From Kingella negevensis (GTDB lineage Bacteria; Pseudomonadota; Gammaproteobacteria; Burkholderiales; Neisseriaceae), in NCBI RefSeq assembly GCF_030177895.1, contig NZ_CP123448.1, forward strand, positions 496,001-560,000: a DNA stretch of 64,000 bases. Direction: 5' to 3'. Numbering within the stretch: position 1 is the stretch's first letter; every line of letters starts with the position of its first letter. This document shows, one piece after another, positions 1 to 64,000 of this stretch. The position numbers and the translations under genes were made by a program. The notes beneath the pieces are model-generated. The model was not told where the DNA came from. It did no database searches and was given only the letters and a program-made list of their open reading frames with translations.

Positions 1-1
1 A

Positions 2-2641
2 GACGGTAAATACATTCCTGAATACTTCTTGCGCGCATCGCAATTAGACAATAACTTCGGGGAAGACAAAAATCCTGATTGGAAAGTCTTGGCGGTTGAT
101 GAAAACACAGGCAATTTGATTGTGCCTAATGGTTCGGTTGGTTTCCGTTGGGACGGCAGCCAAAAATGGAACTTGGAAAGCAAAGCACAAGGCGCAGATG
201 TTCAGGCTGCCTTAACTTTGAAAGACAAATCTGACGATGTGGTACAAGTTGGTTTTGCTTACTTCGGTGGCGAACACGACGAACTGATTTACCGTAAAGT
301 GCCAGTGAAAAAAGTGAAATTGGCTGACGGCGAAACCGTTTTGGTGGCAACTGTATTCGATTTGATGATTGCAAACTACGGCGTAGAACGTGGTTTGAAC
401 GATGAAAATTGCGCGAAAGATTACAGCGAAGACAAACCTTACACCCCAGCTTGGCAAGAAAAACACACTGGCGTGAATCCTGAAATGGTTGTCCGTGTGG
501 CGCGTGAATTTGCTGAAAATGCTGACCAAACGCAAGGTCGCAGCATGGTGATTGTGGGTGCGGGTTTGAACCACTGGTATCACATGGACATGGCTTATCG
601 CGGCATTATCAATATGTTGATGATGTGTGGCACGATTGGTAAATCAGGCGGCGGCTGGTGCCATTATGTGGGTCAAGAAAAATTGCGCCCACAAAGCGGT
701 TGGACACCTTTGACATTCGCGCTTGACTGGCATCGCCCTGTTCGTCAAATGAACGGCACTTCATTCTTCTACGCGCACACAAGCCAATGGCGACATGAAA
801 AATTGGGCGCGGACGAAATTTTAGCCCCAACTGCTGATGGCGAAATGGCGAAAATGTCGATGATTGACTACAACGCCAAAGCAGAACGCATGGGCTGGCT
901 GCCATCTGCACCTCAATTAAGCACCAACCCATTGGATTTAGTTGCACAAGCGGAAGCGGCTGGTAAAGACCCCGTAGAATTTACGGTAAGCAGCCTGAAA
1001 AACGGTAGCTTGGATATGGCGTGTAACGACCCAGATAATCCACAAAACTTCCCACGCAATATGTTCGTGTGGCGTTCAAACATCTTGGGTTCGTCTGGTA
1101 AAGGTCACGAATACTTCTTGAAATACTTGCTTGGCACACAAAACGCGGTGATGAGCGATGAAGAAGATTGCATTACGCCAACTGAAATCAAAGTACGCCC
1201 TGCTGTTGAAGGCAAATTGGATTTGATGACGGTGTTAGATTTCCGTATGTCCACAACTTGCTTGTACGGCGACATCGTATTGCCGACTGCAACTTGGTAC
1301 GAAAAAGACGACTTGAACACGTCTGACATGCACCCATTCATTCACCCATTGTCTGAAGCTGTAAACCCATTGTGGCAAAGCAAAACAGACTGGGAAATCT
1401 ATAAAGGTTTGGCGAAAAAATTCAGCGAAACCGCAAAAGATTACTTGGGTGTACAAAAAGACATCGTATTGACCCCCTTGATGCACGATAGCCCACAAGA
1501 AATGGGTCAAGCATTCGACCCGAAAGACTGGAAACACGGCGAATGTGAACCAATCCCAGGTAAAACGATGCCCGCGATGACGGTTGTGGAACGCGACTAC
1601 GGTGCGATTTACGAAAAATTCACGTCTATCGGTCCATTGTTGGAAAAAATCAACAACAACGGTAAAGGTATGACGTGGGATACGAAACACGAAGTTGAGT
1701 TCTTGCGTAAATTGAACGGCGTACAAACCGAAGGCGTGGGTAAAGGTCAGCCAAAAATTGAAACAGCGATTGACGCTGCGGAAATGATTCTGACGCTTGC
1801 ACCTGAAACCAACGGACACGTTGCCAAAAAGGCATGGGAATCTTTGGGCAAAGCCACAGGTCGCGACCATACGCATTTGATTAACGCGGCAGAACACACG
1901 CAAATCCGTTTCCGCGATATTCAAGCGCAACCACGCAAAATCGTTACTTCGCCCATTTGGTCTGGTATCGAAAGCGAAGAAGTTTGCTACAACGCTGGCT
2001 ACACCAACGTTCACGAACTGATTCCATGGCGCACAATTACAGGTCGCCAACAGTTCTACCAAGACCACAAATGGATGCGCGATTTTGGCGAAGGCTTCTG
2101 CGTGTACCGTCCTGCGGTAGATTTCAAAACCACAGGTAAACTGTTGGGCAAGCACCCAAATGGCAACAAAGAAATTACCTTGAATTTCTTAACGCCACAC
2201 CAAAAATGGGGTATCCACTCAACCTACTCTGACAACTTGCGTATGCTGACTTTATCGCGCGGCGGCCCACATGTTTGGATTTCTGAAATTGACGCGAAAA
2301 AAGCAGGTATCGTGGACAATGACTGGGTTGAGGTGTTCAACGCGAACGGCGCGATTGCCTGCCGTGTGATTGTGAGCCAACGTATTCCTGAAACGATGAT
2401 TTTAATGTATCACGCACAAGAGAAAATCGTGAATACGCCAGCTTCACAAGTGTCTGGTAAACGCGGCGGTATCCATAACTCGGTAACGCGCACCGTATTG
2501 AAACCAACGCACATGATTGGCGGTTACGCACAACAAGCGTATGGCTTCAACTACTACGGCACAGTGGGCGCAAACCGCGATGAATGGGTAATCGTTCGTA
2601 AAATGGACAAAGTGGAATGGAAAGACGAACCTGTTAAATAA
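2..2641 (+). CDS. narG: Respiratory nitrate reductase alpha subunit (5'-truncated by window edge)
   Basis: Catalytic subunit of membrane-bound NarGHI, which reduces nitrate to nitrite at the cytoplasmic face using bis-MGD molybdenum cofactor. The frame is open from base 2 with no start (it reads in as DGKYIPEYFLRASQL), so roughly the first 360 residues of the usual ~1240, including the FeS-ligand region, lie outside the window; about 879 residues remain. The visible part is the molybdopterin oxidoreductase core and the C-terminal dinucleotide-binding domain. The TTG at base 29 is only an internal codon. narH, narJ and narI follow on the same strand, separated from narG by a broken cupin gene. 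The family call is secure from sequence and context. Confidence 0.96.
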   Translation, partial: DGKYIPEYFLRASQLDNNFGEDKNPDWKVLAVDENTGNLIVPNGSVGFRWDGSQKWNLESKAQGADVQAALTLKDKSDDVVQVGFAYFGGEHDELIYRKVPVKKVKLADGETVLVATVFDLMIANYGVERGLNDENCAKDYSEDKPYTPAWQEKHTGVNPEMVVRVAREFAENADQTQGRSMVIVGAGLNHWYHMDMAYRGIINMLMMCGTIGKSGGGWCHYVGQEKLRPQSGWTPLTFALDWHRPVRQMNGTSFFYAHTSQWRHEKLGADEILAPTADGEMAKMSMIDYNAKAERMGWLPSAPQLSTNPLDLVAQAEAAGKDPVEFTVSSLKNGSLDMACNDPDNPQNFPRNMFVWRSNILGSSGKGHEYFLKYLLGTQNAVMSDEEDCITPTEIKVRPAVEGKLDLMTVLDFRMSTTCLYGDIVLPTATWYEKDDLNTSDMHPFIHPLSEAVNPLWQSKTDWEIYKGLAKKFSETAKDYLGVQKDIVLTPLMHDSPQEMGQAFDPKDWKHGECEPIPGKTMPAMTVVERDYGAIYEKFTSIGPLLEKINNNGKGMTWDTKHEVEFLRKLNGVQTEGVGKGQPKIETAIDAAEMILTLAPETNGHVAKKAWESLGKATGRDHTHLINAAEHTQIRFRDIQAQPRKIVTSPIWSGIESEEVCYNAGYTNVHELIPWRTITGRQQFYQDHKWMRDFGEGFCVYRPAVDFKTTGKLLGKHPNGNKEITLNFLTPHQKWGIHSTYSDNLRMLTLSRGGPHVWISEIDAKKAGIVDNDWVEVFNANGAIACRVIVSQRIPETMILMYHAQEKIVNTPASQVSGKRGGIHNSVTRTVLKPTHMIGGYAQQAYGFNYYGTVGANRDEWVIVRKMDKVEWKDEPVK

Positions 2642-2667
2642 TAGGTTTTCCCATTAAATAACCTTTC

Positions 2668-2679
2668 AGGCAGCCTGAA
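2668..2679 (+). repeat. DNA uptake sequence (AGGCAGCCTGAA)
   Basis: Exact 12-mer of the Kingella-type uptake sequence between narG and the cupin remnant. It ends one base before the cupin ATG, so it occupies the place where a Shine-Dalgarno sequence would be expected. Dozens of further copies of the core occur in the window; only informative ones are listed separately. Confidence 0.9.
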
Positions 2680-2680
2680 A

Positions 2681-3024
2681 ATGAATCAATCAAATATTTT
2701 AGATTGGCAAAATTTTTATGTAGAAAATGCGGATAAAGCCATTCGCACCGTGTTACATGAAAACGAGAAAACGCATTTGGTTTTGTGGCAATTACCGCAA
2801 AACACGCAGCTTTCGCCACATCGCCACCCGTTTGGCACAGATATTTGGTTGGTTTTGCAGGCAGCATGATTCTGCTAGACGATGGCAACAGCAAACGCGT
2901 GGTAAACGCAGGCGAAAATGTCGTGGTTGCGCCCATGCAATTACACGGCGCACTCAATCCGAATCAACAGGATTGTGTGCTGTTATCCATTGTCCCAGCA
3001 GGTGCTGGCTTTCAGGCAGCCTGA
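2681..3024 (+). pseudogene. Cupin-domain protein, frameshifted
   Basis: Two overlapping frames together make one small cupin of about 114 residues. The first frame (ATG 2681) gives MNQSNILDWQNFYVENADK and the metal-binding-like HRHPFGTDIWLVLQ, then stops at 2867. The second frame continues the same fold with ILLDDGNSKRVVNAGENV and MQLHGALNP and ends at the TGA at 3022. Restoring one G in the run at about 2860 (cag-gcagc to cag-ggcagc) joins them cleanly, so a single-base deletion is the simplest explanation; a sequencing error or a recoding event is possible. The gene lies inside the narGHJI operon and has a DUS at both ends, the second providing its stop codon. Its role is unknown; small cupins often bind a metal or ligand. 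Confidence 0.7.
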
Positions 3025-3025
3025 A
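3014..3025 (+). repeat. DNA uptake sequence supplying the cupin stop codon
   Basis: AGGCAGCCTGAA read in frame as CAG-GCA-GCC-TGA, giving the C-terminal Gln-Ala-Ala and the stop of the cupin gene. Confidence 0.85.
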
Positions 3026-3065
3026 AGTTTAAAAAATACAAAATCAAAAACTCAAGGAACACAAC

Positions 3066-4625
3066 ATGAAAATCCGAGCTCAAATCGGTATGGTGTTAAA
3101 CCTAGATAAATGTATAGGTTGCCACACCTGCTCTGTTACCTGCAAAAACGTATGGACTTCACGCGACGGCGTGGAATACGCTTGGTTTAACAACGTAGAA
3201 ACCAAACCAGGGATTGGTTTCCCAAAAAATTGGGAAGACCAAGAAAAATGGAACGGCGGCTGGGTTCGCACCAAAGAAGGTAAACTCGTGCCAAAACAAG
3301 GCGGCAAATTGAAAATTTTGTCTAATATTTTCGCTAACCCAAATATGCCGAAAATTGACGACTACTACGAGCCGTTCACTTACGACTACGAACATTTGCA
3401 AAACGCGCCAAAAATGTCTACCCCCCCTACTGCTCGTCCAATCTCTGTATTGACTGGCAAAAAAATGGACAAAATTGAATGGGGTCCAAACTGGGAAGAC
3501 GACTTGGCAGGCGAATTTGAAAAACGTGCCAAAGACGTATTGTTTGAAGGCATTCAAAAAGAAATGCACTCAGCGTTTGAGCAAACATTTATGATGTATT
3601 TGCCACGTTTGTGCGAACATTGCTTGAACCCAACTTGTGTAGCTTCTTGCCCTTCAGGCAGCATTTACAAACGCGAAGATGACGGTATCGTATTGATTGA
3701 CCAAGACAAATGTCGCGGTTGGCGTATGTGCGTTTCAGGCTGCCCTTACAAAAAAATCTATTACAACTGGACAAGCGGAAAAGCGGAAAAATGCACATTC
3801 TGCTACCCACGCATTGAAAGCGGTCAGCCAACGGTTTGCTCTGAAACTTGCGTAGGTCGTATTCGTTATTTGGGCGTGTTGTTGTACGATGCCGACCGCA
3901 TTGAAGAAGCGGCAAGCGTTGAAAATCCACAAGATTTGTACGAAGCACAATTAGGCATTTTCCTTGACCCAAACGACCCAAAAGTCCAAGAAGAAGCATT
4001 GAAACAAGGCATTAGCCAAGCATGGTTAGACGCTGCGAAAAAATCGCCCGTTTACAAAATGGCGATGGAATGGAAAATCGCGTTCCCATTGCACCCAGAA
4101 TACCGCACCTTGCCAATGGTTTGGTATGTTCCGCCATTGTCGCCAATTCAATCCGCGATTGAAAATGGTTTAGTGGGCGAAAACGGCATTATCCCTAGTG
4201 TAGATGAAATGCGTATCCCATTGCGTTATTTGGCAAACTTGCTGACAGCAGGTAAAGTTGAGCCAATCAAAGAAGCGTTGGAACGCATGATTGCGATGCG
4301 CCGCTTCAAACGTGGTCAAGTGGTTCAAGGCGAAACCTTGGAACAAACTTTGGACGGCACTGGCTTAACCCCAGCACAAGTGGAAGATATGTATCAAATC
4401 ATGGCGATTGCGAACTACGAAGACCGCTTCGTTGTACCGTCTAGCCACAAAGAAATGGTTGAAAACACATTTGAAGACAAAGCGTCTTGTGGTTTCACAT
4501 TCGGCAACGGTTGCTCAGGCGGCAGCAGCGAAGAAAGCCTGTTCGGCAAACGCAAAGGCACACCAATCGTATTCCACGGTTTACGCAAAGACCGCGAAGA
4601 AAACCGCGAAAAAGGAGCGCGTTAA
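3066..4625 (+). CDS. narH: Respiratory nitrate reductase beta subunit
   Basis: Electron-transfer subunit (519 aa; about 512 in E. coli) that carries FeS clusters between NarI haems and NarG. Cysteine groups are visible at residues 16-26 (CIGCHTCSVTC), around 182-195 (CEHCLNPTCVASC), around 217-228 (CRGWRMCVSGC) and around 243-262 (CTFCYP...CSETC). The Trp in CRGWRMC is the known NarH substitution that makes this a [3Fe-4S] site. Start ATG 3066 has AAGGAA about 8 bases upstream. The stop is followed two bases later by the narJ start, so the two are probably translationally coupled. The protein is cytoplasmic and membrane-attached through NarI. Confidence 0.97.
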   Translation: MKIRAQIGMVLNLDKCIGCHTCSVTCKNVWTSRDGVEYAWFNNVETKPGIGFPKNWEDQEKWNGGWVRTKEGKLVPKQGGKLKILSNIFANPNMPKIDDYYEPFTYDYEHLQNAPKMSTPPTARPISVLTGKKMDKIEWGPNWEDDLAGEFEKRAKDVLFEGIQKEMHSAFEQTFMMYLPRLCEHCLNPTCVASCPSGSIYKREDDGIVLIDQDKCRGWRMCVSGCPYKKIYYNWTSGKAEKCTFCYPRIESGQPTVCSETCVGRIRYLGVLLYDADRIEEAASVENPQDLYEAQLGIFLDPNDPKVQEEALKQGISQAWLDAAKKSPVYKMAMEWKIAFPLHPEYRTLPMVWYVPPLSPIQSAIENGLVGENGIIPSVDEMRIPLRYLANLLTAGKVEPIKEALERMIAMRRFKRGQVVQGETLEQTLDGTGLTPAQVEDMYQIMAIANYEDRFVVPSSHKEMVENTFEDKASCGFTFGNGCSGGSSEESLFGKRKGTPIVFHGLRKDREENREKGAR

Positions 4626-4627
4626 TA

Positions 4628-5302
4628 ATGGATAACAACTTGGTTTACAAGTGGTTTTCTGCATTATTATGCTATCCCGAAGCGGATTTGATTGCGACTC
4701 TGCCCGAGTTTCAGGCAGCCTTAAACGATAGTAAATTGCTGGCAGAACATCGCGGCAATTTGCAGGGCTTTTTGAATTATTTAGGCAACCGCAGTCTGCG
4801 CGAATTGCAAGAAAACTACGTTTCGACATTCGACCGCAATCGTAATCATGCGCTGTATATTTTTGAACACGTTTACGGCGAAGACCGCGACCGCGGCAGC
4901 GCAATGGTGGACTTGTTGGAAGAATACCGCAGTCATGGTTTTGAGTTGGGCGATGATGAATTGCCTGATTATCTGCCTGCTTTATTGGAATATTTTTCAC
5001 AAGTTCCCGAAGACCACGCACAAAAATTGCTGGGCGATGCGGTTCATGTGATTAACCATATTGCCAATAAACTTTCAGGCAACGAATCGCCATACGCAGC
5101 GTTGTTGAAAGCAATTGTGGCACTCAGTCCTGTTGAACCACAACCATTGATTGAGCCGCCTGTGCGCGATATGGACGAAGCTATGGAAACCTTTGGTCCT
5201 GATATGTCAGGCACTGAGCCACTGCTCAAACCTAGCATTGAAACCGTACAATTCTATCCAAAAGGCAGCCTGAAAACTGCCCAATCAGGAGCGAAAAAAT
5301 GA
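4628..5302 (+). CDS. narJ: Nitrate reductase assembly chaperone
   Basis: NarJ-family chaperone (224 aa) that holds apo-NarGH while the Mo cofactor and a FeS cluster are inserted; it is not part of the final enzyme. Recognised by its N-terminus (YKWFSALLCYPEADL), the conserved YVSTFDRNRNHALYIFEHVYG stretch and its place between narH and narI. ATG 4628 is preferred over in-frame upstream starts that would run into narH: AAGGAGCG sits about 11 bases before it and the homologous N-terminus starts here. The gene overlaps narI by an ATGA. The C-terminal tail contains a DUS-type core (GGCAGCCTGAAAA), which encodes GSLKT. Confidence 0.95.
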   Translation: MDNNLVYKWFSALLCYPEADLIATLPEFQAALNDSKLLAEHRGNLQGFLNYLGNRSLRELQENYVSTFDRNRNHALYIFEHVYGEDRDRGSAMVDLLEEYRSHGFELGDDELPDYLPALLEYFSQVPEDHAQKLLGDAVHVINHIANKLSGNESPYAALLKAIVALSPVEPQPLIEPPVRDMDEAMETFGPDMSGTEPLLKPSIETVQFYPKGSLKTAQSGAKK

Positions 5303-5982
5303 ATACTTTTCACCACTTTTTATTTGGGATTTACCCTTATATCTGTTTAGCTATTTTCCTGTTTGGCAGCTTGGTTCGTTTTGAACGTGAGCAATATTCA
5401 TGGAAAAGCGATTCTAGCCAGTTGTTGTACGACGGTCAGTTGCGTTTAGGCAATATCTGCTTTCACGTAGGCATTTTGGCTGTATTCGGCGGTCACTTGG
5501 TTGGTTTGCTGACACCTTTGGCTTTTTGGGACGCAATTGGTATCAGCCACGGCGCAAAACAAATTTTTGCGATGCTGATGGGCGGTATTTTCGGCAGCTT
5601 GGCAATGTTTGGCTTAGTTTTGCTGATTCAACGCCGCTTTAAAGTGGACCGCATTTCTGCCAACAGCACTTGGCGCGACAAATTGTTGTTGATTTGGATT
5701 GCGATTACTTTAGGCTTGGGTTTATGCACAATCTTTGTGAGCATGGGTCATACTGATGGCCATGAAATGGTGAAATTCATGCATTGGGCGCAGCATATCG
5801 TTACTTTCCGTGGCGAAGCACCTGATTTCATTGAAGATGTGAACTTCTTGTTCAAATGCCATATTTTCATGGGCATGACATTCTTCGCGATTTTCCCATT
5901 CACTCGTATGGTTCACGTATGGAGTGGTTTTGGTGCATTGGCATACATTCCACGTGCATGGCAATTAGTTCGCCGCCGTTAA
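5299..5982 (+). CDS. narI: Respiratory nitrate reductase gamma subunit (cytochrome b)
   Basis: Membrane anchor and quinol oxidase subunit (227 aa), about five transmembrane helices binding two b haems. It takes electrons from quinol on the periplasmic side. Haem-ligand-type histidines are visible in CFHVGILAVFGGHLVG and in HIFMGMTFFAIFPFTRMVH. The start overlaps the narJ stop (ATGA). The last gene of the operon; a DUS-pair terminator follows at once. Confidence 0.97.
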   Translation: MNTFHHFLFGIYPYICLAIFLFGSLVRFEREQYSWKSDSSQLLYDGQLRLGNICFHVGILAVFGGHLVGLLTPLAFWDAIGISHGAKQIFAMLMGGIFGSLAMFGLVLLIQRRFKVDRISANSTWRDKLLLIWIAITLGLGLCTIFVSMGHTDGHEMVKFMHWAQHIVTFRGEAPDFIEDVNFLFKCHIFMGMTFFAIFPFTRMVHVWSGFGALAYIPRAWQLVRRR

Positions 5983-5992
5983 TTCGGTTATT

Positions 5993-6029
5993 AAAATGCA
6001 GCCTGAAAAATATTTTCAGGCTGCATTTT
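5993..6029 (+). terminator. DUS-pair terminator after narGHJI
   Basis: Perfect inverted repeat AAAATGCAGCCTGAAAA / TTTTCAGGCTGCATTTT with a short AT loop, followed by T-rich DNA. Each arm carries the DUS core, the arrangement well known for Neisseria terminators. Confidence 0.85.
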
Positions 6030-6042
6030 CTGTTTATGCTTA

Positions 6043-6058
6043 TACTACTTTAGTAGTA
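6043..6058. promoter_or_regulatory. Candidate NarP/NarL 7-2-7 operator upstream of narK
   Basis: TACTACTTTAGTAGTA is a perfect dyad of two 7-base arms with a 2-base spacer. The established NarP/NarL heptamer is TACYYMT in a 7-2-7 inverted arrangement; each arm here matches 6 of 7 positions. It lies about 50 bases upstream of a possible -10 (TACAAT, 6099-6104) and about 120 bases before the narK start. That the NarL-type regulator at 10912 binds here is inference. Confidence 0.5.
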
Positions 6059-6176
6059 ATTTAAACTAATACTAAAAAACGAAATTTTCAATCTTTCGTA
6101 CAATGCTTTTCCGTCCGATATTCGCGTAACTTAGCTATTTTTTATTACAGCAATAGGTATATTGAGGAACATTCTC

Positions 6177-7400
6177 ATGGCTACTGAAAATCAAAAGCGC
6201 TACACAGTACTCGTTTCTAGTACTTTCTCTTTCACCATGTGTTTCATGATTTGGATGATGCTGGCTGTAGTTGGCATTCCCATCAAGCAAAAGCTGGGGT
6301 TAAATGAAACTGAGTTTGGCTTTTTAGCTGCGTTGCCCGTACTATCAGGCTCGCTGATTCGTGTCCCGTTAGGTATTTGGACAGATAAATTTGGCGGACG
6401 CATTGTCATGTTCATCTTGATGCTGCTCAGTGTGCCGGCTATTTTTGCGATGCAGTTCGCGACACAATATTGGCAATTCTTAGCCATTGGCCTGATGATG
6501 GGCTTAGCGGGCGGCTCGTTCTCTGTAGGTACGCCATACGTGGCGCGTTGGTTCCCTAAAGAACAACAAGGTTTAGCGATGGGCATTTTCGGTGCGGGTA
6601 ACGCAGGCAGTGCCGTAAACAAATTCCTTGCACCGTCTTTGATTGCTGCTGGCGGCTGGACGCTTGTTCCCAACGTGTATGCTGGCATTATGTTGGCAAC
6701 TGCAATCGCATTCTGGTTCTTCAGTTACCATGATGACAAACACTTGGTTTCATCAAAAGTTTCTTTGAAAGAACAACTTTTATTATTGAAAGACCCAGGT
6801 GTTTTGCGTTATAGCCAATATTATTCAGTGGTATTTGGTGGTTACGTTGCCCTAGCATTATGGATGACAAACTACTATATCAATGAATACGGCTTATCTA
6901 TGAAAACCGCCGCGCTTTTAGCTGCGTGTTTCTCATTACCTGGCGGCGTGCTGCGTGCAGTCGGCGGTTATTTATCCGACAAATACGGCGCGTATAAAGT
7001 GACTTGGGGTGTGATGTGGGTATTGTGGGTGTGCTTCTTCTTGCTGTCTTATCCGAATACAGACTTTGTGATTCACGGCACCAAAGGCGACATTGCATTG
7101 AATATTCACCTGAACGTAGTGTTGTTCACCATTTTGATGTTCACCGCAGGTATTGCAATGGCAATCGGTAAAGCATCTGTGTTCAAATTCGTTGCCAATG
7201 ATTACCCAAGCAATATCGGTGCAGTATCAGGCGCAGTTGGCTTGGCTGGTGGCTTAGGTGGCTTCTTGCTCCCAATTATGTTCGGTGCTTTATTGGACAT
7301 CACAGGCGTTCGCTCAACCACATTTATGCTGCTTTACGGTTGCGTGTGTGTTTCCCTGATTTGGATGCACTTTTCAATGAAAAGTTTAAAAGACCAATAA
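6177..7400 (+). CDS. narK: NarK-type nitrate/nitrite transporter (NarK1-like)
   Basis: Major facilitator superfamily protein (407 aa, about 12 membrane helices) of the nitrate/nitrite porter family. It has family-type glycine-rich segments such as GLAGGSFSVGTPYVARWFPK and GLAGGLGGFLLPIMFG. Such proteins import nitrate by proton symport or exchange it for nitrite. ATG 6177 is chosen over an in-frame TTG at 6162 because GAGGA (6164-6168) is correctly placed for it. The first of two adjacent narK paralogs; the shorter, NarK1-like form. Probably controlled by the 7-2-7 site upstream. Confidence 0.92.
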   Translation: MATENQKRYTVLVSSTFSFTMCFMIWMMLAVVGIPIKQKLGLNETEFGFLAALPVLSGSLIRVPLGIWTDKFGGRIVMFILMLLSVPAIFAMQFATQYWQFLAIGLMMGLAGGSFSVGTPYVARWFPKEQQGLAMGIFGAGNAGSAVNKFLAPSLIAAGGWTLVPNVYAGIMLATAIAFWFFSYHDDKHLVSSKVSLKEQLLLLKDPGVLRYSQYYSVVFGGYVALALWMTNYYINEYGLSMKTAALLAACFSLPGGVLRAVGGYLSDKYGAYKVTWGVMWVLWVCFFLLSYPNTDFVIHGTKGDIALNIHLNVVLFTILMFTAGIAMAIGKASVFKFVANDYPSNIGAVSGAVGLAGGLGGFLLPIMFGALLDITGVRSTTFMLLYGCVCVSLIWMHFSMKSLKDQ

Positions 7401-7408
7401 TTTATATT

Positions 7409-7456
7409 TTTCAGGCTGCATAGAACTCAAAATGCAGCCTGAAACGCGATTTTTTT
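7409..7456 (+). terminator. DUS-pair terminator between the two narK genes
   Basis: TTTCAGGCTGCAT and ATGCAGCCTGAAA arms separated by 10 bases, followed by cgcga and a run of eight T. It could limit read-through so that the second transporter is expressed at a different level. Confidence 0.7.
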
Positions 7457-7485
7457 TCACAACTACCAGATAGGTTTAAATATTT

Positions 7486-8868
7486 ATGTCTAAAGTTATT
7501 ACCCATTGGCAGCCTGAAAACCCAGAGTTTTGGCAATCAACAGGCAAACAAATTGCCAAGCGTAATTTATGGATTTCCATTCCTGCTTTGCTGCTCGCGT
7601 TTGCGATTTGGCAAGTTTGGAGTGTTGCAGTCGTTAATTTACCGAATATCGGTTTCAAATACACAGAAAATCAACTCTTCTGGTTAGCTGCTTTGCCAGC
7701 ATTATCTGGCGCAACTTTGCGTATTTTCTATTCGTTTATGGTGCCTGTTTTCGGTGGACGAAAATGGACAACACTTTCTACAGCCAGCTTGTTGCTGCCC
7801 GCAATCGGCATCGGCTATGCTGTGCAAGACCCAAATACAAGCTACACAACTATGGTTATTTTGGCTTTGTTGTGCGGCTTTGGTGGTGGCAACTTCTCGT
7901 CTAGTATGTCAAACATCAGCTTCTTCTTCCCTAAAGCGGAAAAAGGCACAGCAATGGGCTTGAATGCAGGTTTGGGTAACTTAGGCGTGTCAGTGGTTCA
8001 GTTTGTTGTGCCATTGATTATCACGGCGGGTGTATTTGGCGCATTAGGCGGCGAAGCTCAAACATGGACAAAAGGTGATGTAACCAAACAAATGTGGTTG
8101 CAAAATGCAGGTTTTATTTGGGTACCATTCATCATCTTGTCAGCAATCACCGCATGGTTTGGCATGAATGACTTGGCAGATGCAAAAGCCAGCTTTAAAG
8201 AGCAATCTGTTATTTTCTCACGCAAACACAACTGGATTATGTGCATTATTTACTTAGGCACATTCGGTTCATTCTTAGGTTTCGCGGCAGGTTTTGCCTT
8301 GCTGACCAAAAGCCAATTTAGCGGCATTGACCCAGTAAAATACGCATTTGTGGGTCCATTGGTGAGCGCCTTGGCTCGCCCAGTTGGCGGTATGTGGGCA
8401 GACAAAATCAAAAGCGGTGCGAAAGTAACTCAGCTGGTGTTCATCGGCATGATTATTTCCGTAATTGGCGTATTGTCTTTCTTGCCAACCAACGGACAAG
8501 GTGGCAACTTCTGGGGCTTCTTCGCTTGCTTCGTAGCTTTGTTTATTTTGACAGGCTTAGGCAACGGTTCAACCTTTATGCAAATTCCATTGATTTTTGC
8601 GAGCGTGCATCAAAAAATGGCAAAAGCAGGTTTAGAAACCGAAGACCAAGCACGTTTGAGCGCAAACAAAGAAAGTGCTGCAGTAGCAGGTTTTACAGGT
8701 GCATTTGCAGCTTATGGCGGTTTCTTCATTCCCAAAAGTTACAGCGTATCAACTGAACTAACAGGCAGTGTATACGGCGCGTTTATCGGCTTTATCGTAT
8801 TCTATGCCATCTGTTTAGCATTGAACTGGTGGTATTACGCACGCAACGGCGCAGAAGCAAAATGCTAA
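7486..8868 (+). CDS. narK: NarK-type nitrate/nitrite antiporter (NarK2-like)
   Basis: Second MFS nitrate/nitrite porter (460 aa, about 12 helices), close in length to E. coli NarK/NarU (about 462 aa). It has family features such as FGGGNFSSSMSNISFFFP and an N-terminal amphipathic stretch with a DUS-derived QPEN. The usual role is nitrate uptake coupled to nitrite export during respiration. Paired NarK1/NarK2 transporters beside nar genes are a known arrangement in denitrifying or nitrate-respiring bacteria. Start ATG 7486. A single DUS palindrome and a MITE follow the stop. Confidence 0.92.
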   Translation: MSKVITHWQPENPEFWQSTGKQIAKRNLWISIPALLLAFAIWQVWSVAVVNLPNIGFKYTENQLFWLAALPALSGATLRIFYSFMVPVFGGRKWTTLSTASLLLPAIGIGYAVQDPNTSYTTMVILALLCGFGGGNFSSSMSNISFFFPKAEKGTAMGLNAGLGNLGVSVVQFVVPLIITAGVFGALGGEAQTWTKGDVTKQMWLQNAGFIWVPFIILSAITAWFGMNDLADAKASFKEQSVIFSRKHNWIMCIIYLGTFGSFLGFAAGFALLTKSQFSGIDPVKYAFVGPLVSALARPVGGMWADKIKSGAKVTQLVFIGMIISVIGVLSFLPTNGQGGNFWGFFACFVALFILTGLGNGSTFMQIPLIFASVHQKMAKAGLETEDQARLSANKESAAVAGFTGAFAAYGGFFIPKSYSVSTELTGSVYGAFIGFIVFYAICLALNWWYYARNGAEAKC

Positions 8869-8874
8869 TGCTTC

Positions 8875-8886
8875 AGGCAGCCTGAA
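8875..8886 (+). repeat. DNA uptake sequence after narK2
   Basis: Exact AGGCAGCCTGAA, part of the palindrome TTCAGGCAGCCTGAA that carries the uptake 12-mer in one variant on each strand. Confidence 0.85.
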
Positions 8887-8900
8887 AAAAGGTGGGTATT

Positions 8901-8992
8901 TATAGTGAATTAAATTCAAACCAGTACGGCGTTGCAAACGCATACACGGCGAGCGTTGTCGCCTTGTCCTGATTTGAATTTAATCTACTATA
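8901..8992. mobile_element. Correia-like MITE (CREE-type element) upstream of narX
   Basis: A 92-bp element with near-identical terminal inverted repeats: left TATAGTGAATTAAATTCAAA, right (reverse complement) TATAGTAGATTAAATTCAAA. Inside are CAGTACGGCGTTGC and GTCGCCTTGTCCTGATTT. The termini and internal words match the Correia repeat enclosed element of pathogenic Neisseria as I know it. A further 11-base inverted repeat (AGGTGGGTATT / AATGCCCACCT) lies just outside, making the whole of 8890-9002 palindromic. The right end forms a TATAAT (8989-8994) that could act as -10 for the sensor gene. Confidence 0.75.
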
Positions 8993-9028
8993 ATGCCCAC
9001 CTATTCATATTTTTATTTTGAGAAAACC

Positions 9029-10915
9029 ATGATTTCCAAAAGCCTAGTCGTCCGATTAAAACTACTCACCGCATTATGGTTAGCCAGCACCCTATTTTCC
9101 ATCACCTTCACCCTAGTCCTATCATGGCGACTAGAAGGTGGCGCAGCAGCAATTAACGACACAGGCGGCTTGCGTAAACAAACCTATCATCTCGTTCTAT
9201 TGATTGCCAAAGAAACATCGCAGCGCACAATTGACGAAAAATTCCACGAATTTGAAAAAACACTCCAAACCCTCAAAAAAGGCGACCCACTCCGCCCCCT
9301 ATTCTTACCAAATGATGCCAACGTTCGCCAATTACTGGCAGACGTAGAACAAACTTGGCAACAACAAATCAACCCCCATTTTCAGGCTGCATATCAAAAC
9401 CACGGCGCACTCAATCGTGAAAAAATCGACACGTTTATCAATAAAATTGAAACGCTCACCCGTGCGATAGAAAAAATCAACTCAAAATACATCAACTGGT
9501 TACGCGCATTCCAGTTCAGCTTGATGATATTCACCATTATCGCCGTTTTCGTCATCGTGATTTTGCTGTATTCATGGATTATTAATCCCCTGCAAAAACT
9601 ACAAATTGCTTTAAATGAAGTCCACTCAGGCAAAATCGGCATACAAGTTCCCGTAGAAAACCTAACCGAATTTGCCGCGCTAGACACAGGTTTCAACCGA
9701 ATGAGCGCACACTTGCAAGAACTCTACGGCAATTTAGAACAACAAGTTTCCGACAAAACCCACGATTTAGAACAGAAGAACTACACCCTACAAACCCTAT
9801 ATTTCTTCTCCCACTTCCTAAACCAAGCGCAAACCGCCACCGAAGCCAGCCAAGTGTTCCTAGAGAAAATCATCGAACTCGTGCCAGCTCAAGCGGGCAG
9901 CATTCGCTTGATAGACTTAAAACGCCAACGCCTAGACCTAATCGCCCACGTACGGCTGCCTGAACACCTACAAACCGCAGAAGCCTGCCAACGCATTGAC
10001 AGTCTATGCGGACAAACCGTTCAGCAGCCTGAATGGCAACCGATTTTTTTCCACAAAGCAGGTGCGCGCGCCGTAGAAATCCATGAAACCACTTGTCATC
10101 AGCTCGGTTTCAACTATTTGCGCGTGTTCAAAATTCGCTATAACGCGCAAGACCTCGGCATTATGACTCTGTATTTCAACGAAGAATACAATTTCAACAA
10201 CCTAGCCGATTTGCTCGATTCCCTGTGTTACCAACTCGGCAGCGCAGTCAGCAATATCCGTCTAGCCGAAGAAAGCCGCCAACTTGCCGTCATGCAAGAA
10301 CGCAACTTAATGGCGCAAGGACTGCACGACAGCATCGCACAAACGCTGACCTTCCTGAACCTGCAAGTACAAATGCTAGAAAGCGCACTCAACGCCAAAG
10401 AGCAAGAGCAAGCCGAAGAAAACCTTCAATTCATCAAAGACGGCGTACAAGAATGCTATGAAGACGTGCGTGAATTGCTGCTCAACTTCCGCACCAAAAT
10501 CACGCGCAAAGAATTTTCCGAAGCCGTGGAAACGCTCACGCAACGCTTTGAGCAACAAACCCATGTCCGCACAAACGTGCAATGGCAAGGCAACGGTTTA
10601 CCGCTCAGCAGCGAACAGCAACTGCAATTTATCTTCATCTTGCAAGAAAGCCTGTCCAACGTCCGCAAACACGCCCACGCGCAAAACGTGCAAATTACCT
10701 TTGAAAATTATGACGATTTTTCCATGACGATTGAAGATGATGGGCAAGGTTTTGACTTAGCGCGCCTAGAAAATCTTTCAGGCAGCCACGTTGGCTTGAA
10801 CATCATGCGTGAACGAGCATTACGCATTCACGCCCATTTTGAGATAAAATCCGCCCTGCAAGAACACACAGTTATTCACTTAACCTTACCCAAAAAAGAG
10901 AGAGTGCTAGAATGA
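9029..10915 (+). CDS. narX: Nitrate/nitrite sensor histidine kinase, NarX/NarQ type
   Basis: Inner-membrane sensor (628 aa; E. coli NarX 598). Order: TM1 (about 10-33); a periplasmic domain whose INDTGGLRKQTYHL (about 40-53) resembles the nitrate-sensing P-box; TM2 (about 160-185); HAMP; a coiled segment; a GAF-like central domain; HisKA_3 with LHDSIAQTLTFLNLQ (phospho-His in LHDS); and HATPase_c with DDGQGFD and GLNIMRERA. ATG 9029 is chosen: the upstream in-frame ATG 8993 lies at the edge of the MITE and would add a non-homologous leader. It overlaps the response regulator by an ATGA. Whether it is NarX or NarQ cannot be settled by eye. Confidence 0.9.
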   Translation: MISKSLVVRLKLLTALWLASTLFSITFTLVLSWRLEGGAAAINDTGGLRKQTYHLVLLIAKETSQRTIDEKFHEFEKTLQTLKKGDPLRPLFLPNDANVRQLLADVEQTWQQQINPHFQAAYQNHGALNREKIDTFINKIETLTRAIEKINSKYINWLRAFQFSLMIFTIIAVFVIVILLYSWIINPLQKLQIALNEVHSGKIGIQVPVENLTEFAALDTGFNRMSAHLQELYGNLEQQVSDKTHDLEQKNYTLQTLYFFSHFLNQAQTATEASQVFLEKIIELVPAQAGSIRLIDLKRQRLDLIAHVRLPEHLQTAEACQRIDSLCGQTVQQPEWQPIFFHKAGARAVEIHETTCHQLGFNYLRVFKIRYNAQDLGIMTLYFNEEYNFNNLADLLDSLCYQLGSAVSNIRLAEESRQLAVMQERNLMAQGLHDSIAQTLTFLNLQVQMLESALNAKEQEQAEENLQFIKDGVQECYEDVRELLLNFRTKITRKEFSEAVETLTQRFEQQTHVRTNVQWQGNGLPLSSEQQLQFIFILQESLSNVRKHAHAQNVQITFENYDDFSMTIEDDGQGFDLARLENLSGSHVGLNIMRERALRIHAHFEIKSALQEHTVIHLTLPKKERVLE

Positions 10916-11580
10916 ACGAAAAAATTAAAATCATCTTGATTGATGACCATACGCTGTTTCGCAGTGGCATAAAAGCCCTACTGGTGCGGCAGCCTGAATT
11001 TGATGTGGTCGGCGAAGCGTCTGACGGCTTGAGCGGCATTAAATTGATTGAGCAAAATCAGCCCGATGTGGTGCTGCTAGACTTGGATATGCCGATGATG
11101 AACGGGCGTGAAGCCTTGGCGCAAATTCTCAGCAGCCGCCCCAATCAAATCGTGATTATGCTGACCGTGTCTGAAGACAGCGAAGATTTAACCGAATGTA
11201 TGCGACTGGGTGCGCGTGGTTTCTTGCTCAAGAACATCAACACCGATTTTTTGATTGATTCGATTAAACGCACCGTGCAAGGCGATAACGTCTTTTCACC
11301 TGAAATGACTGTGCGCTTGGTGCAATCGTTAATCTGCCCGAACACGCCCAACACAGGCAGCGCATTAGACACGCTCACCCCACGCGAATTGGAAATTTTG
11401 GGACACCTTGCCGTTGGACACAGCAATAAAATCATCGCTCGCCAACTGGATTTGGCAGAATCAACGATTAAAGTTCACGTTCAAAATATTTTGCGCAAGC
11501 TGGAATTGAGTAGCCGCGTTCAGGCTGCCGTGTATGCCGTGCAACACAAAGTGCCGCAGCCCGTTCAGCAAACACATTGA
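10912..11580 (+). CDS. narL: Nitrate/nitrite response regulator, NarL/NarP family
   Basis: 222-aa two-domain regulator. The receiver domain has the acidic pair LIDDH near the N-terminus and the phospho-acceptor in LLDLDMPMMNG. The C-terminal LuxR-type HTH reads LTPRELEILGHLAVG ... STIKVHVQNILRKL. Translationally coupled to the kinase by overlapping ATGA. The likely targets are the nar and narK promoters in this window; neisserial orthologs are usually called NarP, so the symbol is provisional. A DUS-pair terminator follows and probably serves both this gene and the convergent moaE. Confidence 0.92.
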   Translation: MNEKIKIILIDDHTLFRSGIKALLVRQPEFDVVGEASDGLSGIKLIEQNQPDVVLLDLDMPMMNGREALAQILSSRPNQIVIMLTVSEDSEDLTECMRLGARGFLLKNINTDFLIDSIKRTVQGDNVFSPEMTVRLVQSLICPNTPNTGSALDTLTPRELEILGHLAVGHSNKIIARQLDLAESTIKVHVQNILRKLELSSRVQAAVYAVQHKVPQPVQQTH

Positions 11581-11584
11581 CAAT

Positions 11585-11620
11585 AAAAAGCAGCCTGAAA
11601 AAGTTTTCAGGCTGCTTTTT
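11585..11620. terminator. Bidirectional DUS-pair terminator between narL and moaE
   Basis: AAAAAGCAGCCTGAAAA and TTTTCAGGCTGCTTTTT, a perfect stem with a two-base loop and A/T tails on both sides, lying between two convergent genes. Confidence 0.88.
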
Positions 11621-11625
11621 ATTAC

Positions 11626-12054
11626 TTAAAACGCTTCAGGATTTGCCAACCAAGCAGTTTCATTTTCCTTATTGCTGTAAAATTCCTGTTTCCAAATCGG
11701 CACTTCCGCTTTCACGGTGTCAATGATAAAGCGACACGCCGCAAACGCCGCATCACGATGTCCAGCCGTAACGCCAACCCACACCGCCATATCGCCAATA
11801 TCCAAACGTCCCACGCGATGCACACAAACCGCATTTTCAATTTTAAATTGCTGTTTTGCTTGCTCAATTACCGCGTTGCCTTGCGTTCGCGCCAATTCTT
11901 CGTAAGTGCTGTAAATCAAATAATCCACACCCTTACCGTTATTGTGGTTTCGCACCCAGCCTTCAAAACAAGTAAACGCGCCGCACGTTTCATGCTGCGT
12001 TAATTGTTCGCGCAAAGCATTTGGGTCAATCTTTTTATCAGTAATATCAAACAT
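11626..12054 (-). CDS. moaE: Molybdopterin synthase large subunit
   Basis: MoaE (142 aa) joins with MoaD to put the dithiolene sulfurs into cyclic pyranopterin monophosphate. Recognised by FEGWVRNHNNGKGVDYLIY, the HRVGRLDIGDMAVWVGVTAGHRDAAF block and IWKQEFY near the C-terminus. Start 12054 (MFDITDKKI) is chosen because GGAGG lies five bases before it; longer in-frame starts run into moaD. That GGAGG is the Gly-Gly codon pair ending moaD, so translation of the two subunits is tightly coupled. Last gene of the leftward Mo-cofactor set. Confidence 0.94.
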   Translation of the reverse strand: MFDITDKKIDPNALREQLTQHETCGAFTCFEGWVRNHNNGKGVDYLIYSTYEELARTQGNAVIEQAKQQFKIENAVCVHRVGRLDIGDMAVWVGVTAGHRDAAFAACRFIIDTVKAEVPIWKQEFYSNKENETAWLANPEAF

Positions 12055-12055
12055 T

Positions 12056-12301
12056 TTAACCTCCCGACACAGGCGGAATAAACGCCACAATATCACCCTC
12101 GTTCAATGGCGTATCCCACGCGCAAAAAGCGTGATTCACGGCAGCGCGTAGGCGCTCCTGAGGCAATTCAAAAGAATAGGCTGCCTGTAATTCGGCATAC
12201 AATTCGGCTGGATTTTGTGCGCTGGTGTCGCGCGTTTCTTGCTCTTTGCCAGCTTGTTCACGCAAAGCAGCAAAATAGAGAATATTGATTTGTTTAGACA
12301 T
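12056..12301 (-). CDS. moaD: Molybdopterin synthase sulfur-carrier subunit
   Basis: Ubiquitin-fold protein of 81 aa whose C-terminal Gly-Gly is adenylated and converted to a thiocarboxylate for sulfur transfer. It begins MSKQINILYFAALREQAG and ends FIPPVSGG, the diagnostic tail. The stop lies one base before the moaE start. The GGA-GGT codons double as the moaE Shine-Dalgarno. Confidence 0.93.
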   Translation of the reverse strand: MSKQINILYFAALREQAGKEQETRDTSAQNPAELYAELQAAYSFELPQERLRAAVNHAFCAWDTPLNEGDIVAFIPPVSGG

Positions 12302-12334
12302 TTTATCTTTTCATTGATTGAGAAATTAATTTTC

Positions 12335-12346
12335 AGGCAGCCTGAA
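12335..12346 (+). repeat. DNA uptake sequence between moaC and moaD
   Basis: Exact AGGCAGCCTGAA in the 51-base gap separating moaC from moaD. Confidence 0.85.
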
Positions 12347-12352
12347 AGTAGC

Positions 12353-12832
12353 TTAACGATTAAATTCGCTTTTACCACCCGATTTATGCACAAGCTGAAT
12401 ATTGCCAATCACAATATCATGGCTCAATGCTTTGGTCATATCGTACACCGTCAGTGCGGCGGCAGACACGGCGGTCAAAGCTTCCATTTCCACGCCCGTT
12501 TTGTGGGTAACGCTCACTTCTGAGCAAATGTGCAAACTGTGCGTATCATCATGATAATTCATGTGAATTTTGCAGCGTTCCAACATCATCGGGTGGCAAA
12601 GTGGGATAATTTGCGCCGTGTTTTTCGCTGCCATAATGCCAGCCACTCGCGCAATTTCCGTAATCGTGCCTTTCGCGGTTTGACCGTGCGATGCTTGAAT
12701 TTGTGCGTACACGTCAGGCGGAAAGTGCACCGAACCTTCGGCAATCGCCGTACGTTTGGTAATGGATTTGTTAGACACGTCCACCATGTGTGTGTGTCCG
12801 TCTGTGGTTAAGTGTGTAATTTTGTTTGACAT
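12353..12832 (-). CDS. moaC: Cyclic pyranopterin monophosphate synthase
   Basis: MoaC (159 aa) converts the MoaA product 3',8-cyclo-GTP to cPMP. Family blocks visible: LTTDGHTHMVDVSNK at the N-terminus, KGTITEIARVAGIMAAKNT, IIPLCHPMMLE, and VEMEALTAVSAAALTVYDMTK near the C-terminus, including the catalytic lysine region. It lies between mobA and moaD on the same strand. Confidence 0.95.
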   Translation of the reverse strand: MSNKITHLTTDGHTHMVDVSNKSITKRTAIAEGSVHFPPDVYAQIQASHGQTAKGTITEIARVAGIMAAKNTAQIIPLCHPMMLERCKIHMNYHDDTHSLHICSEVSVTHKTGVEMEALTAVSAAALTVYDMTKALSHDIVIGNIQLVHKSGGKSEFNR

Positions 12833-12840
12833 AATTTACT

Positions 12841-12912
12841 TGTAAGTCGGGTTGGCAACCCGACATTTCATTAATGCTTGATATAAATGTCGGGCTGCCA
12901 GCCCGACTTACG
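12841..12912. repeat. REP-like palindrome doublet (GTAAGTCGGG type)
   Basis: Two inverted copies of a short palindromic unit. The left is GTAAGTCGGGTTGGCAACCC plus GACATTT; the right is its inverse with two changes (TGG/CTG centre), 16 bases apart. A GTAG/GTAA head followed by an imperfect palindrome, in inverted pairs, is the format of REP/BIME elements mobilised by RAYT proteins. No RAYT gene is in the window. It lies between mobA and moaC. Confidence 0.6.
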
Positions 12913-12919
12913 GCAACTT

Positions 12920-13504
12920 TCAGGCTGCCTGAACCGCCCGTTCAAATTCTTCAGGCGTATTAAAATTGCACAAAGCCGACCAATTTTCAGGCATTGGCAC
13001 GGTTTGAAAGGGCTGCGATTTCACAAAAAACTGCACGCGCTTATTGCCCGAATCCACCGCATTTTTCAGGCTGCCTGAAACCGCCACCGACCAATGCGCC
13101 AGCAACGGCAGAAGCTGCTCACCGTCCTGCAATGCAGTAATGCCTTGCGCGAAAATATCCGTATTTTGTAGCGAATTTAATCGCACAATCACATTTTCAG
13201 GCAGCAACAACGTATCGCACGACAACACATACAGCCCTGAAAAACCTTGCTGTTTTGCCAATTCCAACGCTGGCGAAATCGCCGATAACGCGCCTTGTTT
13301 GTCGGGCAACTGGTCGGGCAGATAAATCGCGCCGTCCGTGTCAGGATAACGCGCATTGTCTGCCGCGAGCCATACAGGACGGTGCGGCAGCGCGTTGGCG
13401 GTTTGTCGCGAAATCAGCGTTTGCCCTGCGTATTGCAGAAGCTGTTTCGGGCTACCCATGCGCGAGCTGCGTCCGCCACAGAGAATTAAAAGGGGATTAT
13501 TCAT
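12920..13504 (-). CDS. mobA: Molybdenum cofactor guanylyltransferase-like protein
   Basis: Nucleotidyltransferase of 194 aa with LCGGRSSRMGSPKQLLQ at the N-terminus, the GTP-binding GGxSxRMGxxK signature of MobA, and LSCDTLLLPENV, a metal-binding-type acidic motif. MobA attaches GMP to molybdopterin to make MGD, the form required by NarG, which fits the neighbours moaB and moaC. A MocA-like transferase is possible but less consistent with the context. The last codons and stop (RAVQAA, TGA) are supplied by a DUS. Confidence 0.85.
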   Translation of the reverse strand: MNNPLLILCGGRSSRMGSPKQLLQYAGQTLISRQTANALPHRPVWLAADNARYPDTDGAIYLPDQLPDKQGALSAISPALELAKQQGFSGLYVLSCDTLLLPENVIVRLNSLQNTDIFAQGITALQDGEQLLPLLAHWSVAVSGSLKNAVDSGNKRVQFFVKSQPFQTVPMPENWSALCNFNTPEEFERAVQAA

Positions 13505-13527
13505 GTTTCAGGCTGCCTGAAAATAAT

Positions 13528-14088
13528 TTATATCTTATCCCACATATTAAACACACGAGTAAAACCGCAACTCTCAATGCGTGGGTCTAATTGTTTTTGA
13601 ATAATTTTTTCCCAAGCCGTACGACACGCGCCCGTAGAGCCAGGGAGACAGAAAATCAGCGTTTTATTCGCAATCCCAGCAATCGCACGAGATTGAATCG
13701 TGGACATACCAATCTCTTCAAACGACACCGCGCGGAACATCTCGCCAAAACCGTCAATTTTCTTATCAAACAACAATTCCACTGCGTCAGGCGTTACATC
13801 ACGCGGAAACATACCTGTGCCACCCGTAATCAACACCACGTTAATTTCAGGATTGGCAATCGCCACCGACACACATGCCCGAATATCATACAATTCATCG
13901 CGCACCCAATCACGCGAATGCAAAACGTGTTCACCGTCTTGCACCGCTTGCGCGAGATAATTGCCGCTACCGTCTTCCTTCGCGCTGCGCGTATCCGTTA
14001 CCGTCAAAATATGCACATTGAGCGGACGAAATGCAGGCGCAGGTTTTTTAAATGGATTATCTTGGTTTGGGGTTTGAGCGTTGGACAT
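13528..14088 (-). CDS. moaB: Molybdopterin adenylyltransferase-family protein
   Basis: MoaB/MogA-fold protein of 186 aa, which adenylylates molybdopterin before metal insertion by MoeA. It has the ILTVTDTRS opening, LITGGTGMFPRDVTPDAV (the conserved GGTG) and IFCLPGSTGACRTAWEKII. A 24-residue N-terminal extension precedes the core. The start at 14088 has GGAGG seven bases upstream, and these bases are the Gly-Gly codons ending moaA. Function follows the family; MoaB paralogs can be inactive, but there is no separate mogA here. Confidence 0.9.
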   Translation of the reverse strand: MSNAQTPNQDNPFKKPAPAFRPLNVHILTVTDTRSAKEDGSGNYLAQAVQDGEHVLHSRDWVRDELYDIRACVSVAIANPEINVVLITGGTGMFPRDVTPDAVELLFDKKIDGFGEMFRAVSFEEIGMSTIQSRAIAGIANKTLIFCLPGSTGACRTAWEKIIQKQLDPRIESCGFTRVFNMWDKI

Positions 14089-14090
14089 GG

Positions 14091-15065
14091 TTAGCCTCCT
14101 GTCATGGATAAGTTTGTGATTAAACCGACTTTTTTGTCGTGCAAATAATGGTGTTCTGGTTTGAGCAACATGGTTTCATGTAGATATTGCGTTAAACCTG
14201 CGCGGTCATCGCGGTGCAAAAAGTCGCGCAAATCATACGCCACGCCGCCGAATAAGCACAAGTGCATTTTGCCTTGCGCGGTGATTCGCAAGCGGTTGCA
14301 ACTGTTGCAAAAATCTTTGCTATACGGCGCAATAAAGCCAATTCCACCTGAAAAATCAGCATGATAATATTCACGCGCTGGGCCTGCGTGGGCATCGCGT
14401 GGACGAAGTTGCCAGCCTTGTTCAATCAAGCTGCGCTCAATCGTGCTGGCTGAAATGTGTTGCTGGTCAAAAAATTGGAAATTGTCGCCTGTTTGCATTA
14501 ACTCGATGAAACGCAAGGTTACAGGGCGATTTTTGACAAATTCTAATGCGTCAGGCAGCGTTTTGTCGGCGTATTTTTTCAGTAATAAGGTATTGACTTT
14601 AATGCTGTAAAAACCTGATTCTAAAATGGAATCTAAATCATGCAAAATATTGGTGCATTCGCGTTTGCCTGTGATTTGGTAGAACGTTTCAGGGTCGAAA
14701 CTATCAATGCTGATGTTTAATTTATCCAAACCTGCGGCGCGGTAATCGGCGAAATTTTTGCCTAATTTGAATGCGTTAGTCGTCAGCGCGATGCTTTCAA
14801 TTTCAGGATTGGCACGGACGGTGGCGATGATTTCGGGTAAATCGCGGCGCAAGGTGGGTTCGCCGCCTGTTAAGCGGACTTTGCGTGTGCCGTTTTGGGC
14901 AAACACGGCGGACAGGGTTTCGATTTCAGGCAGCGTGAGTTCGTCTGGTTTGGCTTTGCCTTGGTAGCCGTCTGGTAGGCAATAGTTGCAACGGTAATTG
15001 CATAAGTCCGTGATAGATAAGCGTAAATAACTTAATCGGCGGTTGAATGGGTCGGTTAGATTCAT
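14091..15065 (-). CDS. moaA: GTP 3',8-cyclase (radical SAM)
   Basis: First enzyme of molybdenum cofactor synthesis (324 aa). The N-terminal radical-SAM cluster CNYRCNYC is around residues 22-29, followed by the GGEP-type motif LTGGEPTLRRDLP. The C-terminal FeS site CNSCNRLRITAQGKMHLC binds GTP. The protein ends MTGG, the conserved Gly-Gly tail needed for the reaction. Two bases separate its stop from the moaB start. Confidence 0.96.
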   Translation of the reverse strand: MNLTDPFNRRLSYLRLSITDLCNYRCNYCLPDGYQGKAKPDELTLPEIETLSAVFAQNGTRKVRLTGGEPTLRRDLPEIIATVRANPEIESIALTTNAFKLGKNFADYRAAGLDKLNISIDSFDPETFYQITGKRECTNILHDLDSILESGFYSIKVNTLLLKKYADKTLPDALEFVKNRPVTLRFIELMQTGDNFQFFDQQHISASTIERSLIEQGWQLRPRDAHAGPAREYYHADFSGGIGFIAPYSKDFCNSCNRLRITAQGKMHLCLFGGVAYDLRDFLHRDDRAGLTQYLHETMLLKPEHHYLHDKKVGLITNLSMTGG

Positions 15066-15128
15066 GATGTGTTCTTCTTAGTACCACCTTGGCAGCCTGA
15101 AAAACTATCTTTCAGGCTGCCTGAATAA

Positions 15129-16358
15129 TTATAAAAAGCGTTCTGTAAATGGCTGCACTTCAACCATGTCGCCCACCGCTAAATTGCCGCTTTCTTGCGC
15201 CAGCAACATAAAGGCATTGGCTTGGCTCACGCCTAACACGCGGTGCGAATCTTGCGAGCCGCAAGGGGCAACTGTCCACGAACCGTCTGCTTGGCGTGTG
15301 AGCGTGGCGCGTTGAATATCCATGCGTCCTGCGGATTTTTTTACGGGCGCGGTTAAGGCAGCCTGAATGCGGAATGGTTGCGGCATTTCGCTTGCGCCGC
15401 ACAAACGCCACAGTGCTGATTTCACAAACATATCAAAGCCAACATAGCCTGAAATCGGATTGCCTGGGAGTCCAAAATACCACGCTTGTGATTCGCCTAA
15501 TTGTCCGAATACAAATGGTTTACCTGGTTTCATTGCCACTTTGTAATGATGAATTTGCCCAATTTTTTCAACGGCTAAACGCAAATAATCGTAATCGCCA
15601 ACGGATACACCACCCGAAGTCATCACCACATCAGCCGTTTTTGCGGCGTGTTCCAATCCAGATAAGACGGCTTCTAAATTGTCTTCAATTTTGCCCATGT
15701 CCACGATTTCAACAGGCAAATCACGCAAACGCGACATCAACATGTGGCGATTGCTATCGTAGATTTGTCCGTGTTCCGTGATGGGGTTGCTAGGCTCAAC
15801 CAATTCATCGCCCGTGGATAATACGGCTACGCGGATTTTTGGCTGCACCGCCACGTTACCCACGCCCAAGCTCGCTAAAACGAGTACATCGGCATGATTT
15901 AAAATTCCGCCAGCCTGAAAAATAGCCTGATTTCTTTGGATTTCTTCGCCTGCAAAACGGATATTATTGCCTTCAGGCGTGTCTTTTGTGAGGACAATAT
16001 TGCCTTGTGCGTCTGTTTCCGTGTTTTCTTGCATGGCAACGGCGACGAAACCTGTTGGCACGACTGCACCTGTCATAATGCGGATACACGCGCCGTTTTC
16101 AGGCTGCCCTGTAAATGGGCGACCTGCGGCTGATTCGCCTGCCAAACGCCATGCGCTGCCTGCTGCGGCAACGGTTGGAAATGCGTAGCCGTCCATTGCG
16201 GAAACATTGTTGGCTGGTACGTTGAGCGAAGAGATAATGTCTTGCGCCAACACTCGCCCTGCTGCTTGCGCCACAGGTATCGTTTCAGGTTGTCTGAAAG
16301 TGTGATGAACTGTGTCTAAAATCAATTTCTGCAAATCTGCAACGGGCGTGAGTGCCAT
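15129..16358 (-). CDS. moeA: Molybdopterin molybdenumtransferase
   Basis: MoeA (409 aa) inserts molybdate into adenylylated molybdopterin. Visible blocks: NVSAMDGYAF, GAVVPTGFVAVAMQENTE, VLSTGDELVEP, MTSGGVSVGDYDYLR and FGLPGNPISGYVGFDMFV. It is the first gene of the leftward cofactor set, divergent from trxB, and shares a 173-bp control region with it. A DUS pair lies in the gap to moaA. Confidence 0.95.
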   Translation of the reverse strand: MALTPVADLQKLILDTVHHTFRQPETIPVAQAAGRVLAQDIISSLNVPANNVSAMDGYAFPTVAAAGSAWRLAGESAAGRPFTGQPENGACIRIMTGAVVPTGFVAVAMQENTETDAQGNIVLTKDTPEGNNIRFAGEEIQRNQAIFQAGGILNHADVLVLASLGVGNVAVQPKIRVAVLSTGDELVEPSNPITEHGQIYDSNRHMLMSRLRDLPVEIVDMGKIEDNLEAVLSGLEHAAKTADVVMTSGGVSVGDYDYLRLAVEKIGQIHHYKVAMKPGKPFVFGQLGESQAWYFGLPGNPISGYVGFDMFVKSALWRLCGASEMPQPFRIQAALTAPVKKSAGRMDIQRATLTRQADGSWTVAPCGSQDSHRVLGVSQANAFMLLAQESGNLAVGDMVEVQPFTERFL

Positions 16359-16394
16359 GATGTTTCCTTCAAAAACTAGCTGAAAATAGTGCGT

Positions 16395-16424
16395 ATTATA
16401 AAGATATTTCTAAAATGAATGAAT
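16395..16424 (-). promoter_or_regulatory. Possible promoter of the moeA-moaE set
   Basis: Leftward TATAAT at 16400-16395, about 40 bases before the moeA start. The -35 position carries only a weak TTCATT/ATTCAT. Assigned by position and the perfect -10. Confidence 0.35.
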
Positions 16425-16467
16425 GCCTAAAAAGCATGGATAGTTAATACTAAAGGAGTAGATAACT

Positions 16468-17479
<1,012 letters not shown>

Positions 17480-17490
17480 GACTTAAAGAT

Positions 17491-17525
17491 AAACGCAGCC
17501 TGAAAATTTTTTTCAGGCTGCGTTT
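17491..17525. terminator. Bidirectional DUS-pair terminator between trxB and cysE
   Basis: AAACGCAGCCTGAAAA and TTTTCAGGCTGCGTTT arms around a three-base loop, between convergent genes. Confidence 0.85.
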
Positions 17526-17528
17526 GCT

Positions 17529-18332
17529 TTATATGATGAAGTTGTAATCATCGGCGTTAAGCGATTGGTCCATATCATCAGCTGGGATATTTTTGGATAA
17601 GCCGACTGTTTTGGCTGGCACGCCTACGACGGTGGTTTGTGGCTCTACATCGCGCACAACTACGCTGCCTGCGCCAATTTTGGCACATCGCCCTATTTTG
17701 ATGTTGCCAAGCACTGAGGCGTTTGCGCCAATCATTACGCCGTCGCCAATTTTGGGATGTCGATCGCCGCTGTCTTTGCCTGAGCCGCCGAGTGTTACGC
17801 CATGCAAAAGTGAAATATCGTTGCCTAATACGGCGGTTTCGCCAATGACGATGCCTGTGCCATGGTCAAACATAATGCCGCGCCCGAATTTTGCACCTGG
17901 GTGAATATCTACGCCAAACACTTCTGATGCGCGATTTTGTAGGAAATAGGCTAGGGTTTTGCGTTTGTTTTTCCAGAGGCAGTGATTGATTCGGTGCGAT
18001 TGTATGGCGTGAAAGCCTTTGAAATAGAGCAAGGGCAAGGAATATTGGTCGCAAGCGGGGTCGCGGTCGTAGCAGGCGGAAATATCGGCAATCACGGCTT
18101 GTACGACGTCGGGTTCGCTTTCTAGAATATTGATAAAGGTTTCGTATAGGGCGCGTGCATCCATGGTGCTGCTGGATAGTTTGCTGGATAGATGAAACGC
18201 TAATACGCGTGCTAGGCTGTTGTGGCGCAATACAGTGAGATGTAGGAAACTGGCGAGCATAGGCTCTTCGGCTGCTGCGGCTGTGATTTCTGCACGTATG
18301 GTTTGCCACATGGTTTGTTCGTTTTTCTTCAT
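17529..18332 (-). CDS. cysE: Serine O-acetyltransferase
   Basis: First step of cysteine synthesis: acetyl-CoA plus serine gives O-acetylserine. The start at 18332 gives 267 aa with an N-terminal helical domain (EPMLASFLHLTVL) and a left-handed beta-helix of hexapeptide repeats (IHPGAKFGRGIMFDHGTGIV ... PKIGDGVMIGANASVLGNI). I prefer MKKNEQTMWQTIRAE (18332) because its length before the conserved Trp matches E. coli CysE. The longer start at 18347 would add MQPEK, which is just a translated DUS core. A third candidate is the Met at 18311. Confidence 0.93.
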   Translation of the reverse strand: MKKNEQTMWQTIRAEITAAAAEEPMLASFLHLTVLRHNSLARVLAFHLSSKLSSSTMDARALYETFINILESEPDVVQAVIADISACYDRDPACDQYSLPLLYFKGFHAIQSHRINHCLWKNKRKTLAYFLQNRASEVFGVDIHPGAKFGRGIMFDHGTGIVIGETAVLGNDISLLHGVTLGGSGKDSGDRHPKIGDGVMIGANASVLGNIKIGRCAKIGAGSVVVRDVEPQTTVVGVPAKTVGLSKNIPADDMDQSLNADDYNFII

Positions 18333-18476
18333 TTTTTCAGGCTGCATTTTAATTTAAAACGAGCTTATTCTACCCTATTTTTTGCTAACTTGATTTGTTG
18401 AGTTTTCAGTAATTTTTATTTTTTGATTGGTTAATATATAAGCGTTATGTTAAATAATGCTTTAAATAAAAATAAT

Positions 18477-18506
18477 CGCAGCCTGAAAACTATTTTCAGG
18501 CTGCGA
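18477..18506. terminator. DUS-pair hairpin downstream of lldD
   Basis: TCGCAGCCTGAAAA and TTTTCAGGCTGCGA arms with a four-base loop, just after the leftward lldD stop. Confidence 0.7.
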
Positions 18507-18510
18507 TAAG

Positions 18511-19680
18511 TTAGCCTGCTACAGGATAAGTCCCTTTGACCAAAATGTCCCGATTCACATCTTGAATATCGCGCAATCCTGCAAACGCCATACTCAAATC
18601 CATTTCACGATACAAAATTTCCAGCGCACGAGTTACCCCTGCTTCGCCATACGCGCCCAACCCATACAAATGCGCTCGCCCAATCATCACGCCACGCGCA
18701 CCCATCGCCCACGCTTTGAGCGCGCTCTGCCCTGTTGTGATACCGCCGTCCAGCCATACTTCAATTTTGTCGCCTACTGCGTCCACAATATTGGGTAACG
18801 CCTGAATGCTCGACAACGCGCCGTCCAACTGTCGTCCGCCATGATTGGAAACGATAATCGCATCTGCTCCATGTTGCACCGCCAGTTTCGCATCTTCCGC
18901 ATCCATAATGCCCTTGATAACCAGCTTGCCGCCCCATAATTTTTTAATCCAAGACACATCGTCCCAGCTCAAACGTGGGTCAAATTGCTTCGCCGTCCAC
19001 ACGCTCACATCAGACAAATCTTCCACATCTTTCGCGTGTCCAATAATATTGCCAAAACCACGGCGTTGTGTGTTCAACATTTTCAAGCACCATTCAGGTT
19101 TCAGCGCAAAATTCAGCATATTCATCAATGTAGGACGCGGCGGCGCAGATAAACCATTTTTAATATCTTTATGACGCTGTCCCAAAATTTGCAAATCCGC
19201 CGTCAAAACCAACGCCGAACAATTCACGGCTTTCGCACGGCGAATCAAATCTGCAATAAACTCACGGTCGCGCATCACATATAATTGAAACCAAAATGGT
19301 TTGGTTGTGTTCGCCGCCACATCTTCCAGCGAACAAATCGACATTGTGGAAAGCGTGTACGGCACACCAAATTTTTCTGCTGCACGCGCCGCCAAAATTT
19401 CCCCGTCTGCGTGCATCATGCCTGTGAAACCCGTTGGAGAAATCGCAATCGGCATACGCACATCTTGCCCCAACATTTGGGTTACCAAGCTGCGGTTTTC
19501 CAAGTCAACCAACACTTTTTGGCGAAACTTAATCGCCGCAAAATCATCAGAATTGGCGCGCCAAGTCGATTCTGTCCACGAACCCGAATCCACATATTCA
19601 TGGAACATTTTTGGTACTTTACAACGAAACACGCGGTGCAAATCTTCAATACACGTTACTTTATTCAAATCAGGTTTCAT
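18511..19680 (-). CDS. lldD: FMN-dependent L-lactate dehydrogenase
   Basis: 389-aa alpha-hydroxy-acid dehydrogenase family enzyme that oxidises L-lactate to pyruvate and passes electrons to the respiratory chain. Typical motifs: SPTGFTGMMHADGE, the substrate/FMN segment ALVLTADLQILGQRHKD, IIVSNHGGRQLDGALSS with the catalytic His, and EVWLDGGITTGQSALKAWAMGARG. It pairs functionally with the lactate permease at 61864. The start is followed by MKPDLNKVTCIEDL, matching family N-termini. Confidence 0.94.
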   Translation of the reverse strand: MKPDLNKVTCIEDLHRVFRCKVPKMFHEYVDSGSWTESTWRANSDDFAAIKFRQKVLVDLENRSLVTQMLGQDVRMPIAISPTGFTGMMHADGEILAARAAEKFGVPYTLSTMSICSLEDVAANTTKPFWFQLYVMRDREFIADLIRRAKAVNCSALVLTADLQILGQRHKDIKNGLSAPPRPTLMNMLNFALKPEWCLKMLNTQRRGFGNIIGHAKDVEDLSDVSVWTAKQFDPRLSWDDVSWIKKLWGGKLVIKGIMDAEDAKLAVQHGADAIIVSNHGGRQLDGALSSIQALPNIVDAVGDKIEVWLDGGITTGQSALKAWAMGARGVMIGRAHLYGLGAYGEAGVTRALEILYREMDLSMAFAGLRDIQDVNRDILVKGTYPVAG

Positions 19681-19788
19681 CGGCTCACTCGCAATCAGAA
19701 CAAGAAAGTTCCATTGTTATAGATTTGGTAAAAAATGGCAAGTTTTGTTAAAATTTAGATTTTCAGGCAGCCTGAAACAGGAGAAATC

Positions 19789-20448
19789 ATGAAAACATGG
19801 CACGAAGCCTTGGGCGAAGAAAAAACACAGCCCTACTTTCAAACCATCTTACAAACCGTCCGCACTGAACGCGAAAACGGGCAAACCATTTATCCGCCCG
19901 CCGCAGACGTGTTCAACGCATTCAAATACACCGAATTTGACCAAGTGAAAGTGGTGATTCTCGGGCAAGACCCTTATCACAACGTTGGGCAAGCGCACGG
20001 CTTATCGTTTTCCGTGCAGCAAGGCGTGCAAATTCCCCCATCGCTCGTCAATATTTACAAAGAACTCGCTACTGATGTACCAAATTTTCACATTCCGCAA
20101 CATGGCTGTTTGACCCATTGGGCAGAACAAGGCGTTTTGCTGCTCAACACCGTGCTAACCGTTCGCGCCCACCAAGCGCATTCTCACGCCAACTTAGGCT
20201 GGGAAACTTTTACTGACCGCGTAATTGCTCAAGTCAACGCACACCGTGAACACGTTGTTTTCCTGCTTTGGGGCAGCCACGCACAGAAAAAAGGTGCGAT
20301 GATTGACCGTTCACGCCATTTGGTTTTGACTGCGCCGCACCCTTCCCCACTTTCTGTCTATCGCGGCTTTTTCGGTTGCAAACATTTTTCGCAAACGAAT
20401 GAATATCTGGCACAGCATGGAATTGAACCAATTGATTGGCAAATATAA
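19789..20448 (+). CDS. ung: Uracil-DNA glycosylase
   Basis: Family 1 UDG (219 aa), removing uracil from DNA. It has the catalytic GQDPYH motif (about 60-65) and the DNA-binding HPSPLS motif (about 184-189), with LLNTVLTVR between them. The start has AGGAGAAATC upstream, right after a DUS. Convergent with hupB, sharing a DUS-pair terminator. Confidence 0.97.
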
Positions 20449-20449
20449 C

Positions 20450-20483
20450 AAAACGCAGCCTGAAAGTTTCAGGCTGCGTTTTT
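20450..20483. terminator. Bidirectional DUS-pair terminator between ung and hupB
   Basis: AAACGCAGCCTGAAA and TTTCAGGCTGCGTTT arms with a one-base loop; T-run on the plus side and A-run on the other. Confidence 0.85.
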
Positions 20484-20496
20484 AAATTGTAACTGC

Positions 20497-20775
20497 TTAT
20501 TTAGTTACCAAAACGTCTCTCAATACTTTACTAGCAGTGAATTTTGGCACGCGAGCAGCAGGGATTGTAATAGGTTGTTTCGTTTTAGGGTTCAAACCTT
20601 TACGTTCAGCGCGTTCAGCTACTTTGAAAGTACCAAAGCCAACCAAAGTAATCGTGTCGCCGTCTTTCAACGCAGTTTTTACCACACCAGTAAACGCGTC
20701 CAATGCTTTGCCAGCGTCAGTTTTAGTCAAACCAGCTTCTTTAGCAATCGCTTCAATCAATTCAGATTTATTCAT
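20497..20775 (-). CDS. hupB: DNA-binding protein HU
   Basis: Nucleoid protein of 92 aa, a HU/IHF-fold dimer that bends DNA non-specifically. It begins MNKSELIEAIAKEAGLTK and contains the DNA-arm signature VGFGTFKVAERAERKG...PKTKQPI. ATG 20775 is chosen because AAGGAAA precedes it and homologs start here; the longer in-frame version is not homologous. It lies downstream of lon, the common proteobacterial order. Confidence 0.96.
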   Translation of the reverse strand: MNKSELIEAIAKEAGLTKTDAGKALDAFTGVVKTALKDGDTITLVGFGTFKVAERAERKGLNPKTKQPITIPAARVPKFTASKVLRDVLVTK

Positions 20776-21002
20776 AGGAATTTCCTTTCGGTAAGGAGTC
20801 AAAAATAAGGGGAACGCCCGAATATAGGGCATTTCCACGAGGTTTCATAACAATGTGAACTTATATCAAGCGGCTGCTTATTATGTCAAGCAATAAAACG
20901 ATTGAAAAAATATTTTTTGTGTTTTACATCATTTATACAACACACCAGCAGCCTGAAACATTCTTTTTGCTTGACCTTATTAAATTTAAGGCAGCCTGAA
21001 AA

Positions 21003-21031
21003 TAAAAAAAGACAGGATTTCTCCTGTCTTT
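21003..21031 (-). terminator. Intrinsic terminator of lon (not DUS-based)
   Basis: Read leftward: AAAGACAGGA-gaaa-TCCTGTCTTT followed by seven T. One of the few strong terminators in the window without a DUS. Confidence 0.88.
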
Positions 21032-21041
21032 CTGTTTCAGA

Positions 21042-23465
21042 TTAGTGTTTCGCTTTTGCGCCAGATTTGGCTTTTTTTGGCTCAACTAATGTGTTTTCAG
21101 GCTGCGTTTCCGCCACATACGGCGTAGGCTGACGCTCCAAACCATATTCAAACACTTCATCAATCCATTGCACCGCGTGAATTTCCAAACCGTCTTTCAC
21201 GTTTTGCGGAATTTCTTCCAAATCCTTCACATTGTCTTTTGGAATCAGAACGTGTTTGATGCCGCCGCGCAACGCCGCCAACAGTTTCTCTTTCAATCCG
21301 CCAATCGGCAATACTTCGCCGCGCAACGTGATTTCGCCAGTCATCGCCACATCAGTGCGAACAGGAATATTGGTCAAAGCAGAAACCATTGCCAATGTCA
21401 TCGCAATACCTGCACTTGGACCGTCTTTCGGAGTCGCGCCTTCGGGAACGTGAACGTGCATATCGTTTTTCTCGTAGAAATCAGGCGCAATCCCCAAACT
21501 TTCCGCACGAGAACGCACCACAGACCACGCCGCCGAAATCGATTCCTGCATCACATCGCCCAATTTGCCTGTGCGAACAATCGCGCCTTTGCCTTTCAAT
21601 GCAACCGCTTCAATCGTCAGCAATTCGCCACCGACTTCCGTCCATGCCAAACCCATTACTTGACCAATGCGATTTTCGCCAGCCGTTACGCCATAATCAA
21701 AACGACGCACGCCTAAAAATTCGCCCAAATTTTTTTCATCTACACGCAAAACTTTCGGCTTTTTGGCTTTCAGGCTGCCTGAAAGTTCATTTTTAATCAC
21801 GGCTTTACGACAAATTTTTGCAATTTCACGGTCTAACGAACGCACGCCAGCTTCTCGTGTGTAATAGCGCACAATATCGCGCACGGCGGTTTCATTAATC
21901 GCCAATTCGCCGTCTTTCACACCATTGCGTTTCATTTGTTTTGGCACGAGGTATTGCATGGCAATGTTGATTTTCTCATCTTCTGTGTAACCCGACAAGC
22001 GGATAATTTCCATGCGGTCGAGCAGCGCAGGCGGAATATTGAAACTGTTTGACGTAGCGATAAACATCACATCACTCAAATCAAAATCCACTTCCACAAA
22101 ATGGTCAGCAAACGCGCTATTTTGTTCAGGGTCAAGCACTTCCAACAACGCCGCCGCAGGGTCGCCACGGAAATCGTTGCCCAATTTGTCAATTTCGTCT
22201 AACAAGAACAATGGATTTTTCACGCCCACTTTCGTCATGCTTTGCATGATTTTGCCCGGCATTGAGCCAATGTAAGTACGGCGATGTCCGCGAATTTCGC
22301 TTTCATCTTTAACGCCGCCCAACGCCATGCGAACATATTTACGTCCTGTGGCTTTGGCGATGGATTCGCCCAACGAAGTTTTACCTACGCCCGGAGGGCC
22401 AACCAAGCACAAAATCGGACCTTTCAATTTATCGGTGCGTTTTTGAACTGCCAAATATTCCAAAATGCGTTCTTTAACTTTTTCCAAGCCGTAGTGGTCT
22501 TCGTTCAATACCAAATCGGCTTTGGCTAAATCTTTGCTGACACGCGTTTTTTTCTTCCACGGCAATTCAATCAGCGTTTCAATATAATTGCGAACAACCG
22601 TGCTTTCAGACGACATCGGCGGCATCATTTTCAATTTACGCAATTCCGACATGGCTTTTTCTTCGGCTTCTTTGCTCATGCCAGCGTCTTGGATTTGTTG
22701 CGCCAATTTTTCAAAATCGCGGCTATCTTCTTCTTCGCCCAATTCTTTTTGAATGACTTTGATTTGCTCGTTTAAATAGTAATCGCGCTGGTTTTTGTCC
22801 ATTTGGCGTTTAACTTTGCCGCGAATGCGTTTTTCCAGTTGTGCGATTTCCAACTCGCCTTCAATTTGTGCCAACAAAAATTCCATGCGCTCGCCCACAT
22901 CAGCCAACTCAAGCAATTTTTGACGTTGGTCTAATTTCAGTTGCAAATGCGCTGCAACCGTGTCCGTCATGCGACTGTTGTCGTCAATTTCATGAATGCT
23001 TGCCAACACTTCCGCAGGGATTTTTTTGTTGGCTTTAACGTATTGGTCAAACTGGCTCAATAAAGTGCGGTGCAAGGCTTCTTGGTCAGCAGGTTCTGCC
23101 ACCACTTCTTGCATAGCAACCAAGTCCGATTCAAAATATTCGCCGTTGTCTGCAATGCCGCGCACAGACGCACGTTGTTTACCTTCCACCAGCACTTTCA
23201 CTGTACCGTCAGGCAATTTCAATACTTGCATGATTTCGGAAATTGTTCCCACTTCATGCAAATCGTCAGGTGTTGGATCTTCATCGCTGCCATTTTTTTG
23301 CGCGACTAAGAAAATCATCTTTCCATCGTCCATCGCTGCATTGAGCGCGGCTACGGATTTTGGACGACCCACAAACAAAGGCAACACCATGTTGGGATAG
23401 ACTACCATGTCGCGCAAAGGCAACGCTGGCATGATAAATGTTTTGGCTGCTTTTTTTCTTGCCAT
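21042..23465 (-). CDS. lon: ATP-dependent protease Lon
   Basis: 807-aa cytoplasmic AAA+ serine protease that degrades damaged and regulatory proteins. N-terminal LON domain from [20 protein letters not shown]; Walker [16 protein letters not shown] around residue 358; Walker [13 protein letters not shown]-terminal protease domain with the catalytic Ser in [15 protein letters not shown] and the Lys region [17 protein letters not shown]. The C-terminal tail ([17 protein letters not shown]) includes a DUS-derived QPEN. hupB lies downstream. Confidence 0.98.
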
Positions 23466-23537
23466 AATATTTCTCTTTAATTATTGAGTGTAATGTTTGC
23501 CCTAAATGGGGCAGTTTATTTGCTTTTCAAGACTTTC

Positions 23538-23579
23538 AGGCTGCCTGAAACCCAATTTATTGATTCCAGGCAGCCTGAA
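23538..23579. repeat. Two DUS copies in the lon leader region
   Basis: AGGCTGCCTGAA at 23538-23549 and AGGCAGCCTGAA at 23568-23579, in the 130-bp gap between lon and the upstream membrane protein gene. Confidence 0.85.
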
Positions 23580-23595
23580 AATAAACTGCTATAAA

Positions 23596-24024
23596 TTAGC
23601 GGGGACGACCACGGCGTTGTTTACCTTTGTTTTTACCTTGTTGTTTCGCCATTTCTTGCTGCGCGGCTTGTTTTGTGATTTTCGCGCCCAACTGCTTCTC
23701 AGCTTCTTGAACCGAACAACGCATAGCTTGGCTCGCAATCAACAACGCGTCAGAACGCGCTTGTCCGCCTGAAAAATACATACGACGCAAATCAGCTGGG
23801 TGGATTTTGCCATTTTTCAAATCGATGTTGAACTTCGCCGCGCTGTCCACCAGTTTCTTTTGTTTCCAATACATAAAACCAGTCGCACCGCCCACAATTA
23901 CCGCCACAATCAGCACAGCAATCAATAACGCCCAATACCACGCTAAAGTACTACTGATATAAATCAAGCCCGTCAGCACAGCAACCATTGCCGCCCAAAC
24001 TAAAAATCTACGTTGTGTATCCAT
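23596..24024 (-). CDS. Small membrane protein of unknown function
   Basis: 142 aa. Two adjacent hydrophobic helices (about residues 7-27 and 29-51, the second ending GGATGFMYW) are followed by a soluble, charged C-terminal half (ADLRRMYFSGGQARSDALLI and SVQEAEKQLGAKITKQAAQ) and a Lys/Arg/Gln-rich tail ending RRGRPR. I do not recognise the family. It lies between holA and lon on the same strand, in a run that looks conserved. The basic tail could touch nucleic acid or lipid, but this is speculation. Confidence 0.75.
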   Translation of the reverse strand: MDTQRRFLVWAAMVAVLTGLIYISSTLAWYWALLIAVLIVAVIVGGATGFMYWKQKKLVDSAAKFNIDLKNGKIHPADLRRMYFSGGQARSDALLIASQAMRCSVQEAEKQLGAKITKQAAQQEMAKQQGKNKGKQRRGRPR

Positions 24025-24091
24025 TAAAATTCCTTTACTAAATTACAGGGGAAAATAGCTTTCAGAACGCAGCCTGAAAACCAAAAAAAAC

Positions 24092-25102
24092 TCAAACTGC
24101 CAATTTCATCATCAACTGACGAAACGTCGCCCACGCATCGCCGTCTTCCACGCCTTTGATTTGACGGTCAATCCGCGCACATTCTTGCAACGCTTCAATC
24201 AACCGTATAGCAGACAACCGCGCCACCGCTTTAGGCGCAAGCGTTTGCTTATCGCCCCATAAGCGCAATTCATTACGCACCGCCTGCACCGACTTACCCT
24301 GTTTCAACGCCGCCGATAAACGGATTAGCGTTCGCACATCTTCAGCCACCGCCCACACCAGCAACACAGGTTCATCGCCTTCCGCTTCCAGTCCATCCAG
24401 CAAACGCATTACACGACGCACATCACCACCCATCCAAGCTGCCGCCAGTTGGAACACATCAAACCGCGCCACATTAGCCACCGCCTGCTCCGCGTCTTGC
24501 ACCGTAATCAAATGCCCTTTCGGGTGCAGCAACACCAGCTTATCAATTTCCTGTTTCGCCGCCAGCAAATTGCCTTCCACCCGTTCCGCAAACAGCGCAA
24601 CCGCTTCAGGCTCTGCCGACAAACCTTGTTGCTGCAACCGCTCGCCAATCCAAGCAGGCAACACCGTGCCAGTAACCGCTTTCGCTTCCAGCACCACGCC
24701 ATTTTTTGCCAACGCCCCAAACCATTTAGACGAAATCTGCGCCTTTTCCAGTTTGGGCAGCACAATCAGCGCCACCGTGTCGGGCGGCAAATTTTCCGCC
24801 AGTTGCAGCAACGCTTCGCCACCATTCTTGCCAACCTTGCCATTGGGCACATGAATTTCCAGCAATTTTAAATCAGCAAATAAGCCCGCACTGCTCGCCC
24901 CAGCCAGCACTTCGCCCCAATCAAAGCTAGGTGAATCCACCGTATAACTTTCGCGGTTCAAATAACCCCGTCGCTTGGCCGCCGCGCGAAGTGTATCCAC
25001 TGCTTCAATCCGCAGCAAATCTTCTTCGCCATGCAGCACATACAACGGTTTTAACCCACTTTTCAGGCTGCCAACCAGTTGATTAATGTCCAGTTGCGGC
25101 AT
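24092..25102 (-). CDS. holA: DNA polymerase III delta subunit
   Basis: 336 aa. Delta opens the beta sliding clamp within the clamp loader. Family features: PLYVLHGEEDLLRIEAVDTLR near the N-terminus, AWIGERLQQQGL in the middle and a C-terminal bundle ending ECARIDRQIKGVEDGDAW. The start overlaps the lptE stop (TAATG), the standard lptE-holA arrangement. Weakly conserved overall; identified by pattern and context. Confidence 0.92.
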   Translation of the reverse strand: MPQLDINQLVGSLKSGLKPLYVLHGEEDLLRIEAVDTLRAAAKRRGYLNRESYTVDSPSFDWGEVLAGASSAGLFADLKLLEIHVPNGKVGKNGGEALLQLAENLPPDTVALIVLPKLEKAQISSKWFGALAKNGVVLEAKAVTGTVLPAWIGERLQQQGLSAEPEAVALFAERVEGNLLAAKQEIDKLVLLHPKGHLITVQDAEQAVANVARFDVFQLAAAWMGGDVRRVMRLLDGLEAEGDEPVLLVWAVAEDVRTLIRLSAALKQGKSVQAVRNELRLWGDKQTLAPKAVARLSAIRLIEALQECARIDRQIKGVEDGDAWATFRQLMMKLAV

Positions 25103-25602
25103 TATTGCGCTGCCTTTGTTTCAGGCTGCGTTTGTTTATTCACCGCGCCCAGCTGGCGAACAATTTGGCGCGCTGCGTCATCACGCATTTCGTTCCAAAT
25201 CATCGCTGCTTCTTCGCCTTTGCCCAGTGTTTCGCTGTCTGAATAAGGCATGGTTCGGCGAATATCCGCGCGCAGCAAATTGCCCCACGGCTTGCCATCG
25301 CGATACGCTTGCGCTGTTACACGCATAGACAGCAAATATTCGTTCAATTTCGCACCACGCGTAATCGTGTACGCATCACGCTTACTATCAAACGACAACA
25401 CGCGCACTTCTGCTTGCGCTTCCACCGCCGAAACAGGTTCAGCCGAAGCATAACGCAAGGCTTTTTCCAGAGATTCTTGCAACTGGTCGCCTGATACTTG
25501 CCACAATTTTACGGGCAATTGTTCGTGTGCATGTGTGCCTTTCAGATGAAAACCGCAGCCTGAAAGCAACAACGCTACACCTAATCCTACAAATTTTTTC
25601 AT
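25102..25602 (-). CDS. lptE: LPS-assembly lipoprotein LptE
   Basis: 166-aa outer-membrane lipoprotein that plugs the LptD barrel and helps insert lipopolysaccharide. Signal peptide with lipobox LLLSGC (Cys at about 16), then GFHLKGTHA, which matches the usual GFHLRG start of mature LptE. The C-terminus is Gln/Ala rich. The stop overlaps the holA start. Confidence 0.92.
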   Translation of the reverse strand: MKKFVGLGVALLLSGCGFHLKGTHAHEQLPVKLWQVSGDQLQESLEKALRYASAEPVSAVEAQAEVRVLSFDSKRDAYTITRGAKLNEYLLSMRVTAQAYRDGKPWGNLLRADIRRTMPYSDSETLGKGEEAAMIWNEMRDDAARQIVRQLGAVNKQTQPETKAAQ

Positions 25603-25688
25603 AAATGATGAAATGATAAGCTATGTTAAGAAAACGTATTATAGCGGAGTTAGTTAAAATTGTTTCACATTTTGACTAATCTCACTTT

Positions 25689-26888
25689 TCAGGCTGCATT
25701 TTGTCGCGCTGACAACTGTTTCGCCAAATGCGCCACAATCTCACGCGCCACCTCATCTTTACCCATTTCAGGCAACGACACTTCGCCATCATCGCTCAAA
25801 ATTGTGATGATATTCGTTGCCTTGCCCATCGCGTCCGACACCTGATTAGCCACCAACATCGGCACATTTTTCTTCGCTCGTTTTGCTCGAGCATACGCCA
25901 ACACGTTTTCACTTTCCGCCGCAAAACCCACACAAAACGGCGCATTTGCCAACGCTGCCACTTCGCGCAAAATATCAGGATTTTCCGTCAGCTCAATCAC
26001 AGGCGCGTTGCCCGAACCATCTTTTTTCAGCTTTTGCTCACTCTGATTTGCCACGCGATAATCCGCCACCGCCGCCACCGAAATAAACACATCTTGCCCT
26101 TGAGAAAGCAGCCTGAAAACGCTGTCATACATATTTTTCGCGCTGATTGCCTGTTCCGTGTGAACCAAGTTTTCAGGCAGCTTTGCGCTGATTTTGCCGT
26201 ACACCACGCTCACGTCCGAGCCCGCTTCCCGACACGCTCGCGCCAACGCCATGCCCATTTGTCCGCTAGAAATGTTTGTGATACCACGCACAGGGTCAAT
26301 CGCCTCGTAAGTCGCGCCCACCGTCAGCAAAACGCGCTTGCCCAACAAGGGTTTCGGCGACCAAAAATCGGGCAGCAATTCGGCAATTTGTGCCGCTTCC
26401 AACATTCGCCCCTCGCCCACTTCACCGCAAGCCTGTTCGCCATGCGCAGGCATTAAAACGTGAACGCCATCGGTTTTCAGGCTGCCGATGTTGCGTAGGT
26501 TGGCAGGGTTGCGCCACATTTGCACGTTCATCGCAGGCGCAACCACCAACGGACAGGTTCGTGCTGCTGCCATTTCGGTAATCAAATTGTCCGCAATGCC
26601 GTGCGCGATTTTGGCAAGCGTGTTGGCGGTGGCTGGCGCGATAAGCATAATATCCGCCGCGCGAGTGGCGTTGATGTGCGCCATGCCGTTGCCTGCGCCC
26701 TCACCGTTTTCTGTGAGTACGAGATTGCCGCTCAGGGCTTGAAAGGTTTGAACGGTTACAAATTCGCTGGCAGCTTTGGATAGCGCAACGGTTACGGTGT
26801 ATCCTTGTTTTTTTAACAGGCGCACGAGTTCGCAAGATTTATATGCTGCAATGCCACCTGTTACGGCGAGAAGAATGTGTTTTTGCAT
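25689..26888 (-). CDS. coaBC: Phosphopantothenoylcysteine decarboxylase / phosphopantothenate-cysteine ligase
   Basis: Bifunctional coenzyme A enzyme (399 aa). The N-terminal CoaC flavoprotein starts HILLAVTGGIAAYKSCEL, with APAMNVQMW and the catalytic Cys region HGEQACGEVGEGRM. The C-terminal CoaB domain starts LLGKRVLLTVGATYEAIDPVRGITN. ATG 26888 is chosen as in homologs; a longer in-frame start adds MAMQPEKLKY, again a translated DUS core. A Correia-like fragment lies just upstream. Confidence 0.95.
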   Translation of the reverse strand: MQKHILLAVTGGIAAYKSCELVRLLKKQGYTVTVALSKAASEFVTVQTFQALSGNLVLTENGEGAGNGMAHINATRAADIMLIAPATANTLAKIAHGIADNLITEMAAARTCPLVVAPAMNVQMWRNPANLRNIGSLKTDGVHVLMPAHGEQACGEVGEGRMLEAAQIAELLPDFWSPKPLLGKRVLLTVGATYEAIDPVRGITNISSGQMGMALARACREAGSDVSVVYGKISAKLPENLVHTEQAISAKNMYDSVFRLLSQGQDVFISVAAVADYRVANQSEQKLKKDGSGNAPVIELTENPDILREVAALANAPFCVGFAAESENVLAYARAKRAKKNVPMLVANQVSDAMGKATNIITILSDDGEVSLPEMGKDEVAREIVAHLAKQLSARQNAA

Positions 26889-26937
26889 GGTGTTTTCCAG
26901 TTTTTTTGTGAACGTGTATTTTAACTTTTCAGGCTGC

Positions 26938-27004
26938 ATTGCCAAAGTCCTTATGTGCTAGATGCACACGGCGGACGTTGTCGCCTTGTCTCATTTTTAT
27001 TTTA
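26938..27004. mobile_element. Truncated Correia-like MITE fragment
   Basis: TTGCCAAAGTCCTTATGTGC through CGGACGTTGTCGCCTTGTCT and CATTTTTATTTTA closely match the inside and right half of the element at 59601-59709. The left terminal repeat is missing, replaced by a DUS (TTTTCAGGCTGCATT), and the right end abuts an IS1-family remnant. Confidence 0.65.
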
Positions 27005-27240
27005 GGTGATATCCTGAAAAGTGTGCTGTAAAACTAAACAATGCCAAAGTGAATATCAAAGAAAGCTAAATCAAAAACTTTCTTATGATAAAACATACTT
27101 TTAGAAAAGCAACACGTTTTTCTAAACGCTCGCCTTACTTTGTGCCGTAAACGACAGTTATTACCCTCAATGCTAACTGTGTGTTGCTTACCAACTAGAT
27201 ACCATTTTTCATATGAGTTGGTAAACGAAATACAAAAGAA
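27005..27240 (-). mobile_element. IS1-family insertion sequence remnant
   Basis: A right end beginning GGTGATATCCTG, like the IS1-family terminal repeat GGTGATGCTGCC, followed by the 3' part of a transposase gene. The left part is gone and an IS5-family element lies 46 bases further on. Confidence 0.65.
27034..27240 (-). pseudogene. IS1-family transposase C-terminal fragment
   Basis: Read leftward, an open frame gives KWYLVGKQHTVSIEGNNCRL, then RHKVRRAFRKTCCFSKSMFY and DLAFFDIHFGIV before a TAG. This is the C-terminal block of IS1-type transposases (HTVSIEGNN, RRAFRKTCCFSK). The first two thirds are missing, so it cannot be active. Confidence 0.7.
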
Positions 27241-27282
27241 GCCTGCACTTTAAATGAGCAAAAGTGCAGGCTGCTTTTTTGT
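27240..27282. terminator. Hairpin with a Kingella-3-type DUS variant
   Basis: AGCCTGCACTTT / AAAGTGCAGGCT stem with a 9-base loop, followed by TTTTTTGTTTT. The right arm contains TGCAGGCTGCTT (27265-27276), reverse complement AAGCAGCCTGCA, which is the DUS dialect reported for another Kingella lineage. It sits between the IS1 remnant and the IS5 element. Confidence 0.55.
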
Positions 27283-27306
27283 TTTAGAACCCGTATTCAC
27301 AAACAA

Positions 27307-27789
27307 CTATTTGATAAATTTTAATATTTGTGAAATATACCCTAGTTTAACAAAATTTTCAGCAGATAAATTCGTCTGCTCAAAATCTTTTGCTAAACGT
27401 CGAGACCAACCTAACCATGCAAACGTTCGTTCTACAATCCAACGTTTGGGCAGAATATGCCAAGAAATATCTTGAATTCTCTTTGAAATCTCAACAGTTA
27501 AACCCAATTGCTCTGATACTTCACGCTCAAATGTATTCCGATAACCTGCGTCCGCACAGAAACCTTTTAAACTCGGATAGGTCTCAAACGCTTTTTTTGC
27601 TACAAAAATACCTGCTTTTGTGTCATGAATATTGGCTGCATGAACCACAACAGACAATAGATTACCCAACGTATCAACAGCTATATGTCGCTTACGACCT
27701 TTGATTTTTTTACCTCCATCAAAACCTTTATCATGTGCGCTAGAAGCTGTTTTGACACTTTGTGAATCAAGAATGGCATAAGTTGGCAT
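27307..27789 (-). pseudogene. IS5-family transposase, catalytic part (orfB)
   Basis: 160 aa from MPTYAILDSQSVKTAS, including the first catalytic Asp (ILDSQSVK), CADAGYRNTFE with the second Asp, and the DDE glutamate in RWIVERTFAWL. The frame continues upstream as RLIHQKQA and needs a -1 shift at the A7 run (T7 on the plus strand, 27814-27820) to join orfA. The catalytic part is intact but depends on a broken orfA. Confidence 0.75.
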
Positions 27790-27816
27790 TGCTTGTTTTT
27801 GATGGATTAAACGTTT

Positions 27817-28070
27817 TTTTGAACCAATGCCAAAAGAATTCTATCCCATAAGCCTGATTGATTGGCTCTGCGATAGAAACTCCATACGGTTGAATAAGGT
27901 GGAAAATCATTGGGCAGCATACGCCATTGGCAACCTGTTTTGGTGATGTACAAAACGGCATTCACTAATTGACGTTTATCCTATTTGTAGTGGCGTAGCT
28001 GGTTAAAATATGGCTCAATCGCTTGCCATTGGGCATCTGTTAAGTCTGTTGGGTAGGATTTTCTAGTCAT
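27817..28070 (-). pseudogene. IS5-family transposase N-terminal part (orfA) with nonsense codon
   Basis: From ATG 28070: MTRKSYPTDLTDAQWQAIEP then YFNQLRHYK and TAG at 27983-27981. Beyond it the same frame continues with the conserved DKRQLVNAVLYITKTGCQWR and FPPYSTVWSFYRRANQSGLW up to the A7 run. The family normally has Trp at the stop position (YKW), so TGG to TAG is the likely change. It breaks the element unless suppressed. Confidence 0.75.
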
Positions 28071-28110
28071 AAGGATATTTTATCATTTTTGTGAATACAG
28101 GTTCTCAATT

Positions 28111-29949
28111 TCAGGCAGCCTGAAACCGTTGATTGAGTACCGCCAACATTTCATTTTCATGCTGCTTTATGATGTCTTCATTCCACTTATCCGCCAATTC
28201 AAACATCAACATCAATTTAAAACTTGGGTTGTCCATATTACTGAAATTGGCTTTTTTCGCGGCTGGCAAATTGTTGGTAAATTTGGAATTGATATTGGAC
28301 GGCAACAAGCACAAATTCCCAAAACTGTGCAACACATTATCAGACAAACGCTGGTGCTGTTCATCGGGATTTTGCGGATAAAAATGTTCCACCGATGTAC
28401 GAAATGCAAAACGGAATTTGTCTTTGTATTGGTTGTATTTTTCGTTTTTCCACAGCAAATAATCCAAACGATTAAAAATAAAATTGGGGATTTGTATGCC
28501 TGTTTCTTTGAAAATTTTTGGGTAAGTTAAATGTTCAGGCAGCCTGAAATTTTCTTGCGTAATCAAATCAAAAAACGCCACCTTTTTATCATTTCCATAA
28601 TACCCAAAATAATAACGGTCGCTTAAATCTTCCAAAAAACGCTGGTAATCGGCAACAGTCGGTTCGGCAGAGCGAAAATACAACCAACGCAACACCGCAT
28701 ACAGCCAGTTTTTGTACACCAAAGATGGTAGCGAAACGTGAAACATAGCCAACAACATTACAATGCTATTTTGTTCATTTTGAATAGAAAAAGTGTTGTC
28801 AAATTGATAACTGCTCTTGTTATACGGCTTAATGGTAAGCAGAGACCAATGGTCATCTTTATTGCTATCGGTTTTAATTACATAACGGTCAAACAAATAA
28901 CGGCATTGGCACAAGGTTTTAGCAAATTGGCAAATTTTTTTCTTATCCCATTCTTCTACTTTGATAGTTTCTAATAATTTGCGTTCATCTAACACAATGT
29001 TTTTTGCATTTTCCACATCGCCTGTTTCCTTTTCTACAAAAATACGCAAAACGTGCATTAAAAAGTTAGGAAAATCAATTACAGAATGAAAACGCTCTGA
29101 TGTTTCTTGTTGTTCATCTTTTCCGTCTGATTGACTTGCTTCAAATTTATTTTCAATCAATTGAAGAATGGTTGTAGAAACATCAGATTCTTTTGCAGAA
29201 AAAGCCTGCTTAATACTATCGGAATTTAATTGAAATTCTTGGTAATTGTTACCAAAAATTGCCTTTCTTGCTGCTGGCTTAAATCCTAAAACCATATAGC
29301 GATTCATATCAGAGCAAGCGTCCCAACTTTGCGAAAAAGCCTCTTGCATTCGTGATGTTGCATGGCAATCATTCAAACAGCTTAATAATCGCGCTTTTAA
29401 AATCTCGTGTTTTTCCAATTGTTCGCCGCGCGTGTTCATGATTTCAAAATAATGATTCAAATCGGTTTTCGGCGGCATTTCGGTGCGGATAATGTACACA
29501 TTGTCCAAAATAAATTGAGCAAATTTTACCGAATATTCAGGCAGCCAATTTTGCTTAATCGCTTTTAAGGCTGCCTGAAAATGTTCGGGCAACTGATTGG
29601 GTTGATGTAAATGAGCGGCAAAATCTTGGCGATGTTCAAACGAAATATTGGGCTTGTCAGCAAGATTCAGGCTACCTGAAAATTGATTGCGTAATTGATG
29701 CGCCAGTAATGTGAATGTGGTTAAACGCTGCTGTCCATCAATCACTTCCAGTAACGCATTCTCGCGGCGATAAACCACCAAGCTGCCAATGTAATAATGC
29801 TCGCTTTGGCGTTGAAACGCCTGATACATATCGCTTAACAAAGGGCTAATTTCTTTATCTGTCCACGCATAATTGCGTTGATAAATGGGAATAATATAGC
29901 GGTCTTGATGAAGTAATTGGAAAATTGAAAGGGTTAATTCTTGACTCAT
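28111..29949 (-). CDS. DUF262 protein with C-terminal DUF1524 (HNH-type) domain
   Basis: 612 aa. The N-terminal DUF262 domain has IPIYQRNYAW and the hallmark LLEVIDGQQRLTTFTLLAHQ. The C-terminal DUF1524 nuclease-type domain has TSVEHFYPQN, HSFGNLCLLPSNINSKFTN. This domain pair is found in GmrSD/SspE-like modification-dependent restriction proteins. ATG 29949 overlaps the stop of the upstream DUF262 gene (ATGA), and longer starts lie inside that gene. The C-terminus QRFQAA and the stop come from a DUS. Target and activity are unknown; restriction or defence is inference. Confidence 0.85.
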   Translation of the reverse strand: MSQELTLSIFQLLHQDRYIIPIYQRNYAWTDKEISPLLSDMYQAFQRQSEHYYIGSLVVYRRENALLEVIDGQQRLTTFTLLAHQLRNQFSGSLNLADKPNISFEHRQDFAAHLHQPNQLPEHFQAALKAIKQNWLPEYSVKFAQFILDNVYIIRTEMPPKTDLNHYFEIMNTRGEQLEKHEILKARLLSCLNDCHATSRMQEAFSQSWDACSDMNRYMVLGFKPAARKAIFGNNYQEFQLNSDSIKQAFSAKESDVSTTILQLIENKFEASQSDGKDEQQETSERFHSVIDFPNFLMHVLRIFVEKETGDVENAKNIVLDERKLLETIKVEEWDKKKICQFAKTLCQCRYLFDRYVIKTDSNKDDHWSLLTIKPYNKSSYQFDNTFSIQNEQNSIVMLLAMFHVSLPSLVYKNWLYAVLRWLYFRSAEPTVADYQRFLEDLSDRYYFGYYGNDKKVAFFDLITQENFRLPEHLTYPKIFKETGIQIPNFIFNRLDYLLWKNEKYNQYKDKFRFAFRTSVEHFYPQNPDEQHQRLSDNVLHSFGNLCLLPSNINSKFTNNLPAAKKANFSNMDNPSFKLMLMFELADKWNEDIIKQHENEMLAVLNQRFQAA

Positions 29950-31217
29950 TTTGTTTTTTCCACGCCTAAAATTTGAAATAGGGTTGAATACACATTGCTG
30001 TAACGTACTTCGTTGGGCTGCAAAATTGGGTTGATGTATTGCCACACATCGCTAGGCTGTTTGGCGCGTTGTATGCACACCAGTAAACCTTTGATGTGGT
30101 TGGCGTAATTATCCACGCTGGCAAATTCAATGCGTTGATACGTCAAACGCATTTGATACACCCACACAAAAATTTTCCGAATTACCCTATCTAGCTGTAT
30201 TTCGCCAAATTTATCCACATACAACAAAACGGTGCATTCAAATAATTGCCGTAAAAAACTCATGCCTTTGCCTGTGCCGTGATGATGTTGTAAATAATCG
30301 TGAATGTCGGCAAGCGATGAAATTTGGCTTAACTTGCCTGTGTGTTTATCAAAAATGTGCCGATAGTGGTCGCGATAATATTCAATAAAATCAAAAAAAT
30401 ATTTGCCATTAAGCAGCACTTGATTGATTTGAAAGGCTGCCTGAATATGCGGATAGGCAAATTTGGTCGCCATTAAATAGGGGTAATGCTGCTGGCTGGA
30501 TACGCCTTTAAATGTGTCTAATTGCTGAATGGTAAAGTGTTCGCCCGATTCGCGCTCGTGCCAACGTCGTAGCGGAAACAGCGTTTTACTGATGATTTTG
30601 TGCAAATTGATTTCCTGTGGCGACAATAACGCGGTGTGTTCCCAACGCTCTACACAAGGGAAAATTTGGCTTTCAGGCAGCCTGCATTGCTGCATTTCGC
30701 GTAAATGATAGGCTTTGAGCAAATCGTAAGGTTCAAGCGGTTTGCCACGCGCATTTTGTGAATCAAAAAATTGAAATGCTTCGTCCAAATTATCCAAAGT
30801 AACACACACCATTTCACACGTTTGCAAAATGTAATTGGCAAAATTTTGTTTATTTTCAATGAAATTTTCACGACAATAATGTTGAATAAATTGATAATTT
30901 TGTACCACATTGTGTTGGCTAGTGCTGTGATTGAGTTTTTCAGCCAGCAAACCATTTTGTTTACCTGTGAGTGCGTACACAATTAGGGAAAGCGTAATAA
31001 GACGTTGTTGTCCATCCACAATTTCGTGGCGCGATGAATCGTTGTGCAATACGACTGTGCCAATGCGATATATGATGTTGTTTTCGTGATGATGTTGTAA
31101 ATCTTGCAAGAGCTGCAAAATGTGTTTGGCTTGCCATTTGTAGGGGCGTTGGTAATGCGGTATGTGTAACGGAAGTTGGAAAATAGATTGAATGGCGTGG
31201 ATTTGACAGTTATGCAT
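29946..31217 (-). CDS. DUF262 protein without nuclease domain
   Basis: 423 aa. N-terminal HYQRPYKWQ and HEIVDGQQRLITLSLIVYAL give the DUF262 (ParB/Srx-like) motif; FFDSQNARGKPLEPYDLLKA matches the 'NxRGxxLxxxDLLKA' block of the family. The remainder is helical, Tyr/His-rich, with no HNH motif that I can see. ATG 31217 is chosen because GGAAA precedes it. It overlaps its nuclease-bearing partner by four bases, suggesting a fixed-ratio two-protein system. Confidence 0.82.
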   Translation of the reverse strand: MHNCQIHAIQSIFQLPLHIPHYQRPYKWQAKHILQLLQDLQHHHENNIIYRIGTVVLHNDSSRHEIVDGQQRLITLSLIVYALTGKQNGLLAEKLNHSTSQHNVVQNYQFIQHYCRENFIENKQNFANYILQTCEMVCVTLDNLDEAFQFFDSQNARGKPLEPYDLLKAYHLREMQQCRLPESQIFPCVERWEHTALLSPQEINLHKIISKTLFPLRRWHERESGEHFTIQQLDTFKGVSSQQHYPYLMATKFAYPHIQAAFQINQVLLNGKYFFDFIEYYRDHYRHIFDKHTGKLSQISSLADIHDYLQHHHGTGKGMSFLRQLFECTVLLYVDKFGEIQLDRVIRKIFVWVYQMRLTYQRIEFASVDNYANHIKGLLVCIQRAKQPSDVWQYINPILQPNEVRYSNVYSTLFQILGVEKTK

Positions 31218-31231
31218 GATATTTCCTTTTT

Positions 31232-31612
31232 TCAGGCAGCCTGAACACAAACCACGCTGCAATCATCGTAAAATTCGCCCAATTTGACCGCACGGCGCAA
31301 TTCTTCCAATTTTGCCACCAAATCGGTATCGCAAAAACACCCAAAATTCCGCGTAAAAAATGCACGTTCACACGCGCCATTGTCCGCCCACGCATTGACC
31401 CAAAAACGGCTGGCTAAATGCGGTTGTTCGCTGCTGTAAACGCCGTCTGCCACCGCCACGCGAATCGGGCTGCCTGAAACTTCTACAATCCGCGGTTTGT
31501 TCATTTTGGCGTGTTTGGCTTCCGCGCCGTTGAATAATGCGTCTTGGTTGCGTGATTTGTTGCGTCCGCACATTTGAAAATACGCTGTTTGGAAAATCAT
31601 GTTTTTGCTCAC
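31232..31612 (-). CDS. Shortened PP2C-type phosphatase-like protein
   Basis: 126 aa (start GTG 31612, or ATG 31600 giving MIFQTAYFQMCGRN). Parts of the PP2C fold are recognisable: R-N-Q-D-A-L-F around 21-27, VAVADGVYSS with the metal-binding Asp at about 56, and YDDCSVVCV at the end, like the last PP2C Asp motif. The middle of a normal domain (more than 100 residues, including the GDS region) is missing, so it may be a deletion derivative or not a phosphatase. It ends in DUS-encoded VQAA, 14 bases before the DUF262 start. The IS on the other side removed its native upstream region. Confidence 0.55.
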   Translation of the reverse strand: MSKNMIFQTAYFQMCGRNKSRNQDALFNGAEAKHAKMNKPRIVEVSGSPIRVAVADGVYSSEQPHLASRFWVNAWADNGACERAFFTRNFGCFCDTDLVAKLEELRRAVKLGEFYDDCSVVCVQAA

Positions 31613-31633
31613 TTAAAAATTATTGGGGCTGTC

Positions 31634-32446
31634 CTAGGGGCTATTGACAATTCAAAAAAAGAGGCAAAGGATTTAAGATATTGTTTCCACACAACCATCC
31701 TAAACCTTTGCCATGTCCCGAAACACGCTTACAAATGAAACATGGTCAAGACTGTTACCTATTTTGAAACAGCTTGGCATTTATCGCAAGAAAAATTTAC
31801 GCAAAACAGTAGAAGGTATCCTGTTTCGCTTACGTACAGGCTGCCAATGGGCTGATATACCTAGTTATTTTGGTAAAGCAAACAGCCTTTACCAAAGTTT
31901 CAATCGCTGGTCTAAACGCGGTATTTTTACCAAATTATTTAAACATTTGGCAGATACACCCGATATGGAATGGGTCTTTATGGACGGTAGTCATATCCGT
32001 GTTCATCAACACGGCATGGGTAAAAAATCCATTGTGCATCAAGCTGTCGGTAAGAGTATCGGAGGTCATACGTCTAAAATTCATTTAGCGGTTGATGCTT
32101 GTGGTAATCCAATTGAATTTATGATTACAGCTGGTAATGTAAATGAGATTGTTGTTGCGCCTGATTTATTGGCACAATTGGACTTAAGTGATAATGAAAC
32201 CGTGTGTGCTGATAGGGGTTTTGACAGTGATACTTTTCGTCGGTTAATTCATTCTAAACAAAGTAAAGCCAATATTCCATATAAGAAAAGTAGAGAACAT
32301 CTTAATGTGGACACAGATTGGTATTTATATAAAATCAGGCACTTGGTAGAAAATGCTTTTGCACGATTAAAGCATTTTCGTGCGCTGGCAACACGGTACG
32401 ATAAATTAAAACGTAATTATGAAAGTACCGTGTCATTAGCCCCTAG
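31634..32446 (+). mobile_element. IS5-family insertion sequence, apparently intact
   Basis: Inverted repeats GGGCTATTGACA (left) and GGGCTAATGACA (right, reverse complement), each bordered by CTAG (31634-31637 and 32443-32446), which may be the target duplication or part of the repeats. It contains one full transposase gene. The left end lies 22 bp upstream of the PP2C-like start. Confidence 0.8.
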
Positions 32447-32450
32447 CTAA
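31713..32450 (+). CDS. IS5-family transposase
   Basis: 245 aa, single frame. N-terminal helix-turn-helix region RLLPILKQLGIYRKK and GCQWADIPSYFGKANSLYQS; DDE residues visible in FMDGSHIRVHQHG, CADRGFDSDTF and HLVENAFARLKHFRA. The last residues (SLAPS) and the TAA run through the right inverted repeat. No frameshift or stop, so it may be active. Confidence 0.9.
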   Translation: MSRNTLTNETWSRLLPILKQLGIYRKKNLRKTVEGILFRLRTGCQWADIPSYFGKANSLYQSFNRWSKRGIFTKLFKHLADTPDMEWVFMDGSHIRVHQHGMGKKSIVHQAVGKSIGGHTSKIHLAVDACGNPIEFMITAGNVNEIVVAPDLLAQLDLSDNETVCADRGFDSDTFRRLIHSKQSKANIPYKKSREHLNVDTDWYLYKIRHLVENAFARLKHFRALATRYDKLKRNYESTVSLAPS

Positions 32451-32561
32451 CCCTGAAATAAATAATAGATTAAATGCTAATCGTTGCGCCTTCGTTGCTG
32501 ACATAAATTCCATTTTAAATGCCTTTCTCTAAGCTTTTAAAATCCAAAAACAATAAATGGA

Positions 32562-32578
32562 GGGCAAACAAATTGCCC
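32562..32578 (-). terminator. Weak hairpin downstream of uup
   Basis: GGGCAA-acaaa-TTGCCC, a 6-bp stem about 27 bases past the leftward uup stop, with only a broken T-run after it. Confidence 0.3.
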
Positions 32579-32604
32579 ACTCTACTTTAAAGACTGCCTG
32601 AAAC

Positions 32605-34515
32605 TCAAACCGCCCCATTCTGCTTCGCTTCCAAAATCTCCCATCTTTCCAATTTTTCCAACAAAAGCATCTCAATCTCTTCCGCCCGACTTTGCAGGCT
32701 GCCTGCTTTTTCATAATCCTTGAAAATCTCAGGGTCAGATAATTGCGCGTTCAAATCCGCCTGCTCCGCTTCCAAAGCCGCGATTTCATCAGGCAGCGCG
32801 TCCAATTCTCGCTGCTCTTTGTACGACAATTTAACCGTGCGATTGGCTTTCGGTTTCTCTTTCGCAGGTTCTTCGGCTGCGGCGGTTTTCGGCGCGTTGG
32901 CTGCCTGAAACTTCTCTTCGCGTGATTTCGCGTCCAAATAATCTTGATAACCGCCAATATATTCTTTCAGGCTGCCATTACCTTCAAAAACAATACTTTG
33001 CGTAATCACATTATCCAAAAACATACGGTCGTGCGATACCAAAAACACCGTGCCAGCATAATCACGCAACAATTCTTCCAGCAATTCCTGCGTGTCAATA
33101 TCCAAATCATTGGTCGGCTCGTCTAACACCAAAATATTGGCAGGTCGCGTAAATAATTTCGCTAACAACAAACGGTTACGCTCGCCTCCCGACAACGAAG
33201 AAACAGGCGATTGCGCGCGCGCTGGGTGAAACAGGAAATCTTCCAAGTACGACATCACGTGTTTTTTCTTGCCGCCCACTTCCACAAAATCATTGCCTTG
33301 CCCCAACGTGTAAAAAACCGTGTCGTTTTCGTTCAACTGGCTGCGGAATTGGTCAAAATACGCCACTTCCTGCTTGCTGCCCAAACGGATTTTGCCGTAA
33401 GTCGGTTGCAATTCGCCCAAAATCAGCTTTAAAAACGTGGTCTTACCAATACCATTCGCGCCAATCAAACCGATTTTGTCGCCGCGTTGAATAATCGTGG
33501 AAAATTTATCCATAATCATATGGTCGCCATACGCAAAACTCGCGTGTTCCAATTCCGCAATGATTTTGCCGCTTTTTTCGCCCGTATCCAGTTTGAAATT
33601 GACTTGCCCCTGCTGTTCACGGCGAGCGGCGCGTTGTCGGCGCAATTCTTCCAAACGGCGCACACGCCCCTCGTTGCGCGTTCTTCGCGCCTCAATGCCC
33701 TTGCGAATCCACACTTCTTCCTGCGCGTGAAATTTATCAAACAGGCGATTGTGTTCCGCCTCAACCGCCAATTCCTGCGCTTTTTTCTTGCTGTATTTGC
33801 TGAAACTGCCCTCGTACGAACGCAACACGCCCCTATCCAATTCCACAATCCGATTGGCGATGTTGTCCAAAAAACGGCGGTCGTGCGTAATCACCACCAT
33901 GCTGCCTGAAAACGCTTGCAACAAATTTTCCAGCCAAATAATCGCGTCAATATCCAAATGGTTAGTCGGTTCGTCCAGCAACAAAATATCGGGTTTTTGC
34001 ACCCACGCTTGAGCCAACGCAACCCGTTTTTTCTGACCACCCGACAAGTTGCCAATCAATTCATTTTCAGGCAGCCCCAATTCGCTAATCGTTTGGCGGA
34101 TTGCCGCGTCAAACTGCCAGCCGTCTTGCGATTCAATTTCATTTTGTAACTCATTGAGTTGGCGAATTAAATCATCAGAATGCTGCGTTTCCAGCGCGTG
34201 GCTAACCTGATGATAACGGCGCAACACATCGCGCAAATCGCCCAAACCTTGCGACACGACATCAAACACGCTCGCTTGGTCATCAAACACGCTTTCTTGC
34301 GGCACATAGACAATTTTCATGCCGTTTTGCACGATGATTTGACCATCATCTAATTTCTGCACGCCCGCCAAAATTTTCAAAAACGAAGATTTCCCTGCGC
34401 CGTTTCGCCCGATTAAGCCGATTTTTTCGCCTTGATTGAGCTGGAAACTGGTTTTGTCTAAAAGCGGAACGTGTCCGACTGCGAAACTGGCATTTTCTAC
34501 CGCAAGAATAGTCAT
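32605..34515 (-). CDS. uup: ABC-F family ATPase (Uup type)
   Basis: 636 aa, two ATP-binding cassettes and no membrane domain. First Walker A GRNGAGKSSFLKILAG, signature LSGGQKKRVALAQ, Walker B ILLLDEPTNHLDI; second Walker A GANGIGKTTFLKLIL, signature LSGGERNRLLLAK, ILVLDEPTNDLDI. A charged linker joins them. The C-terminal coiled coil (EIAALEAEQADLNAQL...) after the second cassette marks the Uup branch, linked to ribosomes and to transposon excision. It lies next to an IS but this is probably chance. Confidence 0.93.
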   Translation of the reverse strand: MTILAVENASFAVGHVPLLDKTSFQLNQGEKIGLIGRNGAGKSSFLKILAGVQKLDDGQIIVQNGMKIVYVPQESVFDDQASVFDVVSQGLGDLRDVLRRYHQVSHALETQHSDDLIRQLNELQNEIESQDGWQFDAAIRQTISELGLPENELIGNLSGGQKKRVALAQAWVQKPDILLLDEPTNHLDIDAIIWLENLLQAFSGSMVVITHDRRFLDNIANRIVELDRGVLRSYEGSFSKYSKKKAQELAVEAEHNRLFDKFHAQEEVWIRKGIEARRTRNEGRVRRLEELRRQRAARREQQGQVNFKLDTGEKSGKIIAELEHASFAYGDHMIMDKFSTIIQRGDKIGLIGANGIGKTTFLKLILGELQPTYGKIRLGSKQEVAYFDQFRSQLNENDTVFYTLGQGNDFVEVGGKKKHVMSYLEDFLFHPARAQSPVSSLSGGERNRLLLAKLFTRPANILVLDEPTNDLDIDTQELLEELLRDYAGTVFLVSHDRMFLDNVITQSIVFEGNGSLKEYIGGYQDYLDAKSREEKFQAANAPKTAAAEEPAKEKPKANRTVKLSYKEQRELDALPDEIAALEAEQADLNAQLSDPEIFKDYEKAGSLQSRAEEIEMLLLEKLERWEILEAKQNGAV

Positions 34516-34626
34516 GGTTTTGTCCTAAATTTACAAAATAAAACGAATTGTAATGGTTTGCCGAATAAACAGCAAAATGCAGCCTGAAAACGCTTTGGGC
34601 AGCCTGAAAGATAAGTTTTGCAAAAT

Positions 34627-34653
34627 GCAGCCTGAAAGCAGTTTTCAGGCTGC
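34627..34653. terminator. DUS cluster upstream of the antiporter gene
   Basis: GCAGCCTGAAA-gcag-TTTTCAGGCTGC hairpin, preceded by two more direct GCAGCCTGAAA cores (about 34579 and 34599): four cores within 80 bp between divergent uup and the antiporter gene. Confidence 0.55.
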
Positions 34654-34740
34654 GTGAAGTCTATCTTTTTTAATGTAAATTTTGTAAAATCAAAACACTT
34701 TTTAACACTTACACACCGCTACACAAAAGGAACTTTTTTT

Positions 34741-36636
34741 ATGACATTTTTGCTGCTTTACGCTTTTATTTACATGGCTTTTGCCATCGTCTCGGTGCTG
34801 GTTTCGCAGAAGCTCGGGCTGGGTTCGGTGCTAGGTTATTTGCTGGCTGGGATTGTGATTGGTCCTGTTTTAGGGCTGGTTGGCAAGGAAACCCAATCTA
34901 TTCAACACATTGCCGAGTTTGGCGTGGTAATGATGTTGTTTTTGGTGGGTTTGGAACTTGCGCCACAAATGCTGTGGCAAATGCGTCATAAATTATTAGG
35001 CTTAGGCGGCTTGCAAGTGGTGCTGACTTTAGCGACAATCACGGGCGTGGCAATGGCGTTGGGCTATTCTTGGCAAGTGGGCGTAGCAGTGGGCTGTGTG
35101 CTGTCGCTGTCTTCCACTGCGATTGTGTTGCAAACGTATAACGAAAAACATTTGTTGCAAACACAAGGCGGACAAGCAGGTTTTGCGGTGCTATTGTTTC
35201 AAGATGTGGCGGCGATTCCGATGTTGGCGTTAATGCCATTGTTGGCGGCGGCAGGGATTTCGGCTGGCGGCGAACAGGGGCATACTTCGGGCAATTTGTT
35301 GGCGCATCAACCTGCGTGGGTAACAGCATCGGTGAGCGTGGCAGCGATTGTGGCGATTGTGTTATTCGTTCAATTTGTTGTACCAATTGCGTTGCGCCTG
35401 ATTATTAGAAGCCGTGTGCGCGAAATGCTGACGATTTTCACATTGGCGTTAGTGGTGGGGATTTCCACGCTGATGTCTTTAGTCGGTTTGTCGTCTGCAT
35501 TGGGCACGTTTATCGCTGGTGTTACGTTGGCGAACAGCGCGTATCGTCACGAAATGGAAAGCCATATCGAACCATTCAAAGGCTTGTTTTTAGGCTTGTT
35601 TTTCATCACCGTTGGCGCAGGCATGAACTTTGGTCTGCTGCAAAGCAAATTCTTCCCCATTATTGGTATGACATTGGCTCTGCTGCTGATTAAAGCTGGC
35701 GTGTTGATGATTTTGGGTAAACTTTTCAGGCTGCCTTCTTTGTCTACCAAATTGTTTGCGTTGAGTTTGGCGCAAGCAGGGGAATTTGGTTTTGTGTTGC
35801 TGTCGATTGCACGTCAAAGCCATGTATTAGAAGAGCATATTTTAGACCGCATGAGCTTGGTGATTGCGCTGTCTATGGTGCTGACACCACTTTTGTTTAT
35901 TTTTTATGACAAAGTGCTGGCACCGCGTGCGATTATGGAAGAAAACGCAGAAAGCCGTGAACAAGACAAAATTGATGTGGAAAATCCTGTGATTTTACTG
36001 GGGCACGGACGTTTTGGTCAGCATATCAATAGCTTACTAGTGGCGTGTGGCTACCCTGTAACCGTGGTTGATAACCATGCCGAACGCGTGGAAGGGCTGA
36101 CCAAATTTGGGCTGAAAACCTATTATGGCGACGCAACCAATCCCGAATTATTGGGCGCAGTGGGTTTAGCAAAAGCAAAATTGCTGATTGTGGCTTTGGG
36201 CGACCAAAAAGAATCAACAGCGGTGGTGGAATTTGTGCGCCGCCATTATCCTGATTTGCCCATTATTGCTCGCGCTTACGACCGTATGCACGCGTATGAT
36301 TTGAACCACGCTGGCGCAACTTATATTATTCGCGAAATCGCCGATTCTTCCATTCGCGCCGCGAGTATTGCGCTGGAAAAACTGGGCATGAAACCCGAAA
36401 AAGCGCGTGATATGAGCAAATTTTATGCCGCGCGCGACCGTTATATGTCCGACCGAATGGCAGCGGTTTACGACCCGTCTATCCCGATTTTCACCAATGA
36501 AGATTTAATGCGCGTGGTGAAAGAAGTGGAAGGCGAAACACAAAACATGGTGCAAGCCCTGTTGCGCGGCGAAACGGTAGATTGGCACGAAGCCCACGAC
36601 CACGACCACACCAAAATCAAGAAAGGTATTTCATGA
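34741..36636 (+). CDS. Monovalent cation:proton antiporter-2 family protein (KefB/KefC-like)
   Basis: 631 aa. N-terminal Na+/H+-exchanger domain of about 12 helices (LVSQKLGLGSVLGYLLAGIV, FGVVMMLFLVGLELAP, SLSSTAIVLQTY) followed by a cytosolic RCK/TrkA-N NAD-binding domain from VILLGHGRFGQHINSLL (about residue 415) and a charged, His-rich tail. KefC-type proteins exchange K+ for H+ and are gated by glutathione adducts. ATG 34741 has AGGAAC upstream; a longer in-frame start is non-homologous. It overlaps the GNAT gene by an ATGA. Substrate not provable here. Confidence 0.9.
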   Translation: MTFLLLYAFIYMAFAIVSVLVSQKLGLGSVLGYLLAGIVIGPVLGLVGKETQSIQHIAEFGVVMMLFLVGLELAPQMLWQMRHKLLGLGGLQVVLTLATITGVAMALGYSWQVGVAVGCVLSLSSTAIVLQTYNEKHLLQTQGGQAGFAVLLFQDVAAIPMLALMPLLAAAGISAGGEQGHTSGNLLAHQPAWVTASVSVAAIVAIVLFVQFVVPIALRLIIRSRVREMLTIFTLALVVGISTLMSLVGLSSALGTFIAGVTLANSAYRHEMESHIEPFKGLFLGLFFITVGAGMNFGLLQSKFFPIIGMTLALLLIKAGVLMILGKLFRLPSLSTKLFALSLAQAGEFGFVLLSIARQSHVLEEHILDRMSLVIALSMVLTPLLFIFYDKVLAPRAIMEENAESREQDKIDVENPVILLGHGRFGQHINSLLVACGYPVTVVDNHAERVEGLTKFGLKTYYGDATNPELLGAVGLAKAKLLIVALGDQKESTAVVEFVRRHYPDLPIIARAYDRMHAYDLNHAGATYIIREIADSSIRAASIALEKLGMKPEKARDMSKFYAARDRYMSDRMAAVYDPSIPIFTNEDLMRVVKEVEGETQNMVQALLRGETVDWHEAHDHDHTKIKKGIS

Positions 36637-37124
36637 TTTTGTCTTTGGCAACGCGAGAAGAGCTGCCTGAAATCGTATCGATTTACAACAGCACTGTGGC
36701 TTCACGCCAAGTAACCGCCGATTTACAGCCTGTAACTGTAGCGCAGCGTGAAGCGTGGTTTCAAGCCCATCAGCGCAAAAATCGTCCGCTTTATGTGCTG
36801 AAAGACGTTTCAGGCTGCGTGATAGCGTGGAGTAGTTTCAGCGATTATTACCCACGCGCCGCTTATGACAGAACCGCAGAAATCAGCATTTATGTGCATG
36901 AACAGCAGCGTGGCAAAGGCTTGGGGCGGTTGGTTTTAACGCAAATGCTCGAACGCGCACCGCAGCTTGGCATTCACAAAATCACCGCCGTGATTTTCGC
37001 GCACAATCAGCCCAGCTTGTCTTTGTTTGAACAATTTGGGTTTGAGCAATGGGGCTTTTTGCCGCAAGTGTGTGAATGGGATAATGTGTTAGCGGATATT
37101 ATTATTCTTGGGAAAACGGTATAA
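36633..37124 (+). CDS. GNAT family N-acetyltransferase (phosphinothricin acetyltransferase-like)
   Basis: 163 aa. Starts MILSLATREELPEIVSIYN; the acetyl-CoA loop region reads ISIYVHEQQRGKGLGRLVL, followed by AVIFAHNQPSLSLFEQFGF and WDNVLADIIIL. This pattern fits the Pat/MnaT branch, which acetylates amino groups of amino-acid-like compounds. The start at 36633 overlaps the antiporter stop, so the two are co-translated. A DUS-pair terminator follows. Confidence 0.85.
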   Translation: MILSLATREELPEIVSIYNSTVASRQVTADLQPVTVAQREAWFQAHQRKNRPLYVLKDVSGCVIAWSSFSDYYPRAAYDRTAEISIYVHEQQRGKGLGRLVLTQMLERAPQLGIHKITAVIFAHNQPSLSLFEQFGFEQWGFLPQVCEWDNVLADIIILGKTV

Positions 37125-37162
37125 AAAATGCAGCCTGAAAATATTTTTTCAGGCTGCATTTT
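37125..37162. terminator. Bidirectional DUS-pair terminator between the acetyltransferase and rlmB
   Basis: AAAATGCAGCCTGAAAA and TTTTCAGGCTGCATTTT arms around a short AT loop, between convergent genes. Confidence 0.85.
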
Positions 37163-37164
37163 CT

Positions 37165-37908
37165 TTATTTTTTCAATTCACGTTGGCGACGCGTTTCCGC
37201 CAGCACCATACCCGCAGAAACCGAAATATTCATGCTTTCCACCGTGCCAAACATCGGGATAGACACCAAAACATCGCAATGCTCGCGCGTTAAACGGCGC
37301 ATGCCTTCGCCCTCGTTGCCCATCACCCACGCAATCGACTGCGGCGCATCATAATGGAACAAATCGCTTTCGCCGTCCATGTCCGTCCCCACAATCCAAA
37401 TGCCATATTCTTTCAACTCACGCAGCGTCCGCGCCAAATTGGTTACCGTGATATACGGCACAGTTTCCGCCGCACCACACGCCACTTTGCTCACCGTTGC
37501 GTTCAGCCCCGCGCTTTTGTCTTTCGGCGCAATCACCGCATGAACGCCCATCGCGTCCGCCGTACGCAAACACGCACCAAGATTGTGTGGGTCAGTAATG
37601 CCGTCCAGCACCAGCAAAAACGGCGGCTCTTGCAAGTTTTCCAGCACATCTTCCAAGTGAACATGGTTTTTAGAAGCGTCAATAAAACCGACTACGCCTT
37701 GATGTCGTGCACCTTTTGCCATAGCGTTTAGGCGGTCTTGGTTGGCAAAATGCAAGCGGATGTTTTCTTGCGCCGCTTTCTCCAACACATCGCGTGTGCG
37801 TGCGTCAGATTTGTTTTCCAGTACATACAATTCCGTGATGGATTTCGGGTTTTGCCACAAACGAGCGTTGATGGCGTGGAAACCGTAGATTAAGCGTTGA
37901 TTGGACAT
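37165..37908 (-). CDS. rlmB: 23S rRNA (guanosine-2'-O-)-methyltransferase RlmB
   Basis: 247-aa SpoU-class (knotted) methyltransferase for G2251 of 23S rRNA. N-terminal substrate-binding part [21 protein letters not shown] core motifs [36 protein letters not shown], and [19 protein letters not shown] ... [19 protein letters not shown]. Start 37908 (MSNQRLIYG) is chosen as in homologs. Length close to E. coli (243). Confidence 0.95.
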
Positions 37909-37940
37909 TTCAAACTTTCTTTTATTTTGGATAAACATAC

Positions 37941-37977
37941 TTTCAGGCTGCCTTTTTTAAACTACAGCAGCCTGAAA
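37941..37977. terminator. Inverted DUS pair between rlmB and tsaD
   Basis: TTTCAGGCTGC and GCAGCCTGAAA arms separated by 15 bases containing an A/T-rich tract. The loop is longer than in the other pairs, so terminator activity is less sure. Confidence 0.45.
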
Positions 37978-38066
37978 ACCATTTTGTTAAATTTAACGTA
38001 AACGTGGCGTTGCGCTGCCACACCCGCGCTTAGATTCGTGAAGCGTAACTGTTTGCAGCCTGAAAA

Positions 38067-39140
38067 CTATCCTCGCACAATCTCACGCAAAGACCAACGA
38101 GGTTTCGCATTAAACGCCCCCACCTGCTCCGCCGCTTGCACCCCATGCACCAACCGCATCGCCCCTGCAAACGCAATCATCGCCCCGTTATCGGTACACA
38201 ATGGCAACGGCGGAAAATACGTTTTCACTTTTTCAGGCTGCGATTTGGGCGCAGTTTTCACCGCAAAATCTGCCAACTGTTCGCGCAATTTCCAGTTTGC
38301 GCCCACGCCGCCAGCCACCACCAATGTGCGAAATCCTGTCTGCAAAAGAGCCACTTTCGCTTTCGCCATCAACACATCAACCACCGCATCTTGAAACGCG
38401 CGGCAAATATCATTGCGCGTATTTTCAGGCAGCAAATCCGTTGGCGACAAATTCAATTCTGCGCGTGTTTTTTCCACCGCCGTCAGCACTGATGTTTTCA
38501 AGCCCGAAAAGCTCATTTGCAAATCGTGGCTGTGCAACATCGGGCGCGGAAATTGGTACGCATCAGGCGAACCCAGTTTCGCGTATTCCGACAAAATCGC
38601 GCCAGCAGGATACGGCAAGCCAATCAATTTCCCTGTTTTATCAAACGCTTCACCAGCCGCATCGTCCACCGTTTCGCCGAGCAATTCGTAATCGCCAAAA
38701 TCGCGCACCGCCATAAATTGCGTGTGTCCACCCGACACCAGCAGCGCGACAAAGGGAAATTCAGGCTGCTCATCAGCCAGCAGCGGCGAGAGCAAATGCC
38801 CTTCCAAATGATGTACGGGCAACACAGGTTTATTCAGCGCGAACGCCAACGCATTGGCATAAGACGAACCCGCCAGCAACGCGCCGCCCAAGCCTGGACC
38901 TTGCGTGTAGGCAATCGCGTCCACGTCATCATATTGCAGATGGGCTTCTTTGAGCGCGGTTTGCGTGAGTGGCACAAGGCGACGAATGTGGTCGCGGCTT
39001 GCTAATTCTGGCACAACGCCGCCGTATTCTGCGTGCATTGCCATTTGTGTGTGCAACTGGTTGGCGATTAAGCCTTTTTCAGTGTCGTAAATCGCTACGC
39101 CCGTTTCATCACACGAGCTTTCTATTCCTAAAACTATCAT
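38067..39140 (-). CDS. tsaD: tRNA N6-adenosine threonylcarbamoyltransferase
   Basis: 357-aa TsaD/Kae1 family enzyme that transfers the threonylcarbamoyl group to A37 of ANN-decoding tRNAs. Visible: [17 protein letters not shown], the Fe-binding [10 protein letters not shown] (two His), [11 protein letters not shown], and the C-terminal [16 protein letters not shown]. Essential housekeeping gene, isolated here between DUS-rich gaps. Confidence 0.97.
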
Positions 39141-39157
39141 TCTTTTTTTAACTTTCA

Positions 39158-39188
39158 GGCAGCCTGAAAAAAGGGTTTTCAGGCTGCC
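39158..39188. terminator. DUS-pair terminator downstream of the Sel1-repeat gene
   Basis: GGCAGCCTGAAAA and TTTTCAGGCTGCC arms with a five-base loop, six bases beyond the leftward stop at 39194. Confidence 0.7.
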
Positions 39189-39193
39189 GTTAT

Positions 39194-40015
39194 TTATGCT
39201 TGTTGCTCTTCTTTCAAAACCACTTCTAATTCTGCCAATGCCGCCGCAGAATCCTTATCCCCTTGCGCTGCCGCACGTTTCCACCATTTCGCTGCTTCCG
39301 CATAATCCAAGTCCACGCCCTCGCCTTCTGCGTAAGCCAAACCCAAATTAAACTGCCCCATGGTATCGCCCAACTCCGCCGCTTGTGTAAACCAGTGAAC
39401 CGCTTGCGCTTTGTCCTGTTTCACGCCGTAGCCCTCTTGATACAACAAACCTAAATTGACCATTGCGTCCACGTTGCCCATGTCCACCGCTTGCTGATAA
39501 AAATCCGCCGCTTTTTCATAATCAGGCGACACGCCCAAGCCGTCATCATACACCACGCCCAAATTGTACAAGGCTTCGTCATCACCCTCTTCTGCTGCCA
39601 TCAGCCAATATTTCGCAGCCTGAACGTAATCTTGCGCCACGCCCAAACCCTCGGCATACAATCGCGCCAACTGGTTTTGCGCGTCAATATCGCCCTGCTC
39701 TGCGGCTTTTGCGTACCATTTCGCAGCCTGAACATAATCTTGCGCCACGCCGTCGCCGTCTTCATACAATTCTGCTAAATTGAATTGTGATGCTAAATCG
39801 CCCTGCTCTGCGGCTTTTTCATACCATTGCGCTGCGCGTTCTAAATTCACTTGCACACCCAAACCTTGTTGGAACATAAACGCTAACTGATATTGCGCGT
39901 CCACGTCGCCTTTTTCTGCGAACTCGCGCAGCGTTGGCACGGCGGCTTTATAATTGCCTTTTTCAATATTGGCAAACGCTGTGTTTAATTTTAAATTTTG
40001 TAATGTAAAAGTCAT
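39194..40015 (-). CDS. Sel1-like (tetratricopeptide-type) repeat protein
   Basis: 273 aa with six consecutive Sel1 repeats of 36 residues from about residue 36, each of the form D-x-x-A-Q/L-x-x-L-x-x-x-Y-x-x-G-x-G-V-x-x-D-Y-x-x-A-A-x-W-Y-x-K-A-A-E-Q-G. No signal peptide or membrane segment is visible, so it is probably cytoplasmic. Sel1 proteins are adaptor scaffolds; in pathogens some modulate host cells, but nothing here shows that. Very acidic overall. Single gene with a terminator. Confidence 0.9.
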
Positions 40016-40075
40016 TTTTTTATCTTTCTGTATTTTTAGACTATTTTACAGCCTGAAAACCTGCTTCTCAATTTT

Positions 40076-42265
40076 TCAGGCTGCGTGAACCTGAACATTC
40101 ACTTTCTGCCGTTGCAAAGTCTGATAGCACTTAGGCAACAATTCCTCAATCAAAGCCAACTGGCGATACAACACCTGATTTTGTTCCGAACCCGATTGCG
40201 CCAGCAATTTTAATTGTTCCAACTGCGCACTCAATTCATCAAACGCAGCCTGAAACTCAGTTTCCTGCCATTCGCTCAACTGCTGCAACACATTCGCCAT
40301 ACATTCCGCAATCGGATAGAAATGCAGCAAAAATTCCTGTTCCGCTTCCGTGTTTTGCTGAATTTTATCTCGGTACGCACCCAAAGCTGAAATATAGCTA
40401 ATCAGCGAATAATCCAGCTTCAGCAACGCAAAACCATCGTCCAATTTCGTGCCATGCTTATCCACATTCAGCGACATATCCGATAGCACACTCGCCAATG
40501 CCGCTGCCTTATCATGACTATCGCGCCGTGCAAAGCGGTACGCCACATCATCGCTCAACCCAAAGCGCAACTCGTGCAACACCGCTTTTAAATAACCAGC
40601 GTTACTTTGCACCGCCGCTGCACTATTTTTGTCCAGCGACACAAATTTCCAGTCCGCCCACAGCAAATAAACCGCCGCTCCAGCCACAAACGAACCCAGC
40701 ACCGTGTCAATAATCCGAGGCACAAAGAAATTGCGAATATCCAAACCCAGCACGGCAAACGCCATAATCGCCTGAATCGTAATAAAAAACGTAGAGTAGC
40801 TATATTTATTTGTGCGGCAATAGAAAAACATCACCAACATCGCCACCGAAATCCCAATTTGCACCGAAGTACTCATCGGGATAAAACTCAGCACTGTCCC
40901 TACTAACACACCGCCCAGCGTCCCCCAAATACGGTGCAACAAACGGCTTTTAGTCGCCGAATAGTTTGGCTGGCAGACAAAAACTGCCGTCAGCAAAATC
41001 CAATAGCCCGCACTTAAATCTTTCGGGTTTAAATGATATTTCGCCACCATTTGCACCAACACGCAGCACACAAGCACAATCACAGACATCCGCACCGCAT
41101 GGCGAAACACAGGCGATGACACATTGCACTGACTACGCAACACACGCCACGCTTCTTTAAAGCCGCGCGTTTCGTTCAACAAAATCCGCGTTTGCGCGTC
41201 ATCTTTAATCAAATGATGGCTTTTCAGGCTGCCTAAATGCTCAAATTGCAAACTAATGCGTGAAATATTGTCCAACAAACGCTGCACACTGTAAGGCGAT
41301 GCGCCATTGTGCGAATCATGTTCCGCATAATGGGTTAGCGATTGCGCCGCGCCCTGAGTGGCTCGCACCAACGCCGTAGAAGATTGATAAGTTTGATTGT
41401 CTCGCAGACTTTGCGCCACTTCGCGGCAAGATTTTGCTTGCAAACGAATCATGCGCTGAATGCGGTAAATCAAATCGGTGTAACGCATTTGCTCGGTAAA
41501 GGTTTCATAGTGCATGTGGCTAGAGCTAATCCGCTCGTGAATATCTTGCGCGATAAAATAATAACGCAGCATTTGCGCCGTGCGTGGGTGGCGATGTTGC
41601 CCACGCATACGGTAAAACAATGCGCTACGGCATTGGTTGAACGCGTTAATTACTTTCGTGTTCGTCATCGCCAAATTCACTTGTTGTTCATCAATATAGG
41701 CGATTTCATCGGGGTCAAAAAAGTTTGCTTTCACGTCTAAATAATTCGCCAGCGCGTCATACGCATTTGCCATGCTTTCTTGCACGGGACGGTGCGGAAA
41801 CACTAAATGCGTGAGCAAGGTGCAGCCGCTATACAGCAGTGTACCAATCACAATCATCAGCGAATTCATGTAAAACGGCGCGTGTGGGTCGTGTGTGAGC
41901 GTGGTGTAAATCGCCACCGCCAATGTGCCAAATGATACGGTGCGAAAACGTGTGCCAGCCGCGCCAAACATGGTGAAGATGAACGCCACCGCCATAAACA
42001 CCAACGCCAATGGAATGGGGTGCGCAAACGTGATTTGCACGGACAGCGACACCACGGTAAACGAACACACGGCATACAGAATATTTTTCAGTTTGCCTGT
42101 TAAACCGTTATCCAAATCCACCAAACCGCCTGCGATAATGCCTAAAATCACCGCCGCGAATTGCTTTTCCCAGCCGAAGTAGTCAATCGCAATAGAAGCA
42201 ATGGTTGCGCCGATAATGACAGGGATAGTGTTGATGATTTTGGTGTCTATGGCTGGGGTTTTCAT
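40076..42265 (-). CDS. yccS: YccS/YhfK-type (FUSC family) inner-membrane protein
   Basis: 729 aa with two membrane blocks: the first at the N-terminus (TIPVIIGATIASIAIDYFGW, AVILGIIAGGLVDLDNG, LVFMAVAFIFTMFGAAGTR), then a cytoplasmic helical stretch, then the second (MSVIVLVCCVLVQMVAKYHL, GTLGGVLVGTVLSFIPMSTS) and a helical C-terminal domain. This fits the YccS family, related to fusaric-acid-resistance/aromatic-acid efflux proteins. Substrate unknown. No neighbouring membrane-fusion gene that would make an efflux pump. Confidence 0.85.
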   Translation of the reverse strand: MKTPAIDTKIINTIPVIIGATIASIAIDYFGWEKQFAAVILGIIAGGLVDLDNGLTGKLKNILYAVCSFTVVSLSVQITFAHPIPLALVFMAVAFIFTMFGAAGTRFRTVSFGTLAVAIYTTLTHDPHAPFYMNSLMIVIGTLLYSGCTLLTHLVFPHRPVQESMANAYDALANYLDVKANFFDPDEIAYIDEQQVNLAMTNTKVINAFNQCRSALFYRMRGQHRHPRTAQMLRYYFIAQDIHERISSSHMHYETFTEQMRYTDLIYRIQRMIRLQAKSCREVAQSLRDNQTYQSSTALVRATQGAAQSLTHYAEHDSHNGASPYSVQRLLDNISRISLQFEHLGSLKSHHLIKDDAQTRILLNETRGFKEAWRVLRSQCNVSSPVFRHAVRMSVIVLVCCVLVQMVAKYHLNPKDLSAGYWILLTAVFVCQPNYSATKSRLLHRIWGTLGGVLVGTVLSFIPMSTSVQIGISVAMLVMFFYCRTNKYSYSTFFITIQAIMAFAVLGLDIRNFFVPRIIDTVLGSFVAGAAVYLLWADWKFVSLDKNSAAAVQSNAGYLKAVLHELRFGLSDDVAYRFARRDSHDKAAALASVLSDMSLNVDKHGTKLDDGFALLKLDYSLISYISALGAYRDKIQQNTEAEQEFLLHFYPIAECMANVLQQLSEWQETEFQAAFDELSAQLEQLKLLAQSGSEQNQVLYRQLALIEELLPKCYQTLQRQKVNVQVHAA

Positions 42266-42325
42266 GATTGTGAAGTGAAGTTATTTTTGTGGGCGATATT
42301 GTAAACTTTCAGACTGCATTTGGGT

Positions 42326-42364
42326 AAAAAATGCAGCCTGAAAACTCATTTTCAGACTGCGTTC
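42326..42364 (-). terminator. pheA terminator built from a DUS and a variant
   Basis: Read leftward: CGCAGTCTGAAAA-tgag-TTTTCAGGCTGCATTTTTT. One arm carries AGTCTGAA, a one-base DUS variant that pairs as G-T in RNA, and a T-run follows. Confidence 0.65.
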
Positions 42365-42368
42365 TCAT

Positions 42369-43445
42369 TTATAAAACCGCAACAGGATAAGCCCCTGCCA
42401 CGCGCATAAACGCGACACGTTGTTTCAATTCTGCCAACGCAGCCTGAACACGCGGTTCATCAATATGTCCTTCAATATCCACAAAAAAGAGATATTCCCA
42501 CAAGCTCACTTTGCTGGGGCGGCTTTCAAATTTGGTTAAAGAAATCCCAGCCGAAGTCAGCGGCTCAATCAGGCGGTGCAGCGTCCCCACTTCATTGGGC
42601 GCACCCAGCACCAAAGATGTTTTGTCTTTGCCACTTGGCGTGGTGGTTTGATTGCCCAGCACCAAAAAGCGCGTGGTGTTGTTTGGCTCGTCTTCAATAT
42701 TGCTGGCTAATTTGGTTAAGCCGTAAATTTCTGCTGCTGCTTGGCTGGCAATCGCGGCAAAGGCGGGATTATGTTGTGCCAAACTCGCGGCTTCTGCGTT
42801 GCTGGAAACGGCGATACGGTTCACGGTTTTGGGCAAATTCACGTTTAGCCATTGTTGGCATTGCGCCAATGCTTGCGGATGTGCGTAAACGGCTTGCACG
42901 TCTTTCAGGCTGCCTGAAAGATTCATCAGATGATGATGAATGCGTTGCACCACTTCGCCGCACACTTGCAAGGGCGTGGAAACCAGCAAATCCAGCGTGC
43001 GCCCCACTGAGCCTTCTGTTGAATTTTCCACGGGCGCAACCGCGTAATCCGCTTGATGCGCTTCTACCATGCGTAAGCTGTCGTCCACAGTCGCGCAAGC
43101 TACGGTTTTGGCGGCGTGTCCGAAATGTTTGATGGCAGCTAATTGCGTGAATGTGCCTTCTGGCCCTAAATAGGCAATCGTGAGCGGACGTTCCACCGCC
43201 AAGCATTCGCTCATCACTTCGCGGAATAGTCGCGCGACGCTTTCGTTTGGCAATGGGCCTTGATTCAGGCTTTGAATGCGGCGCAATACTTGGGCTTCGC
43301 GCTCGGGGCGATACACCGCGCATGTGCCTTTTAATACGCCAATGGCGTGGGCGTGTGTGGCGCGTTCGTTTAATAGCGTGAGAATTTGTTGGTCAATCGC
43401 GTCAATGGCGTTGCGGTGCGGCAGCAGTTTATCGTTGTCTGACAT
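42369..43445 (-). CDS. pheA: Chorismate mutase / prephenate dehydratase (P-protein)
   Basis: 358-aa bifunctional enzyme of phenylalanine synthesis. The N-terminal AroQ helices (RNAIDAIDQQILTLLNERA) are followed by prephenate dehydratase (AYLGPEGTFTQLAAIKHFG, APVENSTEGSVGRTLDLL, NNTTRFLVLG) and an ACT regulatory domain with the Phe-binding ESRP (FESRPSKVSLWEYLFF). Start 43445 has AAAAGGAA upstream. The transcript starts in a 590-bp gene-free gap and has its own terminator. Confidence 0.96.
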   Translation of the reverse strand: MSDNDKLLPHRNAIDAIDQQILTLLNERATHAHAIGVLKGTCAVYRPEREAQVLRRIQSLNQGPLPNESVARLFREVMSECLAVERPLTIAYLGPEGTFTQLAAIKHFGHAAKTVACATVDDSLRMVEAHQADYAVAPVENSTEGSVGRTLDLLVSTPLQVCGEVVQRIHHHLMNLSGSLKDVQAVYAHPQALAQCQQWLNVNLPKTVNRIAVSSNAEAASLAQHNPAFAAIASQAAAEIYGLTKLASNIEDEPNNTTRFLVLGNQTTTPSGKDKTSLVLGAPNEVGTLHRLIEPLTSAGISLTKFESRPSKVSLWEYLFFVDIEGHIDEPRVQAALAELKQRVAFMRVAGAYPVAVL

Positions 43446-43852
43446 TATTTTTTTCCTTTTGCGAAATTTTTGGCACATTATACCAATCTGATGCCCCAAA
43501 AAAACAGGCAACCCATTCAGGCTGCCTGAAAATACCTCAAATCAGAGATTTTACGCTTCACAAACAATACAGGCTTGCGCCTGCCTTCGCAGCGTTGCCC
43601 GAAAGGAGAAAAAAAGCAACACCGCAAAGCCGAGGAGAGTTTGGTTACATCGCTGCAACCACTCAAAACACTGTAACTTGATGTAGTAACTATACACAAG
43701 CGGAAGGTTTTTTCCAATAACTATGTTATACAAAACAATTTTTGATTAATTTTTCTTATTTTGGATTATTTTATTATGCGAACTGGGATTTTAAAACGAT
43801 AAAAATCTGATTTTTTCGGCAATTGCAGCCTGAAAATATTACATCAAACAAC

Positions 43853-43884
43853 AAAACGGTACGATTGGGGTATCGCACCGTTTT
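43853..43884. terminator. Hairpin next to a DUS core
   Basis: 13-base arms AAAACGGTACGAT and ATCGCACCGTTTT with one mismatch and a 6-base loop, ending in TTTT and directly followed by CAGGCTGC. It lies past the leftward rluD stop, so it could end that transcript. Confidence 0.45.
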
Positions 43885-43901
43885 CAGGCTGCAAACTTAG
43901 C

Positions 43902-44010
43902 TGTAGGTCGGATTCTTGAATCCGACAATTTTAATTTACTATACAATTTTCTAACCAAATTAAATGGTATGTGAAATTGGGAAATGTCGGATACAAGTAT
44001 CCGACCTACA
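43902..44010. repeat. REP-like palindrome doublet (GTAGGTCGGAT type)
   Basis: A 109-bp unit whose ends are inverted copies of a 26-base repeat: left TGTAGGTCGGATTCTTGAAT plus CCGACA; right, reversed, with TTC/ATAC centre changes (24 of 26 identical). Each arm is itself a palindrome with a GTAG head, as in REP/BIME sequences. The 57-base middle is AT-rich. Confidence 0.65.
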
Positions 44011-44037
44011 AATGCTGCGCAAGTTTCAGGCTGCAAA

Positions 44038-45138
44038 TCAGTCTTTCACATAAACCACTTGCACATCATAATCGTCTTCGTTCCAATCATCTTCATCTTC
44101 TTCAAAAGTGTTTTCCCATTCCACTTCCTTGCTCAATGAAGAATCCAAGCCGCTTTCCAAACGCAACACCGACAACAAGTGATACATATCATCGGGAATC
44201 GCCGCTTCAAACGAAACCAACTCGCCCGTTTTCGGATGAATAAAGCTCAGTTTATGCGCGTGAAGTGCTTGGCGTTTCAACGCTTTCACAACGTCTTTTA
44301 CAGGCTGCGAACACACATGGCGCGGATTGCCGTAAACAGGGTCGCCAGCCAACGGGTGTCGCGCCTCACGCATATGAACGCGGATTTGGTGTGTGCGCCC
44401 AGTTTCCAAGCTGCATTCAATATAACTGTGCGTCAAATAGCGTTCCAAAACTTTAACGTGCGTAATCGCTTCCTTGCCGCCAAATTTCACAACAGCCATT
44501 TTCAAACGATTGTGCGGGTCACGTCCAATCAGCGTTTCAATTTTGCCGTCAAACGGCACAACGCCGTCCGCCACCGCGCGATAAATGCGCTTCACGCTGC
44601 GGTTTTGCAACTGCTGAACGAGATGATTTTGCGCTGGCAACGTTTTCGCTACCACCATTAAACCGCTCGTTTCCTTGTCCAAACGATGCACAATCCCTGC
44701 GCGTGGCACTTGCGACAATTCAGGGCAATGTGCCAGCAAACCGTTGAGCAGCGTACCTGTCCAGTTGCCAGCCGCTGGGTGTACCACCAAACCAGCAGGT
44801 TTGTTAATCACAATCACGGTGTCATCTTCAAAAACGATATCCAAATCCATAGCTTCGGGTTCATACGCTTGATTTTCATCGCTTTGTTGCACTTGAACGG
44901 TCAATTCTTCACCGCCAATCATTTTTTCTTTTGGCGCGACGGGTTTGCCGTTGCATTGCACCCAGCCATCTTTAATCCAAGTGGTCATGCGGCTGCGCGA
45001 GTATTCAGGCAGCATTTTGGCAATCGCTGCATCTAAGCGCATACCTGCTAATTCGTTTGACACGGTTAAACTAATCGTTTCTGCCGTGTTGTCTTCTGCT
45101 GCGAAATCTTCGTTTTCTTCTTCGTAAAAATTGTTCAT
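44038..45138 (-). CDS. rluD: 23S rRNA pseudouridine synthase RluD
   Basis: 366 aa. An acidic leader of about 22 residues, then S4 RNA-binding domain (LAGMRLDAAIAKMLPEYSRS), then the RluA-family catalytic domain with IVHRLDKETSGLMVVAKT (catalytic Asp) and CSLETGRTHQIRVHM. Makes pseudouridines 1911/1915/1917 in helix 69. It has an unusual acidic C-terminal tail of about 25 residues (FEEDEDDWNEDDYDVQ) after the catalytic domain. Confidence 0.94.
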   Translation of the reverse strand: MNNFYEEENEDFAAEDNTAETISLTVSNELAGMRLDAAIAKMLPEYSRSRMTTWIKDGWVQCNGKPVAPKEKMIGGEELTVQVQQSDENQAYEPEAMDLDIVFEDDTVIVINKPAGLVVHPAAGNWTGTLLNGLLAHCPELSQVPRAGIVHRLDKETSGLMVVAKTLPAQNHLVQQLQNRSVKRIYRAVADGVVPFDGKIETLIGRDPHNRLKMAVVKFGGKEAITHVKVLERYLTHSYIECSLETGRTHQIRVHMREARHPLAGDPVYGNPRHVCSQPVKDVVKALKRQALHAHKLSFIHPKTGELVSFEAAIPDDMYHLLSVLRLESGLDSSLSKEVEWENTFEEDEDDWNEDDYDVQVVYVKD

Positions 45139-45155
45139 TTAATCTATCCATTTTT

Positions 45156-45187
45156 TTCAGGCTGCGATATATCACACAGCCTGAAAA
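45156..45187. terminator. DUS-pair terminator downstream of pqiC
   Basis: TTTTCAGGCTG and CAGCCTGAAAA arms with a 10-base loop, between pqiC and rluD; leftward transcripts run into a T-run. Confidence 0.6.
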
Positions 45188-45715
45188 TCACTTACCAATC
45201 TGCCGAGCCACACTATCCAGCCCAACATTCAAACTCGCCAGCATCGCCGCATAGCCATCGCCCTGCTGCGCCGTTAGCACATGAAACGGAATTTGCGCCC
45301 CATTCGCATATTGCGCGTAACCGCTAATTTCCGTTTCGCCGCGAAAACTGCCCTGAAAACGGTCAATAAAAATTGTCAAATCAATGCGCTTGTTTTGGCT
45401 TGCAGGCACATATTTCAGGCTACCCACACGGTTCAATTTGTTTGCCAACGAACGCACCAGCGTTTCATCGAGCGGTGCAGCCCACAAATTTTTCTGCGCA
45501 AATGTCAGCGTATATTCATCGCTTTGATACAGCAAATTCTCCCCGTTAATCGGTTCAGCCAACACCACTTTCACGCCCACTTCGCGCCCCGATTTTTCAG
45601 GCAGCCTGAAAGCACTATCTGGCAACTGATAATATTGCGTAACAGGCGCGGTGCTGCCACAAGCCACCAACAAAACAGCCACGCCCACCGTAACCAAAGT
45701 TTTCAAAATAGTCAT
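45188..45715 (-). CDS. pqiC: PqiC-type outer-membrane lipoprotein
   Basis: 175 aa. Signal peptide with lipobox LLVAC (Cys about 19), then a PqiC/YmbA-type domain (YYQLPDSAFRLPEK, VVLAEPINGENLLYQSDEYT, YAQYANGAQIPFHV). In the Pqi system the PqiB tunnel reaches PqiC in the outer membrane to move lipids. Start overlaps the pqiB stop (TAATG). The DUS inside the gene encodes FRLPEK. Confidence 0.85.
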   Translation of the reverse strand: MTILKTLVTVGVAVLLVACGSTAPVTQYYQLPDSAFRLPEKSGREVGVKVVLAEPINGENLLYQSDEYTLTFAQKNLWAAPLDETLVRSLANKLNRVGSLKYVPASQNKRIDLTIFIDRFQGSFRGETEISGYAQYANGAQIPFHVLTAQQGDGYAAMLASLNVGLDSVARQIGK

Positions 45716-47373
45716 TATTTACCTTTCGGAACAGGGTCTTGGTCGCCCTTATTAAAAATCAGCGCATTTGGTTTTTCTTTCAACGTGTTAATCACAGGCT
45801 GAACATTTTTCAACGTGCGGTCAAGGCTGTTCAACGTCGATTGCACGTCCTGATAAACAGGCGATTGCGGCGAAACCCCTTGCAGCGTTTGGCGCAACTC
45901 ACTCAACGTCTTATTCAATTCCGCAGGCAAGTTTTGCGTGCTGCTTTGCGAAGCCAATTTGTTTGCCGAAGCCAACATCGTTTGCGCCGATTTCAGCGTA
46001 GTTTGCAATTCTTTCAGGCTGCCATTCAATTCGCCCACCGTTTTATCCAACGGCAACGCATTGAATTTATCCAACAATTTAGACACTTGCACTTGCAAAT
46101 CATCAAAACCACCGCCACGAGTCGCAATCACCACATCGCCGCCATACTGCACCAACGGTTTCAAAGTCGCGCCGCCCGAAGCCGCGTCCGTCAATTCCAC
46201 CATTTTGCTGCCCAACACCAAATTATTGCTCGCCAAAGTCGCCACCAAACCTTTGTTTAACGCAGCCTGAAGCGTATTTTGCCAATACTCTTTCGTTTCT
46301 GCGCGGCTGCCCTGCTCAATGCGTTCAGGGTCAATGCGCACACGCACAGGAATCCAACCATTTTGGAACAACTTATGGCTGTCTTCATCTTGGAAATACG
46401 GCACATTCACCACGCTACCAATGCGCAAGCCCTTGTATTCCACAGGCGAACCCGTGTCCAAACCGCGCACCGAACTATTGAAAAACACCACATAATACAA
46501 CGTGCGTTCATTCGGTTTATTCTCAATTTCCGCACGATTATTATAAATTTCAAAAGATTGCCCACTTTTCGCAGCCTGAACAGGCGTTTCTTCATTGGCA
46601 ACAGGCGTGTCAAATGTAATCGCGCCCGAAAGCAAGGCAGGCAATGGTGCGCTATCAATCTTCACGCCACCGCCGTCCATTTTCACATTAATGCCGCTGT
46701 CCAGCCAAAAGCGGCTGCCTGAATTAACCAAATTTTCGTTTGGGCTTTGAATGAAAATACTGTATTCCACCATACGCGTATCAGGGTCAAATTTTGCTTT
46801 TTCCACCGTGCCGACCACTTGGTCTTCATACAAAACAGGGCTGCCCACGTTTACCATTTTGCCCGTTTTGCCCGACAATTTCAGGCGCAGACCTGTTTGC
46901 CCGATTGCGGTAACGGGCGGCAAATCCGCCACCGTGAATTTGTCCGCTTCTTCCGCGCTCGTTCCAGGGGTGAACGCGATATACGAACCCGACAACAATG
47001 TGCCTAAACCCGTAATCCCGTTTTGGTCAATGCGCGGCTTCACGACCCAAAATTGTGTGTCTTTACGCATTAAATCTGCGCTTTCACGGTTTAATTTTGC
47101 TGTGATTTCTACGCCTTTTTGGTCTTCGCGCAAACGGATTTTGCTCACGCGTCCTACTTCCACATTCAACACGCGAATGCTGGTGGTTTCTATGGCGATA
47201 CCGTCTGCGTTATCCATATACAGCGTGATTTCAGGACCTTGGCTACGCAAGTTTTGCACAAACAAGTAGCTGCCCACAATCGCGGCAGCAACAGGGATAA
47301 GCCAAACGGTGGACATCAGCGTTTTGCTGTAGCGAACTTTTGCGGTTTGGGGATTTTCGTTATTTGGGTTCAT
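45715..47373 (-). CDS. pqiB: PqiB-type MCE protein
   Basis: 552 aa. One N-terminal transmembrane helix (STVWLIPVAAAIVGSYLFV), three MlaD/MCE domains (starting near GPEITLYMDNADGI, GLRLKLSGKTG and TLYYVVFFNSSVRG), and a C-terminal helical needle (ELRQTLQGVSPQSPVYQDVQ). It would form a hexameric periplasmic lipid tunnel with PqiC. No pqiA membrane component lies next to it; the upstream gene is a DUF535 protein. Confidence 0.88.
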   Translation of the reverse strand: MNPNNENPQTAKVRYSKTLMSTVWLIPVAAAIVGSYLFVQNLRSQGPEITLYMDNADGIAIETTSIRVLNVEVGRVSKIRLREDQKGVEITAKLNRESADLMRKDTQFWVVKPRIDQNGITGLGTLLSGSYIAFTPGTSAEEADKFTVADLPPVTAIGQTGLRLKLSGKTGKMVNVGSPVLYEDQVVGTVEKAKFDPDTRMVEYSIFIQSPNENLVNSGSRFWLDSGINVKMDGGGVKIDSAPLPALLSGAITFDTPVANEETPVQAAKSGQSFEIYNNRAEIENKPNERTLYYVVFFNSSVRGLDTGSPVEYKGLRIGSVVNVPYFQDEDSHKLFQNGWIPVRVRIDPERIEQGSRAETKEYWQNTLQAALNKGLVATLASNNLVLGSKMVELTDAASGGATLKPLVQYGGDVVIATRGGGFDDLQVQVSKLLDKFNALPLDKTVGELNGSLKELQTTLKSAQTMLASANKLASQSSTQNLPAELNKTLSELRQTLQGVSPQSPVYQDVQSTLNSLDRTLKNVQPVINTLKEKPNALIFNKGDQDPVPKGK

Positions 47374-47382
47374 AAATTTTTA

Positions 47383-47412
47383 AGGCAGCCTGAAAAATGA
47401 TTTTCAGGCTGC
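47383..47412. terminator. DUS-pair hairpin between the DUF535 gene and pqiB
   Basis: GGCAGCCTGAAAA and TTTTCAGGCTGC arms with a four-base loop. It lies within a run of same-strand genes, so it may only partly stop transcription. Confidence 0.55.
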
Positions 47413-47434
47413 GTGATTAAAGTTAAAAAAATTT

Positions 47435-48331
47435 TCAGGCTGCCGAAGCGATAACGGTTTCGCCTTGCAAATTAATCTGCAAATCAGCTTCAATTTTGTC
47501 CAACATTTCATAGCGTTTACGATACATTGAACGCTTTTTGCTGGCGATTTCTGCTTCGTCTTTGCGCTCGTAAGCAGCTGGTAGCAACCAGTAGCCATCT
47601 GCTTGCAGTTGTCCGCCGCATTCTTGCCAAAATTCATCGTAATTCATGGCAACGCGTTTTTTCAGGCTGCCACGCAGTTTCACTTGTTGCGCCTGTGCAA
47701 TACCAACAATTCGCGCACATTTTGCGTATTTTGCCAGCATTTGCAACACGGCAACGGTGAGGATTTGTGGGCGCAATCCGTAAAGTTCTTTGGTAAGCAC
47801 GCGGACTTTTTCTTTACCGTCATCGCCGCGTGGCCCTTGCAGCGAAGCAATCAGTAAGCTGTTGTCGGGCAGAAAGCCGAATGAAGCGGCATATAATCGC
47901 TCGTTCTCTTTACTTCGCAGCGATAGCGACCATAAACCTTCGTTCACATCTAAATCGTTGATGCCTAGCTGGAAATACAAATCTTCATTTAATGAGGCAA
48001 TTAATAACGCATTTCCCTGAATTAATTGCGCAAACACTTTACCATCTGCCAGCAGCTGCATTTTACGCACATCATATTTCATCACTTCAAAACGCTTGTG
48101 TGCAGGTTTCAATCGCTTATCCAGATAAGTGTTGAGAATGGGATAGGCTATTTTTTCAGTTTGCGTAAATAAATCAATTGTTTCATTTCTTTGGTTTACC
48201 CAGTCTTCAAGCTGGTGAATTGTTTTGCCTGTGCACAGTCTTCGTGCTTGAAATTTAACGTTTTGCCAACTGAAATAACTTGCTTGCGTATAAATCTGTC
48301 TAAAATGAGGAAATTTAAACGTTTGAATCAT
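47435..48331 (-). CDS. DUF535 (VirK/YbjX family) protein
   Basis: 298 aa. Family features: HKRFEVMKYDVRKMQL, LYFQLGINDLDVNEGLWSLS, YAASFGFLPDNSLLIASLQG-like block, and LYGLRPQILTVAVLQMLAKY. Family members (VirK, YbjX, Mig-14 relatives) are linked to envelope stress and virulence but lack a known reaction. No signal peptide. Placed between the NERD-helicase gene and pqiB in a leftward run. Confidence 0.8.
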   Translation of the reverse strand: MIQTFKFPHFRQIYTQASYFSWQNVKFQARRLCTGKTIHQLEDWVNQRNETIDLFTQTEKIAYPILNTYLDKRLKPAHKRFEVMKYDVRKMQLLADGKVFAQLIQGNALLIASLNEDLYFQLGINDLDVNEGLWSLSLRSKENERLYAASFGFLPDNSLLIASLQGPRGDDGKEKVRVLTKELYGLRPQILTVAVLQMLAKYAKCARIVGIAQAQQVKLRGSLKKRVAMNYDEFWQECGGQLQADGYWLLPAAYERKDEAEIASKKRSMYRKRYEMLDKIEADLQINLQGETVIASAA

Positions 48332-48357
48332 TGTCTCTCTTTTCTCTTTATATTTTT

Positions 48358-50232
48358 TCAGGCTGCTTGTGATTTTTTATATTGCTCAAAACTGGCTTGA
48401 ATATGCTCAGTTACTGAATTGCAGCCTGAAAGCGTGATAACCAAATGTGTTTGTGCGCGTGTCATCGCCACATAAATGAGGCGCGTTGGGTTGTCTTCAT
48501 CGCTGTGTTCTGCTAATTTGTCCATGCCCATCATTACTACGCGCGGAAATTCTAAACCTTTGCTGCTTTTAATCGTCAGCACGGAAATTTTATTTTGTTT
48601 GGGGTCATAGGTTTTGCGTGTGTTTTTGTTTTGTAACGCCCAATAATCTAAACCCATATCAGCTAATTTGTCGCAAACATCATCGCATTGTTTTGTCCAT
48701 GGGCAAATAATGGCGATTTGATTCAGCGGCATTTTGTCTGCCCATTTTTTCAGGCAGCGTTCTAAAATCTTTAATTCTTCTTCCCAAGAACCACACGTTT
48801 TTAAACAAGGATTTTCGCCGTCCATGCCTGTCGCATTCGGTTCTAACACAGGAATATTGTCATCATCACTGTCTTTTGCCAACAGATTTTGCTGCGCGAA
48901 AATATGCGCCAAGCCGATGATTTGTTTGGTGTTGCGATAATTATTGTGCAATTTTATGGTGCGCCCAAGTGCTTCAATCCCCACGCTAGACAGGGAAAAT
49001 TTAATCCCTTTTTCCGCCGAGCGATTGTGATAAATCGACTGCGCGTCATCATAAAGCAGCAACAGATGATTATCCAATTTATCCAGCATTTTCACGGTAA
49101 AACTGAGCCATTCAGCTTTGAAATCGTGTCCTTCATCAATCAAAATTGCGCCGTATTGCCCTGTTGGAATTTCGCCTGTTTCCACGCCGCGCAATGCAGC
49201 CTGAATATTGAAATCGTATTTGAATTGTCGCTCTTCTTCCGTTACAACCAAGCCGTGTTTTTTGACTAACTCGCCACACCATTCGTGAAAATGATGCACT
49301 TCCACACGCTCGCTCACGCCATGTTCGGCGATGATGTGGCGCAATTTGGTTGCCAGCGAAATGTTGTAACACAAAACCAGAACGGGCTTTTGTGTGCGCT
49401 TGGATAATACTTTGGAGCGTAGTCCCAAAATCAGCGTTTTGCCTGAACCTGCCACGCCGTGAATAATGCGGTGTCCGCCACCGAGTTGTCGCGCGATTTG
49501 TTCTTGCTTTAAATCCATCAGTTTGATGTCTTGAATTTTTTCAGGCTGCGTTTCGGTTGGCGCAAATAGGTCTTGTTGGACGGGGGTGCTGATTCGGATT
49601 TCGGGGAATAAGTGCCAACGGATTCTGTCGATTTGTTCTTTGTCTAGCTTGCAGGGAAAGCGTTGTTCAAACATTGCGGCTAGGCGATTGCGTACGCCTT
49701 GGCTAGTTGAGGAAGTTAAATCGTTTTTATACATCGTGTGGCGCAACGGCGAAACGGCATCAAACACGGTGTAATTTTCGCCCATTTGTGCTTGTATTTC
49801 ATTGCGCGTGATGTTGGCGTAAACCACGCCATAGGCATACGGAAAAACGAGTTTACCGACATAGTCGCCTGTTTTTTGTTGCAAAATGGGGTCTTTTGCC
49901 AAATCATTAACGACGTTGTGAGCGCATTCTCGCGCTTGTTCCATTGGGTTTTTAATGCCCACGTCTGTGTCTTTGAATTTGAGCTGAAAATGGCATTTGT
50001 CGATTTTCTGAATGGCTTTGCTGCTCCAGCCTTTTACTTCCAGACACAATAACCCTGTGTTGGGCATTAACACCAAAAAATCTGCGTAACGGCTTTTATT
50101 GCCTGTGGGAATGTTGCACCACACAAGGCAATCGTTGCCCAAATGTTTGTTTAGGAAACGTGCTACGCGGATTTCTTCTTGATTGTCTAAATGCTCTTCT
50201 AACTGGTTAAAGCTGGGAATAAAAGTTGCCAT
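48358..50232 (-). CDS. NERD-domain nuclease / UvrD-like helicase fusion
   Basis: 624 aa. The N-terminal NERD domain (about 15-140) has the nuclease-type D...ExK signature in YADFLVLMPNTGLLCLEVKG. SF1 helicase follows: Walker A GVAGSGKTLILGL around residue 265, Walker B AILIDEGHDF, DDAQSIY, TIKSSKGLEFPRVVMMG and RLIYVAMTRAQTHLVI. Such fusions occur among bacterial phage-defence proteins (the Nhi nuclease-helicase type) and also as uncharacterised repair proteins. It ends SQAA from a DUS-like core and lies 18 bases after the phosphatase gene. Defence is inference. Confidence 0.85.
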   Translation of the reverse strand: MATFIPSFNQLEEHLDNQEEIRVARFLNKHLGNDCLVWCNIPTGNKSRYADFLVLMPNTGLLCLEVKGWSSKAIQKIDKCHFQLKFKDTDVGIKNPMEQARECAHNVVNDLAKDPILQQKTGDYVGKLVFPYAYGVVYANITRNEIQAQMGENYTVFDAVSPLRHTMYKNDLTSSTSQGVRNRLAAMFEQRFPCKLDKEQIDRIRWHLFPEIRISTPVQQDLFAPTETQPEKIQDIKLMDLKQEQIARQLGGGHRIIHGVAGSGKTLILGLRSKVLSKRTQKPVLVLCYNISLATKLRHIIAEHGVSERVEVHHFHEWCGELVKKHGLVVTEEERQFKYDFNIQAALRGVETGEIPTGQYGAILIDEGHDFKAEWLSFTVKMLDKLDNHLLLLYDDAQSIYHNRSAEKGIKFSLSSVGIEALGRTIKLHNNYRNTKQIIGLAHIFAQQNLLAKDSDDDNIPVLEPNATGMDGENPCLKTCGSWEEELKILERCLKKWADKMPLNQIAIICPWTKQCDDVCDKLADMGLDYWALQNKNTRKTYDPKQNKISVLTIKSSKGLEFPRVVMMGMDKLAEHSDEDNPTRLIYVAMTRAQTHLVITLSGCNSVTEHIQASFEQYKKSQAA

Positions 50233-50250
50233 GATTTTCTCTGCTATTTT

Positions 50251-50931
50251 TCAGGCAGCCTGAAAAGCTGTCTTATCAATATTTTGTGAACATTCGGTAC
50301 TTCTCACTTTTGCGATGCTTTCGGCTTCATCGCTAATTTGCCATAGGTAAACATCGGTATTATTCGGGCGAACCAATACTTCAAATTCGCGGAATTTTTG
50401 CATTTTCAGGCTGCCTGAATCTCGTGCTAACAGTTGCCACAATAACACACCAATCCAAAAGCCATGTCCAAATACGACATAAACGCCGTCTTCTTTTGCT
50501 GCGAAATATTGGCGGATAGTTTGAACTTGATTGAAAAACGACGCGAAACTGTCGCAATCTTCGCTGTGTTTAAAATTTACATCTTCGCTTGCCCAGTATT
50601 GTTCTGATTCGCTTTTCAATTCTTGAAACGTTTTGCCTTGGATTTTGGCAAACGATAGGTAATTGAATTCGCGTAAGTCGTTCAACACGGTTGCGGTTTT
50701 TTGCGTTTTTTGCAGATAAAGCGTGGCGGTTTGTTGGGTACGCAAATAGGGCGAAGTAAAAATTTCATCGGTATTTGGCGCGTGTTCCGTCAGCCAATTT
50801 GCCAATTGCTCGGCTTGCTGTTTGCCAAGTTTGGTTAGCGGAATGTCGGAATTGGGGTAAATCACTCTGTCGCTGCTGCCGCCTGCGTTGGCTGCGCTTT
50901 GTGCGTGGCGGATTAGGTAGATTTTTTTCAT
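50251..50931 (-). CDS. Histidine phosphatase (phosphoglycerate-mutase-like) family protein
   Basis: 226 aa. The catalytic motif is YLIRHAQSAAN (RHG-type with Ala for Gly), with the second His in VYVVFGHGFWIG and the conserved FTSPYLRTQQTA. Substrate unknown. It overlaps nothing but is close to gatA upstream and the NERD-helicase downstream. The last residues FQAA and the TGA are supplied by a DUS. Confidence 0.87.
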   Translation of the reverse strand: MKKIYLIRHAQSAANAGGSSDRVIYPNSDIPLTKLGKQQAEQLANWLTEHAPNTDEIFTSPYLRTQQTATLYLQKTQKTATVLNDLREFNYLSFAKIQGKTFQELKSESEQYWASEDVNFKHSEDCDSFASFFNQVQTIRQYFAAKEDGVYVVFGHGFWIGVLLWQLLARDSGSLKMQKFREFEVLVRPNNTDVYLWQISDEAESIAKVRSTECSQNIDKTAFQAA

Positions 50932-50970
50932 AAAAAATCCTTTCAGGCTGCCTGAAAATGCGGAATTGTT

Positions 50971-52416
50971 TTATGGTGTTTTCGTATGCCAATCGCTATT
51001 CAACTGCATTTGATGAGCCGCGCCCAAAATTTTCGCTTCGCTGAAATAATTGCCAATCAACTGAACGCCAATCGGCAAACCGTCCGCGCCCATACCTGCT
51101 GGCAAACTCAACGCTGGCAAACCAGCCAAATTCACCGCAATCGTATAAATGTCAGACAGATACGCTTGCACAGGGTCTTGATTTAAACTGTTCAACGCAG
51201 GCGCAGCAGTCGGCGCATTCGGCGCTAAAATTACATCACATTTCGCAAAGGCAGCCTGAAAATCATTCGCCACCAAACGGCGCAATTTCTGCGCTTTCAA
51301 ATAGTAAGCGTCATAATAACCGTGCGACAACACATAAGTGCCAATCATAATGCGGCGTTTCACTTCGCTGCCAAAACCTTCGGCGCGCGTGTTGCTGTAC
51401 ATCTCGTCCAAATTGCCGAACTGCGCGGCGCGGTGTCCGTAGCGAACGCCGTCATAGCGCGACAAATTCGTACTCGCTTCCGCCGAAGCCAACACATAAT
51501 AAGCAGGAATAGACAATTCCGTTTGTGGCAACGACACTTCCACCAATTCCGCGCCTTGTTGTTGCAACAGCGTTTTCGCGTTTTCCAAAGCAGCCTGCAC
51601 GTCCGCGCTGTTGTTATTCGTGAAATATTCTTTTGGCAAACCAACTTTCAAACCTTTAAGCGGTTGATTTAAATCGCGTGTGTAATCTTCGCGATCGCGT
51701 TCTAAACTGGTGGAATCGCGTTCATCAAAACTTGCCATTTGGTTCAACAAAATCGCGCAATCTTCCGCGGTTTGCGCCATTGGACCAGCTTGGTCAAAAC
51801 TTGAAGCGTAGGCAATCATACCAAAACGCGACACCACGCCATAAGTCGGTTTCAAGCCCGTAATGCCGCAATGTGAAGCAGGTTGGCGGATTGAGCCGCC
51901 CGTGTCCGAACCCAACGCAACAGGGGCTAAACGTGCGCCCACCACCGCCGCCGAACCGCCCGAAGAGCCGCCCGCAACGTGTCCGTGATTAAACGGATTG
52001 TGAACCGCGCCATAGAATGAATTTTCGTTGGTTGAACCCATGGCGAATTCGTCCATATTGGTGCGACCGAGCGTTACCATGCCAGCGTCTAGCAGGTTTT
52101 GCACCACGGTGGCGGTGTAGGGCGCGATGAAATTGTCCAACATTTTGGACGCGCAAGCGGTGCGCCAACCTGTTTGACAGAAAATATCTTTGAATGCGAC
52201 TGGTACGCCTGTTAATGCGTGGGCGTTGCCTGCGGCGATTTTCGCGTCTGCGGCGGCGGCTTCGGCTAGGGTTTTGTCGCGTTCTAATGTGATGTAGCCG
52301 TTGATTGCGGCGTTTTGCGCGTCAATGGCGTTTAGGTATTCGGTTGCCAATTCTACGGCAGAGATTTGTTTGGTTTGCAGCAATTCGCTGGCTTGTTTTA
52401 GGGTGTAAGTTGGCAT
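50971..52416 (-). CDS. gatA: Asp/Glu-tRNA amidotransferase subunit A
   Basis: 481-aa amidase-signature protein that supplies ammonia from glutamine to convert Glu-tRNA(Gln) (and Asp-tRNA(Asn)). Ser-cisSer-Lys triad regions visible: [12 protein letters not shown] (Lys), [14 protein letters not shown] and [17 protein letters not shown]. Followed by a C-terminal half ending [17 protein letters not shown]. It is separated from gatC by a lipoprotein gene; gatB is not in the window. Confidence 0.96.
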
Positions 52417-52551
52417 TGTTTTCTTTCTGTTTTTTCAAATTAAAATAGGTTTTCAGGCTGCTTGAAACTATTGCATACTCGCTGGCAAGTTTTCTTTGCC
52501 GATTTCCCAAAAATCGGGCTGCAGATCAGGATTTTGCTGCGCAGGTTGCGT

Positions 52552-53499
52552 TTATGGCTTTCCAGAGCTTGGCGTGTTGATTTTCCAATTATCGGTATTG
52601 GGTTGTTGAACCGTTTGGCTTGGCTGGGTTTCAGGCTGCGATTGGGTTTCTTCGGAAACTTTAGCAGCTGATTTTTTAGGCTGAGATTTGGTTTTCTTGG
52701 AAACTTTATCCGTAGCTTTTTCAGGCTGCGTTTCAACTGTTTCTGAAACTTTATCCACTACCTTTTCAGGCTGAGACTGAGTTTCTTTTGAAACCTCATC
52801 TGCTGATTTTTCAGGCTGCATTTCAACCTTTTCTGAAACTTTATCCGCCACTTTCTCAGAAACTTTTTCAGGCTGCGACACTGTTTGCGAAGCCGTTTCA
52901 GGTTTCGTGATTTCATCAGCTTTTGGATTGTTTGCAGCAGCGTTTAGCGTTCCCACCTGCTTGCACACTTCGCGCACCACGTCGTCATTCGGTTGCGCTA
53001 ACAACTCAATTTGCTCAGGCGTATATTTCGGCACGGGATACTCGTTTGCACCCACCACGTCATTTTCCGCATTGAAATAAGTCGTCATGCGAACGGTTCG
53101 CAAGCTGTGGGTGCAATCAATCTGCTCAAACCAACGGTTATGCGTGTATATCGCGCTGGTTTCAGGCAGCGTTTGCGGTTTCGCGTAAAAATATTCAATC
53201 GTGGCGGTTACTGTACCTATTTCATCTTTTTGAACGCTGTCTTTCAACAAATATTCACGGTTGCCAGCATCATCAGAACTGGTTTTCAGATAATTTTTGT
53301 CTTTTTCAGGGTCGGTTTTATTAGGCGTGTCTTGTTTTGAGAAATCCGACAAAAAGGCTTGGTCTTCTTCGCTCACCTTATGCCCCACAGTTTTCCAAAT
53401 CTCGCCAAACTTAGTTACCATGCGACTTTCTTCAATCACTTGGCAGCCTGAAAACAAGAAACAACACGCCACAGCCAGCGCAATCGTGCGTTTGGACAT
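52552..53499 (-). CDS. Lipoprotein with DUS-encoded 15-residue tandem repeats
   Basis: 315 aa. Lipobox LFSGC (Cys about 19). The first 190 residues look folded (REYLLKDSVQKDEIGTVTAT, FEQIDCTHSLRTVRMTTYF). From about residue 215 the chain is a low-complexity repeat of the form QPEK-x-x-D/E-K/x-V-S-x-x-x-x-x-x, 15 residues long, four near-perfect units plus flanking partial ones. Each QPEK is encoded by cagcctgaaaa, the DUS core. The repeat tail is charged and likely extended. I do not recognise the N-terminal domain. The gene sits between gatC and gatA with a 3-base gap to gatC. Confidence 0.8.
   Translation of the reverse strand: MSKRTIALAVACCFLFSGCQVIEESRMVTKFGEIWKTVGHKVSEEDQAFLSDFSKQDTPNKTDPEKDKNYLKTSSDDAGNREYLLKDSVQKDEIGTVTATIEYFYAKPQTLPETSAIYTHNRWFEQIDCTHSLRTVRMTTYFNAENDVVGANEYPVPKYTPEQIELLAQPNDDVVREVCKQVGTLNAAANNPKADEITKPETASQTVSQPEKVSEKVADKVSEKVEMQPEKSADEVSKETQSQPEKVVDKVSETVETQPEKATDKVSKKTKSQPKKSAAKVSEETQSQPETQPSQTVQQPNTDNWKINTPSSGKP
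52628..52878 (-). repeat. 45-bp coding tandem repeat carrying DUS cores
   Basis: Six CAGGCTG-type cores at about 52630, 52675, 52719, 52764, 52809 and 52867 on the plus strand, spaced 45 bases apart except the last (about 57). Four are exact GCAGCCTGAAA on the coding strand, two are variants. Unit length is a multiple of three, so copy changes stay in frame. Confidence 0.8.
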
Positions 53500-53502
53500 G
53501 AT

Positions 53503-53793
53503 TTACTCTTCAATCACTTGCGGTACGATATACAAACGGTTACGCACATCAGGCGCAACGGCTTGATAGGCTTCAGCGTGGTCGGTTTCAGTAACCGCAT
53601 CATCACGCAAACGCAACGCCACTTCGTGTGGGTGCGCCATTGGTTCAACGCCGTCCGTATTCACGGCTTGCATTTTCTCTACCAATTCAAAAACGGCATT
53701 CAGTTTTTCCAACGTAGCCGTTTTTTCTTCTTCAGTCAGCGACAGGCGCGACAATTTAGCGATTTTTTCAACATCAGTTAGGGTTAGCGACAT
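53503..53793 (-). CDS. gatC: Asp/Glu-tRNA amidotransferase subunit C
   Basis: 96-aa subunit that stabilises GatA-GatB. Begins MSLTLTDVEKIAKLSRLSL and contains VEPMAHPHEVALRLRDDAV and RNRLYIVPQVIEE, the family core and tail. ATG 53793 has AAGGA upstream. First gene of a leftward run gatC-lipoprotein-gatA-phosphatase-NERD helicase and onward. Confidence 0.94.
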   Translation of the reverse strand: MSLTLTDVEKIAKLSRLSLTEEEKTATLEKLNAVFELVEKMQAVNTDGVEPMAHPHEVALRLRDDAVTETDHAEAYQAVAPDVRNRLYIVPQVIEE

Positions 53794-53873
53794 ATTTAAA
53801 TCCTTTAAAATTTTCATTTAGCAAAAAGCAAAATTAGGGTATCATTGCGCGTTATTTATCCGCAGAGCGCGTG

Positions 53874-53896
53874 ATTATACCCGAATTTGAATTGAC

Positions 53897-53902
<6 letters not shown>
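53874..53902 (-). promoter_or_regulatory. Possible gatC promoter
   Basis: Leftward TATAAT at 53879-53874, about 80 bases before the gatC start, preceded by GGG. The -35 place has ATGCTT, a weak match, within the arm of the hairpin described next. Confidence 0.35.
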
Positions 53903-55017
<1,115 letters not shown>

Positions 55018-55037
55018 TTCAGGCAGCCTGAAAAACA

Positions 55038-55931
55038 ATGTCTGACCATCAATCGCTTTCTTTTACTCAGCGTGGTATTCGCCCTATCAACAAACTGATT
55101 TGTTTGTCGTTGGTGTCTGCCGCGCTGTTGATGTTGGATAGCCGTTATGCGCCTGTGCAAACGGCTAAACGCTACGTCGCTACCGCACTTGTGCCGTTGC
55201 AATGGGTTGCCACGCAGCCTGTTGAGTGGTACAAGTACGGTAGTGCGTTGTTTCAATCTCAAAATTATCTGCTGAGCGAAAACCAAAGACTAATGCAGGA
55301 AAACTCGCGCTTGAAACTGCAAGTTCATCATGCAGATTTGCAAGCAAAAGAGTTGTCCGATTTGAAATCCCTATATTCATTGAGCCAACACGGTTTAAAA
55401 ATTACCACTGCTGCGGAAGTAGTTTCCAATGGTAGAGAACCCATTGGCAGCCATTTAACCATTAACAAAGGCAGCAAAGAAGGTGTTCGCGCTGGCGATG
55501 CTGTGGTTGATGATACAGGCTTGATTGGACAAGTGAACGAAGTGCATCCGCTAACAGCGGAAGTGAGTTTGCTGACGGACAGCAACACTGTTGTGCCAAT
55601 TATGGTGGCGCGAACAGGGGTGCGTAGCTTGGTTTACGGTGGAAGTGGCGAATTGCTTTTGCGCTATTTCCCCACTGACGCAGATTTACAACCTAATGAT
55701 ATTTTGGTAACTTCGGGCTTGGATAGCATTTATCCAGCAGGGATTCCTGTGGCAAAAGTGATGCAAACCAGCCGCAACGCTGGCACACCGTTTTATCGTG
55801 TGCAATTAACCGCATTAGCCGCTTTCCGCAGCAGCAAATATGTCCTTGTGTTACCACAAACCGAACAACCTGCCGTTCAGGCTGCATCTGCTGCAAGCGC
55901 AGTGGCTGCGTCTGCCCCTACAGCACCATGA
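55038..55931 (+). CDS. mreC: Rod shape-determining protein MreC
   Basis: 297 aa. One N-terminal membrane helix (INKLICLSLVSAALLML), a coiled coil (LLSENQRLMQENSRLKLQVH) and the two beta-barrel domains (NKGSKEGVRAGDAVVDDTGLI, ILVTSGLDSIYPAGIPVAKV). It links MreB to PBP2 in the periplasm. An Ala/Pro-rich tail ends it. A DUS separates it from mreB and it overlaps mreD by an ATGA. Confidence 0.95.
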   Translation: MSDHQSLSFTQRGIRPINKLICLSLVSAALLMLDSRYAPVQTAKRYVATALVPLQWVATQPVEWYKYGSALFQSQNYLLSENQRLMQENSRLKLQVHHADLQAKELSDLKSLYSLSQHGLKITTAAEVVSNGREPIGSHLTINKGSKEGVRAGDAVVDDTGLIGQVNEVHPLTAEVSLLTDSNTVVPIMVARTGVRSLVYGGSGELLLRYFPTDADLQPNDILVTSGLDSIYPAGIPVAKVMQTSRNAGTPFYRVQLTALAAFRSSKYVLVLPQTEQPAVQAASAASAVAASAPTAP

Positions 55932-56431
55932 ATGAATCTGAAGCGTTTTACAACAAAATCCCAAAAAAGCTGATTTACATTAGTTTTTTCCTTGCCTTTT
56001 TGGTGGATTTTATCCCCCTTTCAGGTAGCCTATTTTTTTGGCTGCCTGAATTTACTGCATTGATACTGATGTATTGGATTATCAATCGTCCGCAAAACGT
56101 GGGGATTGGTACTGCCTTTATTTTGGGATTATTGCTGGATATTGGCACTTCTGCCCCATTGGGCGAACACGCATTAGCTTATATTTTTTCGGCTTACATC
56201 ATCGTGCATAATCGCCGCCAAATTGTGTTATACAACTATGGCATTCAAGCGATTGTGGTGTTTACCGCATTGATGTGTAACGAAATGATTTTGTCGTTAA
56301 TTCGCTGGCGTGTTTCTCATCACTTCTTGGGTTGGTTAGAATTTGTTGCCCCATTTGTGGGTGCATGGTTGTGGCCATTGCTCAATAAAGTGATGGTTTC
56401 TATTTTAAACTTTCGTTATCTTCGCCGATGA
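55928..56431 (+). CDS. mreD: Rod shape-determining protein MreD
   Basis: 167-aa membrane protein with about five helices (LIYISFFLAFLVDFIPL, TALILMYWIINRPQNVGIGT, FILGLLLDIGTSAPLGEHAL). Component of the elongasome. Overlaps mreC and mrdA by four bases each. Confidence 0.93.
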   Translation: MNESEAFYNKIPKKLIYISFFLAFLVDFIPLSGSLFFWLPEFTALILMYWIINRPQNVGIGTAFILGLLLDIGTSAPLGEHALAYIFSAYIIVHNRRQIVLYNYGIQAIVVFTALMCNEMILSLIRWRVSHHFLGWLEFVAPFVGAWLWPLLNKVMVSILNFRYLRR

Positions 56432-58479
56432 AAACACCTCGACAATTTTCAGGCAGCCTTTCGCATCAAATTAACAACCGCCAACGCGATTTCAATTTGC
56501 GTTTGGCGGCTGCTTTCGTTTTTATTATCATCTTTTTTGGTTTACTTGCTGCACGTTTCGTCTTCTTGCAAGTGTATAAACACGATGAATACGTTTCACA
56601 AGCCACAACCAACCGCATTACGCTGATTCCAACACCACCTATTCGTGGCGAAATCACAGATGTAAACGGCATTACCTTAGCGCAAAACTATCCTGCATAT
56701 TCTTTAGAAATTATCCCAAATCAAATTGAAGGCAAAGAAGCCGATTTAATTGAAACTTTAAAATCTTACGTTACTTTAGACGAATCCGATTTGCGCCGTT
56801 TCAAAAAATTCCGTGCCGATTACCGTTCATACGAAAAAGTACCACTCAAACTCAAACTCACGCCTGACGAAGCCTCACGCCTTGCCGCGCATTTGTATCG
56901 CTTCAAAGGCGTGGAAATTAACGCGCGTACGTTCCGTGAATACCCATTCGGTTCGCTCACTTCACATTTTTTGGGCTACATCGGTCGTATCAGCGATAAA
57001 GACATGGAAAAGCTCAATGAAAACAACCGTGCGATTGCTTATCGTGGCACAACCCACATCGGCAAATCAGGTTTAGAGTCTTTCTATGAAGAACAACTGC
57101 ACGGCTCACCAGGTTACCAAGAAGTAGAAAAAGACGCAGCGGGTACGATTGTCCGCGTGATTCGTTCAGAGCCAGCCAAAACAGGGCAAACCTTGCGTCT
57201 ATCTATGGACATCAGGCTGCAACAAGAAGCCGACCGCATTATGGGTAACAAACGCGGTGCGATGATTGCGTTAGACCCACAAACAGGCGGCGTGTTAGCC
57301 TTTGTTTCCAAACCTAATTTCGACCCCAATATTTTTATTGACGGGATTGACAGCGAATCATGGAAAGCCTTAAACGAAAACTGGCAACGCCCATTGATTA
57401 ACCGTGTTACCCAAGGTTTATATCCGCCAGGTTCAACATTCAAACCTTTCATGGCAATGGCATTACTAGAAAGCGGCAAAATCACGCAATCTTCTATTGT
57501 GCCAGCCCCTGGTGCATGGAGTATCCCAGGTACAACACACAAATTCCGTGATGCTGCACGAAGCGGTCATGGCGCAATCAATTTATCACGCGCCATTCAA
57601 GTTTCATCAGATACCTTTTTCTATCGTTTAGGTTTTGAAACAGGGATTGAACGCATTGCCCCTTATCTAGCTTCATTCGGTTTTGGGCAAGTAACTGGCA
57701 TTGACTTACCAGGCGAATATCGCGGCATTTTGCCAAGCCCAGAATGGAAAGCCAAACGCTTTGCCAAAGGCACAGAAAAGCAACGCCATTGGAACCCAGC
57801 AGAAATGGTGCCTGTGAGCGTAGGTCAGGGTTACAACACCTACACGCCACTGCAAATGGCACATGCCATTGCCACGTTAGCCAACAACGGCACGGTTTAC
57901 CGTCCACACTTGGTTAAAGAGATGTTAGACCATGAAAATCAACAGATTACAGTGATTGACCCGCAGCCTGAAAAAAAACTACCTTATAGCCAAAACAATT
58001 TTGAATACATCAAACGTGCTATGCAACGCGTGTTGCAACCAGGTGGCACGGCTTCCAAAATTGGCGGTGGCTTGCATTACACCATGGCAGGTAAAACAGG
58101 GACAGCGCAAGTCGTGCAAATCGCGCAAGACAAAAAATATAATGCTGCTGCATTGCGTGTTCAGCACCGCGACCACGCATGGTTTGTCGCCTTTGCGCCA
58201 ATGGAAAAACCGCAAATTGCAGTTGCTGTGATTTTAGAGAATGGTGGTTGGGGTGTGAATGCCGCGCCTCTTGTTCGTCGCTTAACTGACTTCTATTTAC
58301 TGCGTTTAAAACGCGGAATGTTAAGTAGCGAAGTGAAAGGCTCAAGAGAAACCGCTAACCCGCTGTTGCAACTCAACGCACCACTTTCCAAACAAAAAAG
58401 CAGTGTTCAGGCTGCATTTGAAGCTGTGGCACAAGAACACGCAGCTTCCGCGCCTGCTGCTTCGGCTGTGAGACCTTAA
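56428..58479 (+). CDS. mrdA: Penicillin-binding protein 2 (elongation transpeptidase)
   Basis: 683 aa. N-terminal membrane helix (AAAFVFIIIFFGLLAARFVF), pedestal domain, and transpeptidase domain with the catalytic SxxK in PPGSTFKPFMAMALL (about residue 335), SxN-type SSD in IQVSSDTFFYRLG, and KTG in MAGKTGTAQVVQ. Cross-links peptidoglycan during rod elongation. The C-terminal extension is Ala-rich. Start overlaps mreD (ATGA). Confidence 0.96.
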   Translation: MKTPRQFSGSLSHQINNRQRDFNLRLAAAFVFIIIFFGLLAARFVFLQVYKHDEYVSQATTNRITLIPTPPIRGEITDVNGITLAQNYPAYSLEIIPNQIEGKEADLIETLKSYVTLDESDLRRFKKFRADYRSYEKVPLKLKLTPDEASRLAAHLYRFKGVEINARTFREYPFGSLTSHFLGYIGRISDKDMEKLNENNRAIAYRGTTHIGKSGLESFYEEQLHGSPGYQEVEKDAAGTIVRVIRSEPAKTGQTLRLSMDIRLQQEADRIMGNKRGAMIALDPQTGGVLAFVSKPNFDPNIFIDGIDSESWKALNENWQRPLINRVTQGLYPPGSTFKPFMAMALLESGKITQSSIVPAPGAWSIPGTTHKFRDAARSGHGAINLSRAIQVSSDTFFYRLGFETGIERIAPYLASFGFGQVTGIDLPGEYRGILPSPEWKAKRFAKGTEKQRHWNPAEMVPVSVGQGYNTYTPLQMAHAIATLANNGTVYRPHLVKEMLDHENQQITVIDPQPEKKLPYSQNNFEYIKRAMQRVLQPGGTASKIGGGLHYTMAGKTGTAQVVQIAQDKKYNAAALRVQHRDHAWFVAFAPMEKPQIAVAVILENGGWGVNAAPLVRRLTDFYLLRLKRGMLSSEVKGSRETANPLLQLNAPLSKQKSSVQAAFEAVAQEHAASAPAASAVRP

Positions 58480-58481
58480 TC

Positions 58482-59606
58482 ATGTCAGAACACCATAATG
58501 ACGCAAACATACTCGTCAAAGCCAAAAAACTCTTTTGGGACCCGCTAGACCCATGGTTGTTTTACGCCATGCTTGCTGTGTATTTGATGAGTATGTTCCT
58601 ACTTTACTCTGCCGATGGGCAAGACATCGGACGATTAGAAAACAAAACCTTGCACACCATTTTAGGTGTCGGTTTACTACTGATTTTCGCTCGTATTCGT
58701 CCGCAATTACTCAGCAATTTTGCTTTACCAATTTATGTGATTGGCGTGGTTTTGCTGTTGGGCGTACACTTTTTCGGGATTACCGTGAACGGCTCAACAC
58801 GTTGGCTCAATCTCGGTATTGTGCGCTTGCAACCGTCTGAAATCATGAAAATCGGTTTACCGATGACCGTTGCGTGGTTTTTCCAGCGATATGAAAGTAA
58901 TCTCGCATGGTTTCACTATGTCGCTGCACTGGGCATCATCATCGTGCCAGGCGCATTGATTTTGAAGCAGCCAGATTTGGGAACTGCCACACTGATTATG
59001 TCATCAGGATTATTTGTGATGTTTTTTGCAGGCTTGCCGTGGAAAGCTCTGTTTGCTTCCATTGTTGGTTTCTGCTGTGCCTTGCCGCTGATTTGGAACT
59101 ACGGCATGCACGACTATCAAAAAACGCGCGTACTCACGTTGATTGACCCCAGCAAAGACCCACTCGGCGCGGGCTACCATATCTTGCAATCCATGATTGC
59201 CATCGGTTCAGGCGGCGTGTGGGGCAAAGGTTGGCTCAACGGCACGCAAACGCATTTGGACTACATTCCCGAATCCACCACCGACTTTATTTTTGCGGTG
59301 TTTGGCGAAGAATTTGGTTTAATCGGCAATATTTTGTTGCTATGCGTTTACACCGTGATTTTAGGACGCGGCTTATACATCGCCTCACGCGCCCCCACGT
59401 TATACAGCCGCACTTTGGCAGGTTCGCTCACAATGACGTTTTTCTGCTACGCATTTGTAAACATGGGCATGGTAAGCGGCATCTTACCCGTGGTAGGCGT
59501 ACCATTACCGCTTGTGAGCTACGGCGGCACAGCAACCTTGTCGATTATGTTCATCTTGGCCTTGCTGATGGGGATAGCCAACCAAGGTAAACAAAAAAAC
59601 TATTAG
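58482..59606 (+). CDS. mrdB: Rod shape-determining protein RodA (SEDS glycosyltransferase)
   Basis: 374 aa, about 10 helices; peptidoglycan polymerase partner of PBP2. Visible: GITVNGSTRWLNLGIVRLQPSE with the SEDS signature, KQPDLGTATLIMSSG, GAGYHILQSMIAIGSGGVWG and the C-terminal GVPLPLVSYGGTATLSIM. Two bases after mrdA. Its TAG stop lies inside the left end of a Correia-like MITE. Confidence 0.96.
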   Translation: MSEHHNDANILVKAKKLFWDPLDPWLFYAMLAVYLMSMFLLYSADGQDIGRLENKTLHTILGVGLLLIFARIRPQLLSNFALPIYVIGVVLLLGVHFFGITVNGSTRWLNLGIVRLQPSEIMKIGLPMTVAWFFQRYESNLAWFHYVAALGIIIVPGALILKQPDLGTATLIMSSGLFVMFFAGLPWKALFASIVGFCCALPLIWNYGMHDYQKTRVLTLIDPSKDPLGAGYHILQSMIAIGSGGVWGKGWLNGTQTHLDYIPESTTDFIFAVFGEEFGLIGNILLLCVYTVILGRGLYIASRAPTLYSRTLAGSLTMTFFCYAFVNMGMVSGILPVVGVPLPLVSYGGTATLSIMFILALLMGIANQGKQKNY

Positions 59607-59709
59607 TTGATTGAAATTTCAATGGTACGGCGTTGCCAACGTCCTTATGTGCTATCCGCACGCGGCGGACGTTGTCACCTTGTCCCATTTTTATTTCAAC
59701 TAACTCATA
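59601..59709. mobile_element. Correia-like MITE at the end of mrdB
   Basis: 109 bp with imperfect terminal repeats: left TATTAGTTGATTGAAAT, right (reverse complement) TATGAGTTAGTTGAAAT, 14 of 17 identical. Inside: GGTACGGCGTTGCCAACGTC and CGGACGTTGTCACCTTGTCC, shared with the fragment at 26938 and, in part, with the element at 8901. The mrdB stop (59604-59606) lies in the left repeat. Confidence 0.65.
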
Positions 59710-59723
59710 CTAAATTACTCAAG

Positions 59724-59799
59724 TTTCAGGCTGCATTGATGTAAAATAATGTAGCCTGAAAATATTTAAAAGCAGCCTGAAAAACGTTTTTCAGGCTGC
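59724..59799. terminator. Two DUS-pair hairpins after mrdB
   Basis: TTTCAGGCTGCAT / ATGtAGCCTGAAA with a 12-base loop (59724-59762), then GCAGCCTGAAAA-acg-TTTTTCAGGCTGC (59772-59799). They separate the rod-shape operon from marC. Confidence 0.65.
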
Positions 59800-59823
59800 A
59801 AAACTCTACACAGGAGATTCATC

Positions 59824-60480
59824 ATGAATTTTGAAATCGGCAAATTGATTTTAGCGTTCATCGTACTGATGAACCCCTTTGGTGCACTGCCCGTATTCCT
59901 CGAACTCACGCGCAACTTTACCAAGCGTGAACGCAAACGCACCGCACAAATTTCCTCGATTGCTGTTTTCATCATTTTCACCGTTGTAACTTTCATCGGT
60001 AATACACTTCTTAACGCACTCGGCATCAGCACAGGCTCATTCCGCATCGGTGGCGGCATACTCGTGTTTATGATTGCCATGTCCATGATGAACGGCGACA
60101 ACAATCCCACCAAACCCGACATCGGCGTGGACGACCACCACGAAATTACCATCAAGCAACCCGAACGAGCCAACGTTGGCAGTATAGCCGTTGTGCCGCT
60201 GGCCATGCCAATGGTTATCGGACCTGGCGGCATTTCCACCATCATCATTCAAGCCTCTGCCGCCCGAAACTATCTTGATTTTCTAATGATAGTCGCAGCA
60301 GGCGGCGTAATTAGCTTACTTTGCTACATCGTATTCCTATCCAGCAACAAAGTCAGCGCCCTACTCGGCGACACAGGACTTGTGATTCTCAACCGAATCA
60401 TGGGCATGCTCATGGCAGCCGTTGCCGTAGAAATCATCGTAGCTGGTCTTCGCGACCTATTCCCAAAACTCATTGGATAA
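59824..60480 (+). CDS. MarC-family integral membrane protein
   Basis: 218 aa, six predicted helices. Family segments FIVLMNPFGALPVFLELT near the N-terminus, FRIGGGILVFMIAMSMM, VPLAMPMVIGPGGISTIII and VLNRIMGMLMAAVAVEIIVAG. Function unknown despite the historical link to multiple antibiotic resistance. Start has AGGAGA upstream. Confidence 0.9.
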   Translation: MNFEIGKLILAFIVLMNPFGALPVFLELTRNFTKRERKRTAQISSIAVFIIFTVVTFIGNTLLNALGISTGSFRIGGGILVFMIAMSMMNGDNNPTKPDIGVDDHHEITIKQPERANVGSIAVVPLAMPMVIGPGGISTIIIQASAARNYLDFLMIVAAGGVISLLCYIVFLSSNKVSALLGDTGLVILNRIMGMLMAAVAVEIIVAGLRDLFPKLIG

Positions 60481-60495
60481 AAGCAGCCTGAAAAA

Positions 60496-60930
60496 ATGTC
60501 AGAAACCACCATTCGCAAAACCGTACTCGCCCCACACAGCGCAGAACAGATGTTTAACCTTGTGGACAGAGCTGAAGATTACCCCCAATTTTTACCCTGG
60601 TACGGGCGCACCGAAATCCTCTATCGCAGCGAAACCGAGCTAAAAGCCCGCCTGCACATGGATTATATGGGCATCACCCAATCCTTCGCCACCCACAACC
60701 ACAACGAACCTAATCGCAAAATCCGTATGGACTTGCTTGAAGGCCCGTTCAAAACCCTATACGGCACATGGATATTCACCCCACTGGGCGACGACATCTG
60801 CCAAATCGATTTTGAACTGCACTACGAACTCACAGGCATACTCACCCGCCTCATCGCCCCAGCCTTCAGCACCGTTACCAACAAACTTGTGGACGCATTC
60901 GTTAAAGAAGCCAAAAAACGCTATGGATAA
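60496..60930 (+). CDS. ratA: RatA-type START-domain protein
   Basis: 144 aa, COQ10/START fold (SAEQMFNLVDRAEDYPQFLPW, FTPLGDDICQIDFELHYE, FVKEAKKRYG). In E. coli RatA binds 50S subunits; relatives bind ubiquinone, so a role in quinone handling is equally possible. Overlaps rnfH by 8 bases, the conserved ratA-rnfH pair. A DUS core sits just before the ATG. Confidence 0.9.
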   Translation: MSETTIRKTVLAPHSAEQMFNLVDRAEDYPQFLPWYGRTEILYRSETELKARLHMDYMGITQSFATHNHNEPNRKIRMDLLEGPFKTLYGTWIFTPLGDDICQIDFELHYELTGILTRLIAPAFSTVTNKLVDAFVKEAKKRYG

Positions 60931-61213
60931 CATCAACATCGAAGTTGCTTATGGCACCGCCCAGCAACAAAAACTTTACACCCTGCAACTACCCACAGGC
61001 AGCACCGCCCGACAAGCCGCGATTACCGCAAACGTACAAACCGATTTTCCCGAATCGCAGCCTGAAAACGCACCGCTTGGCATTTTTGGCAAAACCGTCA
61101 AAGACAACCACATCTTGCGCGAAGGCGACCGCGTAGAAATCTACCGTCCCCTACTCGCAGACCCAAAAGATGCTAGACGCAAACGCGTTGCCCAAAAGAA
61201 AAACGCAGCCTGA
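60923..61213 (+). CDS. rnfH: RnfH-family ubiquitin-fold protein
   Basis: 96 aa: NINIEVAYGTAQQQKLYTLQ, LGIFGKTVKDNHILREGDRV and EIYRPLLADPKDARRKR are the family blocks. Function unknown (also called RatB). ATG 60923 lies within the end of ratA; longer in-frame starts are buried in ratA. The C-terminus and stop (KKNAA, TGA) come from a DUS core. Confidence 0.92.
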   Translation: MDNINIEVAYGTAQQQKLYTLQLPTGSTARQAAITANVQTDFPESQPENAPLGIFGKTVKDNHILREGDRVEIYRPLLADPKDARRKRVAQKKNAA

Positions 61214-61229
61214 AAACAAAAGGATTTAC

Positions 61230-61802
61230 ATGAACATCAAACTCATTGTCGGACTCGGCAACATTGGCACAGAATACGAACACACACGCCACAACGTCGG
61301 CTTTTGGTTTTTAGACGAACTCGCCTACCAATGGAAAGCCAACTTCAAAGCCGAAAAAAAATTCTTCGGCGACGTCGCCCGTGTAGCTCGACCACAAGGC
61401 GAAGTCTGGCTGCTCAAACCCAGCACCTACATGAACCTATCAGGCAAAGCCGTTGCCGCGCTTGCTCAGTTCTACAAAATCAAACCCGAAGAAATTCTCG
61501 TCGTTCACGATGAATTAGACATTCCGTGCGGCAATATCCGCTTCAAACTCGGCGGCGGCAACGGCGGACACAACGGCTTGAAAAGCATACAAGCTCAATG
61601 TGGCACACCCAATTTCTATCGCCTGCGCCTCGGTATTGACCACCCAGGCGACAGAAACCTAGTAGCCGCATGGGTGCTGAACAAACCTTCCGCCGCAGAC
61701 CGAGAACTCATAGACCAAACGATTAGCAAATCCTTGCAAGCCATGCCCGATATCATGACAGGCGAACAAGAAAAAGCCGTTCGTTTCTTACACAGTAAGT
61801 AA
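61230..61802 (+). CDS. pth: Peptidyl-tRNA hydrolase
   Basis: 190 aa. Visible: LIVGLGNIGTEYEHTRHNVGFW with the catalytic His in RHNVG, LLKPSTYMNLSGKAV, VVHDELDIPCGNIRFKLGGG and NGGHNGLKSI. Releases peptides from stalled peptidyl-tRNA. ATG 61230 is chosen with AGGA nearby; the upstream in-frame start lies in rnfH. A strong terminator follows. Confidence 0.97.
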   Translation: MNIKLIVGLGNIGTEYEHTRHNVGFWFLDELAYQWKANFKAEKKFFGDVARVARPQGEVWLLKPSTYMNLSGKAVAALAQFYKIKPEEILVVHDELDIPCGNIRFKLGGGNGGHNGLKSIQAQCGTPNFYRLRLGIDHPGDRNLVAAWVLNKPSAADRELIDQTISKSLQAMPDIMTGEQEKAVRFLHSK

Positions 61803-61804
61803 AC

Positions 61805-61842
61805 AAAAAAAGCAGCCTGAAAATATTTTCAGGCTGCTTTTT
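61805..61842. terminator. Bidirectional DUS-pair terminator between pth and the lactate permease
   Basis: AAAAAAGCAGCCTGAAAA-ta-TTTTCAGGCTGCTTTTTT between convergent genes. Confidence 0.9.
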
Positions 61843-61863
61843 TTCCTCCTTAATTCCCCGAAG

Positions 61864-63447
61864 TTACGCGAAGAAAATCAATGCAATGGTTACCGCAATC
61901 ACACCATAAATCGTCATCGGAATAATGGTTTTTTTGATGATAGCACCTTCAGAATTTTCCACGTTCAACACGGTACAAACTGCAATGATGTTGTTGATAC
62001 AAATCATGTTACCCATTGCACCACCCACAGATTGCAGAGCCAAAATCAGTGTTACAGATAAACCTGTGTCAGTCGCAATTTGTTGTTGAATCGCACCAAA
62101 TGTCAGGTTAGACACAGTATTTGAACCTGAGAAGAATGCGCCGATTGCACCCAAGTATGGCGAGAAGTAAATCCAGTTATCGCCAGCCATTGCAGCAAAT
62201 TCTTTACCGATGATTTTCACCATAGACGCATCGCCACCGACCATCATCAGTTTCACCATAATCAACGCGCCCATCAAAGCTAACAATGGTTTGTTGGTTT
62301 GATGAATGGTTGCCACATAGAACGCCCATGCGTCTTTGAATTTGGTTTTATACAACACAATGCAAATCCAAACGGTGAACACAAACGGAATCCATGCTGG
62401 GACATACAATGTTTGGTATTTCTCTGAAACCGCTTCGCCGAAGATGTTGGCAAATACAATCGTTAAAGATTGGGTTACAGTGATGTCGCTCAAACCAGGT
62501 AAAGAGAAGCTGAACCATGGGGTTGTGCTGGTCAAAATTGCTTTCAAGCCCAGTTGTTTAATGCGTGTTACCACCAGCATACCAATCAGCATACCCAACG
62601 GTGCTAAGGCTTTTAACACTTGACCCAAAGGCACTTTTTCCAAGTTTTTGTCTTTTTGGTGGTCTTTGCTCAAGCCCCAACCTTTGTTCGCAGCAAATAC
62701 AGACACACCCAAACCAATCGCACCAGCTACCAAAGATGGGAATTCTTCATTCACTTGCGCCAGCAACACATAAGGAATCGTGCAAGAGAATACGGCGATT
62801 GCCACAAAACCTAAGTTTTTCTTTACTTCTTCCCAAGGAACGATGAAGCACAAACCAATCACAGGAACAATAAGACCAGCAGCGAAGTGCATAATCCCTG
62901 TTTGTCTACCGATTGACAAAATATCTTCAGGGCTCAAATTCAATGGTGCAAAACCGAACCAAGTTGGCGTCCCCACTGCACCAAAAGACACAGGCACAGA
63001 GTTCATCACCAGCGTGAAAATCGCCACTTTCAACGGATTAAAGCCCAAGCTCATCAAGATTGGCGCAGCAATCGCAGCAGGCGTACCGAAACCTGAAGCC
63101 CCTTCAATCATAAACGCAAACGACCAACCAATAATCATCAATTGCGCTACAGGATTTGGGCTAATCGTTGCCAACCATTTGCGAATCACATCGATACAAC
63201 CTGTGGTTTCCATCATGCGGTTAAACATAATCGCCCCGAAAATCACAGTAATCGGCGTGAGCGTGGAAACCAGCCCCGAAGCCACCGTGGCGTTGAGCAA
63301 CATAAATTTATCGCCAAAATACGCAATCTTAATCACATAAATCAACGCAGCCACCAAAGGCAATGCAATATAAGACGGCATACTGTTTTTTTTCACCATC
63401 AGCCAAATCAGCAACACAATGGGAAAAATGCTGAGAAAGAGTGCCAT
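61864..63447 (-). CDS. lctP: L-lactate permease
   Basis: 527 aa, LctP family with about 12-14 helices (IFPIVLLIWLMVKKNSMPSY, IEGASGFGTPAAIAAPILM, AIGAFFSGSNTVSNLTFG, GGAMGNMICINNIIAVCTVL). Imports L-lactate with protons; the lldD product at 18511 would then oxidise it. The start has AGGAAT upstream. Expression may be controlled from the long AT-rich region on its upstream side. Confidence 0.95.
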   Translation of the reverse strand: MALFLSIFPIVLLIWLMVKKNSMPSYIALPLVAALIYVIKIAYFGDKFMLLNATVASGLVSTLTPITVIFGAIMFNRMMETTGCIDVIRKWLATISPNPVAQLMIIGWSFAFMIEGASGFGTPAAIAAPILMSLGFNPLKVAIFTLVMNSVPVSFGAVGTPTWFGFAPLNLSPEDILSIGRQTGIMHFAAGLIVPVIGLCFIVPWEEVKKNLGFVAIAVFSCTIPYVLLAQVNEEFPSLVAGAIGLGVSVFAANKGWGLSKDHQKDKNLEKVPLGQVLKALAPLGMLIGMLVVTRIKQLGLKAILTSTTPWFSFSLPGLSDITVTQSLTIVFANIFGEAVSEKYQTLYVPAWIPFVFTVWICIVLYKTKFKDAWAFYVATIHQTNKPLLALMGALIMVKLMMVGGDASMVKIIGKEFAAMAGDNWIYFSPYLGAIGAFFSGSNTVSNLTFGAIQQQIATDTGLSVTLILALQSVGGAMGNMICINNIIAVCTVLNVENSEGAIIKKTIIPMTIYGVIAVTIALIFFA

Positions 63448-63691
63448 AATTCAATTCCTCTCGTTTTAATGATTATTAAAAATGTAAAGCAGAGTAAAAA
63501 AACGTTTACATACGAAACGATAAGCGAACTTTATGTAATTACGTGTAGCTTGTCAAGTTATCAGAATTATCTAATAAAACAAAGCTAATGATTAAATTAC
63601 ATAGTTTTAAGGGGGGATTGATTTTTTACAAATTTAAGAAACTAAATTTTTTGTTAAGATTAATTTTTAATTAATTGAAACATATAGATAT

Positions 63692-63718
63692 TTATTTGTA
63701 ACAATTTATTACAAATAA
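63692..63718. promoter_or_regulatory. Candidate operator dyad upstream of lctP
   Basis: TTATTTGTAA and TTACAAATAA, perfect 10-base arms separated by 7 bases, about 245 bp before the lctP start. The TTTGTAA-N7-TTACAAA form suits a dimeric HTH regulator of the CRP/FNR or GntR type, but the protein is unknown and the distance is large. Confidence 0.35.
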
Positions 63719-63776
63719 GAAAATTACAACGTTATAAAATTACATAATGAAAAAATAGCATTTTCTACACAAAAAA

Positions 63777-63803
63777 GCAGCCTGAAAATTTCTTTCAGGC
63801 TGC
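63777..63803. terminator. DUS-pair hairpin near the right edge
   Basis: GCAGCCTGAAA and TTTCAGGCTGC arms with a short loop, flanked by A-rich DNA. It could end a transcript from either side. Confidence 0.55.
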
Positions 63804-63940
63804 AAAAATGATTATTTTGCCCAAGGTGCACCATTATCAAATAGCTTAAGATACCTTTCCCATTTAATTTTTTTTAGACCATTCTGTCGCATATCCTAAA
63901 TAACCGCATGGCTAACTGACTTAGCTACACCTATCTTTCT

Positions 63941-64000
63941 TTAGGCTGCATCATGATGTTCTCTCAATCGCTTTTCCAGTCTACTGATACGCTTATTCGC
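63941..64000 (-). CDS. Possible C-terminal end of a gene running in from the right edge
   Basis: Nineteen residues (NKRISRLEKRLREHHDAA) end at a TAA inside a DUS-like GCAGCCTAA. The Arg/Lys/Glu/Leu pattern suggests a coiled coil. Too short to identify and may be chance. Confidence 0.2.
   Translation of the reverse strand, partial: ANKRISRLEKRLREHHDAA

Follow-up and report, generated by a model that had tools for sequence, protein, structure and literature searches.

What kind of system is formed by two overlapping DUF262 genes that follow a short PP2C-like gene between two insertion sequences of Kingella negevensis, and does the PP2C-like gene control them? In the window (the whole 64-kb stretch of DNA that was analysed), the cassette is very probably a TgvAB-type, two-protein type IV restriction system of the GmrSD family that lies behind the dead relic of a PP2C gene. 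Its features, in order of coordinates, are:

27286..28105, minus strand: second, different IS5-family element (left); NF033580, terminal inverted repeats
28111..29949, minus strand: tgvB-like gene (gene B), 612 aa; DUF262 + DUF1524 (GmrSD_C) His-Me nuclease
29946..31217, minus strand: tgvA-like gene (gene A), 423 aa; DUF262 (GmrSD_N) + DUF7834
31232..31612, minus strand: PP2C remnant; matches the PP2C profile of related islands (E 3.7e-25) and has full-length relatives
31634..32446, plus strand: IS5-family insertion sequence (right); NCBIfam NF033580 (E 7.6e-74), terminal inverted repeats

Layout and composition of the cassette

The three cassette ORFs (PP2C-like, gene A, gene B) are all encoded on the minus strand. 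The stop codon of the PP2C-like ORF is separated by 14 bases from the ATG of gene A, whose own stop overlaps the ATG of gene B by 4 bases; ORF coordinates and Pfam domains bear out the positions, strand, spacing and overlap that an earlier note on this DNA had described. The G+C content of the cassette is 39.7%, compared to 46.3% in the rest of the window. Of the 38 distinct DNA uptake sequence sites in the window, 5 were located inside the cassette (P 0.045), an enrichment that lends weak support to a long residence in a Kingella-type genome. A search for an empty site by way of the genes on either side led to G104 as the nearest genome, in which the two flanks are about 175 kb apart; maps of L092-L097 added no further information. 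A promoter consensus scan returned 20 sites versus 16.4 (sd 3.9) in shuffles, and a terminator scan 5 sites versus 5.8. The insertion sequence at 31634 lies just upstream and may have deprived the cassette of its native promoter.

The DUF262 pair belongs to the TgvAB family

The product of gene A combines an N-terminal GmrSD_N (DUF262) domain (E 5.1e-30) with a C-terminal DUF7834 (E 1.2e-56), and no nuclease domain was found in it; its closest database match, also from Kingella negevensis, is 99% identical. Gene B encodes GmrSD_N (E 6.4e-31) followed by a C-terminal GmrSD_C (DUF1524; E 3.5e-16). The QR, DGQQR and FxxxN motifs are present in both proteins. In TgvA, they correspond to Q23 R24, D68GQQR72 and F151..N155, which are invariant in 17 aligned rows. 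In TgvB, Q24 R25, D71GQQR75 and F168..N172 are found in all 42 aligned rows, the window included, as are the His-Me finger residues H522, N545 and N554. Adjacent genes, a TgvA with DUF262 but without nuclease, a TgvB with both domains, these motifs and the His-Me nuclease residues are all features of the TgvAB system as described in PMC11411939. The earlier note had called the arrangement one that it could not name; because its architecture and motifs are those of TgvAB, it was already known under that name. The two-protein modification sensor proposed in the same note was right as a prediction, of a system that had already been named and tested (PMC11411939).

Family membership is also visible in sequence comparisons with one homologous locus (L016), where TgvA is 38% identical over residues 3-404 and TgvB 36% over residues 7-605. 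A TgvA profile search returned 22 loci, and TgvB is encoded directly behind TgvA in 19 of them; in the other three (L017, L018, L022), no TgvB is seen in the available stretch, which ends within or soon after TgvA. HsdR, HsdM and HsdS type I genes adjoin the homologues in L007, L016 and L019. With no more than about 36-38% identity to the TgvAB pairs that accompany type I systems, the window pair may recognise a different modification. The nearest relatives of the window TgvB are L002 (Avibacterium gallinarum) and L075 (51%), and no PP2C gene was found near either.

The predicted structures (pLDDT 82.0 for TgvA, 81.2 for TgvB) are consistent with this assignment to DUF262 proteins. The best PDB match of the TgvA model is DndI (9jfl; E 3.7e-7, TM 0.53), followed by SspE (E 1.8e-5, TM 0.30) and BrxU (E 0.03, TM 0.24), and TgvB matches SspE (E 2.7e-6, TM 0.27); except for DndI, these TM-scores are low. 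TgvA and TgvB are probably co-translated. By homology, their DUF262 domains (nucleotide-handling sensors) would jointly sense incoming DNA with modified cytosines, and the C-terminal His-Me nuclease of TgvB would cut the sensed DNA, as in the published system. The target, the need for both proteins and the restriction of phages are expected by analogy with V. cholerae TgvAB.

PP2C genes recur beside TgvAB and other nucleases

The TgvA gene has a scattered distribution (16 of 140 Pasteurellaceae, 30 of 249 Moraxellaceae and 3 of 83 Neisseriaceae genomes), and on this ground we rejected the view that the DUF262 genes are housekeeping neighbours. The earlier note had proposed a search for conserved co-occurrence, and the search was productive: PP2C genes, mostly intact, recur beside TgvAB and other nucleases in Pasteurellaceae and Moraxellaceae, far above random placement. 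PP2C was found in 37 Pasteurellaceae genomes. Among the 16 TgvA-positive genomes, 11 have PP2C and TgvA no more than 3 kb apart, where random placement expects 0.055; two of these 11 copies are broken (G001 decayed, G016 with an internal stop). In Moraxellaceae, with PP2C in 68 genomes, the distance is at most 10 kb in 16 of 30 TgvA-positive genomes (0.149 expected) and at most 3 kb in 10 of 30. The Fisher statistics for these proximities ignore kinship between genomes. None of the three TgvA-positive Neisseriaceae genomes yielded a PP2C match. On a quick tree of 42 TgvB rows, some of which (L100-L113) were taken in because PP2C was nearby, the PP2C-neighbour label changed 7 times versus 13.0 in shuffles, and at least 4 of the changes were forced by well-supported branches. 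The association between PP2C and TgvB was therefore gained or lost several times.

The setting of PP2C differs between families. In Pasteurellaceae, the order is a WYL regulator, an NT5C nucleotidase, Sir2, in some cases a gene that is presumably RhuM, a Sir2-PP2C pair, a slot and a two-domain AAA ATPase, with variations (the family name LRR on the locus maps is from Pfam). In 31 of 37 Pasteurellaceae loci, Sir2 lies no further than 5 kb from PP2C. In Moraxellaceae, a PP2C-WYL pair (adjacent and on the same strand in 25 of 42 loci) is followed by genes without assigned function and often by DUF1810. Elsewhere in the 64-kb window, Sir2, WYL, AAA, NT5C and DUF1810 gave no profile match at E<=0.01.

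The content of the slot varies at a fixed position. For example, the flanks of L052 and L053 share about 90% identity on either side, but a PD-(D/E)XK_4 nuclease occupies the slot in one and an Mrr-type nuclease in the other. A comparison of L050 with L053 shows the same kind of exchange, here involving a GmrSD_N protein, and L048 and L069 differ by Mrr versus TgvAB. Other occupants are single-chain GmrSD (L054, L055, L060) and a pair of larger GmrSD_N genes (L057), and at other loci McrBC lies beside PP2C (L062 and, by family, L119). Of the PP2C loci examined, 29 of 37 in Pasteurellaceae, 26 of 42 in Moraxellaceae (those with E<1e-18; weaker matches were left out) and 1 of 5 in Neisseriaceae (from 8 strong PP2C matches) have a type IV-like nuclease at a distance of at most 5 kb. 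The corresponding number for control stretches is 0 of 19, a control that is partly circular because the nuclease profiles were built in part from the same PP2C loci. The PP2C of L044, of an unrelated type judging by its neighbours, was excluded from these counts. Treating PD-(D/E)XK_4 as type IV-like was our choice; when it is not counted, the numbers fall to 23/37 in Pasteurellaceae and 16/42 in Moraxellaceae. A count free of the bias from profiles built on PP2C loci was obtained using the curated Pfam DUF262 query: in the 140 Pasteurellaceae genomes, 20 of 84 DUF262 clusters are located within 5 kb of PP2C (0.22 expected); 11 of them come from the 16 clusters that contain at least two matches, and 9 from the 68 single ones. 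In the same 140 genomes, McrC matched 4 times (3 genomes), once at about 2 kb from PP2C.

Control of nucleases or shared defence islands

Type IV restriction enzymes can endanger the host once its own DNA becomes modified, and to our knowledge little is known about how they are restrained. We tentatively propose, at somewhat less than an even chance, that PP2C together with WYL (Moraxellaceae), or with Sir2 and an AAA ATPase (Pasteurellaceae), forms a conserved control chassis for interchangeable, mostly modification-dependent nucleases, and that the Kingella window contains a relic in which TgvAB outlived its controller. The slot of such a chassis would take TgvAB, single-chain GmrSD, Mrr, McrBC or PD-(D/E)XK, and PP2C with WYL or Sir2 would act on the expression or activity of the slot nuclease. 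In intact loci, PP2C may in this way regulate type IV restriction. If this proposal is true, type IV restriction would be under phosphorylation control that is possibly NAD-linked, and the chassis would set when self-dangerous nucleases are made or active.

The main alternative is that PP2C merely marks defence islands, i.e., that PP2C, Sir2, WYL and restriction genes occupy a common hotspot where they are exchanged by homologous recombination and are functionally unlinked. We consider this plausible, if short of probable. Replacement of the slot between near-identical flanks (L052/L053, L050/L053, L048/L069) is what natural transformation would produce. Our own profiles detected no restriction gene within 5 kb of PP2C at 8 of the 37 loci in Pasteurellaceae, 12 of the 42 in Moraxellaceae and four of the five examined in Neisseriaceae. 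Furthermore, the orientation of PP2C towards TgvAB varies in Moraxellaceae, 64 of the 84 Pasteurellaceae DUF262 clusters are not near PP2C, and the absence of PP2C from L002 and L075, the closest relatives of the window TgvB, also argues against a functional link. On the other hand, PP2C in Pasteurellaceae is accompanied by lone nucleases and not by type I genes (29 vs 0 of 37 loci, with profiles partly derived from these loci), and the gaps between PP2C and nuclease are often operon-like (14-80 bp in L004, L008, L048, L049, L050, L052, L053, L062, L069 and L070). Among 30 listed close pairs of Sir2 and PP2C, 10 have a one-base overlap, and a PP2C ORF of at least 220 aa is retained in 71 of 79 loci, neither of which favours an incidental marker. 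WYL regulators of defence loci have been published, and together with the CapK/CapS pair as described in PMC13373217 they favour the control idea. The sharing of islands may nevertheless suffice to explain the pattern, and for this reason we hold the control chassis to be tentative. With PP2C beside several unrelated nuclease families and the slot exchanged at one site, a common control step can be tested directly, and PP2C can serve as a marker for finding further modification-dependent nucleases.

The PP2C gene of the window is a remnant

The PP2C-like ORF of the window encodes 126 aa from a GTG or 122 aa from an ATG at 31600. It has no match at E<=1 in Pfam, PADLOC or NCBIfam and is recognisable only through full-length relatives, the existence of which also led us to reject a naturally short PP2C family. 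Among the intact counterparts aligned with it, the nearest is 247 aa long and comes from Neisseriaceae genomes without TgvA (L038, L039). The remnant keeps the N-terminal NQD and ADG motifs (RNQDALF, VADGV, HLASRFW, FCDT) and the C-terminal tail with the DD motif (KLE..RRAVK..DDCSV), and in the alignment it lacks about 120 internal residues, including GSSSTF, GDSR and SDG of its relatives. Of the metal-binding aspartates and GDSR/SDG core of a PP2C phosphatase, only the NQD, ADG and DD ends are left. The earlier note was correct that a shortened PP2C-like gene is present at this position, but the gene is internally deleted rather than naturally short.

Judged from these losses, the window PP2C is probably a decayed, dead gene. 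Because GDSR and SDG are missing, an active regulator in the window is unlikely; the PP2C-type regulator suggested in the earlier note finds its counterpart in the PP2C genes that recur beside TgvAB elsewhere, not in the window copy. That the short protein is instead a functional truncated phosphatase or pseudo-phosphatase, which binds TgvA, TgvB or a phosphoprotein, appears improbable to us. The frame is open across the deletion, the ORF lies 14 bp from tgvA, and a cluster of 10 sequences, P0001, contains the stub in almost the same form (96%). However, about half of the protein is gone, core motifs included. In addition, the N-terminus of another relative, P0002, is unrelated, the internal gap of P0003 is a different one, and with the stub as query only 4 homologues were obtained among 8 candidates. 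With its PP2C probably dead, TgvAB in the window would act without it. The remnant suggests that the cassette derives from the PP2C-nuclease arrangement still found intact in other families, and what had been an unnamed cassette becomes a system of known type beside a decayed gene.

The flanking insertion sequences

Both flanking elements have an IS5 transposase and terminal inverted repeats, and each is present in one copy within the window. The right element contains a single open transposase frame (245 aa, 31713-32450) and CTAG at each end, and is located upstream of the PP2C remnant, 21 bp from its GTG. The left element, 5 bp downstream of the tgvB stop, has a transposase broken by stops and a frame change. 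The earlier note's picture of two different IS5-family fences tight against the genes agrees with the measured gaps of 5 bp at the last stop and 21 bp at the first start, and its "IS-bracketed cassette" is accurate as geometry. A composite transposon that mobilises all three genes is very improbable and was rejected: although both elements abut the genes, they are dissimilar and single-copy in the window, the transposase on the left has decayed, and the right element, with CTAG at each end, fits an independent insertion.

Comparison with known systems

No paper that joins PP2C with GmrSD or with type IV restriction was found in the literature searched, and among the top-ranked titles and abstract openings of broader searches, none describes the PP2C-nuclease arrangement. 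Part of Table 1 in a study of GmrSD neighbourhoods (PMC4619093) contains neither PP2C nor Sir2, which may be mentioned among the 169 enriched domains of its additional file, and part of the text of PMC9503650 names neither PP2C nor DUF1810. The PP2C-nuclease association outside the window is new in this sense, whereas the window pair itself is of the known TgvAB kind.

A parallel to the PP2C loci is the CapK/CapS regulator pair, described as lying upstream of diverse immune operons, with CapK a kinase and CapS a STAS-like repressor (PMC13373217). Both cases place phospho-signalling genes beside varied defence genes (PP2C with WYL or Sir2 beside varied nucleases in the loci studied here), but a kinase and a STAS-like repressor stand in one and a phosphatase in the other.

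The best fold and profile matches of the window proteins are single-chain GmrSD, SspE, BrxU, DndI and HEC-06, which share DUF262 and, mostly, the GmrSD_C nuclease. SspE and DndI work with phosphorothioation systems. All of these proteins are single chains, whereas in the window the sensor and the sensor-nuclease are distributed over two chains. This division is that of TgvAB from V. cholerae VPI-2, which is reported as a two-protein GmrSD family member that needs both proteins, restricts phages with hypermodified DNA and has 1,341 tgvAB hits in 41,142 genomes (PMC11411939). Unlike the V. cholerae system, the window pair has no adjoining type I restriction-modification genes and is preceded by a PP2C remnant; it is also divergent, the yardstick for its identity of about 36-38% being the homologues beside type I genes in L007 and L016 and not the V. 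cholerae proteins.

Left boundary of the cassette and uptake motifs

The left insertion element and its adjoining stretch comprise:
26950-27285, interval between coaBC and the left IS, holding a terminator-like inverted repeat (27228-27284)
27286-28105, left IS5-family element, one copy in the window, with a transposase disrupted by stops and a frame change

Five of the 38 distinct uptake sites in the window, identified with the Kingella-type motif, fall inside the cassette. Motifs of this type form palindromic pairs at 28110-28124, 28534-28548, and 31231-31245.

PP2C neighborhoods in related genomes

The Pasteurellaceae island is modular (WYL, NT5C, Sir2, Sir2-PP2C, an exchangeable nuclease, and an AAA ATPase) and occupies one chromosomal site in loci L008, L050, L052, and L053 and a second in L048, L068, and L069, with near-identical flanks at each site surrounding unrelated contents in the slot beside PP2C. 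In another locus, an ADP-ribosylglycohydrolase fragment immediately follows PP2C (L063:7414-8733), which suggests a link to NAD/ADP-ribose additional to the Sir2 genes.

Moraxellaceae PP2C-WYL cassettes carry a DUF1810 gene in L105, L107, L108, L111, L116, L129, L134, L159, L160, and L162-L166. These cassettes frequently encode a ~210-aa family without a Pfam match (e.g., L111:8749-9387), and several contain a PD-(D/E)XK_4 nuclease whose family is similar to the PADLOC candidate PDC-S26.
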